Source: Bdellovibrionota bacterium
GTDB lineage: Bacteria; Bdellovibrionota; Bacteriovoracia; Bacteriovoracales; Bacteriovoracaceae
Direction of reading: 5' to 3'
NCBI GenBank assembly: GCA_030828105.1
Contig: JAURDE010000005.1
Span: 1-39,013 of the forward strand
DNA: 39,013 nucleotides
Shown: piece by piece, positions 1-39,013 of the stretch
Layout: each line of letters begins with the position of its first letter
Position numbering within the stretch: position 1 is the first letter of the stretch
Made by a program: the position numbers and the translations under genes
Notes under the pieces: model-generated
The model's database searches: none
Seen by the model: the letters and a program-made list of their open reading frames with translations, nothing else
Told to the model about the DNA's origin: nothing

Positions 1-26
1 ATTTAAATATGACTTTTTTGGTTTTA

Positions 27-56
27 ATAAAAAAAGGGGATAGAGGCATCCCCTTT
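27..56 (-). terminator. Rho-independent terminator of the phaR-like gene
   Basis: A perfect 9-bp stem (AAAGGGGAT at 33-41 pairing with ATCCCCTTT at 48-56) with a 6-nt loop. Read on the minus strand it is followed directly by a T-rich run, and it begins six bases after the stop codon of the minus-strand gene above it. This is a textbook intrinsic terminator. Confidence 0.85.
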
Positions 57-61
57 AAATA

Positions 62-442
62 TTAATTGAAGGAAATTGTATTAGTATTTTCTGCTTCTTG
101 AGATTCGGAAGCTACAACTTCGGCCGGAACTTCTTTTACAGGTGGAACGTATTCAACACCTTCAAGCTCTCTAATGAAACCGCTAAAAGTCCCTTCTTTT
201 CCTCTAATAACTCTATTGAGGTCTTTAACCATACCGTTATGGGCATGCTTAGTTTCTAGGACATGTAGTAGCTGAATTAAGGTTCTGTAAGTGATATCTT
301 CTTTAGTTTTATTGTCGATAACAGTTACATCGTGACCTTCTCGAATTACAGCGGCAATTTCTTCTAAAGTTACATAACAGCTTTGCTTTGTGTCATAAAG
401 CTTTCTGTTTGCATACCTCTTAATCAGTCTGGAGTTTTCCAT
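62..442 (-). CDS. phaR: Polyhydroxyalkanoate synthesis regulator, DNA-binding domain protein (PhaR type)
   Basis: The N-terminal two thirds (about residues 5-68) reads as the PHB/PHA accumulation regulator DNA-binding domain: an opening RLIKRYANRKLYDT followed by a YVTLEEIAAVIREG helix and VIDNKTKEDIT. PhaR represses phasin and PHA genes and is released by binding nascent polymer granules. The protein is only 126 residues, shorter than typical PhaR proteins of about 180-200, and after residue 95 it carries a low-complexity tail rich in E, V and P instead of the usual C-terminal granule-binding domains. The ATG at 442 has a good AAGGA ribosome site. The family assignment is firm; whether this organism makes PHA cannot be told from the window, as no phaC, phaP or phaZ is present. 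Confidence 0.85.
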   Translation of the reverse strand: MENSRLIKRYANRKLYDTKQSCYVTLEEIAAVIREGHDVTVIDNKTKEDITYRTLIQLLHVLETKHAHNGMVKDLNRVIRGKEGTFSGFIRELEGVEYVPPVKEVPAEVVASESQEAENTNTISFN

Positions 443-571
443 TGTTTTTCCTTTGTTTATAAAAAGATATGGCTTTCTAACATCATGCTAAGGCTCGTGT
501 CTAGATATTATACACGGCAAGATTTCTTAAAATTTCTTACATTTATTAAGTGTCTAAAATTATTGTTACCA

Positions 572-608
572 TTGTTCTTATGCTGCATTGATGCTTATAA
601 TGCTGCAT
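572..608 (+). promoter_or_regulatory. Promoter with TATAAT box flanked by ATGCTGCAT repeats
   Basis: TTGTTC (572-577) and a perfect TATAAT (596-601) are 18 bp apart. Two identical 9-mers, ATGCTGCAT (580-588 and 600-608), lie exactly 20 bp apart; each is a near-palindrome ATGC-N-GCAT, one in the spacer and one over the end of the -10 box. The arrangement resembles two operator half-sites on one face of the helix. The promoter points toward the leader ORF at 640 and the gene at 712. The regulator is unknown; the neighbouring PhaR-type protein is a candidate. Confidence 0.55.
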
Positions 609-639
609 GTTATATTAACTAAAATAAGAGTGTATCTTT

Positions 640-705
640 ATGTTAAAATACAAACATAACAATTTTGAAACGCCTACCCCCTATAACCAAGATTATATGG
701 GGTAA
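640..705 (+). CDS. Putative 21-residue leader peptide
   Basis: An ATG-started 21-codon frame (beginning MLKYKHNNFE, ending QDYMG) with an AAGAG about 9 nt upstream. Its stop TAA (703-705) ends six bases before the TTG start of the next gene. Its last codons run through the hairpin at 678-702 that buries the GGGG upstream of that start, so ribosomes here would unfold it. An ORF this short could arise by chance; position is the only argument for it. Confidence 0.3.
   Translation: MLKYKHNNFETPTPYNQDYMG
678..702 (+). promoter_or_regulatory. Hairpin sequestering the ribosome site of the gene at 712
   Basis: CCCCTATAA (678-686) pairs with TTATA-T-GGGG (693-702), giving nine base pairs, one bulged T and a 6-nt loop. 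The GGGG arm (699-702) is the only Shine-Dalgarno-like sequence before the TTG at 712, so the fold would hide it. Confidence 0.45.
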
Positions 706-711
706 CTTAAA

Positions 712-2511
712 TTGGGCCGTATTATGGTTTTATTCTCTTTTTTATTAATTACACCTCTTATATTTGCTGAAGAATATGTCCGTCAGACAGACCTCATGGC
801 CGAAATATACAACCGACCAGAAGTCCAAAACCGCTTAAAAAAATGTAAAGAATATCTTCAAGAAAGAAGCTCCGCTGATGACGGTAAAAATATCTATCGC
901 TGCTTAATTGAAGGTGAAAAAGATGAATATGGTTACGCCATTGAACCAATCGATCCAAATCTTATGAAAGAACTGGTCAAAAAAATTGAAAGTAAAAAAG
1001 GTGAAAAAAAACCAGAATTTGAAGGACTCCAAATCACCAAAATCAAACAATCTGAATCTGACCAGGCCCTAAAAAACCTAGAAGACTTTTTCACTAAAAA
1101 ACTTGAAAAAAGTCTTTACGGTGACGTTAAAAAAGGAGTTCCAGGGCTCGTTGATCACAAAGTCTTTCATGATTTATACGAAAAACAAGTTGGTAAAAAT
1201 ATCATTTCTGGGATCAGCTCCTATTGCATTGAGGCCTCAAGATCAAGGGCCTATATTTTATTTAAGGATGAGAATACAAACCTAAAGATAAAAAAAGAAA
1301 ACCTCAACAATTTAAGTCAATACAAGGAAAAAATAAATCAGGCATACGAAGACTGGAGCGTTTGCATGAACGTTCTTCAGTATATTTGTCATGCTGGAGA
1401 GTACAAGGATAAGGAAGGAAAAATCATCTATGATTATAAAGGACTAGGAAAGACGCCTCCGCAAGTAAGAATACAAACTATCCCCTCACCCCTTATTTTT
1501 AGCCTTGATGACGTTGAGTACTCCCGTCAAAGAACATGTACTCTCATTAGATTCATTAAGGACTCGAGACAAACCCTTATAAAAGTGGCCAAAATCAAAA
1601 AGCTTTTAGCAAACTTGGCCGACCCGAAAACAAGTATAGATTTAAATAACCCTAACCTAATCTCACTTGATTTCTCAGAAGAGCGCAGTCTCGATCGCAT
1701 ACTGCAAACTTCATCAAAAGAGTTTCTTTATGGAGGAGATAAAAAAAGTTTTAAATCTGCAAACGATGCACTTATCAATACATTTAAAAACGATTGCGTC
1801 GATAATGGTATCAATATCGATAAATGTAAGCGCCACTTCATCAATCATACTGAAGCAGAAAAAATGGCAGCTGAGGTAACCTTAAAAACTCAGGCCATGG
1901 TAAAAAAATTAGAAAAACATCGCCATGATAAAGAAAAGCTCGAAACTTACCTTCGTGAGGAAGGATATAACAAAAATGAGATTCAAGATATACTCAAGGA
2001 CTCTGATGCTTTTACAAGAATTATCGAAAACTATAGAACCGAACGTAAGTATTTCATAGAACGATTAAGTAACCGTATAAATGAAACTTCCCTACCTCAA
2101 GATAAAGAAGGCAACATAGACTTTGACGCCCAAACCACAAAGGAACGTATAGCAAGCATACAAAAGGAAATAGAATCTCGCTCAGAAAATTTTGAGCAAC
2201 TTATCCATTACAATAACATCATCGAAGGACACCTTGGATTAAAGGATGAGCAAGGAAAAGAAATCGATGAAAAAAACCTAGCTATCCTCTTTAAGGAAGT
2301 TAACGATCGTATCTCTGACCCTGAAGAGAAAAAAGAATACTCTATTAAAATAGATCAAATAAAAGAGCTCCATTCTAAGCTCATTGAAAAAGGCATCTAT
2401 AAAAACGAGGCCCCTCCCATCATTGAAACCATCCCCGTTGAACTTCTTAACGCTCAAGTGTTAAGCTACGGTACCCCTGAGACATATCTCAAAGATGAAA
2501 TACTAAATTGA
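712..2511 (+). CDS. Exported protein of unknown function, helical and cysteine-containing
   Basis: No family recognised. The first 19 residues look like a Sec signal peptide (MGRI, then a hydrophobic stretch ending LIFA before EEYV), so the protein probably ends up in the periplasm or outside. The TTG start is preferred over the ATG four codons later because it supplies the positive n-region residue (Arg3). The mature part is highly charged (many K and E), with long predicted helices and coiled-coil-like stretches around residues 390-560, and scattered cysteines, including two in a CMNVLQYIC segment, which suits disulfide formation after export. It is followed 67 nt later by the acyl-CoA dehydrogenase pair, with no clear terminator between. 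Coding status is secure from length and codon pattern; function is open. Confidence 0.75.
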   Translation: MGRIMVLFSFLLITPLIFAEEYVRQTDLMAEIYNRPEVQNRLKKCKEYLQERSSADDGKNIYRCLIEGEKDEYGYAIEPIDPNLMKELVKKIESKKGEKKPEFEGLQITKIKQSESDQALKNLEDFFTKKLEKSLYGDVKKGVPGLVDHKVFHDLYEKQVGKNIISGISSYCIEASRSRAYILFKDENTNLKIKKENLNNLSQYKEKINQAYEDWSVCMNVLQYICHAGEYKDKEGKIIYDYKGLGKTPPQVRIQTIPSPLIFSLDDVEYSRQRTCTLIRFIKDSRQTLIKVAKIKKLLANLADPKTSIDLNNPNLISLDFSEERSLDRILQTSSKEFLYGGDKKSFKSANDALINTFKNDCVDNGINIDKCKRHFINHTEAEKMAAEVTLKTQAMVKKLEKHRHDKEKLETYLREEGYNKNEIQDILKDSDAFTRIIENYRTERKYFIERLSNRINETSLPQDKEGNIDFDAQTTKERIASIQKEIESRSENFEQLIHYNNIIEGHLGLKDEQGKEIDEKNLAILFKEVNDRISDPEEKKEYSIKIDQIKELHSKLIEKGIYKNEAPPIIETIPVELLNAQVLSYGTPETYLKDEILN

Positions 2512-2578
2512 CTCAGCATTTCTTTCCTCATGATGCCCCATAATGCTAAGCTTTCCCGTTCTAAAAAAGGAGATTTTC

Positions 2579-4336
2579 GTGAACTTTTACAGCGATGTGC
2601 CAGAATGGAAATGGATGTTTAAAAATGCAATTGATTGGGAAAAGGTTATACCCCTGTACTACCCGACTTTTCCCACTCCAGATGGATTCGAATCCAAAGA
2701 AGAAATTATACCATTTTTAGAAGAACTAGCAGACCAAACTGGTGCATGGGCCGGAAGTGAGCAGGCCATCGCAGATGCTAGGGCCATGGATGAAAAAGGG
2801 CCTGGAGAAGTAAAAGACGGTCTCACTATACCCAATGAGTACCTCTCTAGAATTTATAAACAAGCCACTGAACTTGGAATATTTGGACTCTCCATGCCTC
2901 CTGAATACGGTGGAATGGGCGTTCCTGCTTCACTCCATATGACCGTTCTAGGACAAGGATCAAGATCCTCTCTCGGGGTTAGTACCCAACTCGCCTTCTT
3001 TACCTCCATCGCTGATATGATTAACAGATATTGCGACCAAGAAGATAGAGAAAGACTCATACCTGAAATTATCGCAGGAAATATTTCAGGCTCTATGTGC
3101 TTAACAGAACCTGGATGTGGCTCTGATTTATCTATGATCAAAACAACGGCCATGCCACAAGATAATGGGACTTATCTCATCAATGGTACAAAATGCTTCA
3201 TCTCTAATGGTGGCGGCGGTATAGGGCTCGTTCTGGCCAAAACACCAAACGCACCTGAAGGTTTAAAAGGTATTTCAATGTTTCTCGTTGAACAGAAAAT
3301 ACCTGAAAAAGAAGGCCTAAACTATTATGTTTCTAAAAATGAAGAAAAAATGGGCCTTCATGCTTCCTTTACTTGCGAAGTTGTTTACGAAAACTCAGTG
3401 GGTAAACTTATAGGTGAAGAAAATGAAGGATTTAAGATGATGCTTCACCTTATGAATGAAGCGAGATTGGCCGTTGGTTTCCAGGCCTTAGGTATCATCG
3501 AAGCTTCCTTGGCCTATGCAAATGATTATGCCAAACAAAGAGTGGCCTTTGGCTCTCCTATCGCAGAACTTCCTCTTATGAAAAGAAATCTCGACGATTA
3601 CGAAACTGAGATGAATGCCATAAGAGCTCTTTTGATGGATACCACATCCCACTTCGATATCTTCACTAAACTTGACCTTAAAAAGCATCACACAAATGAT
3701 CTTACTGAAGAAGAACAAGAAATGTTTGAAGAAGCAGGTAAATGGGTGAGAAAGAGAACTCCCCTAGTCAAATATTACTCCTGTGAAAAGGCCACTGAAC
3801 TTTCCCAAAGGGCCATTCAGGTTCTTGGTGGATACGGTTTCATGAAGGAGTACCCTGTTGAAATGTTTCACAGAGACTCATTTGCTCCTCTTCTTTATGA
3901 AGGAACCTCACAGATTCAGGCCCTTATGGCACTTAAAGATCTCGTTAAATACGCAATGAAAGATCCAAAAACATTCTTTACCAATATTATGGATAAACAT
4001 CCTAGTACAGAAATTGGTGGTAATGAATGGACAAGAAATTACAAAAAGGCCCATTACAGATTTAAAAAGAAAATGATGGGTCTACTTGTAAAAACACTAA
4101 AGCCAAAAAATGGTAAAAACATTTTTAACCTTAAAGCATGGACTGAACTAGAGAGCATAAACAAACTTATGACACATGCTGAAACCCTTTGCCAGGCCCT
4201 TAGCTACACCGAAACCCTAAGAGTACTGTGCGATCACGCTAATCAGGATCAACAAAGAGTGAAGCTCTTTAATGATTACTATACTCTCGTATATCCAAGA
4301 CTTGAGGCCATATACGCTGACTGGTCGATAAGATAG
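2579..4336 (+). CDS. Acyl-CoA dehydrogenase, long (DmdC/FadE5-like) type, copy 1
   Basis: A 585-residue flavoprotein that should oxidise acyl-CoA to 2-enoyl-CoA with FAD. Recognisable parts: an N-terminal extension, the FAD/substrate-binding segment CLTEPGCGSD, ISNGGGG, and the catalytic-base motif LLYEGTSQIQ, with Glu at about residue 441. The length and the C-terminal extension past residue 465 match the roughly 590-residue subfamily that includes 3-methylmercaptopropionyl-CoA dehydrogenase (DmdC), rather than the 380-residue classical enzymes. The GTG at 2579 is chosen over an ATG 36 bases upstream because AAAAAAGGAG lies just before it and because the downstream paralogue starts at the same GTG-AAC-TTT-TAC. 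Substrate cannot be assigned from sequence alone; no DMSP genes are nearby. Confidence 0.9.
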   Translation: MNFYSDVPEWKWMFKNAIDWEKVIPLYYPTFPTPDGFESKEEIIPFLEELADQTGAWAGSEQAIADARAMDEKGPGEVKDGLTIPNEYLSRIYKQATELGIFGLSMPPEYGGMGVPASLHMTVLGQGSRSSLGVSTQLAFFTSIADMINRYCDQEDRERLIPEIIAGNISGSMCLTEPGCGSDLSMIKTTAMPQDNGTYLINGTKCFISNGGGGIGLVLAKTPNAPEGLKGISMFLVEQKIPEKEGLNYYVSKNEEKMGLHASFTCEVVYENSVGKLIGEENEGFKMMLHLMNEARLAVGFQALGIIEASLAYANDYAKQRVAFGSPIAELPLMKRNLDDYETEMNAIRALLMDTTSHFDIFTKLDLKKHHTNDLTEEEQEMFEEAGKWVRKRTPLVKYYSCEKATELSQRAIQVLGGYGFMKEYPVEMFHRDSFAPLLYEGTSQIQALMALKDLVKYAMKDPKTFFTNIMDKHPSTEIGGNEWTRNYKKAHYRFKKKMMGLLVKTLKPKNGKNIFNLKAWTELESINKLMTHAETLCQALSYTETLRVLCDHANQDQQRVKLFNDYYTLVYPRLEAIYADWSIR

Positions 4337-4346
4337 CCCCTAAACA

Positions 4347-4374
4347 TTAAGAGGAGGCTTAGGCTTCCTCTTAA
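4347..4374. terminator. Inverted repeat between the two acyl-CoA dehydrogenase genes
   Basis: TTAAGAGGAGGC (4347-4358) pairs with GCTTCCTCTTAA (4363-4374) across a 4-nt TTAG loop; one pair is G-U. It begins 10 bases after the first gene's stop. There is no T-run on the plus strand, so it may attenuate or stabilise the mRNA rather than terminate transcription. Confidence 0.4.
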
Positions 4375-4464
4375 CTGACTCTAGCACTCACCTTTTACTC
4401 AATTGTCATTCCTTACTTACTCTGGATAAAATATATTCGTTAACAACAAATCAAAGGATGAGAT

Positions 4465-6261
4465 GTGAACTTTTACACAGACGAACCAGAATGGAAATGG
4501 ATGTTTAAAAACGCAATTGATTGGAAGACCATTCTTCCTATGTACTATCCTGAGTTTCCCACTGAAGATGGAATTCAAAATGAAGAAGAGCTCATAGGCT
4601 TTTTTGAAGAACTCCTCACTCAGATAGGCGATTGGACCGGTAATACTTTATATCAAAGAGCTGAAGAACTCGACCGTGTCGGTGCAGGTGAAGTTAAAGA
4701 TGGTAGGACAATTCCCTCAGAACCCCTCGAAAAAACTTATAAAGAGGCATTAGAGCTTGGATTCCATAGTTTAGGTCTACCAAAACAATGGGGCGGCATG
4801 GGTTTACCCCCAGCTGTTGGTGGAATAGGATTATCAGGATTGGCAAGAGCATGTGGTTCATCCATGGTTCAACTCTCCTTTTACGGCTCAATTGCAGAGA
4901 TGATTAACCGTTTTGGTGATCAAGAAGATAAAGAAAGACTTATTCCCAAAATTATGAACGGTGAACTTAGTGGGGCCATGTGTATTACAGAACCTGGTTT
5001 TGGCTCTGATGTCGGATCCATCACGACCACAGCGACAAAAAGAGACGACGGCCTTTATGATATTAATGGTTCGAAAATTTTTATCACCAACGGTGGTGGT
5101 GGTGTTCAGCTCGTTTTAGCAAAAATTAAAGACCAGATTAAGGATAAAGACCCTAATGATCCTAGACAACGCCTGCTTGGACTAAAAGAAATTTCCATGT
5201 TCCTAGTAGAACAAGACCATCCACTTAAAGAAGGTAATAATTTTCATGTGGCAAAAAATGAAGATAAGATGGGCCTTCATGGATCCTTCACTTGTGAAAT
5301 CGTATATGAGAACTCCGTAGGCAAACTCATGGGTGAGCCTAACCAAGGCTTCACCTACATGCTTCATCTTATGAATGCAGCGAGATTAGTCTGCGGTGTT
5401 CAGGCACTCGGAGGGATAGAGAATTGTCTGGCCTATGTAAGACAATATGCTCACGACAGAGAACAATTTGGAAAAAGACTTATTGATCTTCCTCTTTATA
5501 AAAGAAACCTCACTGACTGGGAAACAGAAAGAGATGCTCTCAGGGCCTTTGTCGTCGATACATTTAACCAATTCGATGTTCACCAATATTATGATCTTAA
5601 ACAACGTTCTCAAGGTGAGCTTACAAAAGAAGAGAAAAAAGCTTACGAAGAAGCAAAGATATGGACACGAAAAAGAACTCCGCTTCTTAAATATTATGCA
5701 ACGGAGGCCTTTACTTCTCTTTCACAAAAGGCCATTCAAGCACTAGGTGGATATGGTTTCATTAGGGATTACCCTATGGAAAGACTACACCGCGATAGTT
5801 TCGCGCCTCTTCTCTATGAAGGGACCTCTCAAATTCAGGCCCTCATGACACTAAAGGATCTTCTTAAATATGCAATGAATGACCCGAAACGATTTATGGC
5901 CAATATTTTCTTTAACCATCCTGGTAAAGATATCTTGGGAGGTTCTTCAAAGTGGGAAGAGGACTTCACCTCTAGACATTACCGATTCAAAAAGAGACTT
6001 CTTAAATTGCTTTATGAAAAACTTGATCCACCAAAAAGCTTTAAGGTCTTTGACTTTGAAGGTTGGGTTAATGAAGAGCGTATTGGTCACCTTATGGAGC
6101 ATGCTGAAACTCTATGTCAAGCTTCGGCCTATTTTGAAGTCATGAGAGTTCTCGCTGCTCATGCCAATAAAGATGAACAAAGAGCTGATCTCTATTTTAG
6201 ATATTCTCGCCTTGTCGATTCAAGATTAGAGGCTATTTATAGAGACTGGGTTGTTAGATAG
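4465..6261 (+). CDS. Acyl-CoA dehydrogenase, long (DmdC/FadE5-like) type, copy 2
   Basis: A 598-residue paralogue of the preceding gene; 18 of the first 20 residues are the same, and the nucleotide starts are nearly identical. It keeps CITEPGFGSD, ITNGGGG and the catalytic-base motif LLYEGTSQIQ, with Glu at about residue 452. It differs by an insertion near residues 220-240 (a charged KDQIKDKDPNDPRQR stretch) next to the acyl-binding region, which suggests different chain-length or substrate preference. GTG start, with a GATGAG purine stretch upstream. The 128-bp spacer from copy 1 carries the inverted repeat at 4347-4374. The last eight bases overlap the end of the convergent histidine kinase gene. 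Confidence 0.9.
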   Translation: MNFYTDEPEWKWMFKNAIDWKTILPMYYPEFPTEDGIQNEEELIGFFEELLTQIGDWTGNTLYQRAEELDRVGAGEVKDGRTIPSEPLEKTYKEALELGFHSLGLPKQWGGMGLPPAVGGIGLSGLARACGSSMVQLSFYGSIAEMINRFGDQEDKERLIPKIMNGELSGAMCITEPGFGSDVGSITTTATKRDDGLYDINGSKIFITNGGGGVQLVLAKIKDQIKDKDPNDPRQRLLGLKEISMFLVEQDHPLKEGNNFHVAKNEDKMGLHGSFTCEIVYENSVGKLMGEPNQGFTYMLHLMNAARLVCGVQALGGIENCLAYVRQYAHDREQFGKRLIDLPLYKRNLTDWETERDALRAFVVDTFNQFDVHQYYDLKQRSQGELTKEEKKAYEEAKIWTRKRTPLLKYYATEAFTSLSQKAIQALGGYGFIRDYPMERLHRDSFAPLLYEGTSQIQALMTLKDLLKYAMNDPKRFMANIFFNHPGKDILGGSSKWEEDFTSRHYRFKKRLLKLLYEKLDPPKSFKVFDFEGWVNEERIGHLMEHAETLCQASAYFEVMRVLAAHANKDEQRADLYFRYSRLVDSRLEAIYRDWVVR

Positions 6262-7135
6262 CTATTTTTTCTTTAAGGTTCTTCCAAAGACGTATTGAAA
6301 CTAGAGTTCCTGGAGAGTTGGGATGATTTTTTTCTTCCCAGCTCTCTATTACTATATCCCCATCAAAAGATTCAATAAATTTTTTAACAATAGGCATACC
6401 AAAGCCTGTTCCAATTTCTCCTTCCGTGCCTTGTCTCGATGTGGCCTCTGAAACAGAAAATAAATTCGCCAGTATTTTTTCGCTCATACCAACGCCATAA
6501 TCTCTAACACAAATGACTGCTGTTTCATTATCACTATATATATCAAGTTTAATCTCACCGCCCCTTTTGGAAAACTTAATCGCATTGGTCAGAATATTGA
6601 CAAGAACAGAATTGATAAACGAGTTTCTATAAATGAGGATATCTAAATCCTTTTCTATAGTAATATTCATAACAATATCTTTTTCTTTTATTTTATGACT
6701 TAAAACTTCAATGACTTCCATCACACATTCATCGGCATTAAAAAAACCCAACTCTAACTCAAGTTTTCCCTCATCCACTTGAAGATAGTTTCTTACATCA
6801 TCAATCGTATAGAGGCTTTTCTCTAAAGATCGCTTAAGGATATTCATTAATGTATCTCTTTGCTCTTGAGGTGTTGACTCTAATACATTCAACGTTGATT
6901 TCATCGCAGCTAAAGGGGTGAGAAGATCATGACATAAAATATGATTAAGTTGTCGGGCCCGTGTAATTTCTTTGAGGTGTTCTTTTTCTAAAATCTCATG
7001 TTTTCTTTTTAGAAGGGAAAGCTTTTTCAACAACATATTGATTTCGGAAATAAAATCTTCTTTCCCAGAAATCTCATTTTTAAAAGCATCATTGTTGATT
7101 ATTTCTTGAAGGTCTTTTTTTAATTTACTACTCAA
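6254..7135 (-). CDS. Soluble sensor histidine kinase
   Basis: A 293-residue two-component kinase. A coiled coil (about residues 28-60) leads into the H-box NHILCHDLLTPLA, with phospho-acceptor His69, then the catalytic ATPase domain: N-box NILTNAIKFS (180-189), G1 box RDYGVGMS (211-218) and G2 box GTGFGMPIV (242-250). All boxes needed for activity are present. There is no transmembrane segment and no PAS, GAF or receiver domain, so the input must come from a partner. TTG start with GGAG seven bases upstream, 15 bases after the small membrane protein gene, so the two are very likely co-transcribed. No response regulator gene lies in the window. Target unknown. Confidence 0.9.
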   Translation of the reverse strand: MSSKLKKDLQEIINNDAFKNEISGKEDFISEINMLLKKLSLLKRKHEILEKEHLKEITRARQLNHILCHDLLTPLAAMKSTLNVLESTPQEQRDTLMNILKRSLEKSLYTIDDVRNYLQVDEGKLELELGFFNADECVMEVIEVLSHKIKEKDIVMNITIEKDLDILIYRNSFINSVLVNILTNAIKFSKRGGEIKLDIYSDNETAVICVRDYGVGMSEKILANLFSVSEATSRQGTEGEIGTGFGMPIVKKFIESFDGDIVIESWEEKNHPNSPGTLVSIRLWKNLKEKIAI

Positions 7136-7150
7136 CTAAAGGCTCCAGTC

Positions 7151-7330
7151 TTATGCGGCCCTCTTAGTGTCCTCGGACTCTTTCTTTTCCTTCATCTCAA
7201 CATCCTTTTTAAGATGCTCTTCATCAATTTCGAAATGCCCTTTTAGCCACAGGTAATGACCTATGGCCAAAACACCCATGCTTACTGCTAGAAGACCACC
7301 AATAATATACATTGAAAGATCACTTTTCAT
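7151..7330 (-). CDS. 59-residue single-pass membrane protein
   Basis: A short ORF beginning MKSDLSMYIIGGLLAVSMGV. Residues 7-28 form one hydrophobic helix rich in G, A, L and V. They are followed by a highly charged tail (many K, E and D) that should lie in the cytoplasm if the N-terminus is outside. An AGGGG ribosome site lies about five bases before the ATG. It sits 31 bases after the upstream lipoprotein gene and 15 bases before the histidine kinase, all on the minus strand. No family recognised. The reasonable guess is a membrane anchor or signal input for the soluble kinase next door. Confidence 0.7.
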   Translation of the reverse strand: MKSDLSMYIIGGLLAVSMGVLAIGHYLWLKGHFEIDEEHLKKDVEMKEKKESEDTKRAA

Positions 7331-7361
7331 ACTACCCCTGTCGGTTTTTATGAGGCAGACT

Positions 7362-8006
7362 TTATGGACGATCTATTAGATAAACCTCATGATTAAATGA
7401 AATTTGTTTTCCTAGGCCACACCATTGACCTTCTTGCCTCTCTAGCACAGAACCAAAACGCTCATCCAAAGTGTTTGTTTGAATCTTATAAGCAAAAACT
7501 TCATTAACTTTCTTTCCGCCTCTTAGCTCTACAATCATATCCTCACCATCTTTAGCGACGAAGTAAAATTGAGACCCTTCCACTTTTCTATCGACCTCTC
7601 TACCACTGATGAGCTGACTACACAGTTTCCCTATATGGCCAGTTCGATCTGAAGGAATCGACCGAACTTCACTTGCAAGAAATCGCCCTGGTCTTCTAAA
7701 CCTAAGAACTCCATTATTATGATCTAAAAGAACTGTTTTCATATAGCTTAATTTCTGAATATCATGACATTGCTTTTGTACCACATGGGCCTTAAGTTGC
7801 TGGGGTGAATTTCTCAAATAAGACTTCAATCTAAAACTTCTAATAGCAAGACAGATCCTAAGGGCCGAAGATTTTTCCCTCTCATCCATTTCACCCACAA
7901 CAGGAGGCAATTGACCTAAGTAAGCCTTAGGATCCACTAGATGCCCATTATCACTACAAGAAATAAGGATTAGGGCCATTATCAAAGCTTTTAGTTCAAC
8001 TCTCAC
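7362..8006 (-). CDS. Lipoprotein of unknown function
   Basis: The N-terminus is a lipoprotein signal: a basic start, a hydrophobic core and the lipobox LISC, with Cys17. The mature 198 residues include a basic helix-rich middle section and a C-terminal part with several beta-strand-like segments and three further cysteines. The GTG start is chosen because the only later ATG (codon 10) would leave too short a signal peptide, and a TAGGG lies upstream. It is the first gene of a probable minus-strand operon with the 59-residue membrane protein and the histidine kinase, so it could be an extracytoplasmic sensor for that kinase. No family recognised. Confidence 0.75.
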   Translation of the reverse strand: MRVELKALIMALILISCSDNGHLVDPKAYLGQLPPVVGEMDEREKSSALRICLAIRSFRLKSYLRNSPQQLKAHVVQKQCHDIQKLSYMKTVLLDHNNGVLRFRRPGRFLASEVRSIPSDRTGHIGKLCSQLISGREVDRKVEGSQFYFVAKDGEDMIVELRGGKKVNEVFAYKIQTNTLDERFGSVLERQEGQWCGLGKQISFNHEVYLIDRP

Positions 8007-8064
8007 CCTACCCTAATCGGCATTTTTCTTGACCAATTTACTATGTTTTTAGTAAATAAAATTT

Positions 8065-8781
8065 ATGTCCAATTTTGAAATAATAACAACTGATGATGGA
8101 TCACCTTCGGTGTACTCAAAAATATACTCAGAGGCCTGTCATAACCTCTCTGGTGCCTATCAAGAAACCCTCTATAACTTTGTACAAGGCTGTGAAATTA
8201 ATAAACTTGATCATAGGCCAATTAAAATCCTTGAAGTTGGTTTCGGTACCGGTATGGGTTTTATTTGTACTATCGAAAATTGTCCTAAACCCATACGCTT
8301 TGTCTCATTTGAAAAACACGAAGAAATGGTCGAATTAGCAAAAGAAATTCATCCCCTCTACAAAGATCTGCGTAAGGTACCGGGAGGATATGGACTACAG
8401 GCTGGTGAAAGTGAAATCCTTATTCTCATTGGCGATGCTCGAGATAGAATAAAAGAAATTAAAGAGCAATTCGATGCCATTTACCAGGATGCTTTTTCAC
8501 CCCGTAAAAATAAAGAATTATGGACAAAGCAGTGGTTTAAAGACCTTTATAAACTCTCCCACGACAAAACTATACTCTCTACCTACAGCTCATCAGTCTC
8601 CATCAGAAAGGCCCTTATTGAATCAGGCTGGTTACTTTCTAACCGAAAAGGTCATGGAAATAAAAAACTGGCCACTATTGCAAAAAGGACAGGAGAAACT
8701 GATAAGGAAATCATAGAAAAACTCAAGCGCTCAAGTGTAGAAGCTCTCTCTGATGAGATTATCTCCTTCCCTCCAAATTAA
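8065..8781 (+). CDS. mnmD: tRNA 5-(aminomethyl)-2-thiouridine methyltransferase-like protein (MnmD/MnmC N-domain)
   Basis: This matches the SAM-dependent methyltransferase domain found as the N-terminal half of MnmC and as stand-alone MnmD. That enzyme completes the 5-methylaminomethyl modification of wobble uridine 34 in tRNA. Seen: SAM-binding EVGFGTG (57-63), the family signature QDAFSPRKNKELW (141-153), and TYSSSVSIRKALIESGW followed by GHGNKKLATIAKR. At 238 residues it lacks the FAD oxidoreductase half of MnmC, so the aminomethyl substrate must be made by MnmEG directly. No strong ribosome site precedes the ATG. It overlaps the end of the convergent gene by 23 bases. Confidence 0.85.
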   Translation: MSNFEIITTDDGSPSVYSKIYSEACHNLSGAYQETLYNFVQGCEINKLDHRPIKILEVGFGTGMGFICTIENCPKPIRFVSFEKHEEMVELAKEIHPLYKDLRKVPGGYGLQAGESEILILIGDARDRIKEIKEQFDAIYQDAFSPRKNKELWTKQWFKDLYKLSHDKTILSTYSSSVSIRKALIESGWLLSNRKGHGNKKLATIAKRTGETDKEIIEKLKRSSVEALSDEIISFPPN

Positions 8782-9742
8782 TAGGAAAGTGAGCAAATTG
8801 GATGGGCACTCCTTTAGATGAAGAGTAATCAATTATTTTTTCTAAGGCTTTTTCTACTCTTGGGAGATATCTTTTGGCCGTTTCTAAATGAAACCCCGTA
8901 ACAACATAATGAACAGGTTTAGGGTTTCTCAAAAACTCATCAACATTATCCTTAAGAGTTCGAAAAATAGTATTAGGTTTTGTATAATCTGCAAGGCTGG
9001 CATTATTTGGTAGCTGCCAAATTGGTTTATGTTCCGTTTTCATTAAGTAGGGTTGCTTGACAGTACTCATTCCAGGCCAAAGCCTATTGATAGACTGTAC
9101 CAATAAGGAAGACTTACCCCAAGAGCGTGATACAAAATAATCAACTGTAGCGGAGCTATCTAAATAAAAACCTTCTCTTGATAAGGCCGTGGCCACTGTA
9201 GGACCTGTTTGCCAGGCCCCCGAACGAAAACTTTTTGGCCTACTAAATCCATTTTTCACTAAAATCTCATTGCTTTTACGAATGATTTTTTGCATCTCTT
9301 CAGCACTATAGGCCGTCAAAGAAACCACGTGGCCACAATCAAACTGACAATTTCTTAAACTCCAACCACCCAAGTCAGGCTTGGTCTTAAACTTTACTCC
9401 AGAGGCCTCTACTAAAGACTTCCAAGCGTGAATATGAAGGCCGTGCTCATCATGTTTTCTCATAACTGATTTTATTTTTTTCGTAATCTCAGCAGCGTTA
9501 GCATCAGGCTTAGTATAGTAGGCCGCATTTAAAAAGTGCAAAATAGGTATACCTGGATACTTATTTCTAAATGCTTTAAGCGCCTCTAGGTTCTCTTTAC
9601 TAAGTTCCCTTCCTTCCCAGTCTATAGTCATAACAATAACGACATTGCCTTTTTTAAACTTGGACTCATTAGTAAATCTAGAACCAGCACCAAAAAGAGT
9701 AGAGGAAGCAAAAAATAGTATAAGTATTAAGTTAATTTTCAT
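8759..9742 (-). CDS. Exported polysaccharide deacetylase-like (NodB/CE4-like) protein
   Basis: A signal peptide (MKINLILILFFASSTLFGA) is followed by a domain with motifs in the order of NodB-type deacetylases: TIDWEGR (39-45; compare T-(V/F)-D-x-E), GLHIHAWKSL (101-110; the H-x-H metal region), a SFRSGAW segment corresponding to FRAPG, and a late GFHLETAKR. Such enzymes remove N-acetyl groups from amino sugars. The 30399 gene is a paralogue without a signal peptide. The gene starts three bases after the stop of the papain-like protease gene, and its AAAGGT ribosome site lies inside that gene's end, so translation is coupled. The substrate is unknown; peptidoglycan or surface polysaccharide are possibilities. 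The relation to CE4 is inferred from motif order and is remote. Confidence 0.65.
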   Translation of the reverse strand: MKINLILILFFASSTLFGAGSRFTNESKFKKGNVVIVMTIDWEGRELSKENLEALKAFRNKYPGIPILHFLNAAYYTKPDANAAEITKKIKSVMRKHDEHGLHIHAWKSLVEASGVKFKTKPDLGGWSLRNCQFDCGHVVSLTAYSAEEMQKIIRKSNEILVKNGFSRPKSFRSGAWQTGPTVATALSREGFYLDSSATVDYFVSRSWGKSSLLVQSINRLWPGMSTVKQPYLMKTEHKPIWQLPNNASLADYTKPNTIFRTLKDNVDEFLRNPKPVHYVVTGFHLETAKRYLPRVEKALEKIIDYSSSKGVPIQFAHFPINLEGRR

Positions 9743-9745
9743 TTT

Positions 9746-11068
9746 TTACCTTTTTGTAAATCGGGGGCAAGAGACACCTTTTTTCTCAATATAATACATA
9801 GATTTCATTACATTTTGTAATTCATACCCATCTACCCAAATACCAATCTCCTTGCCATATTTATCTTTTTGGCACTCCCAACTGTATTTACAGTAATTAC
9901 CCCAGCTATTTTGAATTAAGAATTGACACCTATTTTTACGTACACGATTCCCTATCAAAACCGATTGATGTAATAGACTTGAAAGTCTACTCACGTCCTG
10001 GTGCTTTTTGGCATTAAGTATTCCTGCATAATAATTAAAGGCGACTGGTTCGTTGCTTTGAAGTTTTCCCAAGATCGTCCTAATAAAATCAGCACTGTTA
10101 TCGTTTTCAACGCTACATACATGGTAGTTCTTCATGAGTTCAGGGCCGGTTTCCTCATATTTGTTTCCTCTAATTTGACATTTGTAAAATACGCTTCTGA
10201 AAAAAGGAAGATAACTCTTTTTATTATTTTTTAAGTTTGCCTTCATGGCCGGCCATATTTTATATATCTTTGCTTTATTTAGAAAACTCGCAATATATTT
10301 TATTTTCCTTGCCTTTAGACCCTCAAGATTCTTCTTATCTTTGAAAAAATCTAACATTACAAGATCAAGCTCTTTCCTGGCCTGATTACATTTCTCTTTA
10401 TTTGATTGGTCACGACATAGCCTTTTTTCACTTAGTCCCGTACGAGTAAGTTTAGCCTGTATGCTTTTGTTATATTTTTCAAAAAACCAAGAAGTAAAAG
10501 AGTAGAATTCGGCTAGAGATATAAGCTGCCCATCTTTACTATAAGGTATTAATGACGATTTCATAATGTCTTCCCGACATATGCTGTCTAACCCCCTCAC
10601 CATAACATCTAAACCCAACTCTCCTGAAGCATCATCTAGACTTGTTGATACTTTCCCAGTTTGCGCTTGCTCGCTTATTTTACCTAAAAATCCCATCCAG
10701 TATGGACTCGTTAACCCAATTCTTTTTTTTATTTTTAGGCCGCCGAAAACAGAAATACCACCATGAGTTTTAGGTGGTCTTACATCAATAACTTCAGTTA
10801 CTTTAGGTAACTGCCAGGCCCTCCAGACATCTAGATAAGCTGCAGCAGCAAAAGGGCCACACATTCTAACAGGTCCCTGGTCGAGAACAGGGACATCAGT
10901 TCTAAGTGTCCATTTTTTTCTCGCTAAATTCACTCGCTTCACACATAAACTATTAACTTCTTCTCCCAATGCCTTTTTGATTTTAGAGCCTTTAGCAAAG
11001 AGAGGATTAAAAGAGAAAAAATAAACAAAAAGAGAAAAAACCAAAAAATGTTTCATAAAATTAACCAC
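9746..11068 (-). CDS. Exported papain-like (C1-type) cysteine protease
   Basis: A signal peptide at the N-terminus (the ATG at codon 5, position 11056, is an equally good start) precedes DQGPVRMCGPFAAAAYLDVW, which aligns with the papain DQG-x-CGSCWAF active-site segment: oxyanion Gln64 and nucleophile Cys70. LLHQSVLIG supplies His367 and IQNSWGNYC supplies Asn387 in the classic NSWG motif, so the full Q-C-H-N set is present. Cys and His are about 297 residues apart, against roughly 135 in papain, meaning a large lysine-rich insert. Many other cysteines fit disulfides. It is coupled to the deacetylase-like gene three bases downstream, suggesting joint action on the same extracellular target. 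Confidence 0.8.
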   Translation of the reverse strand: MVNFMKHFLVFSLFVYFFSFNPLFAKGSKIKKALGEEVNSLCVKRVNLARKKWTLRTDVPVLDQGPVRMCGPFAAAAYLDVWRAWQLPKVTEVIDVRPPKTHGGISVFGGLKIKKRIGLTSPYWMGFLGKISEQAQTGKVSTSLDDASGELGLDVMVRGLDSICREDIMKSSLIPYSKDGQLISLAEFYSFTSWFFEKYNKSIQAKLTRTGLSEKRLCRDQSNKEKCNQARKELDLVMLDFFKDKKNLEGLKARKIKYIASFLNKAKIYKIWPAMKANLKNNKKSYLPFFRSVFYKCQIRGNKYEETGPELMKNYHVCSVENDNSADFIRTILGKLQSNEPVAFNYYAGILNAKKHQDVSRLSSLLHQSVLIGNRVRKNRCQFLIQNSWGNYCKYSWECQKDKYGKEIGIWVDGYELQNVMKSMYYIEKKGVSCPRFTKR

Positions 11069-11151
11069 AAAAAAGGATATAAATATTATAAAACAATTTA
11101 GTTTTAAACAGAAATGATCAAGCTTAGCGTACTCGTTGATTTGAAAAGGAG

Positions 11152-12495
11152 TTAAATACCGGCCTTTTCTTTGACCTCATTAATTATTTTTTCCCACTCA
11201 TTTTCGTCGGACCATCTTTTTTGGGCCTTTTCACTCAATTTATGTAAAGGATCACAGTAAAAGAATACATCACCTGGTTTTACATTGGGGGCCTTCCACA
11301 CTGATACACCCATTTCCTCATCATAGTATTCATAAGAAGCAACATGACGTTTTCCCCCGCCTCCTGGAAGATCACAAACAAAGGTAGGAGTATTAAAGCC
11401 CGCTGTCGTTCCTCTTACCGCCTTTTCAAGTTCCTCGGCCTCTTTTAAAGTTGTTCTGAAGTGCTCACAGCCAGGAACCATATCATGTAAATAAACATAG
11501 TAGGGTTGGATATTGATCCACTCAAGCTGCTTTGTTAACTTAACCATAATATTGACATCGTTATTCACACCTTCTTGAAGAACCGCTTGATTTCTCACTA
11601 CGAAGTTTTCCTGAAACAAACGATCCATAGCTCTTTGAGACCATTTCGTAATTTCTTGAGGGCTAGAAAAATGCGTATGTATTACAACTTGCTTTCCAAA
11701 AGATCTTCCTAAGAAGTGAACTTCTTTTAGTGCATTAAACCAAGCATCATCAGTAAGTATTTTTTGAGGAAAAATGGCAATTCCCTTCGTTGCGTACCGT
11801 ATCCTTCTAATATGAGGAATTTCTAAAAGGTTTTTACCTATATAGCGTATTTGATCTGGAGTAAGCATATAGGCATCACCACCAGAAATAACAACATCTT
11901 CTACCTCAGGTCTTCCCATTAAATATTCAAATACATCATCCCATTTTTTTTGGTTTGCTCCATAAGTAGATTTTTGAATTGTTTCTGTAGACCCACCAAT
12001 AATCCGACTTCTCGTACAGTAATTGCAATAAACCGGGCAAATTGTAGTTGGTAAAAAGAGAACTTTATCACGATACCTATGAGTGAGAAGGGGAACCGGA
12101 GAGTCTTCATCTTCGGCCAAAGAGTCTGATTTATAGTATGGGTGGTCATGAAGGTACTGACTACCTATTGGTAGGAATTGCTTCCTAAGCGGATCATTTG
12201 CTGGGTCATCCCAGTTAATGAGAGAAAACACATAAGGAGTAATCCTAATATTCATAGGAGTGTAGTGTTGGCCTTGAACGATATCGGCCATAAAGTCTTT
12301 TGAAACCCTTTTCCCAAGGATTTTCTCGACTTGCTCAACCTTCGTAATTGAGTTTTTAAGCTGCCATTTGTGGTCTGCAAATTCATCTCTAGAAACGGAT
12401 GCCCAGCCAGGAATTTGCTTCCAGAACTCATCATCCCTAAAGTTTCTATGCTCTAGTCCAAACTTGGTTGGGGATGTTGCTTTTTTATTGGCCAT
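11152..12495 (-). CDS. kamA: KamA-family radical SAM aminomutase (lysine 2,3-aminomutase-like)
   Basis: A 447-residue radical SAM/PLP enzyme. The [4Fe-4S] motif CPVYCNYC (Cys153, 157, 160) binds the cluster that cleaves SAM; CDLPGGGGK carries the PLP-binding Lys382. Asp338 (HDMVPG) and Asp375 (CDLPG) correspond to the two aspartates that hold the substrate side-chain amine in lysine 2,3-aminomutase; glutamate aminomutases replace these. So L-lysine to L-beta-lysine is the best guess, possibly for an osmolyte or for lysine catabolism. It is longer than EpmB (about 340 residues). A strong GGAGGAAGC precedes the ATG. No acetyltransferase (ablB) or kamDE genes are adjacent, and the gene stands alone. 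Confidence 0.85.
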   Translation of the reverse strand: MANKKATSPTKFGLEHRNFRDDEFWKQIPGWASVSRDEFADHKWQLKNSITKVEQVEKILGKRVSKDFMADIVQGQHYTPMNIRITPYVFSLINWDDPANDPLRKQFLPIGSQYLHDHPYYKSDSLAEDEDSPVPLLTHRYRDKVLFLPTTICPVYCNYCTRSRIIGGSTETIQKSTYGANQKKWDDVFEYLMGRPEVEDVVISGGDAYMLTPDQIRYIGKNLLEIPHIRRIRYATKGIAIFPQKILTDDAWFNALKEVHFLGRSFGKQVVIHTHFSSPQEITKWSQRAMDRLFQENFVVRNQAVLQEGVNNDVNIMVKLTKQLEWINIQPYYVYLHDMVPGCEHFRTTLKEAEELEKAVRGTTAGFNTPTFVCDLPGGGGKRHVASYEYYDEEMGVSVWKAPNVKPGDVFFYCDPLHKLSEKAQKRWSDENEWEKIINEVKEKAGI

Positions 12496-12612
12496 GCTTC
12501 CTCCAGCTCTTTATTGCTCACATTGTCAGTTTATGAGCACTCGTATCACAATTCGTATTTATTTGCACCCTATACTAGTCACCAGCTGCTTTAAATGCTT
12601 TAATTCACGGCC

Positions 12613-13791
12613 ATGAGTTATCTACCACGAATCTTTCTATATCTCTGCTTAGGGACTTCTTTTATTGGTATCGCCACTTTTTCCCTCATTTATTACGCAA
12701 AGAGTAATTTTTTGACAGGCTTTTTCAATATTTTGATACCCCTAAATATTTTTATAGGACTTTTGAGCTATGTTTGTTCATTTTTTTCGAACACCCCCCT
12801 CAAAAGGGCCGTGAAAATAAACTTTCTTTATTTAATCCTCTCACAAATGATGCTCTCTATAATTTCACATGGACATTTGAAAAAAGTCCCATTTGCAGAA
12901 TATATCCTTCATCAGGGAAGTCTATCTTATACCATTGAAAATAATGAGCTCTACACATACCTCGCTATCCTCCTATTTGTAGGACAGATAATTCTAATAT
13001 TATTATCTCTAAAGCTTGCTCACCAAAAGTTAGAAAAAGTTAAACTAGGACGTTCCATCCTGAATCTTAGCGCCCAAGTATTCATATTTATTTTGGCCAT
13101 TTATCCTTTATACCTCTACCTAAATTTGGCCAATATGCTCGAGAACCTAACCCATGAGCTTATAACTTTTGAGAATTTTAAAGTTATGAGCAATAAGAAA
13201 GTTTATCAAAAAGAAAAACAAAGAATTGTTCTGATCCCGATGGTTCACATCGCTGATAAAGAGTTCTACGAGGATGTTTTAAAGGATTATAATAGTCAAG
13301 CGGGAGTCGTCCTTCAAGAAGGTGTTAAAGATTCAAAGGGATTAATCAAATATAATGCTGATTATAAGGCCATGGCCAAAGCAATAGGACTAACAAGCCA
13401 AAAAGATCATTTTAAACTACCCCCAGACTCTAAGCTTAAGATGGTCTTTTCTGATATGGACACTTCCGAATTTTCAAAAAACACGATTGAAAGACTAAAT
13501 CTCATTTTTAAATTAACTCAAGAGTTCAGGGAAAATGAAACTGAAGCGATTAATGACTTTTTAAAACTCCAACTGATGCTGGCAAACCGGATTGAAACCG
13601 CAAGGTTTTTTCATGAGATATTGCACGAAAGAAACATATTCTTGACTAAGAAGCTTGAGCTTATGAATGAAGAAAACCTTATTATTATTCCATGGGGTGC
13701 CCTTCACCTACCCGACATGGAAAACTATTTGGTGGACAAAGGCTATCAACTAAAAGAGATCAAAACATCTCTCATAACAGAAATTTTATAA
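12613..13791 (+). CDS. Membrane protein with C-terminal TraB/TIKI-like domain
   Basis: The first 175 residues contain about five hydrophobic helices (near 7-29, 35-58, 68-88, 115-136, 148-172). The rest is a soluble domain starting IVLIPMVHIADKEFYEDV (His212), then VVLQEGV (Glu236), and ending IIIPWGALHLPDMENYL (His365). That order, an early hydrophobic-strand His, a Glu and a late GALH, is the pattern of the TraB/PrgY/TIKI superfamily, whose members include pheromone-inhibiting and Wnt-cleaving proteins proposed to be metallopeptidases. Similarity is seen at motif level only. It is divergent from kamA across a 117-bp gap; no strong ribosome site. Confidence 0.6.
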   Translation: MSYLPRIFLYLCLGTSFIGIATFSLIYYAKSNFLTGFFNILIPLNIFIGLLSYVCSFFSNTPLKRAVKINFLYLILSQMMLSIISHGHLKKVPFAEYILHQGSLSYTIENNELYTYLAILLFVGQIILILLSLKLAHQKLEKVKLGRSILNLSAQVFIFILAIYPLYLYLNLANMLENLTHELITFENFKVMSNKKVYQKEKQRIVLIPMVHIADKEFYEDVLKDYNSQAGVVLQEGVKDSKGLIKYNADYKAMAKAIGLTSQKDHFKLPPDSKLKMVFSDMDTSEFSKNTIERLNLIFKLTQEFRENETEAINDFLKLQLMLANRIETARFFHEILHERNIFLTKKLELMNEENLIIIPWGALHLPDMENYLVDKGYQLKEIKTSLITEIL

Positions 13792-14173
13792 GCATTTATC
13801 CCCGACTATTTCAATTCGTCTCCTCACACAAGCTTGTCACGTGAAAAGATGAGTTAAAACTTGTTTTACCCCTTATCTTACCCCTACCTTTTGCTTAAAA
13901 ACGATTTTAAGACCATGTCCTGTAATTACAGTTACTTACGCTCACCTTAATTCATATAATATAAATTATACGAAATATTATCTGGATTTTTCTCTATCCC
14001 TGACTACTGCAGACAAGTTTTTGGAATTTGCACACACCTCTCGTCACCACGGCAAAAAAACATAAGCTCACACATACGTAAATTATTCTTTGCTCCACCA
14101 CATTTCATTTCACATAGCGTTTAAAAAAATCAGAAGCTTCACAAGAAGAACAATAGAAATTTATTTTGGTTGG
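13792..14173. other. Intergenic stretch with no gene seen
   Basis: A 382-bp AT-rich region between two convergent genes. Short frames of 11-20 codons occur without ribosome sites. There is no strong hairpin, terminator or repeat, and no tRNA-like fold. It is the only sizeable empty stretch in the window and could host a small RNA, but nothing in the sequence demonstrates one. Confidence 0.5.
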
Positions 14174-15073
14174 TTAATACAGTAGGGTGATTCGAGTGAT
14201 ATCTTCAAGGCGACAGTGCATTGTTTTACAGTCTTTTTTTATAGTATTAACCCTTTGGCATTTGCTCTTATAGTCAAACTTATAATCAGTATCACCTCTA
14301 ACTAGAATTCCTTCGACAAGACCAGTTTCCTCATTAAAAACTGGAGAACCTGAGTTTCTTTGAAAAGTATCAAGATTTGCTGAAAAGAAGTTTTGATGAT
14401 CGTTTCTAAGAACTTGTCCTCCATTAGCAAACTTTTGTGCTAGGCCACTTGGGTGGCCAATAACGGCAAGCTTCGTTCCTTCTTTTATTTTACCGGAACT
14501 CCTCATTTCTAAAGGTTGTCTGTCTTGAACCTTTCTATCAAGTTGAACAAGAGCATAATCAATTTGGGATTTAGTGTTATATACAGATTTAATGATCTTA
14601 CTGCACTTATAAATATTTTTAGATTTAATCGAGTTGTATTCTACATCAAATGGCCCTTCTAATTTATAATCAAAAACCCAAACAAAATTTTCGCAGTAAA
14701 ACTCATCCTTTACACAATGACCGGCCGTTGCAAGGATATCTGGTGAGATTAAAAAGCCCGTACAATCTCCAACTATTTTTTGGTCAAAAAACCTTTCATC
14801 TTCACAAAGGTTTTTTTGTTTTCCTAATGTTCTTCCAACGACAATACGCTCACCATATGAGTTAGGACGCTTAAACTTATTGCTTTTTATTTGTACAGCC
14901 ACTGCTTTTGCTTTTTGCTCCCAAAAGCCACCATCCAGGACAAAGGCCTCTAATCTATTGTCCTCGTTATAGACAACGTCACTAGCAATTACCTTAGATA
15001 CAACCTGCTCTGAAGGTGATTGGTGACAACCCATTAAGGAAAATAAAACAACTATTAAAGATTTGTATTTCAT
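14174..15073 (-). CDS. Trypsin-like serine protease, lipoprotein
   Basis: The N-terminal lipobox LMGC (Cys16) predicts a membrane-anchored protein. The catalytic triad of chymotrypsin/V8-type proteases is complete: His119 in LATAGHC, Asp172 in IDYALVQLDR, and Ser241 in RNSGSPVF. The NSGSP form (rather than DSGGP) and the VIGHPSG segment favour the glutamyl-endopeptidase/V8-like branch; the Gly two residues before the nucleophile is replaced by Arg239. About ten cysteines suggest disulfides and an extracytoplasmic location. The gene starts one base after the stop of the upstream small membrane protein gene, so the two are coupled. Confidence 0.85.
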   Translation of the reverse strand: MKYKSLIVVLFSLMGCHQSPSEQVVSKVIASDVVYNEDNRLEAFVLDGGFWEQKAKAVAVQIKSNKFKRPNSYGERIVVGRTLGKQKNLCEDERFFDQKIVGDCTGFLISPDILATAGHCVKDEFYCENFVWVFDYKLEGPFDVEYNSIKSKNIYKCSKIIKSVYNTKSQIDYALVQLDRKVQDRQPLEMRSSGKIKEGTKLAVIGHPSGLAQKFANGGQVLRNDHQNFFSANLDTFQRNSGSPVFNEETGLVEGILVRGDTDYKFDYKSKCQRVNTIKKDCKTMHCRLEDITRITLLY

Positions 15074-15074
15074 A

Positions 15075-15443
15075 TTAGGCCATTATTAAGGTGACAATAA
15101 ACAGAATTAAAAGGCTAAGGCCAAGCACCATGTCTCTACCATTAACATAAGTATTTATTCTTTGGACGATTTCATTTTTTGAAGGAGTTCTGTTTAGTTC
15201 TTTTGAAAGAGAGCTACTCACAGTTCTACCAAGTTTTGCTCTATATTCTTTTTCTCTAAAAAAGATGATTTTTAAAAGAAAAATTAATCCAAAAAAAAAG
15301 TACTCTATATCCGGAAAGTCACTTTTGTAATTTAGAAAAATAACGACCAAAGGCAAGGTAGTAAATACCTGTATAAGTAAGAACACATGGTATTGAAGAC
15401 GAATATGAAGAAGTAGATTTCCCATGGGAAACACTCTTAGCAT
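15075..15443 (-). CDS. Small membrane protein of unknown function
   Basis: A 122-residue protein with three hydrophobic helices (about residues 18-38, 46-61 and 103-121) and a charged cytoplasmic-type loop between the second and third (EKEYRAKLGRTVSSSLSKEL). The start is uncertain: the ATG at 15443 has no clear ribosome site, while the ATG at 15425, six codons in, has AAGAG eight bases upstream. The stop is one base before the start of the trypsin-like lipoprotein gene, implying co-translation. No family recognised. Confidence 0.6.
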   Translation of the reverse strand: MLRVFPMGNLLLHIRLQYHVFLLIQVFTTLPLVVIFLNYKSDFPDIEYFFFGLIFLLKIIFFREKEYRAKLGRTVSSSLSKELNRTPSKNEIVQRINTYVNGRDMVLGLSLLILFIVTLIMA

Positions 15444-15533
15444 TCATTAACTGTTATATCCATAATCCTAATAATATTTATATTGACTCATAAATTTAGC
15501 TCCTATTAGACTAGGCGTCAGGAGATAAAAAAT

Positions 15534-16190
15534 ATGGCCAAAGTACTAATTAATGGAACAAATAGAGGTATTGGACTAGAACTTGTTAAGAAGTTTCTTT
15601 CTGAAGGACACGACGTTTACGCTGCATGCAGGACAGCGTCAGAGGAATTAAAGGCAACAAAGGCCAAGATTTTTGAAAAAATTGATGTCACTGATGAATA
15701 TAGGATTGAGACTCTCCTTAGTGAAATCCCTAATATCGATATTCTCATTAATAATGCTGGGATCCTAAAAAGTGAAACCCTCGAAAATTTAAATTTTAAT
15801 AACATTACAGAGCAATTTGAGGTCAACACGCTTGGCCCTTTAAAGTTTATATCGACACTTTTACCTAAACTCACAAATGGCTCAAAAATAGGAATTGTTA
15901 GCTCAAAAATGGGATCTGTATCAGATAATACCTCAGGAGCTTACTACGGTTATAGGATTAGTAAATGTGCTGTCAACATGATGGCCAAATCCTTAAGTGA
16001 AGACCTAAAGTCACAAGGTATAGCTGTTTTAATTCTTCATCCAGGCTTTGTAAGAACAGATATGACAGGTGGACAAGGCTTTATAGATCCACCAGAGTCA
16101 GCTGAAGGCCTCTATAAAATCATGATAGAGAAATCAATAAAAGAAACTGGTACCTTTTGGCATACAAATGGTGAAAATATCGACTGGTAA
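15534..16190 (+). CDS. Short-chain dehydrogenase/reductase
   Basis: A 218-residue SDR with a Rossmann fold. NAD(P)-binding GTNRGIG (8-14), structural NNAG (73-76), Asn98 in VNTLGP, Ser123/124 and the catalytic YRISK (Tyr140, Lys144) are all present. PGFVRTDMTG after strand 6 places it near the SDR group of C-factor/CsgA-like and sniffer-type carbonyl reductases. ATG start with an excellent GGAGATAAAAAAT ribosome site. Substrate unknown. The tyrosine recombinase gene follows after a 29-base gap on the same strand. Confidence 0.9.
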   Translation: MAKVLINGTNRGIGLELVKKFLSEGHDVYAACRTASEELKATKAKIFEKIDVTDEYRIETLLSEIPNIDILINNAGILKSETLENLNFNNITEQFEVNTLGPLKFISTLLPKLTNGSKIGIVSSKMGSVSDNTSGAYYGYRISKCAVNMMAKSLSEDLKSQGIAVLILHPGFVRTDMTGGQGFIDPPESAEGLYKIMIEKSIKETGTFWHTNGENIDW

Positions 16191-16219
16191 ATCAGAAGGC
16201 CGTGACATAAAATTGATTT

Positions 16220-17260
16220 ATGGAAGATCAAGCTCATTTATGGCCAAAAAGAAAACAGCATAAAATCTGGCTAGATCAATACTTTCACAATTGCTTAATT
16301 TTAAATAAATCAGCGCATACATTAAAAAACTATAAAGCTGATCTTCACAAGTTTTTTACTTGGTATGAAAACAACTATTTAGGCCTCATCCACCAAGCAA
16401 ATGGGGACACTATTTCCCATTACCAAAACTTTTTATCTAAAGGTGGTACAGTTTTGGCCAAGGTTCCATTAAAGCAAAAAATGGGCCTAGGCATAAAGAG
16501 ACTTATTAATATGGCCATATTCAAAAAAGTCGAAAAATCCTTACCTCAAATTGTTTTAGATCAAGGCCCTTTATCGGTTACCTCAAGAAGAAGACATCTT
16601 TCATCAGTTAAAAACTTTTTTGAATTTCTGAAACAAAACTATGAAGATAAGAACAAGATTTTTCAGCATAACCCCGTCAAAAACAAAATTCATGGAATTA
16701 GATTAAAAGAAATTGATGTAGAACATACAGAAATTCTCAGATCAAGAGATTGGCAAAAACTTCAAGAGGTAATTACCAGCTCGCATGACAGGGCCATGGT
16801 CCACCTTCTTTATTTTGGTGGATTTAGACTACAAGAACTATCTCAACTCAAATGGGAAGATTTCAATTTTGATCGCTACAAAGTCTACTTAGAGAGAAAA
16901 GGTGGCTATAGACAAACTCTAGAGTTAGATAATGGCCGTAAAGTATTTAACCAACTTGAATATATTAGAAGACAAAAAGGCTATCTTTTTTCACATGACG
17001 GAAATCATCCTTATACGACAAAAACCTTATATAATAGAATCATGAAGCTTTTTAAAAAAGCACAAGTAAATCCAAAACTCACCCCGCATAGTTTTAGAAA
17101 AGCATGTGCTACTAATATTTATTTAAAAACAAAAGATTTAATCTACACCAGAGATTACCTTGGGCATCATGATGCCAAAGTCACGCAAACATATATTGAT
17201 CCCGAAACTGTTCACGGGGTTACGCCAAAACTTATGGAATTAAAGGAGAATATTCTATGA
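16220..17260 (+). CDS. Tyrosine recombinase (XerC/XerD-like)
   Basis: A 346-residue site-specific recombinase. The core-binding SAM-like domain (about 14-145) is followed by the catalytic domain with every key residue: Arg203 (GGFRLQELSQL), Lys227 (ERKGG), His290 and Arg293 (HSFR), His316 (LGHHDAKVTQ) and nucleophile Tyr325. Xer proteins are usually about 300 residues; the extra length is an inserted basic segment around 76-112 in the N-terminal domain. It overlaps the next gene by four bases (ATGA), an unusual partner for a recombinase. It could be the chromosome-dimer resolvase or an orphan integrase; no att repeats or phage genes were seen nearby. Confidence 0.85.
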   Translation: MEDQAHLWPKRKQHKIWLDQYFHNCLILNKSAHTLKNYKADLHKFFTWYENNYLGLIHQANGDTISHYQNFLSKGGTVLAKVPLKQKMGLGIKRLINMAIFKKVEKSLPQIVLDQGPLSVTSRRRHLSSVKNFFEFLKQNYEDKNKIFQHNPVKNKIHGIRLKEIDVEHTEILRSRDWQKLQEVITSSHDRAMVHLLYFGGFRLQELSQLKWEDFNFDRYKVYLERKGGYRQTLELDNGRKVFNQLEYIRRQKGYLFSHDGNHPYTTKTLYNRIMKLFKKAQVNPKLTPHSFRKACATNIYLKTKDLIYTRDYLGHHDAKVTQTYIDPETVHGVTPKLMELKENIL

Positions 17261-17865
17261 AAAAGTTTTTAATGTTATTTTTGTTTATTGTTTTTATCCC
17301 CAATTCTCATGCCGACATTTTTCTTGAGCCACATCTTTCCTTAGGTATTATTGGAGACGCTACCGAAAGTGGAGGTGGTAATAAAGAATACGATACGTCT
17401 GACGTTAACCTAGGTCTAAAAGCAGGTTACTCTGTAATGATGTTTAATTTTGGTATCGACTATACAATCGGCCAACAAACATGGGAAATAGAGGCCCCAT
17501 CAAATGCCGCAGGACTTGGTCTCAAAGAAGAATTTGATTCCAGAACATGGGGTCTTTTTGGAGGTGTAGAATTTCCTATTCTTTTAAGAGCATGGGTCAC
17601 CTACTATTTTGATGCAAAATTAGAAGATACCAACGAAAACCCTACTTTTGATAAAGACGATGAGCTCTCCGGAAGCGGATTTGGACTTGGCCTTGGCTAT
17701 ACTCTCCTACCTCTTTTAAGTATCAATATAGAGTACCGCTCATTCACATACGATACTTTTAAAGATAACAGCTCAGGTGAAAAATTAAACCTTCCAACTG
17801 GATCCACTGGTGAATTTGAGCATAGTCAAATCTATGTAGGAATAAGTTTACCTATTACAATTTAA
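17257..17865 (+). CDS. Outer-membrane beta-barrel protein
   Basis: Signal peptide (MKKFLMLFLFIVFIPNSHA), then about 180 residues of alternating strand pattern with aromatic girdle residues and Gly-rich turns, ending in a hydrophobic last strand (HSQIYVGISLPITI). The size fits a small eight-stranded OmpA/OmpW-like barrel. A consensus AAAGGAG lies before the ATG, which overlaps the recombinase stop by four bases. The strong two-way hairpin 12 bases downstream separates it from the convergent giant fibre gene. Confidence 0.7.
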   Translation: MKKFLMLFLFIVFIPNSHADIFLEPHLSLGIIGDATESGGGNKEYDTSDVNLGLKAGYSVMMFNFGIDYTIGQQTWEIEAPSNAAGLGLKEEFDSRTWGLFGGVEFPILLRAWVTYYFDAKLEDTNENPTFDKDDELSGSGFGLGLGYTLLPLLSINIEYRSFTYDTFKDNSSGEKLNLPTGSTGEFEHSQIYVGISLPITI

Positions 17866-17876
17866 AATTTTTCAGA

Positions 17877-17910
17877 AAGATGGTGGTGGAGAGTCCTTCA
17901 TCACCATTTT
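17877..17910. terminator. Bidirectional terminator between barrel and fibre genes
   Basis: GATGGTGGTG (17879-17888) pairs with CATCACCATT (about 17899-17908) using two G-U pairs, around a 10-nt loop. T-rich runs follow on both strands (TTTTAGTTTT on plus; TTTCTGAAAAATTTT on minus). It sits between two convergent stop codons. Confidence 0.7.
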
Positions 17911-20900
17911 AGTTTTGGATATTTAAAATCGCCTCTATTTTTTCTAGCCTGGCCTTAAGCTCTAAATTCTCTTTTTGTAAACGCTCATTTTCTTCTTCAA
18001 GCGATGCCACTCTTCGCTCTATCTCTTCCCAAGCACCTTGCATAACCTCAAGCTTGCGAATATTTTCCTCTATTTCCTTTTGCTGCTCTTGAGTTGCATT
18101 TATATGCGCCCAATGAATGGGATCCACATTAAGTTGAAGATAACCATTTTTATCTTCTGACACCGCTTCAGGAATAACCTTCTGTACACTTTGGGCAATA
18201 AAACCAACAATCTCTGGATCACTAGGCAGACCAATAGGATTATTCTTTTTATAATTAAACACAATAGGTTCTAAGTCCATTATCTGCTCAAGGCCGTTTT
18301 TATATGCACCTTTGATATCCTTTAATCTTTCATCTGAAGCATTTGTCCAGGCCGTACCCGTTGAAAGTCCAGCAGGGCCAACAACATGAAGAGAATAACT
18401 AGGTGTAAAGCTATTAAAGGCCGCTCCACCTGGAATTCCAACATTACCATTTTCTAAAATGATAAGACCCTCATTAACACCCGAATCAATATCATCAATA
18501 TCCCCTGTATCAATCCCAATAGAAAACCTTGCCGTATTATTAGCAATATTTCCTATCTTCCAACCTTTTTCACCTGTCACACCGTCCTCACCCTCATTGC
18601 CTGTATCACTAATTCCCATAGTTATGAAAACGGGATCATCATCAGGAGATAATGAATTATTTCTCAACATAAGAGAGACCGGACTATCGGCCGCGCGACT
18701 ACTTTCAATAGTCAGACCAGGAAAAACATCTAAACTATCCGACGTATTTGTATCGTAGATATGAAGCATTGATGTTGGCGTAGTCGCTCCAATACCAATT
18801 TCACCACTATTTAAAATTCTCATGCGTTCTGCTAGAGAAGTATCATCAACAGAAGTGCTAAAAGATAAATGAGCGCCATCAACTGATGAGTTTGCAGATG
18901 TCTGAAGACTTGATATTCTCGCCCCGTCATTTCCAAGGACATCAAAATCAATTTTTGCATTAACTTCATTAACGGTACCTCTAACACCATCTAGTGTTAG
19001 TTTAACGGAACCATCAGCATAATTTCCTGTTCCTTCAACCTTTATACCTTCTAAGGCAGCAGTCGATAGAATATGAAGTCTTTCTGTAGGGGCCGTTTTA
19101 TTGATCCCTATATTACCTGTTACATAAGCATTTCCTGAAACATGAAATTTTTCCTCAGGGTCATCTGTGCCAATTCCCACATTGCCTGAATCATGCTCAA
19201 TAGACACTAATTTTGTTAAGGACCCAAGATTATCAAATTGAATATGAAGATCATTAATATAATTCGCATTACTAAAAGCATTACTATGGGCCACTATCGA
19301 CCAACCCCTCGTGGCCACATCTTCGACTTGCTTACTACCATCACCTTGAGTCATTAGAGTCAGTGAAGAAGTCTGATTAACCTGGTCGCCGGAAGTATCT
19401 ATAATAATCTCTGAATCATCATCTGCAGTTTGGTAAATATGGATATTTTCAACTGGAGCACTCGAGCCTAGGCCTAAATAACCAGTAGACGCCAGTCTCA
19501 TTCTTTCACTAAGAAGATCAGGAGTTGCTACAGTATCACCACCAGCAAAAACGAGATCACCAGTAAATGTTGTACTATTATCACCCGTGAACTCTTTAAA
19601 TATTGACCACACATGTGTGTTATCTATATTTTTTAGAGAAAGCCCAATGTCATCGAAATTATCCGTTGGTCTTAGAGCTATAGTTGCTCTTCCATCTGTA
19701 TTGGTTACGTAGTCAATAGGCTTAATTTCTATTGTTGAGCTTGGGTCAGATACGCCAATACCAACTAACCCATTTTCATCTATGATCATCCGCTCTGAAC
19801 CAGCTGTATTAAAGCGAATTTTATCCTCATCGGGGTTGGCCTCAACGTTAACATAGGTATCTTGGTCAATATCTCGAGTTTGGGTTATATTAGGACTTCC
19901 GGTAAAACTCAAATTTCCTGCACCATCGGTTATAAGGATATTTCCAGAACTTCCATCCACAGAAGGGAGAGTATATATTGTATCAGAGGCCATACCTGTT
20001 GGAGCTCTTAAACCTACATAGTTTGTAGCATTATCAGTTCTTAAATGCATTTCACCAACTGAAGTGTCATCACCTATTATTGTATTTCCTCTTATATCGA
20101 ATTTGGCCTCAGGTATAGAGTCTCCAACCGTGATATTACCTGTAGGCATTAACTTGAGCGCAGTCGTATAAGTTTGTCCGCCATACGACTCAGGACCTGA
20201 GGCACCAACTTTTAGCAATAATCCATCTTCCGCACCACCGGCCGTAAACACTGTCTGACTAGCATCAACGGTAACATACCAGTGATCACTAACATCTAAT
20301 GCTTGTCCACCTATTGTTGCTGAAGGTCCTAGATCTAATTTAAGCTCTGGACTAGAAACCCCTAGACCAACTCTATTATTTATAGAATCTACAAATAATG
20401 TATCATTATCAAAAGTAATGTCTCCACTTCCTTTAATTGTCATTGCTGTATTCAAAGTACCAGCATTATTAGTTTTGAAGTTTAAATCTCCTACTTCTGC
20501 ACCATCGGTTGCATCAGAAAGAACGGCCTCGATCATAGCAATGGATTCAGGATTTCCGGCATCATCTTCAGTAGCAAAATTCATAGAAGCACCAATACCA
20601 CTTGATCCATTGCTACCGCTGTTTTCATGAGAAACCGTCAAGACATTTGTTACTCCAGAACTTAAATCGCTCTTTCTTATATCAACTACACCGGATCCAT
20701 TTGATGTCAGCACCAAATCTCTATCTGTAGATACTTCTGTATTTGTAGTTATGGTATTATCATTTATTTGAACTTCATCAAAATCTGCCATTCCTGTTGT
20801 TGTTTGAAAGTTTGTCGCAAGAACGGTACCGTTAACATGCAGTTTCTCTGTTGGTACATCAATACCAATTCCCACATTTCCTGTATCATAAGAAATATTT

Positions 20901-23437
20901 AAATGTTTTGTTGGTGTACCAGAATCATAAAAGTAAAAAGATAGATCGTTAATATCATCTGGAACTGAATAGGAGTTGGATCTCGCTATTATAGACCATC
21001 CCTTGACTGAGGCATCTGATACTTGCTTATTTCCATCGCCTCCATCTGTAATAAAAGATAAGCGAGATGACTGAGCTGGGTCAGTCCCTGGTGTATCAAG
21101 AAGTAGCTCTACCCCGGTACTGGCCGTTTTATAGAGGTGTATATCTTCTTTAGGAGTGGCCGTACCAACACCAACTCGACCATCTGATGTAAATCGTACT
21201 CTTTCAGCTAAATTTGCTGGATCTGCCTCTGGGGCCCCTCCTGCAAAAACAAGATCGCCTTCAAAAGTTGAAATATTATCTCCGGTAAAGTCTTTAAAGA
21301 TAGACCATACATGTTCACCATTATTATTATTTAAAGATATTCCAATATCATCTTCATTATCTGTCGTCTCAACTGATAACGAAGATCTTCCATCGGTATT
21401 GGCCAAGTAATCATCAGCTTTTAAATGAAAGATTGAGTTAGGGTTACTCGTTCCCACCCCCATATTTCCATTAACATCTATCGTAACCTGGGCGTTGACC
21501 GGATTCCATGCAGATGTATCAGCAAAAATCTTCAACTTATTTGCATCACCTTCATCTATTCCCATATACCAATTTTGTTCTACAACTGGACCCGGATCGC
21601 TACTTCTTAGTTGTAGAAAAACATCTCCATCTGCGTTTTCATTTTCTATAACAACCCCAGTATTGCTTTCACTAGACTTTACATGAAGCATTTGCTCAGG
21701 AAGTGTATTATTAACCCCTATATAGGCCATAGGTCCTGGGATTAAAGAAATATGGCCTCCCGTGGCCGCTTCATTTTCAATAGTAATAAATTCGTCTGGA
21801 GCTGCTTTAAACCCAAAAAGACCTTTTCGTGTAGTAGCACCATCTGGATAAAGTTCAATAAAAGAATGATCAGTTCCCTCTAAGCGCATAATAGCACCAT
21901 TTCCATTTACATGAAGAGGAACTTGAGGATCTGAGTTACCAAGTCCTAAAAAACCATTCGAATCTATTTTAAGAGCAGCACTATCTCCATCTCGATTAAA
22001 AATCGTAAATTCATTTTCTACATCTAAACCAATATCATATACAAAGACTGTATCTGCAGGATCAGTTCGATGAAACCTAAGCATTCTTCCTAACGTATCT
22101 GATCCAAAGGTTTTTCCATCCGTATCATCTTTAATGGTAATAGTGACATCATTTCCACCGCCGTCGCCGCCAGTGGCATCAGAGTCTGTATTATTGGCGG
22201 TAAAACCTCCTGCAAGACTATAGCCACCAACATTTAAAAGACTATTTCCACCTAGATCTAAATCGTTAGTCATAACGACTGAACCATCCCGCTTAAGAAA
22301 CTTTGTCAGCTCTCCGGCCAAATTGTCTCCCACTATATCTAATCCAGTTAACTCACAAAAACTTTGATTTGATACCGTACATGTTCCACTAGCAACTTGA
22401 CCGGCATCTAAACCAAAGCCTGCTGCTAAATCCTGTGTGGTGACTGTTCCATCAACAATCTTACTGGAGGTAATTGAGTTGTCTTGGAGTTTAGCGTTTG
22501 TTATCGAACCATCCGCAATTTTAGAGCTTGTTATCGCACTATCAGCAATATTACTGGTTGTAATTGAGCCCGCTGTACCAGACAGCACAGATCCCGGAAT
22601 CCACTTGCTTCCAGCATTATCCCAGATGAGGGCCTGACCATCTGTTGGTGCAGTTGTAGAAGTGTCAACATCATCAAGTTCATTAATACCAAATGTAACA
22701 ACTCCCTTTTTCCCAAAAACACTTGTCACCTCGTTGCTGTTAACAATTTTATCCCAACAACAACCTTCTCGATAAATCGCCCAGTCTCCAACATTCCAAT
22801 TAGATATTCCATCAAGATTAAAAGTACCGGCAACATTGACAACATAATAGGTTCCATTAGCGGGACTCAAAGTAGATATATCAGCACCACCTGCTATAAC
22901 TTGTCCCAGGTTAGCATCCCAAGTCCCACCAAAGATTAAGTTGCTTAGGGCTGCCGGTTCCCACTTATCAACACCTGCATTCCAACGCAGAACATCTCCA
23001 TCATTAGCGCCCATATTATTGAGCTTGATAGCGGTTATACTTTTATCAGAGAAATCAAAAAAGATTTGAAAAGTGGCCGAAGCATTGGCCGTATTTAAGA
23101 TTAAATTAAAAGTTTCACTTATAACAAAAGAGATTTGCTTAGAGGCATTGGCAATGATTTGTCTTGATTCTTGAGCTTCAATAATCATTCGATCATCTAG
23201 ACCTGGCCCATTAACTTGAAGTGTTTTTACGCGGTCAAGGTTTTGTCCTTGAATATAGAGTTGATTATTATAGATTTGAACACGGTCAATTTTTATACTA
23301 TTGTCCGTCGGTTTAAAGAAAGACTTTTCTATTCCTAAATTTGCATCATCACCTAACTTAATCGATCCACGATTACTTGGGTTAGGCAGACAACTAACCA
23401 ATAGAAATAATATAAGCAGATTTAAATTAAACTTCAT
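17909..23437 (-). CDS. Giant trimeric fibre lipoprotein with C-terminal S74 intramolecular chaperone
   Basis: An 1842-residue surface protein. It begins with a lipoprotein signal (LLVSC, Cys16), then a TIG-like domain (about 45-130) and phage-fibre-type modules (GDVLRWNAG, NVGDWAIYREG, SVFGKKGVVTF). A run of I-x-x-S-K-I-x-D-G-S hexad-like repeats (about 290-340) suits a triple beta-helix. Many NVGIGT-x-x-P-x-E-x-LHV-x-G repeats fill the long shaft. The end is an S74 domain: ASDERLKDI with the catalytic Ser1701/Lys1706 dyad, EIVGFIAQSVQKVIPEAV, and a final coiled coil (about 1785-1840). S74 domains trimerise fibres and then cut themselves off. ATG at 23437 preferred; a TTG lies one codon upstream. 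Comparable lipid-anchored chimeric fibres serve in prey recognition in Bdellovibrio; that role is inferred here. Confidence 0.85.
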   Translation of the reverse strand: MKFNLNLLILFLLVSCLPNPSNRGSIKLGDDANLGIEKSFFKPTDNSIKIDRVQIYNNQLYIQGQNLDRVKTLQVNGPGLDDRMIIEAQESRQIIANASKQISFVISETFNLILNTANASATFQIFFDFSDKSITAIKLNNMGANDGDVLRWNAGVDKWEPAALSNLIFGGTWDANLGQVIAGGADISTLSPANGTYYVVNVAGTFNLDGISNWNVGDWAIYREGCCWDKIVNSNEVTSVFGKKGVVTFGINELDDVDTSTTAPTDGQALIWDNAGSKWIPGSVLSGTAGSITTSNIADSAITSSKIADGSITNAKLQDNSITSSKIVDGTVTTQDLAAGFGLDAGQVASGTCTVSNQSFCELTGLDIVGDNLAGELTKFLKRDGSVVMTNDLDLGGNSLLNVGGYSLAGGFTANNTDSDATGGDGGGNDVTITIKDDTDGKTFGSDTLGRMLRFHRTDPADTVFVYDIGLDVENEFTIFNRDGDSAALKIDSNGFLGLGNSDPQVPLHVNGNGAIMRLEGTDHSFIELYPDGATTRKGLFGFKAAPDEFITIENEAATGGHISLIPGPMAYIGVNNTLPEQMLHVKSSESNTGVVIENENADGDVFLQLRSSDPGPVVEQNWYMGIDEGDANKLKIFADTSAWNPVNAQVTIDVNGNMGVGTSNPNSIFHLKADDYLANTDGRSSLSVETTDNEDDIGISLNNNNGEHVWSIFKDFTGDNISTFEGDLVFAGGAPEADPANLAERVRFTSDGRVGVGTATPKEDIHLYKTASTGVELLLDTPGTDPAQSSRLSFITDGGDGNKQVSDASVKGWSIIARSNSYSVPDDINDLSFYFYDSGTPTKHLNISYDTGNVGIGIDVPTEKLHVNGTVLATNFQTTTGMADFDEVQINDNTITTNTEVSTDRDLVLTSNGSGVVDIRKSDLSSGVTNVLTVSHENSGSNGSSGIGASMNFATEDDAGNPESIAMIEAVLSDATDGAEVGDLNFKTNNAGTLNTAMTIKGSGDITFDNDTLFVDSINNRVGLGVSSPELKLDLGPSATIGGQALDVSDHWYVTVDASQTVFTAGGAEDGLLLKVGASGPESYGGQTYTTALKLMPTGNITVGDSIPEAKFDIRGNTIIGDDTSVGEMHLRTDNATNYVGLRAPTGMASDTIYTLPSVDGSSGNILITDGAGNLSFTGSPNITQTRDIDQDTYVNVEANPDEDKIRFNTAGSERMIIDENGLVGIGVSDPSSTIEIKPIDYVTNTDGRATIALRPTDNFDDIGLSLKNIDNTHVWSIFKEFTGDNSTTFTGDLVFAGGDTVATPDLLSERMRLASTGYLGLGSSAPVENIHIYQTADDDSEIIIDTSGDQVNQTSSLTLMTQGDGSKQVEDVATRGWSIVAHSNAFSNANYINDLHIQFDNLGSLTKLVSIEHDSGNVGIGTDDPEEKFHVSGNAYVTGNIGINKTAPTERLHILSTAALEGIKVEGTGNYADGSVKLTLDGVRGTVNEVNAKIDFDVLGNDGARISSLQTSANSSVDGAHLSFSTSVDDTSLAERMRILNSGEIGIGATTPTSMLHIYDTNTSDSLDVFPGLTIESSRAADSPVSLMLRNNSLSPDDDPVFITMGISDTGNEGEDGVTGEKGWKIGNIANNTARFSIGIDTGDIDDIDSGVNEGLIILENGNVGIPGGAAFNSFTPSYSLHVVGPAGLSTGTAWTNASDERLKDIKGAYKNGLEQIMDLEPIVFNYKKNNPIGLPSDPEIVGFIAQSVQKVIPEAVSEDKNGYLQLNVDPIHWAHINATQEQQKEIEENIRKLEVMQGAWEEIERRVASLEEENERLQKENLELKARLEKIEAILNIQN
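19134..19780 (-). repeat. Internal duplication in the fibre gene, copy 2
   Basis: Encodes about 215 residues running from NGLVGIGVSDP through HVWSIFKEFTGDN, GDLVFAGG and GWSIVAHSN to GNVGIGTDDPEEKFHVSG. It matches copy 1 (20829-21480) segment by segment in the same order, with diverged sequence. These are shaft repeats of the fibre, not a mobile element. Confidence 0.8.
20829..21480 (-). repeat. Internal duplication in the fibre gene, copy 1
   Basis: Encodes about 217 residues from NGNMGVGTSNP through HVWSIFKDFTGDN, GDLVFAGG and GWSIIARSN to GNVGIGIDVPTEKLHVNG. It is collinear with copy 2. The two copies are separated by about 1 kb of other shaft sequence. Confidence 0.8.
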
Positions 23438-23713
23438 CAACTACAACCAGTTAACCCTACTAAGTTATTAATATTTTACTTTTAAGTTTCGGGATTTAGA
23501 GGGGTCTTCTTTAGGAAAATTAAGGACATAGGAAATTCCCATGACTTATATGGCAATTTATTTTTGTCCCAGAAAACGTATAAAACTACTCTAAAAAGAA
23601 TTCGCCACAGGCATAAGGCACTACTCAATAAATTTTATTGATTTGACCGACTATTTACTTCCGGAAAGAGTGGCCAAGTTATCAAAAATAAAGCAATTCA
23701 TTAGAATAGTACT
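23438..23713. promoter_or_regulatory. Divergent control region between fibre and barrel lipoprotein
   Basis: A 276-bp AT-rich gap between the start of the minus-strand fibre gene and the plus-strand barrel gene, so it must hold promoters for both. No convincing -35/-10 pair, operator or hairpin could be fixed by eye. Confidence 0.5.
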
Positions 23714-24580
23714 ATGTTAACAAAATGGGCCATCATATTCAGTTCACTTATTTTCTACTCATGCAGCATCCCCTCCGCTAAAACAAAAAAGGTAGAAAAA
23801 GAAACAAATCAAGTACCCGTTGAAAAACAAGAACCCGACTTAGAAGACGAAATCGATAAAATGCTTGAGTCCCCAGGTGAAAAAAAAATAGAGAAGCTTG
23901 AGAGACTGAAAAGCCGGAAAAAAGATTACACCCTAGATTTTTCTATATCATATGAAGGCAACTCTTTTGACGAAGATATAGACGGTGAAACTAAAATTGA
24001 AGGCAGAATGATAGGTGTTGGCGGTGAGCTTGAATATGGAAAAGAGCTCGATTTGGACTTTGATTTACTCGCTTATGCAAAGCTAGGACTTTATGGAGAT
24101 GCAGAATTTTCCCAAACAAGTAGATCATATACATCACCAAATACAATTTCACTCGGGGCCTTTCTTATCCACCGGACTTGGGATAGAGACATCAAACCAA
24201 TTATTGGTGTTGAAAGAGAGGAAATATCCTATGTAAGTGCTGACAAAGAAGTAGACCTTTCTACTGTCAATATTTTTGAACAGATCTCCGGCACAAAGGG
24301 ACTATTTTATAATGCTCTTTTAGGCGCCCAATACCACCATTTTTTATTTGATAGTAAAACGATTTGGACTTTTATGGCCGGGTTTTCTTTACTTGGAGAG
24401 GCCAATAGTAATAAAGGTGAACTAGAGCAAAGTTTAAATTCTTTTAAACTCATTGGTAAAGTTAAATGGAATTTCTCAGAAAGCTATTTTCTTGGTGGAA
24501 GATATCAGTATAGCTCCATCGAAGGTATTCGTAGTACCACATTCTATAATTATGCGCTTATTTTTGGGTTTAGGCTTTAA
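23714..24580 (+). CDS. Outer-membrane beta-barrel lipoprotein
   Basis: A lipobox FYSC (Cys17) is followed by a charged linker of about 55 residues rich in K, E and D, then from about residue 72 a barrel-like domain with alternating hydrophobic strands (YTLDFSISYEG, GRMIGVGGELEYG, LLAYAKLGLYG, GGRYQYSSIEG) and a C-terminal aromatic strand (YNYALIFGFRL) typical of outer-membrane proteins. The combination of lipid anchor, spacer and barrel is unusual. It is transcribed divergently from the giant fibre gene, and its stop shares the palindrome TTAA with the stop of the next, convergent giant gene. No family recognised; a role in holding or exporting neighbouring fibres is speculation. Confidence 0.7.
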   Translation: MLTKWAIIFSSLIFYSCSIPSAKTKKVEKETNQVPVEKQEPDLEDEIDKMLESPGEKKIEKLERLKSRKKDYTLDFSISYEGNSFDEDIDGETKIEGRMIGVGGELEYGKELDLDFDLLAYAKLGLYGDAEFSQTSRSYTSPNTISLGAFLIHRTWDRDIKPIIGVEREEISYVSADKEVDLSTVNIFEQISGTKGLFYNALLGAQYHHFLFDSKTIWTFMAGFSLLGEANSNKGELEQSLNSFKLIGKVKWNFSESYFLGGRYQYSSIEGIRSTTFYNYALIFGFRL

Positions 24581-27500
24581 TTACCAATGCTACATCCATT
24601 AGTAAATGCAGGTGAGCAAAGAATGGGAAATCCAACATCGCTATTAGATGAAGCACCTATCGGGTATTGATATTCTTCTGGTTCAACTCCAATTGAGTAA
24701 TTTACAACCTCAGAATTATTATTCAAAAGGTTTATAAGCACAGAGTCCATTTTATGTTTACCTTTATCATACCCTTCTTTACCATGCTGTATTGTAGGAA
24801 GATATTTAGACATCTTAAATGATTTATTATTTATATCTGTAACAGGTATCTCATTATTTATTTTTCTTGATATTCTATCATCACCATCAGCATCGACACA
24901 GTTTACATCCGCACCATCGACACAACCCACACGAATCACTTTAACCTCATTAAATGCATCCATCACACCAATAATAAGTGATTTATCTGTATCGCCTGCT
25001 GCTACATCAATAGCTTTTAAGTCTTTAAGGTCGAGATCATCTTCACCATTTTCATCATATAGGGATACAATTCCTCCGGAACTTATTAAAGATAAGTCAT
25101 CCTCTAAATAGGCCGCTTCATCTAGTTTTCTTCTTGCTATCATAAGCTCATTTTCATTCTGACTACTTGGATTACTTCCAGCGATGTATAAAAACTGATT
25201 ATTCGAGATAATTCCCGAATACCCCATTGAGAGTTCGAACTGATCCATAGAGTCTAAAACAAAAGGCCCTTTCTCATTAGCACCTTGAACCGCACGGGGA
25301 TCATTATCATTAATTCCATCACCATCCCAATTACTGGACCCAATTGTAACCTCATGTCCACGAATATCTATTTTTCCATCCTCTCTTTGAGTGGCCACAA
25401 TAAGTCGTTTCGTTGTGTTAAAAGTATCTAAAACATTTCTTACGCGAGTTCCTCTTATTCCAGAATTTAAGCGAACATAGTTACCATCAACATTATATGC
25501 TGCCTGAGCAGTCTCAAGAGCAGAATCACCTTCTTTTCCAAAAGCAAGAGCAACTTTGTTTTCATTAACGGTTTCTAAAAATGGCAAATACCATGCTTCA
25601 TCTGAAGCAACAATTTGACCTACTTGAGAAGCAACAATATCTAATTTTAAACATCTCTTACTTGATTCAATATTAGCTGGGTCACTATCTTTTGTAAGAA
25701 CAATAAATCTCATAAGAGGAGCACCAGTTGGTATTGTATCAACTTCAACAATCCGATAAGCAACAAATATATGGGAATCATTTCCTGTTATAGATATATC
25801 AAAAGGCGTTTCTTCCGCAGAGGGAGCCCCTGGTGCAGAACATACATTATCTGTAGGATCTGATGCAATACTAGTTGATTTGAAACTCTCTGTAAAAATC
25901 CCTTTATTATCTACATTAAATTTTTGAACAATAAGATTTGTTCCCACACTATGAACCGTCCAAACATCCATATCCTGGGTATCAAGATTAGCTATGGTTG
26001 AATCATCAATCCAAACATCATGACTTAAATCTGCAGAGGTTATATTTGGCAGCTTTCTTTCAGCTTTATTAATAAATCTAACAAGGCCAAATCCCGCAGA
26101 GCCTGACCAAACTCGATTAACAACACAGTCATCAACATTATTACCAATTCCATCATCGCCAACGCAGACTCTAAAGCAAACTTTATTATTGGCCGGGTCA
26201 AAAAGATTTGATCCATCAAATGGACTTGTCGAATTAGGGCCATAAAGTGAACTCGGTGGTGTCCACAACAACTTTGAGGGTTGGGCACTCGTTACTGTAT
26301 TAGAAAACTGTCCGACCGCCCCCTCAACATCTGTCCATGAGCTACCAGCAATAGAAGTGCAATCATTAGTTCCTGTTTGTGAATAAGTCTGCCACTTATA
26401 AGTAATATTAGTTCCATCACCACCAGCAGGTGATGCATCAGTTATATCACCTGGATAGAGAGAAAAAATGCGACCTTCAAATACGTTAAATATTCCATTT
26501 GTAAGAGGGTCTGGATCACCTGCTAAAACGGGTGCAGGGTTTGAATTTGTAATCGCAAGAACAAAATCTTGAGTTAAAGATTGAGGGTTTATTCCTACTC
26601 CGGGGACATCACTAATAACGACTCTAATCGTTACATTTTCTGTAGCATTATTAGCAGGTCCACCTTGAATAACACTCGTAGGAATTTGCCAAGATTGGTT
26701 ATATAGAATTTTTTCAGTAGGATGGGCGACGTTATTTTGAGTGATTGAAGGTATTGGAGTCCATGAACTATCTTCTATACCATTAACATATCCCTTATAA
26801 GACACCTCTACTTTGAATGTATCTCTTTCTAAGTCTTTAATGTAGAGGTTAAATGTAATTGTGTCACCTTCATCAGCTAAAGCAATCGCGGTAGTATTAT
26901 CTCCGGAATCAAAAATGAAGCTATCTGTATTAGCATTAAGCCCTGCTTGAGTGTTTCCTGGAGAAGGAGTTGCAGGTACAGGGTCTATTGTTGGGGCCGT
27001 ATTAGACTCACCAACATTAATACTCCACGTAACCTCGTTCGATATCCTTGAGGGGCCATCAGTGCCATTTGTCTGATTATCTGAGACGGTCGCCTTTATT
27101 ACATACTCTCCAGCGGCCACAGGAGATGTATTTCCATCATTATCCTCGTCATTATATGAAGGAAAACGCAATTTACAGATATTTTTACCTGAAACGGCCT
27201 CAGCAGAAGTATAAGTGCAGTCTGGATTAGGTACATCGGCCAAAAACCAATGAGGGTTACTACCGTCAATAGGACTAAAATTGGCCACGTTTGTACAATC
27301 CTTATCTGGAGTACAGATACTAAAATTAATTGCATAATCTGTTAAATTAAGTCCAGGAGAAACAGAGCTATCCTTATCTTTAATTGCAAGAGCAAAAAGA
27401 TTATCAGTTCCTCCGCCTTGGAAAATTCCGGCCTGTAAATTATCAACATTGTTTCCAGATTCATCTCTCTCTAAGATTGGTGCAGTATTTGCTGGGGTTA

Positions 27501-28926
27501 TAGTGATATTATCCCAGTGTACTTCCCCGACGAGTTGTCCACTTAATCCATCTATAACCTTGGCATAAATTTCTTTATTAGATGCCAATGCTAAACTATC
27601 TGCTGGTATTAAATTTTTTGAATAACTAGGATTACCATTTCCAGAAAGAGCACCATAACCACTTAAACATACCGGATCTGGGTTAGGTCCACCTTTAAAA
27701 GTTAAACGGTTGATTGTACCATCAGCGGTTATCGTCCTTCCATTTTCATCAAAAAACACAATATACACACCTTCTGAAGCAGAAAGTCCTGTACCATCTT
27801 CAATATAAACACAAAAATCATGAATGGGTGTACCCCTAGTAGTATCTGGGTTAGCATTCTGAGCGGGCGCTATGTAAAATCCAAAACGGTTATTTTCGTT
27901 AGAGTTCTCATCTAAAACATTCCCTGAAACGGAATGATAAAGAGTATTATCGCTAAAGATCCTGTCATTTGTAGGATCTTGAGTAAAATTACTAATCAGA
28001 ACAGATGGATCCGTAATCGCCGGAGGAGTGGTCCCTGTTATGGCCTTAGCACCAGTAACTTTAGTCGGTGGAGGATAACTAATTTCTATATCCCAGGTTT
28101 TTTGTAAAAAGATAGGGCCTGTTGGAGTTCTTCGTGCCTCAAGATAAAGGGTATGTTTTCCTTTAGGAAACTTTGTAAGATCTGCAGGATCTACGAGAAA
28201 ACTAATGGAAGGTCTTGAAGGGTAAGGTGAACTTGTTTGCTCTACTCCATCTAAAAACCATTTAATATAATAATCTACATTATCAGGGTTACTAACATTA
28301 CCAAAGATAGTGGGACGATCATCACTTGTGACCGTTGTCATTTTTAATGGTAGAGGGTCACAATTACCAAAGCTTGAAGGTGAACATACAAAGGAGAACG
28401 TAGGATCATTAAAATCATTTACAATAAAGCTCCAAGCTACGGACTCTACTAAGCTGTTATCCTTAGGATCAATGATAGAGCTTACTATAGTGTTAACCCC
28501 TAAAGGCCAAATATTGGAATTTGATACATCTACAAATAATGCACTTACTTGATTACTTTCAGTAAAAATATTAACCCCGTTACGATACCACTTATGGATA
28601 TAGTTTTCTCCGAGTGGATTATCTACAGCTATAAGAAGGTTAAATGGGCCTACACTTCTTTTAAACGGGCTAAGAGCATTTGTTGGCGTTTTAAATTGTT
28701 CTGGACTTGGCTTAACATTAAATGCTGCTATTCTGTGTGATACTTGCAACTTAGAAATTTTATTTACCTTATCTAGGAGCCCTTCTTCTGTAAGACCAGC
28801 TTTTTCGGCAGCTCCAGGTTTTTCAAGATCACCTGCAACACAGCCAACAAATAAAAAAGTGGTCAACATCAAAGAAAATGTATTCCTAAAAAAAGACTTC
28901 AAAATAGCATCCATATTCATATTCAC
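24577..28926 (-). CDS. Giant surface lipoprotein with Ig/cadherin-like repeats
   Basis: A 1449-residue protein with lipobox LFVGC (Cys29; GTG start at 28926, with ATGs two and four codons later also possible). After a linker come two Ig-like units with W-x-x-(N/D)-G-V cores (about 105-170 and 215-285). Further units open with NTAPIL, NTAPTI or NPAPVL, the usual entry to Ig/cadherin-like domains (about 480-840). Residues about 985-1380 are rich in strands and Asp-Asn turns (DGDGINDNDPR, CVDADGDDR, DENGEDD) that could bind calcium and may form a beta-propeller. Cysteines are paired within modules. The architecture is that of an adhesin or scaffold on the outer surface. It is divergent from the barrel gene at 29172 and ends on a TTAA shared with the barrel lipoprotein gene. 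No specific family recognised. Confidence 0.8.
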   Translation of the reverse strand: MNMNMDAILKSFFRNTFSLMLTTFLFVGCVAGDLEKPGAAEKAGLTEEGLLDKVNKISKLQVSHRIAAFNVKPSPEQFKTPTNALSPFKRSVGPFNLLIAVDNPLGENYIHKWYRNGVNIFTESNQVSALFVDVSNSNIWPLGVNTIVSSIIDPKDNSLVESVAWSFIVNDFNDPTFSFVCSPSSFGNCDPLPLKMTTVTSDDRPTIFGNVSNPDNVDYYIKWFLDGVEQTSSPYPSRPSISFLVDPADLTKFPKGKHTLYLEARRTPTGPIFLQKTWDIEISYPPPTKVTGAKAITGTTPPAITDPSVLISNFTQDPTNDRIFSDNTLYHSVSGNVLDENSNENNRFGFYIAPAQNANPDTTRGTPIHDFCVYIEDGTGLSASEGVYIVFFDENGRTITADGTINRLTFKGGPNPDPVCLSGYGALSGNGNPSYSKNLIPADSLALASNKEIYAKVIDGLSGQLVGEVHWDNITITPANTAPILERDESGNNVDNLQAGIFQGGGTDNLFALAIKDKDSSVSPGLNLTDYAINFSICTPDKDCTNVANFSPIDGSNPHWFLADVPNPDCTYTSAEAVSGKNICKLRFPSYNDEDNDGNTSPVAAGEYVIKATVSDNQTNGTDGPSRISNEVTWSINVGESNTAPTIDPVPATPSPGNTQAGLNANTDSFIFDSGDNTTAIALADEGDTITFNLYIKDLERDTFKVEVSYKGYVNGIEDSSWTPIPSITQNNVAHPTEKILYNQSWQIPTSVIQGGPANNATENVTIRVVISDVPGVGINPQSLTQDFVLAITNSNPAPVLAGDPDPLTNGIFNVFEGRIFSLYPGDITDASPAGGDGTNITYKWQTYSQTGTNDCTSIAGSSWTDVEGAVGQFSNTVTSAQPSKLLWTPPSSLYGPNSTSPFDGSNLFDPANNKVCFRVCVGDDGIGNNVDDCVVNRVWSGSAGFGLVRFINKAERKLPNITSADLSHDVWIDDSTIANLDTQDMDVWTVHSVGTNLIVQKFNVDNKGIFTESFKSTSIASDPTDNVCSAPGAPSAEETPFDISITGNDSHIFVAYRIVEVDTIPTGAPLMRFIVLTKDSDPANIESSKRCLKLDIVASQVGQIVASDEAWYLPFLETVNENKVALAFGKEGDSALETAQAAYNVDGNYVRLNSGIRGTRVRNVLDTFNTTKRLIVATQREDGKIDIRGHEVTIGSSNWDGDGINDNDPRAVQGANEKGPFVLDSMDQFELSMGYSGIISNNQFLYIAGSNPSSQNENELMIARRKLDEAAYLEDDLSLISSGGIVSLYDENGEDDLDLKDLKAIDVAAGDTDKSLIIGVMDAFNEVKVIRVGCVDGADVNCVDADGDDRISRKINNEIPVTDINNKSFKMSKYLPTIQHGKEGYDKGKHKMDSVLINLLNNNSEVVNYSIGVEPEEYQYPIGASSNSDVGFPILCSPAFTNGCSIGN

Positions 28927-29171
28927 TTAAGTACCTATCGTTCTGAAATCTCTAAACTTTTAGTGTCTTTCATAGGTTTCTTACTGGATCATTTTACTTT
29001 GCATAAGCGGACTCATTAGATCAGTCTTTTGCTTTTCCTATAATTTTCATTAGTTAATAGATTTGAAGTTTTTTACTTGGTTATGATGGTGTGTAAAATG
29101 TGACTCTATTTCTGGTCAAAGACTCAAATGTAAAAATGAGTTAATATTGAGATTACGGGGACTTATTTAAA
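28927..29171. promoter_or_regulatory. Divergent control region between giant lipoprotein and barrel gene
   Basis: A 245-bp AT-rich gap separating two divergent starts, so it must carry promoters for both. A GGGG lies about 12 bases before the plus-strand ATG. No operator or hairpin was convincing by eye. Confidence 0.5.
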
Positions 29172-30380
29172 ATGAAATACACTATCTTTTTAACCTTTTT
29201 TATTAGTTCTACCCTTTTTGCATTCCCAAGAGGGATTCCTAAAAAACCTTTTGAAGTCAAAGTTTTTACTCCGAAAAATGGTCAAGGATATTCTCAGGCC
29301 TTAACTGAGTATCGTATGGCCTTTGAAACGAGTCATTGTAGAGGTGCTTTTGTGCCTGTACCTAAAGAGGGCTGGAACTGTAAAGAAACTCCAAGAAACC
29401 CAAACCGTTTGGGTTGCACTAGAATATATCATTGTGCAAGAGCTTCTAAAAAAAGAAGTCGCTCTTTTTTAATATCTACCGCCAAAAATAAAATGAAACG
29501 TTTTAAGGTAAAAGTACCTGAAGAAGATATAAAAATTATTATTCCTCAAAAAGAATCTCCCTCTTTTGAAACGGGAGAGATGGCCATGAAAAGAAAGCAA
29601 TTAGAATCATGGAAAGTTCAGCTGGCCCAAAAAGAAAAAGAAGAAAAACAGAGGCTAGCAAGACTAAGCAGACTCAAAGACATATTACCTAATGAACCGG
29701 AAATGCGTGAAGATAATGAAATTTTAGAGTTCCTTAAAAGCGAGGGACTATCCCCTGATGACATCAGAGATGAAGAGGATATAAAGGCCTTTTTAAAAAG
29801 AGAAAAAATTAGTGATGATGTAGTTTATAGGGACTATGACCCATTCACAGAAGAAGATATTAAGTGGGTTCTACAAACGACAATTGAACCAGATGGAATG
29901 ACCAAGGTCTATAAGCTACGTAGACTAACTTCCTCAGATGACCGCTTTATAAGAGAGATTCAGTGGTTTAGAGGATCTGCCTCCATGGTCGAAGTCTCAA
30001 GTGAAGGAGATTCACTAAGAACTACAAATGTAAGCTGGACCCCCTATTATCTTATTAATGAAAAGTGGTCACTTCGTGGAAACGTAGGAATTCACTTCAT
30101 TAAAGAGGCCGAAGGAAGTACAGAAAACTCATTTTCTCTTCTTGAAATTGGTGCCTATGCCCAGTTTAACCCTGAAAGATTGTACTATGAATTTGGTGCT
30201 GGATTCCAAGTCTGGAACAATCAATCTGGAGACCGTCATCTTTATACGACCTTTGGTTTAGGCTATGTATTTGAAATTCCACTATTTAGATACATCGATA
30301 GAGTGTTTGCAAATTATACTCTAGTTTCAAACCCTGAAAGTAATAGAGAGTTCAAACTTGGAGTAGGATTCGCATTCTAA
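29172..30380 (+). CDS. Outer-membrane protein with N-terminal periplasmic domain, coiled coil and C-terminal barrel
   Basis: Signal peptide (MKYTIFLTFFISSTLFA), then a small basic domain with four cysteines (HCRGAF, WNCKET, LGCTR, YHCARA; about 55-90). A long charged helix/coiled coil (about 135-210) contains two DDI-R-(D/E)-EED-like repeats. From about residue 225 comes a barrel-type strand region ending FKLGVGFAF, with a terminal Phe as expected for BamA recognition. The coiled coil and cysteine domain would sit in the periplasm and could bind peptidoglycan or a partner. It is divergent from the giant lipoprotein gene and 18 bases upstream of the cytosolic deacetylase-like gene. No family recognised. 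Confidence 0.7.
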   Translation: MKYTIFLTFFISSTLFAFPRGIPKKPFEVKVFTPKNGQGYSQALTEYRMAFETSHCRGAFVPVPKEGWNCKETPRNPNRLGCTRIYHCARASKKRSRSFLISTAKNKMKRFKVKVPEEDIKIIIPQKESPSFETGEMAMKRKQLESWKVQLAQKEKEEKQRLARLSRLKDILPNEPEMREDNEILEFLKSEGLSPDDIRDEEDIKAFLKREKISDDVVYRDYDPFTEEDIKWVLQTTIEPDGMTKVYKLRRLTSSDDRFIREIQWFRGSASMVEVSSEGDSLRTTNVSWTPYYLINEKWSLRGNVGIHFIKEAEGSTENSFSLLEIGAYAQFNPERLYYEFGAGFQVWNNQSGDRHLYTTFGLGYVFEIPLFRYIDRVFANYTLVSNPESNREFKLGVGFAF

Positions 30381-30398
30381 TCATGATAACTTTCCCTT

Positions 30399-31304
30399 GT
30401 GAAAATTAAAGTCATAAACACAGTCGATTGGGAAGGCCGCTGTCTAGAAGAAGAAAACCTTGTGGCCATGGAAAAGTTCAATGAGCTTTATCCTCATATA
30501 CCTACTCTTCACTTTATGAATGCGGCCTATTTTACCAAAGGCCTTGATAATAGTTTTGTAGAAGAAAGAATTAAGCGTGTTATTAAGAAAAATGACCTTC
30601 TCGGTCTCCATATCCACTGCTGGAAAAGCCTTGTGGAAAAAAGCGGTCTTGATTTTCGATTATCTCCAAGCTTTGTATTTGAAGAAGGTATACCTAAAGA
30701 AGAACTTCAAAAAAGCGATTGTGGCCATGACCTAAGTCTAAGTGCTTATAATAAGTCTGAGATCAAAAAGCTTATTAATACAAGTGAGAGTATCCTAAAA
30801 AAGTATAACCTTCTCAATTGTTCTTTCTTTCGTGCTGGGGGATGGATGGCAAACGAGGAGGTCCTAAAAGCTCTTAAAGAGTGTCATTACACACATGACT
30901 TTTCAGCAGTACCCCCAAAGCTTTTAGAGGGAAAAAGAAAAAATGAAACACTCTATAAAATGCTTGAACCTCTATGGGAAAAGATTGACTCTTCCACAAC
31001 GCCTTATCAGATAATACCTGGCCTATGGGAGCTACCAAATACAGCATGTCTGGCCGACTACATGACTGGTCCAGACTTCCTCAATGTCTTTAAAGATATC
31101 TCTTCTTCTAAAAATGAGGATTGTCTTTTTATTATGGGCTTCCACCAAGAAACGGCCCATAGATTTATTGATAGGGTTATTGATGCCATAAACTTGATCG
31201 AATCTGAAAACGCAGAAATATCTTACGATCTTAGCTTCTTACAGCCAACCCAAGCTTCCAAAAGTGATAAGGGAGATAATCACAATACCCCATTGAATCC
31301 CTAG
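30399..31304 (+). CDS. Cytosolic polysaccharide deacetylase-like (NodB/CE4-like) protein
   Basis: A 301-residue paralogue of the exported protein at 8759-9742. The shared blocks appear in the same order: TVDWEGR, LHFMNAAYFTK, GLHIHCWKSLVEKSG, DCGHDLSLSAYN, FFRAGGW, LWELPNTACLADY and GFHQETAHR. It has no signal peptide: the GTG start leads straight into the first catalytic-type strand, so it should act in the cytoplasm. The ribosome site is weak and the gap from the barrel gene is 18 bases, consistent with read-through. The last 66 bases (a low-complexity tail after SFLQPTQ) overlap the 3' end of a convergent membrane-protein gene, as if the original stop was lost. Enzyme activity is inferred from motif order. 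Confidence 0.65.
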   Translation: MKIKVINTVDWEGRCLEEENLVAMEKFNELYPHIPTLHFMNAAYFTKGLDNSFVEERIKRVIKKNDLLGLHIHCWKSLVEKSGLDFRLSPSFVFEEGIPKEELQKSDCGHDLSLSAYNKSEIKKLINTSESILKKYNLLNCSFFRAGGWMANEEVLKALKECHYTHDFSAVPPKLLEGKRKNETLYKMLEPLWEKIDSSTTPYQIIPGLWELPNTACLADYMTGPDFLNVFKDISSSKNEDCLFIMGFHQETAHRFIDRVIDAINLIESENAEISYDLSFLQPTQASKSDKGDNHNTPLNP

Positions 31305-31874
31305 AACTTTAATTTGCTTTTTTCGGTCATTAAGGTCGTAGACGTAGAAGCACATCAAATAAAAAGGCAAATACCCAAATAAAAAGATGAGATAAGGAAA
31401 CTTGGTATTCCACCAAGTGTATTCCCAAGTTAATGCATTAACGCTATTAAGCCAACATTCAACGGCCACGGATAAAATACTGTTAACTACAGCATAAAAA
31501 ATTCTATTATTCACTCCTAGGACTTTGGCACTTTTATCTTTGGGTAATAACTTAACGGCCCCTATTCCCATTATGGCGAACATAAAAGTTATTTCTATAT
31601 TAAGGCCCATTAAAAAAAGCCATGCCGTTTTTGTTGGAGCACCCCAAATAGGAGCAAACTGAGTAAAATGAAATACTAAACCATTAATCGTTTCATTGAT
31701 TAAATCTTGCCCCCATAAGGCAAGCCCTGCAAAAACTGTTGATAATTCACCTTTTGCAATTTCATTAGAGTAAATAAATATAACAATCAGTAAAAAAGGG
31801 ATAATGTACCATTGAAAGGTTATATCAGGCCTTCTGAGTATTTCGAGGGCCTGTTGTGAGTAAGCTGAAGGCAT
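31239..31874 (-). CDS. Polytopic membrane protein of unknown function
   Basis: A 211-residue protein with about six hydrophobic helices (near 24-40, 45-65, 82-108, 125-146, 160-180, 191-210) and a charged loop DLNDRKKQIK before the last. Trp and Tyr are abundant at helix ends. AGGAGA seven bases before the ATG is a strong ribosome site. The final helix is encoded opposite the tail of the deacetylase-like gene, over 66 bases. No family recognised. Confidence 0.75.
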   Translation of the reverse strand: MPSAYSQQALEILRRPDITFQWYIIPFLLIVIFIYSNEIAKGELSTVFAGLALWGQDLINETINGLVFHFTQFAPIWGAPTKTAWLFLMGLNIEITFMFAIMGIGAVKLLPKDKSAKVLGVNNRIFYAVVNSILSVAVECWLNSVNALTWEYTWWNTKFPYLIFLFGYLPFYLMCFYVYDLNDRKKQIKVLGIQWGIVIISLITFGSLGWL

Positions 31875-32011
31875 AAATAATCTCCTGATAAAAACTTTTT
31901 ATACCATTTTTAGGCCCTATCTCCGAGCAATTTTCTATTAAAATATTTTATGAGGTAAGACGAATATAGCATTGAGTCCAAGGACAAACTTAAAACATGT
32001 GAGGTGTATCT

Positions 32012-32863
32012 ATGAAAAAATGGATTTTGAATTTTCAAAGAACGAGCGCAAGCTTACTGCTTGGGGCTACTCTTTTATTTGTATCGTGCGGTAAAAACCC
32101 TGAGCAAGATATTGTTAAAGATGTAGATGTTTATACTGAATTAAGAGATGGAGATGTGTGGGTTAACCTTAAAGCAAACTTCAAATTAGGTGAAGCAAGT
32201 TTAACTGAGATATCTTTTCCTATCGTAAACCCAGATGATAATACTATTCGCTATGGTGAAATAAGTTTCACACCGTTGGCCGAAGCTGGTTACAATGAAA
32301 TTGCTTTATCATTTAATCTATCTGCTTCTGAGGAAGTTCAGGGTGGAGTAGCTTCTTTACCTAACGGTAGCGAGCTCCCTATAGCTGGTATGAATAACGG
32401 AGATGTCTTACAGCTTGCTATAGACTCGATTAATTCAAGAATATATCTTGGAGCAAGTGAATCCATGACAGTACTTGGCTTTGCAGTTTCAATTGCAGAG
32501 TTTGAAAAACTAGGAGATCTGATTAATGGGGCCAATGTCTTTGTTGGTTTTAATATAAAAGAAGTTCTAGGCTCTGTTGGAATCTATACAGGTGATCAAC
32601 CGCTAAAAAATGGACTCGCCTTTTTTGTAGATATCCACAATGTTATTCCTAGAGAAGTTCTAGAGATGGCAAGAAGTGGAAGATATATTGATGAGTTGGA
32701 ATTTCAAGCAACTCTTAATAAAGTTGAAATGAAGGCCACAAGAGCTCAAAGCAGAAGAGCTTTTAAAAACATTGGTAACACTCCGCGTAACTTCATGAGC
32801 ATCTACAAAGAAGTACAGGAACTTGGGGATAAGACACTCCACTTCATTCCTACACAAGACTAA
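32012..32863 (+). CDS. Lipoprotein of unknown function
   Basis: A signal peptide with lipobox FVSC (Cys26) and 258 mature residues, mostly strand-like to about residue 230 and then helical and basic. A GAGGTG ribosome site lies before the ATG. The protein has no further cysteines. It is a single-gene unit closed by two tandem hairpins immediately downstream. No family recognised; the tight terminators and good ribosome site suggest appreciable expression. Confidence 0.75.
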   Translation: MKKWILNFQRTSASLLLGATLLFVSCGKNPEQDIVKDVDVYTELRDGDVWVNLKANFKLGEASLTEISFPIVNPDDNTIRYGEISFTPLAEAGYNEIALSFNLSASEEVQGGVASLPNGSELPIAGMNNGDVLQLAIDSINSRIYLGASESMTVLGFAVSIAEFEKLGDLINGANVFVGFNIKEVLGSVGIYTGDQPLKNGLAFFVDIHNVIPREVLEMARSGRYIDELEFQATLNKVEMKATRAQSRRAFKNIGNTPRNFMSIYKEVQELGDKTLHFIPTQD

Positions 32864-32868
32864 AATGC

Positions 32869-32918
32869 GGGGCAGCATTGCTGCCCCCCTTCATTTATCG
32901 GGACGAAACGTCCCTTTT
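32869..32918 (+). terminator. Tandem intrinsic terminators
   Basis: The first hairpin is GGGGCAGC (32869-32876), loop ATT, GCTGCCCC (32880-32887). The second is GGGACG (32900-32905), loop AAA, CGTCCC (32909-32914), followed by TTTT. The first lies five bases after the lipoprotein stop and lacks a clean T-run; the second is a classic terminator. Confidence 0.85.
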
Positions 32919-32921
32919 AAC

Positions 32922-32950
32922 TTGTCGAGACAATCTTTATGTACAATAAT
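32922..32950 (+). promoter_or_regulatory. Inverted repeat and possible promoter of the regulator gene
   Basis: TTGTC (32922-32926) and GACAA (32929-32933) form an inverted repeat with a 2-bp centre, overlapping a TTGTCG -35-like box. AATAAT (32945-32950) follows at 17 bp. Transcription would begin within a few bases of the ATG at 32959, which has no Shine-Dalgarno sequence, so the message may be nearly leaderless. The repeat could be an autoregulatory operator. Confidence 0.35.
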
Positions 32951-32958
32951 CTCCCTTA

Positions 32959-33720
32959 ATGGAAGAAAATAGTTATTGTGCACAAATTCTTAAAGATGAA
33001 CTGTATCAACGTAAATTAAGAAATAGTTCTTACTCTTTGCGTGCATTTGCAAGAGACCTTGGAATTGGAAGTACCTCATTATCTGATGTAATGAGTAATA
33101 AAAGAAAACTATCTCGAAAAAACATTCAAAAAGTATCTGAAAAACTCTCCTTATCACCTAAAGAAGTGGCCAATATTGAAGATGAACTTAGAGGCAATAG
33201 CAATAAGACTAAAACAGAGGTCGAATTTCTAGAAATAAAAGAAGATCAATTTAGACTTATAGCAGACTGGTACTACTTGGCCCTATTAAACTTTGCTAGA
33301 CTTCCTGATAACTATTCAGACCCAAAATATCTCTCCTTACGCTTGGGTTTACCTGAGCAAACAATTAGTGAAGCCATTGAAAGACTTCAAAGACTGAATC
33401 TCATCAAAATAGAAAATGGTAAGCTAATACGAACAAGTGCCCCCATTAATACAACAAAAGAAATCGCATCAGTGGCCATTCGTAAACACCATAGAGATCA
33501 ACTTCATTTGGCCGAAAATTCACTTGATAACGATCCTCTAGAGAAAAGAAATTTTAACTCTATAACCATGGCCATTAATCCCGCAAAAATTGAAAAGGCC
33601 AAAGAAATATTTAGAAAGACTGTGTCCAAAATTGAAAAAACCCTCGAAGATGAAAACCCAGAAGAGGTATACGTCCTGAACTTTCATCTCTTTCCTCTTA
33701 CTAAAGGGCAACTGCAATGA
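32959..33720 (+). CDS. TIGR02147/DUF4423-family transcriptional regulator
   Basis: A 253-residue DNA-binding protein. The N-terminal part (about 8-75) is an XRE-type helix-turn-helix: SLRAFARDLGIGSTSLSDVMSNKRKLSRKNIQKVSEKL. After a linker, a second domain begins FRLIADWYYLALLNFARLPD and contains a winged-helix-like LSLRLGLPEQTISEAIERLQRLNLI, then the tail EEVYVLNFHLFPLT. This layout is that of the TIGR02147 family, abundant in Bdellovibrionota and Fibrobacteres and of unknown ligand. Its ATGA stop overlaps the start of the exported metalloprotease-like gene, so the two are translationally coupled and the regulator probably controls this unit. Confidence 0.85.
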   Translation: MEENSYCAQILKDELYQRKLRNSSYSLRAFARDLGIGSTSLSDVMSNKRKLSRKNIQKVSEKLSLSPKEVANIEDELRGNSNKTKTEVEFLEIKEDQFRLIADWYYLALLNFARLPDNYSDPKYLSLRLGLPEQTISEAIERLQRLNLIKIENGKLIRTSAPINTTKEIASVAIRKHHRDQLHLAENSLDNDPLEKRNFNSITMAINPAKIEKAKEIFRKTVSKIEKTLEDENPEEVYVLNFHLFPLTKGQLQ

Positions 33721-34703
33721 AACTTTTATTAACTATGCTTATGACTCTTATTTCTCTTACTTCACATGCTGGCGATAGAGTGTGGAATGGAGGAGGCTTA
33801 TCTGAGAAAAACATTCTTTGGGCATTAGTATCTCTTAACAAATATATAGAAGACTGTTTAAACGGTCCATACTGTAATTTAACAAAAAAAGAACGAAAAC
33901 TTCTTAAGGAGATTCAAGATATACACCTTAGAGAACCTCAAGGGCCAAACTTTATTCAGTTTAAGTCCCATTTCAAAAATGAAGCAAACTTTGATTTTGG
34001 TGAAGGAATTAGATTGGCCAAAACTAAGCTTTATCCTGGTTCTCCTATTCTAATAAATACAGATCTACTTTACAGAAGGGCAAATAACAAAGTCATAGCA
34101 TTTACTGTAGCTGATGCCGTCTCTTTACTTATTCATGAAATTGGACATCATACAGGAGAAAAGAACCATACTGTTTTAGACTTATTGGGGGCCAAAGTTA
34201 GCATGGTCGTCCAAAAGTTTTCAGAAAAGGCCCCTTTCTTTCCTACCAATGATAAGATTCAGATCGTCAGCTTTAATAGTGATAATCATGCACAATTCCC
34301 TGAGATTCTTATCTATGTAGAGGATGAAATCATTGATCTTACAAAGAAAGTTCAAAAGAAACTAGATTGCCATGATGACTATAGGTCGATACCTAAGGGC
34401 GCAACGTTTCACAATATATACTGGAAACCCTTTTACAAAAGAAGTGATTACATCAAATTTAAATTTGAAGGTAACCTCTGGGTTTATTGCCAAAGCCGAA
34501 ATGGTCTTGTTCAGGAAAAACCTGAAGGAAATTATCTCGAAGTTACTTTCAAAGGAAAAATTCTTGATAATTCAGACTTTGGGGATAAAGAATACAGTCA
34601 GTTTAAAGTCAAATTTATCCCAGGAAGCCTCGATATTGAGGTTAAAAAAATGTGGATGTTAGTCGGAGAAGGTAACCCTCTTGATGCCATCCCAGGAAAT
34701 TAA
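33717..34703 (+). CDS. Exported HEXXH metalloprotease-like protein
   Basis: Signal peptide (MKLLLTMLMTLISLTSHA), then a domain with LLIHEIGHHTGEKNH: His140-Glu141-x-x-His144 is a zinc-protease HEXXH, and Gly147 with His151 gives HEXXHxxGxxxH, one residue longer than the metzincin consensus. Asp155 is another possible third ligand. The C-terminal 140 residues are strand-rich and may be a substrate or surface module. Cysteines occur near 47, 53, 232 and 353-type positions in the mature part, consistent with export. It is coupled to the upstream regulator by a 4-base overlap. Peptidase activity is inferred from the motif only; no known family recognised. Confidence 0.65.
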   Translation: MKLLLTMLMTLISLTSHAGDRVWNGGGLSEKNILWALVSLNKYIEDCLNGPYCNLTKKERKLLKEIQDIHLREPQGPNFIQFKSHFKNEANFDFGEGIRLAKTKLYPGSPILINTDLLYRRANNKVIAFTVADAVSLLIHEIGHHTGEKNHTVLDLLGAKVSMVVQKFSEKAPFFPTNDKIQIVSFNSDNHAQFPEILIYVEDEIIDLTKKVQKKLDCHDDYRSIPKGATFHNIYWKPFYKRSDYIKFKFEGNLWVYCQSRNGLVQEKPEGNYLEVTFKGKILDNSDFGDKEYSQFKVKFIPGSLDIEVKKMWMLVGEGNPLDAIPGN

Positions 34704-34758
34704 TTCCTCCAATTAAATTTTATTTAAAGAGATTGTCTATACCTGACGCTAATAGGTT

Positions 34759-35496
34759 GTGAGAATTCTTAATTATTTCATCATATATATCCTCATTTAT
34801 GGTTGTTCCATAAACCCTAAAATACCTCTAAACCGTTACACAACTTCAGAGTCTCTAGGTGAAGGAGTAAGCACCAACTTCTATGTAGGTGGCACTAGTG
34901 ATGTAAAACTAGAAAATGATCTCGCAAGAACACCTATAAACCTAAACCCAGGTGAGCTAGGTACAAGTTTTGGTCTAGGGGGTGCAATAGACTTATCAGT
35001 TTTTGATTCCCTTGATATCGGATTTGATTACACTCTTTCTGGGCCTTTAAGGCTAAAGGCCGGTTGGCAATTACTGGGTGATGGCCGAAATGAAGCTAAG
35101 ATGTGGAGCTACTCTCTGGCCTTATTAGGCTCGGTTGGCGCTAGTATTCAAAGTAGAACATTAAGGGCCTCTAATGGAAGCACAAGAGTCTTTTGGATCG
35201 GGTCAGTCTACCATGATTATGAGGTCATTGCTGGTTTAAGGGTTATGGATTCCTTGCAACTATCAATTGGCACATGGAATGCAAAATATGGTGTCGATGT
35301 TGATATGGGAAGCGTTCAAATTGATACTAAAGGAGAAGTTAGAGGGTACCATCTTCTGACAAGCTATTTTTTTCCTAATATGGCCATTAAATTTGATATC
35401 GCTAAGTACTGGAACTATTACCAAGATCAAAATAAAGATGCGCTAGACTCGGATAAGGGAATGGAGTTTGGTTTGGCCATAGATTTCAATTTTTAA
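34759..35496 (+). CDS. Outer-membrane beta-barrel lipoprotein
   Basis: Lipobox IYGC (Cys16) after a GTG start, a short linker, then a Gly-rich strand domain with amphipathic repeats (STNFYVGG, GLGGAIDLSV, LDIGFDYTLSG, LRLKAGWQL, YSLALLGSVGAS) and an aromatic terminal strand (MEFGLAIDFNF). At 245 residues it fits an 8-10-stranded barrel. It follows the metalloprotease-like gene by 55 bases and may be part of its unit. It is one of four predicted barrels in the window and the second with a lipid anchor. Its last 11 bases overlap the convergent glycerate kinase gene. Confidence 0.7.
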   Translation: MRILNYFIIYILIYGCSINPKIPLNRYTTSESLGEGVSTNFYVGGTSDVKLENDLARTPINLNPGELGTSFGLGGAIDLSVFDSLDIGFDYTLSGPLRLKAGWQLLGDGRNEAKMWSYSLALLGSVGASIQSRTLRASNGSTRVFWIGSVYHDYEVIAGLRVMDSLQLSIGTWNAKYGVDVDMGSVQIDTKGEVRGYHLLTSYFFPNMAIKFDIAKYWNYYQDQNKDALDSDKGMEFGLAIDFNF

Positions 35497-36664
35497 TTAT
35501 AAAACGTACATCCATTAAATTCATTTTAGATTGAAACCTATAGCAACAACCCAACTTTTCAAAGAAAGTGGAGCTATTATAATCTTTTAAATATTTATCA
35601 ATATCTAAATTCAATTCTTGTGTTTTCTTAAATAATTCATAGTTAAAATAGGCCCCAGAATTAGTAGAATTCCCATCTTCACCATCTGTAGCAATACTGC
35701 CAATTGATACTTTATTGAGTTGATAAGATTCGAGGTTTAAATAGTTTTCGAAAAATACTTTCTTGGCCATGAGTAAGACAAAATGAGAATTTCGGCCACC
35801 TATACCTACATTTTTTGGTAAGGGAACATTTATCTCATTAAAAGAACAAACAACATCTGTTTCTTTGTCTAAAAGGGCCTTTAAGTGATGTTCAATATTC
35901 TCATTTAAGGATTTTTTAATTTGAATAATATTAACCAAGCGATGAGAAAAGAAATTTAATACATTTTTTTTGAGATAGTCTGAATTAATCAATATTTTGG
36001 TATATGTGTTTTTATCATTTTCATTAATTTTTTCTTCTAGAAGTTTTTCTCTTATTCTTCCTTTAAATGTGTCTTTTATTATCGCTGGATCATTGTATTT
36101 CAAATAATTAGTAAATGGTGCGCTTGAGGTAAGTAAATCATCACCATCAGGAATATCCGAAGCTATAAACTGATAAACCTCTTTACCTTTAAAATAGCGC
36201 AGACATTGTCCTGACTTAATTTCTGAACAAAGTGCTCTAATCTTATTTATATCTCTAATATCTAGACCACTCTCTACCAAAATTTTATTAATTTTCTCGA
36301 CCTCATCAAAGCTAAAGGCATTTTTGGGATATTCAAGCAAAGCAGAACCTCCCCCACTTATCCCTGCGTATAATACTTCTTCACTTCGAAAATTACCTAG
36401 CCACTCAATGAAGGCCTCGCCATTTTTAAAGCTTTTTAAACTAGGATATGGATGATTCCCTTGGAGAAAGCCTTCTATTTTATTTTTAGTAATCCCAAAA
36501 TGTTCTATAGGATTTAGGGCCACCATTTTTTGGTAAAGCTCAGGTGCATTTTTACCTAGAGTAAATAATTTGATTGGTAATTGTTCATTATTATAAAAGT
36601 CAAAAGATACTTCATCCCAGCTGAGTTTAGATTTTATAAAGTCAAAAAACTCATCTTCTACCAA
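35486..36664 (-). CDS. Glycerate 2-kinase (GckA/MOFRL family)
   Basis: A 392-residue protein of the MOFRL family, which phosphorylates glycerate to 2-phosphoglycerate; some members are annotated as hydroxypyruvate reductase. Seen: GNHPYPS (about 69-75), the glycine-rich GISGGGSALLEYP, the segment DINKIRALCSEIKSGQ (normally I-N-x-V-R-K-H-L-S-x-I-K-G-G), SDIPDGDD, and in the C-terminal domain GIGGRNSHFVLLMA and IATDGEDGNSTNSGAY. The usual K-G-G is K-S-G here and the conserved D-V-x-G-D is altered, a slightly divergent member. TTG start with AAGGA upstream, overlapping the CBS gene by seven bases. Confidence 0.85.
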   Translation of the reverse strand: MVEDEFFDFIKSKLSWDEVSFDFYNNEQLPIKLFTLGKNAPELYQKMVALNPIEHFGITKNKIEGFLQGNHPYPSLKSFKNGEAFIEWLGNFRSEEVLYAGISGGGSALLEYPKNAFSFDEVEKINKILVESGLDIRDINKIRALCSEIKSGQCLRYFKGKEVYQFIASDIPDGDDLLTSSAPFTNYLKYNDPAIIKDTFKGRIREKLLEEKINENDKNTYTKILINSDYLKKNVLNFFSHRLVNIIQIKKSLNENIEHHLKALLDKETDVVCSFNEINVPLPKNVGIGGRNSHFVLLMAKKVFFENYLNLESYQLNKVSIGSIATDGEDGNSTNSGAYFNYELFKKTQELNLDIDKYLKDYNSSTFFEKLGCCYRFQSKMNLMDVRFIIKN

Positions 36665-37137
36665 ACAAGATCCTTCATATTAAGAACAGCTTTCAGAGCA
36701 TTTGATCGCGTAATGACACCTGCGTATTTACCTTCATGAACTACCGGGTAGATTTGATAGTTATTTTTAAGAAAAAGATCGAGCACCTCAAACATCTCAG
36801 TGCCAAGTTCAACCGTTATAAGACGCTTACTCATAAATTCTCCGACGTTGCCTGGAGGAAGACTGCCATACTTTGCCGCAAAGGCATGACGAATAACATC
36901 CTTTTCTGATAAAAAGCCAATAAGGTTATTTTCTGCGTCAATTATGGGTAGACCACTTAACTTTTTATTTTGGAGAATTTTGGCCGCCTCAAAAATATCC
37001 ATACTCTCTTTTAAGGGTGCAAAGGACTTGTTTAAATACTCATCCACCAAAGGCAGTACAGTTTGATCAGTTCCTGACTTTTTATGAGGTGTTTTTGTGA
37101 CCGCAAATTTAGCATTTTCACTTACCGTATCGCTCAT
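36658..37137 (-). CDS. CBS-domain-pair protein
   Basis: A 159-residue protein made almost entirely of two CBS domains: the first at about 36-96 (SGLPIIDAENNLIGFLSEKDVIR) and the second at about 100-155 (YPVVHEGKYAGVITRSNALKAV). CBS pairs bind adenosine nucleotides and sense energy charge. The first 28 residues are a disordered, basic leader. Its stop lies inside the start of the glycerate kinase gene, so the two are translationally coupled, and it may regulate carbon or energy flow through that enzyme. Confidence 0.85.
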   Translation of the reverse strand: MSDTVSENAKFAVTKTPHKKSGTDQTVLPLVDEYLNKSFAPLKESMDIFEAAKILQNKKLSGLPIIDAENNLIGFLSEKDVIRHAFAAKYGSLPPGNVGEFMSKRLITVELGTEMFEVLDLFLKNNYQIYPVVHEGKYAGVITRSNALKAVLNMKDLVW

Positions 37138-37315
37138 TGGATAACTCCTTATAATGACCTCGTTATAGCTTACCTTATATTGGCAACACGTAACAGCATA
37201 ACCGGAAGTTTTCTTTTATTTTTAAATACATTTTATTTAGCAATAAATATCCTTTAAATTAAATAGCTTAACTGCTATTAATTAAAGCTTAAATTTATCA
37301 AGGACTTAAACCCTG

Positions 37316-38029
37316 TTGCTTATAATTCGCTATACCCTTATTGCTCTTTACATCGTTATATGGGGGATAATCTGTCTGCCAATTGTTCTCATTCTTAAAC
37401 CAAGAAGCGCTTATTCTTCTCCTATTGTGGCCTGGCTTTTAGGTAAGCCCGTCATTAATATATTAGGTCTTAAAATTGAGGTCATAGATAAGCATAAATT
37501 TTATCCCGGTTACCCTTCAGTCTTTGTTGGTAACCACCAAAGTAACCTTGATGCCTTTACCATGGCCTACCTTGTTCCCCAAAACACCGTATTCTTGGCA
37601 AAAAAAAGTTTACTTTTCATCCCTATTTTTGGTGCTATCACCTGGTTTGTAGGTACCATTTTTATTAACAGAAAAAAACGAAAGCACGCTGTTGGTAAAA
37701 TGGATGCCGCTGCAGAGGATATCAAAAATAAAAAGGTCTCTGTTTATATAATGCCTGAGGGAACGAGAAATCATGGCAAAGGCCTAGGAAGATTTAAAAA
37801 AGGGGCCTTTCACACCGCCATTAAGGCCAATGTTCCTATCATTCCCATGGCCTTTAGTAGCTACCATAAATATACTGATCTCCATAAATGGAATTCAGGT
37901 AAAATCCTTGTTAAGGTTTTGGATCCTATCAGCCCTGAAGGAAAAACAGTCGATGAGCTTATGCAGGAAACAAGGCTTGTGATGGAAAAGACCATTGATG
38001 AGTTAGACCTTAAGCTTTCTGAGTCTTAA
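37316..38029 (+). CDS. plsC: 1-acyl-sn-glycerol-3-phosphate acyltransferase
   Basis: A 237-residue membrane-associated acyltransferase that makes phosphatidic acid from lysophosphatidic acid. One or two N-terminal hydrophobic helices (about 5-27), the catalytic NHQSNLD (His74, Asp79), an FVGTIFINRKKR block, and PEGTRNHGKGLGRFKKGAF (147-165; the glycerol-phosphate site), then VPIIPMAF. All four family motifs are recognisable and the length is normal. The TTG start has AAGGA 11 bases upstream. Its last 20 bases overlap the convergent nth gene. Confidence 0.9.
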   Translation: MLIIRYTLIALYIVIWGIICLPIVLILKPRSAYSSPIVAWLLGKPVINILGLKIEVIDKHKFYPGYPSVFVGNHQSNLDAFTMAYLVPQNTVFLAKKSLLFIPIFGAITWFVGTIFINRKKRKHAVGKMDAAAEDIKNKKVSVYIMPEGTRNHGKGLGRFKKGAFHTAIKANVPIIPMAFSSYHKYTDLHKWNSGKILVKVLDPISPEGKTVDELMQETRLVMEKTIDELDLKLSES

Positions 38030-38663
38030 CAGCACTTCGTCTTCTAGGGTAAAGTTCTCGGCATAAAGGACAGTTAGTCCCATCACATCCTCTTGCACTA
38101 CAATATTCCCTACCGTAATAAATGATTTGCAGGTGAAGTTTTGCCCAAGTTTCTTTTGGGAAAACTTTTTTTAGACTTTCTTCAGTGACCTTAACATTTT
38201 TACCTGAGCTTAACCCCCACCTCTGTGCCAAGCGATGTATGTGTGTATCCACTGGAAAAGCGGGGGTATTAAAGGCCTGAATCATTACAACTGAGGCCGT
38301 TTTGTGGCCAACTCCTGGCAGTTCTTCTAGCTGTTCAAGACTTTGTGGTACCCGGCCTTCATACTTATCCAAAAGGATTTGAGAAAGTTCATAGATGGCC
38401 TTCGCCTTTTTTGGGGCAAGGCCACAGGGCCTAATAACATCTTCAATTTCTTTCACTTTAAGCTTAATCATTTTTTGTGGTGTTTTGGCCTTCTTAAAAA
38501 GAAATGGAGTTACCTTATTTACTCTTTCATCAGTACATTGAGCAGAAAGTAAAACAGCTATAAGAAGTGTATAGGGATCATCATGGTCGAGAGGAATAGC
38601 AGGATCTGGATAAAGCTCTTCTAACCTTTTGAGAATATGATTGGCCCGTTCTTGTTTTCTCAT
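38010..38663 (-). CDS. nth: Endonuclease III (DNA glycosylase/AP lyase)
   Basis: A 217-residue HhH-GPD DNA glycosylase that removes oxidised pyrimidines and cuts at the abasic site. LLSAQCTDERVN, the helix-hairpin-helix ELPGVGHKTASVV with catalytic Lys121, and FPVDTHIHRLAQR with Asp139 are intact. The C-terminal iron-sulfur region is atypical: cysteines 188, 193, 198 and 201 give C-x4-C-x4-C-x2-C instead of the usual C-x6-C-x2-C-x5-C, though four cysteines are still available. The ATG at 38663 has no clear ribosome site. It is divergent from the partial gene at 38782. Confidence 0.92.
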   Translation of the reverse strand: MRKQERANHILKRLEELYPDPAIPLDHDDPYTLLIAVLLSAQCTDERVNKVTPFLFKKAKTPQKMIKLKVKEIEDVIRPCGLAPKKAKAIYELSQILLDKYEGRVPQSLEQLEELPGVGHKTASVVMIQAFNTPAFPVDTHIHRLAQRWGLSSGKNVKVTEESLKKVFPKETWAKLHLQIIYYGREYCSARGCDGTNCPLCRELYPRRRSAVKTQKA

Positions 38664-38700
38664 CGATATGTACCTTTTTGCCTCACTATAGTTACATATC

Positions 38701-38727
38701 TCAATATAATCAAGATTTTGCCGAAAC
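38701..38727 (+). promoter_or_regulatory. Sigma-28 (FliA)-like promoter
   Basis: TCAA (38701-38704), 15 bases, then GCCGAAAC (38720-38727). The flagellar sigma factor consensus is TAAA-N15-GCCGATAA; the spacing is exact and the -10 box agrees at six of eight positions. It lies about 55 bases upstream of the partial gene's ATG on the same strand. Confidence 0.45.
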
Positions 38728-38781
38728 TTGGGTGAGGATCAATAGACAAGGATTGTCATAACTAGATTTAGTGAGGCATCC

Positions 38782-39013
38782 ATGAACATGGTCAACAAAC
38801 TCAACTCTCATTTAGGCAACAGTACTAGTTTTTCAAGTAACCAAAAAAAAAGAAATAACAACAAACGCCAGTCCGACCCCACCCCTGTCTCCAAAGATGA
38901 TATTAGTTTAACAAAAGAGGCCAAAGCAAAGTTTCAATTTAAAAATAATTACACAGAACTTAATAATTGTATTGAAATGCTAGAAAAGGCCCAGGAAAGA
39001 GTATCAAGTCTTG
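38782..39013 (+). CDS. N-terminal part of an unidentified protein (cut by window end)
   Basis: An ATG with GAGG six bases upstream opens a frame that continues past the end of the window (77 codons seen). The start is polar and Asn/Ser/Lys-rich (MNMVNKLNSH, then SSNQKKRNNNK) with no signal peptide. From about residue 45 it becomes a regular amphipathic helix (LTKEAKAKF, NNCIEMLEKAQERVSSL). A sigma-28-like promoter upstream hints at a flagellar or motility-related product, and the helix could suit a flagellin- or chaperone-like protein, but no family is recognised. Confidence 0.6.
   Translation, partial: MNMVNKLNSHLGNSTSFSSNQKKRNNNKRQSDPTPVSKDDISLTKEAKAKFQFKNNYTELNNCIEMLEKAQERVSSL

Follow-up and report, generated by a model that had tools for sequence, protein, structure and literature searches.

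Within a 39,013-nucleotide stretch of DNA (the window) from a Bdellovibrionota bacterium of the family Bacteriovoracaceae, an organism known as an assembly of 253 contigs, a single open reading frame encodes a protein of 1842 residues. The locus raises the question of what kind of fibre this protein forms and what would hold such a fibre on the cell. A sequence-only reading had proposed a surface fibre assembled from phage-type parts, anchored by a lipid and ending in a self-cleaving S74 chaperone, with relatives among the chimeric trimeric fibres of Bdellovibrio. Our analysis supports this reading at the sequence level, as regards architecture, phage-type parts, S74 domain and Bdellovibrio kinship, and extends it to the base on which the fibre would stand.

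Architecture of the fibre gene

The fibre gene (1842 codons plus stop; 17909..23437) is intact and lies on the minus strand, which the earlier reading had not specified; it runs from an ATG at 23437 to a stop at 17911-17909, and all parts listed below are on the same strand. The protein starts with a signal peptide and lipobox (residues 1-16, LVS-C16; 23390..23437), kept in all base-sharing relatives inspected, and continues with a lineage-specific, predicted Ig-like base domain (residues 47-128; 23054..23299). The phage-fibre modules noted from sequence extend over residues 137-345 (22403..23029), where tblastn matches to phage long tail fibres coincide with PHROG tail-fibre profiles, the latter matching the protein with E-values of 4.6e-40 (phrog_18345) and 2.4e-32 (phrog_9942). 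Hexad repeats of the ITSSKIADGS type, likewise noted before, were found at about residues 288-345 (22403..22576), also with PHROG tail-fibre matches. The shaft that follows (residues 346-1590; 18668..22402) consists of beta-helix modules with capping-loop motifs. The NVGIGT-x-x-P repeats already pointed out are the published capping-loop consensus of mosaic adhesive trimer (MAT) fibres, and the ten matches to this motif (VGIGTxxPxxxLHV type) in the protein, against 0.04 expected (1000 shuffles, maximum 2), are not due to chance. A direct segment comparison revealed a feature not noted before, namely 50% identity over 226 residues between residues 650-875 (20813..21490) and 1216-1440 (19118..19792), and the unusual length of the protein—almost twice the usual MAT length of ~1000 aa—can thus be ascribed in part to this duplication of the shaft.

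Residues 1591-1700 (18338..18667), placed by alignment to the tip of the Bdellovibrio fibre Bd3182 (8ojn), would form the tip of the mature fibre and reach up to a predicted cleavage site. Beyond it, the S74 chaperone-protease (residues 1701-1795; 18053..18337) was recognized by PF13884 (Peptidase_S74; 41.5 bits over residues 1701-1759, cut-off 22, E 1.6e-10) and carries the Ser/Lys dyad S1701-D-E-R-L-K1706. A C-terminal coiled coil (residues 1796-1842; 17912..18052) was assigned from the sequence, with leucine-zipper-like Pfam matches below the cut-off. The S74 domain, its dyad and the trailing coiled coil are therefore where the sequence-only reading had put them.

Other features of the window were recorded as well. 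A second giant protein of 1449 aa is encoded near the fibre gene (24577-28926, minus strand); its start is lipobox-like (FVGC), and neither Pfam nor NCBIfam gave it an assignment above cut-off. Two similar proteins at 8759-9742 (minus strand) and 30399-31304 (plus strand) have a DWEGR...LHF.NAAY.T motif in common; only one of them has a signal-peptide-like start, and the product of 30399-31304 had no Pfam match. No RNA families or tRNAs were found in the window. At the inspected loci of relatives, no exporter gene was conserved beside the fibre gene, and a conserved operon or export partner was rejected, since the window neighbours did not recur there, with the exception of one weak match.

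An S74 tip shared with Bdellovibrio MAT fibres

Bdellovibrio HD100 encodes 21 MAT proteins, 13 of which have a C-terminal S74 domain (PMC10769870), and for one of these, Bd3182, cleavage at S782 has been shown experimentally and is lost in the S782A variant (PMC10769870). As read from the HD100 genome, which was recognized by its 100% match to the Bd2133 fragment, Bd3182 has 922 aa, with the serine of its SDxxxK motif at 782. The best PDB sequence matches of the fibre protein were Bdellovibrio MAT fibres, namely 8ond (Bd2133) and 8ojn, and the protein shares 48% identity with Bd3182 over its final 168 residues, S1701 falling opposite S782; both the proposed kinship with the Bdellovibrio fibres and the identity of the S74 domain as a self-cleaving chaperone are thus upheld at the sequence level. 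Moreover, the C-terminus showed 52% identity over 183 columns to another HD100 MAT and 53% identity over 207 columns to a protein of Bacteriovorax sp. BSW11_IV that has the same base. Given the experimental demonstration of S782 cleavage and its block by S782A in Bd3182, we strongly infer that the fibre protein cleaves itself before S1701.

The likeness to the S74 subgroup of Bdellovibrio MATs, represented by Bd3182, extends over the SDxxxK-type S74 tip, the capping loops and the beta-helical shaft. However, a beta-rich base of ~130 aa directly after the signal peptide is common to all 21 HD100 MATs (PMC10769870), and the fibre protein has no such domain; it has a lipobox instead of an ordinary signal peptide. 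Because this defining base was searched for and is absent, we do not class the protein as a MAT member: the S74 domain and capping loops of the S74 subgroup are present, whereas the MAT base after the signal peptide is not. The sequence is best read as that of a MAT-like fibre whose base is a different, probably lipid-anchored one, i.e., a variant of the MAT adhesin platform.

A base of its own, with a putative lipid anchor

The proposed lipid anchor was examined in the fibre protein and its relatives. In the fibre protein, LVS-C16 follows a PROSITE PS51257-type rule, with the cysteine at position 16, a lysine within the first seven residues and six uncharged positions before the box. Our survey covered the 36 base-bearing ORFs in which the start could be read, corresponding to 35 distinct proteins (L053 and L113 are one gene): a strict lipobox filter was passed by 34 of the 36, the other two—the fibre protein among them—conformed to the PROSITE-type rule, and a lipobox was present in all 35 distinct proteins inspected. 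None of nine HD100 MATs had one. By its lipobox and charged n-region, the fibre protein qualifies as a predicted bacterial lipoprotein and SPase II substrate.

Two kinds of base were then compared by means of sequence profiles: A3, built on the MAT base of HD100, and A1 and A4, alignments of the family to which the fibre N-terminus belongs (hereafter the lipo-base); a further alignment, A2, yielded just two loci. Profile A3 matched 19 ORFs in HD100, where MAT N-termini consist of an ordinary signal peptide and then an LTYQGRI-type base, and found no place in the genome of the fibre protein. In a survey of the phylum (369 genomes), matches to A4 were present in 54, of which 48 belong to Bacteriovoracaceae and 6 lie elsewhere, with no match in the sampled Bdellovibrionaceae, and A3 matched in 118, including 58 Bdellovibrionaceae and 6 Bacteriovoracaceae. 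Within the class, the lipo-base was found in 47 of 128 genomes, and a single genome had as many as 15 matches; named members bearing it are Bacteriovorax sp. BSW11_IV and Bacteriovoracaceae bacterium UBA6166, both in Bacteriovoracaceae. A homologue of the fibre protein in BSW11_IV (L115, 5214-9197) is 1327 aa long.

These data bear on the reading of the protein as an ordinary MAT, with an N-terminal base that has diverged beyond recognition rather than been exchanged for another module. In favour of this reading, MAT kinship is plain outside the base, and the two bases are alike in being beta-rich. Yet the profile-profile comparison of A1 with A3 gave a probability of just 1.1%, by which the two bases appear unrelated; each base is internally well conserved, with motifs of its own; the signals differ in type (lipobox versus ordinary signal peptide); and the two distributions are near-exclusive. 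We consider simple divergence improbable and retain the reading of a different base.

Modelled in isolation, the lipo-base was predicted as a seven-strand sandwich (mean pLDDT 85.8); a joint prediction with the phage-type modules reached a pLDDT of 52.9 and was discarded in favour of the isolated base. Foldseek returned weak Ig-like matches, with TM-scores of up to 0.62 for plexin chains and 0.63 for an IPT-annotated phage protein. An IPT/TIG-type fold seems likely, though only tentatively so: the predicted seven-strand sandwich resembles these Ig-like domains, but the region had no Pfam match and the model no Foldseek match below E 1e-3.

Other arrangements were seen as well. The genome of the fibre protein encodes a second lipo-base S74 fibre of 1404 aa (L033; G000:C62:5395-9609), of a different S74 subtype (36% identity). 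A lipo-base protein of 2029 aa (L044; G007:C5) combines a lectin-like tip with ~8 repeats of the module matching fibre residues 1120-1180; its genome contains no RVT_1 gene. Finally, five S74 proteins, each about 870-910 aa long, are encoded in tandem (L052; G013:C141:1871-17998); at least three of them start with a type IV prepilin-like signal (GFSLVQLMIGIGLTGFLVLIM), these S74 fibres being apparently mounted on pilins as another kind of base.

Phage parts in a cellular gene

Phage S74 fibres and tailspikes, such as the endosialidase type and the L-shaped fibre of T5, share the S74 chaperone-protease and the fibre modules with the protein, at 28-38% identity in phage records. What sets the gene apart is that it is cellular and encodes a lipobox and a base without phage matches: in tblastn searches of phage records, long tail fibres matched from about residue 137 on, and since the matches begin only there, that collection contains no phage relative of the lipo-base. 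The view that the gene is a prophage fibre or a remnant of one, and not a cellular surface protein, could invoke the S74 and tail-fibre modules together with a nearby tyrosine recombinase. Against it stand the lipobox and the phage-unmatched base, the neighbouring genes, which include metabolic genes and gave no phage structural matches, and the recurrence of the base in the 48 Bacteriovoracaceae genomes at non-syntenic chromosomal places. A prophage origin was rejected for want of phage structural neighbours, and we regard it as highly improbable. The recombinase gene (16220-17260, plus strand), near the 3' end of the fibre gene, is XerC/XerD-related, with scores far below their cut-offs, and is followed by an outer-membrane beta-barrel gene. 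Inversion of the tip by this recombinase was likewise rejected, the inverted repeats being imperfect (at best 90% over 20 nt) and located outside the fibre gene.

Exchange and diversification of tips

A phylogenetic tree of 31 S74 domains placed the tip of the fibre protein in a clade with 100/99 support, together with two lipo-base proteins of BSW11_IV, one HD100 MAT and one protein with another type of N-terminus. Grouping all lipo-base S74 tips into a single clade was rejected, at a cost of 214 log-likelihood units (p-AU 2e-65). The tree indicates that S74 tips cross between the lipo-base and the MAT base. With tips from both bases mixed in this way, the MAT logic of one fixed and one variable end holds, and the fixed end also differs between lineages.

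Other lipo-base relatives carry lectin-like tips ending in ALRGGxW...GFRC, and seven such genes have an RVT_1 gene downstream (G056:C92, G059:C21, G061:C10, G061:C11, G068:C227, G084:C104 and G114:C11). Template and variable repeats could be compared at the five of these seven loci with unmasked sequence, the variable region being masked in G059 and G114. In all five—L043 (G056), L122 (G068), L132 (G061:C11), L134 (G084) and L135 (G061:C10)—the 3' end of the gene pairs with a downstream repeat over 119-139 bases, and of the mismatches, 15/15, 14/18, 14/14, 18/19 and 16/16 (together 77/82) are at template adenines; the chance probability for the three loci with a perfect count ranges from 1e-11 to 3e-14. 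As the mismatches are almost confined to template A, we read the five loci as diversity-generating retroelements (DGRs), with the lectin-tipped lipo-base genes bearing the signature of their targets.

The fibre gene itself was rejected as a DGR target, its genome having no RVT_1 gene and the gene no template-like repeat. In the HD100 family (27 genomes, with few RVT_1 genes), none of these was found beside any of the MAT base matches listed. Lipid-anchored variable proteins with a C-type lectin fold are diversified by DGRs in Legionella and Treponema, and the retroelement-linked relatives would likewise display a C-terminal recognition module on a predicted lipid anchor; the fibre protein differs in its S74 tip and in having neither template repeat nor RVT_1 gene. 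Among open-licence papers, we found no report linking DGRs to Bacteriovorax or to predatory bacteria; in the MAT paper, this retroelement is named solely in a reference title (PMC10769870). Varied tips on one base, some of them diversified by retroelements, are as expected of a display platform. On balance we lean, with some reserve, towards a broader proposal: that the lipidated Ig-like base is an adhesin-display platform of Bacteriovoracaceae replacing the MAT base, with freely exchanged tips and, in several species, a lectin-like tip hypermutated by DGRs.

Proposed mechanism and function

Domain order, homology, the conserved lipobox and catalytic residues, the distribution of the base and the sharing of tips are best explained as a whole by a lipid-anchored, MAT-like fibre with a self-cleaving S74 tip and a swapped base, a reading in which we have good confidence. 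Under this reading, the protein would be exported and lipidated at C16, tethering its N-terminus to the outer membrane, and three chains would wind into a long beta-helical rod of about 0.1 micrometre, as scaled from the published model of Bd3182. The S74 domain would act as a trimerization chaperone and then cut before S1701; with ~142 residues released, residues 1591-1700 would become the exposed adhesive tip at the surface. On its lineage-specific lipidated Ig-like foot, the fibre might thus adhere to prey or other surfaces much as the S74-class MAT fibres of Bdellovibrio do in prey recognition.

All that is known of the organism is an assembly, in a family that contains predators, and we therefore go no further than to call prey attachment plausible. 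Bacteriovoracaceae include cultured obligate predators (PMC4511183). Several of their genomes lack the lipo-base, and the genome studied here is an uncultured assembly, so that a lipid-anchored fibre serving general attachment, biofilm formation or cell-cell contact has some claim to attention. This role seems to us possible but doubtful: among homologues with data, those nearest to the protein are prey-recognition fibres (PMC10769870), and Bacteriovorax sp. BSW11_IV, an obligate predator (PMC4511183), has seven base-bearing genes, one with a tip 53% identical to that of the fibre protein.

Implications for adhesion in predatory lineages

What holds MAT fibres on the predator surface was left open in the paper that defined them (PMC10769870). 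The protein described here comes from a sister lineage, with tips about half identical and an explicit lipid-anchor signal, and makes MAT anchoring testable through C16 and S1701 mutants and base swaps. Additionally, its family ties the adhesins of a predator-containing lineage to retroelement diversification in at least five genes. If the display platform with DGR-diversified tips is real, new recognition specificities would evolve on the very anchor that holds this S74 fibre; and should the tips turn out to bind prey, retroelement diversification would amount to accelerated evolution of prey range.
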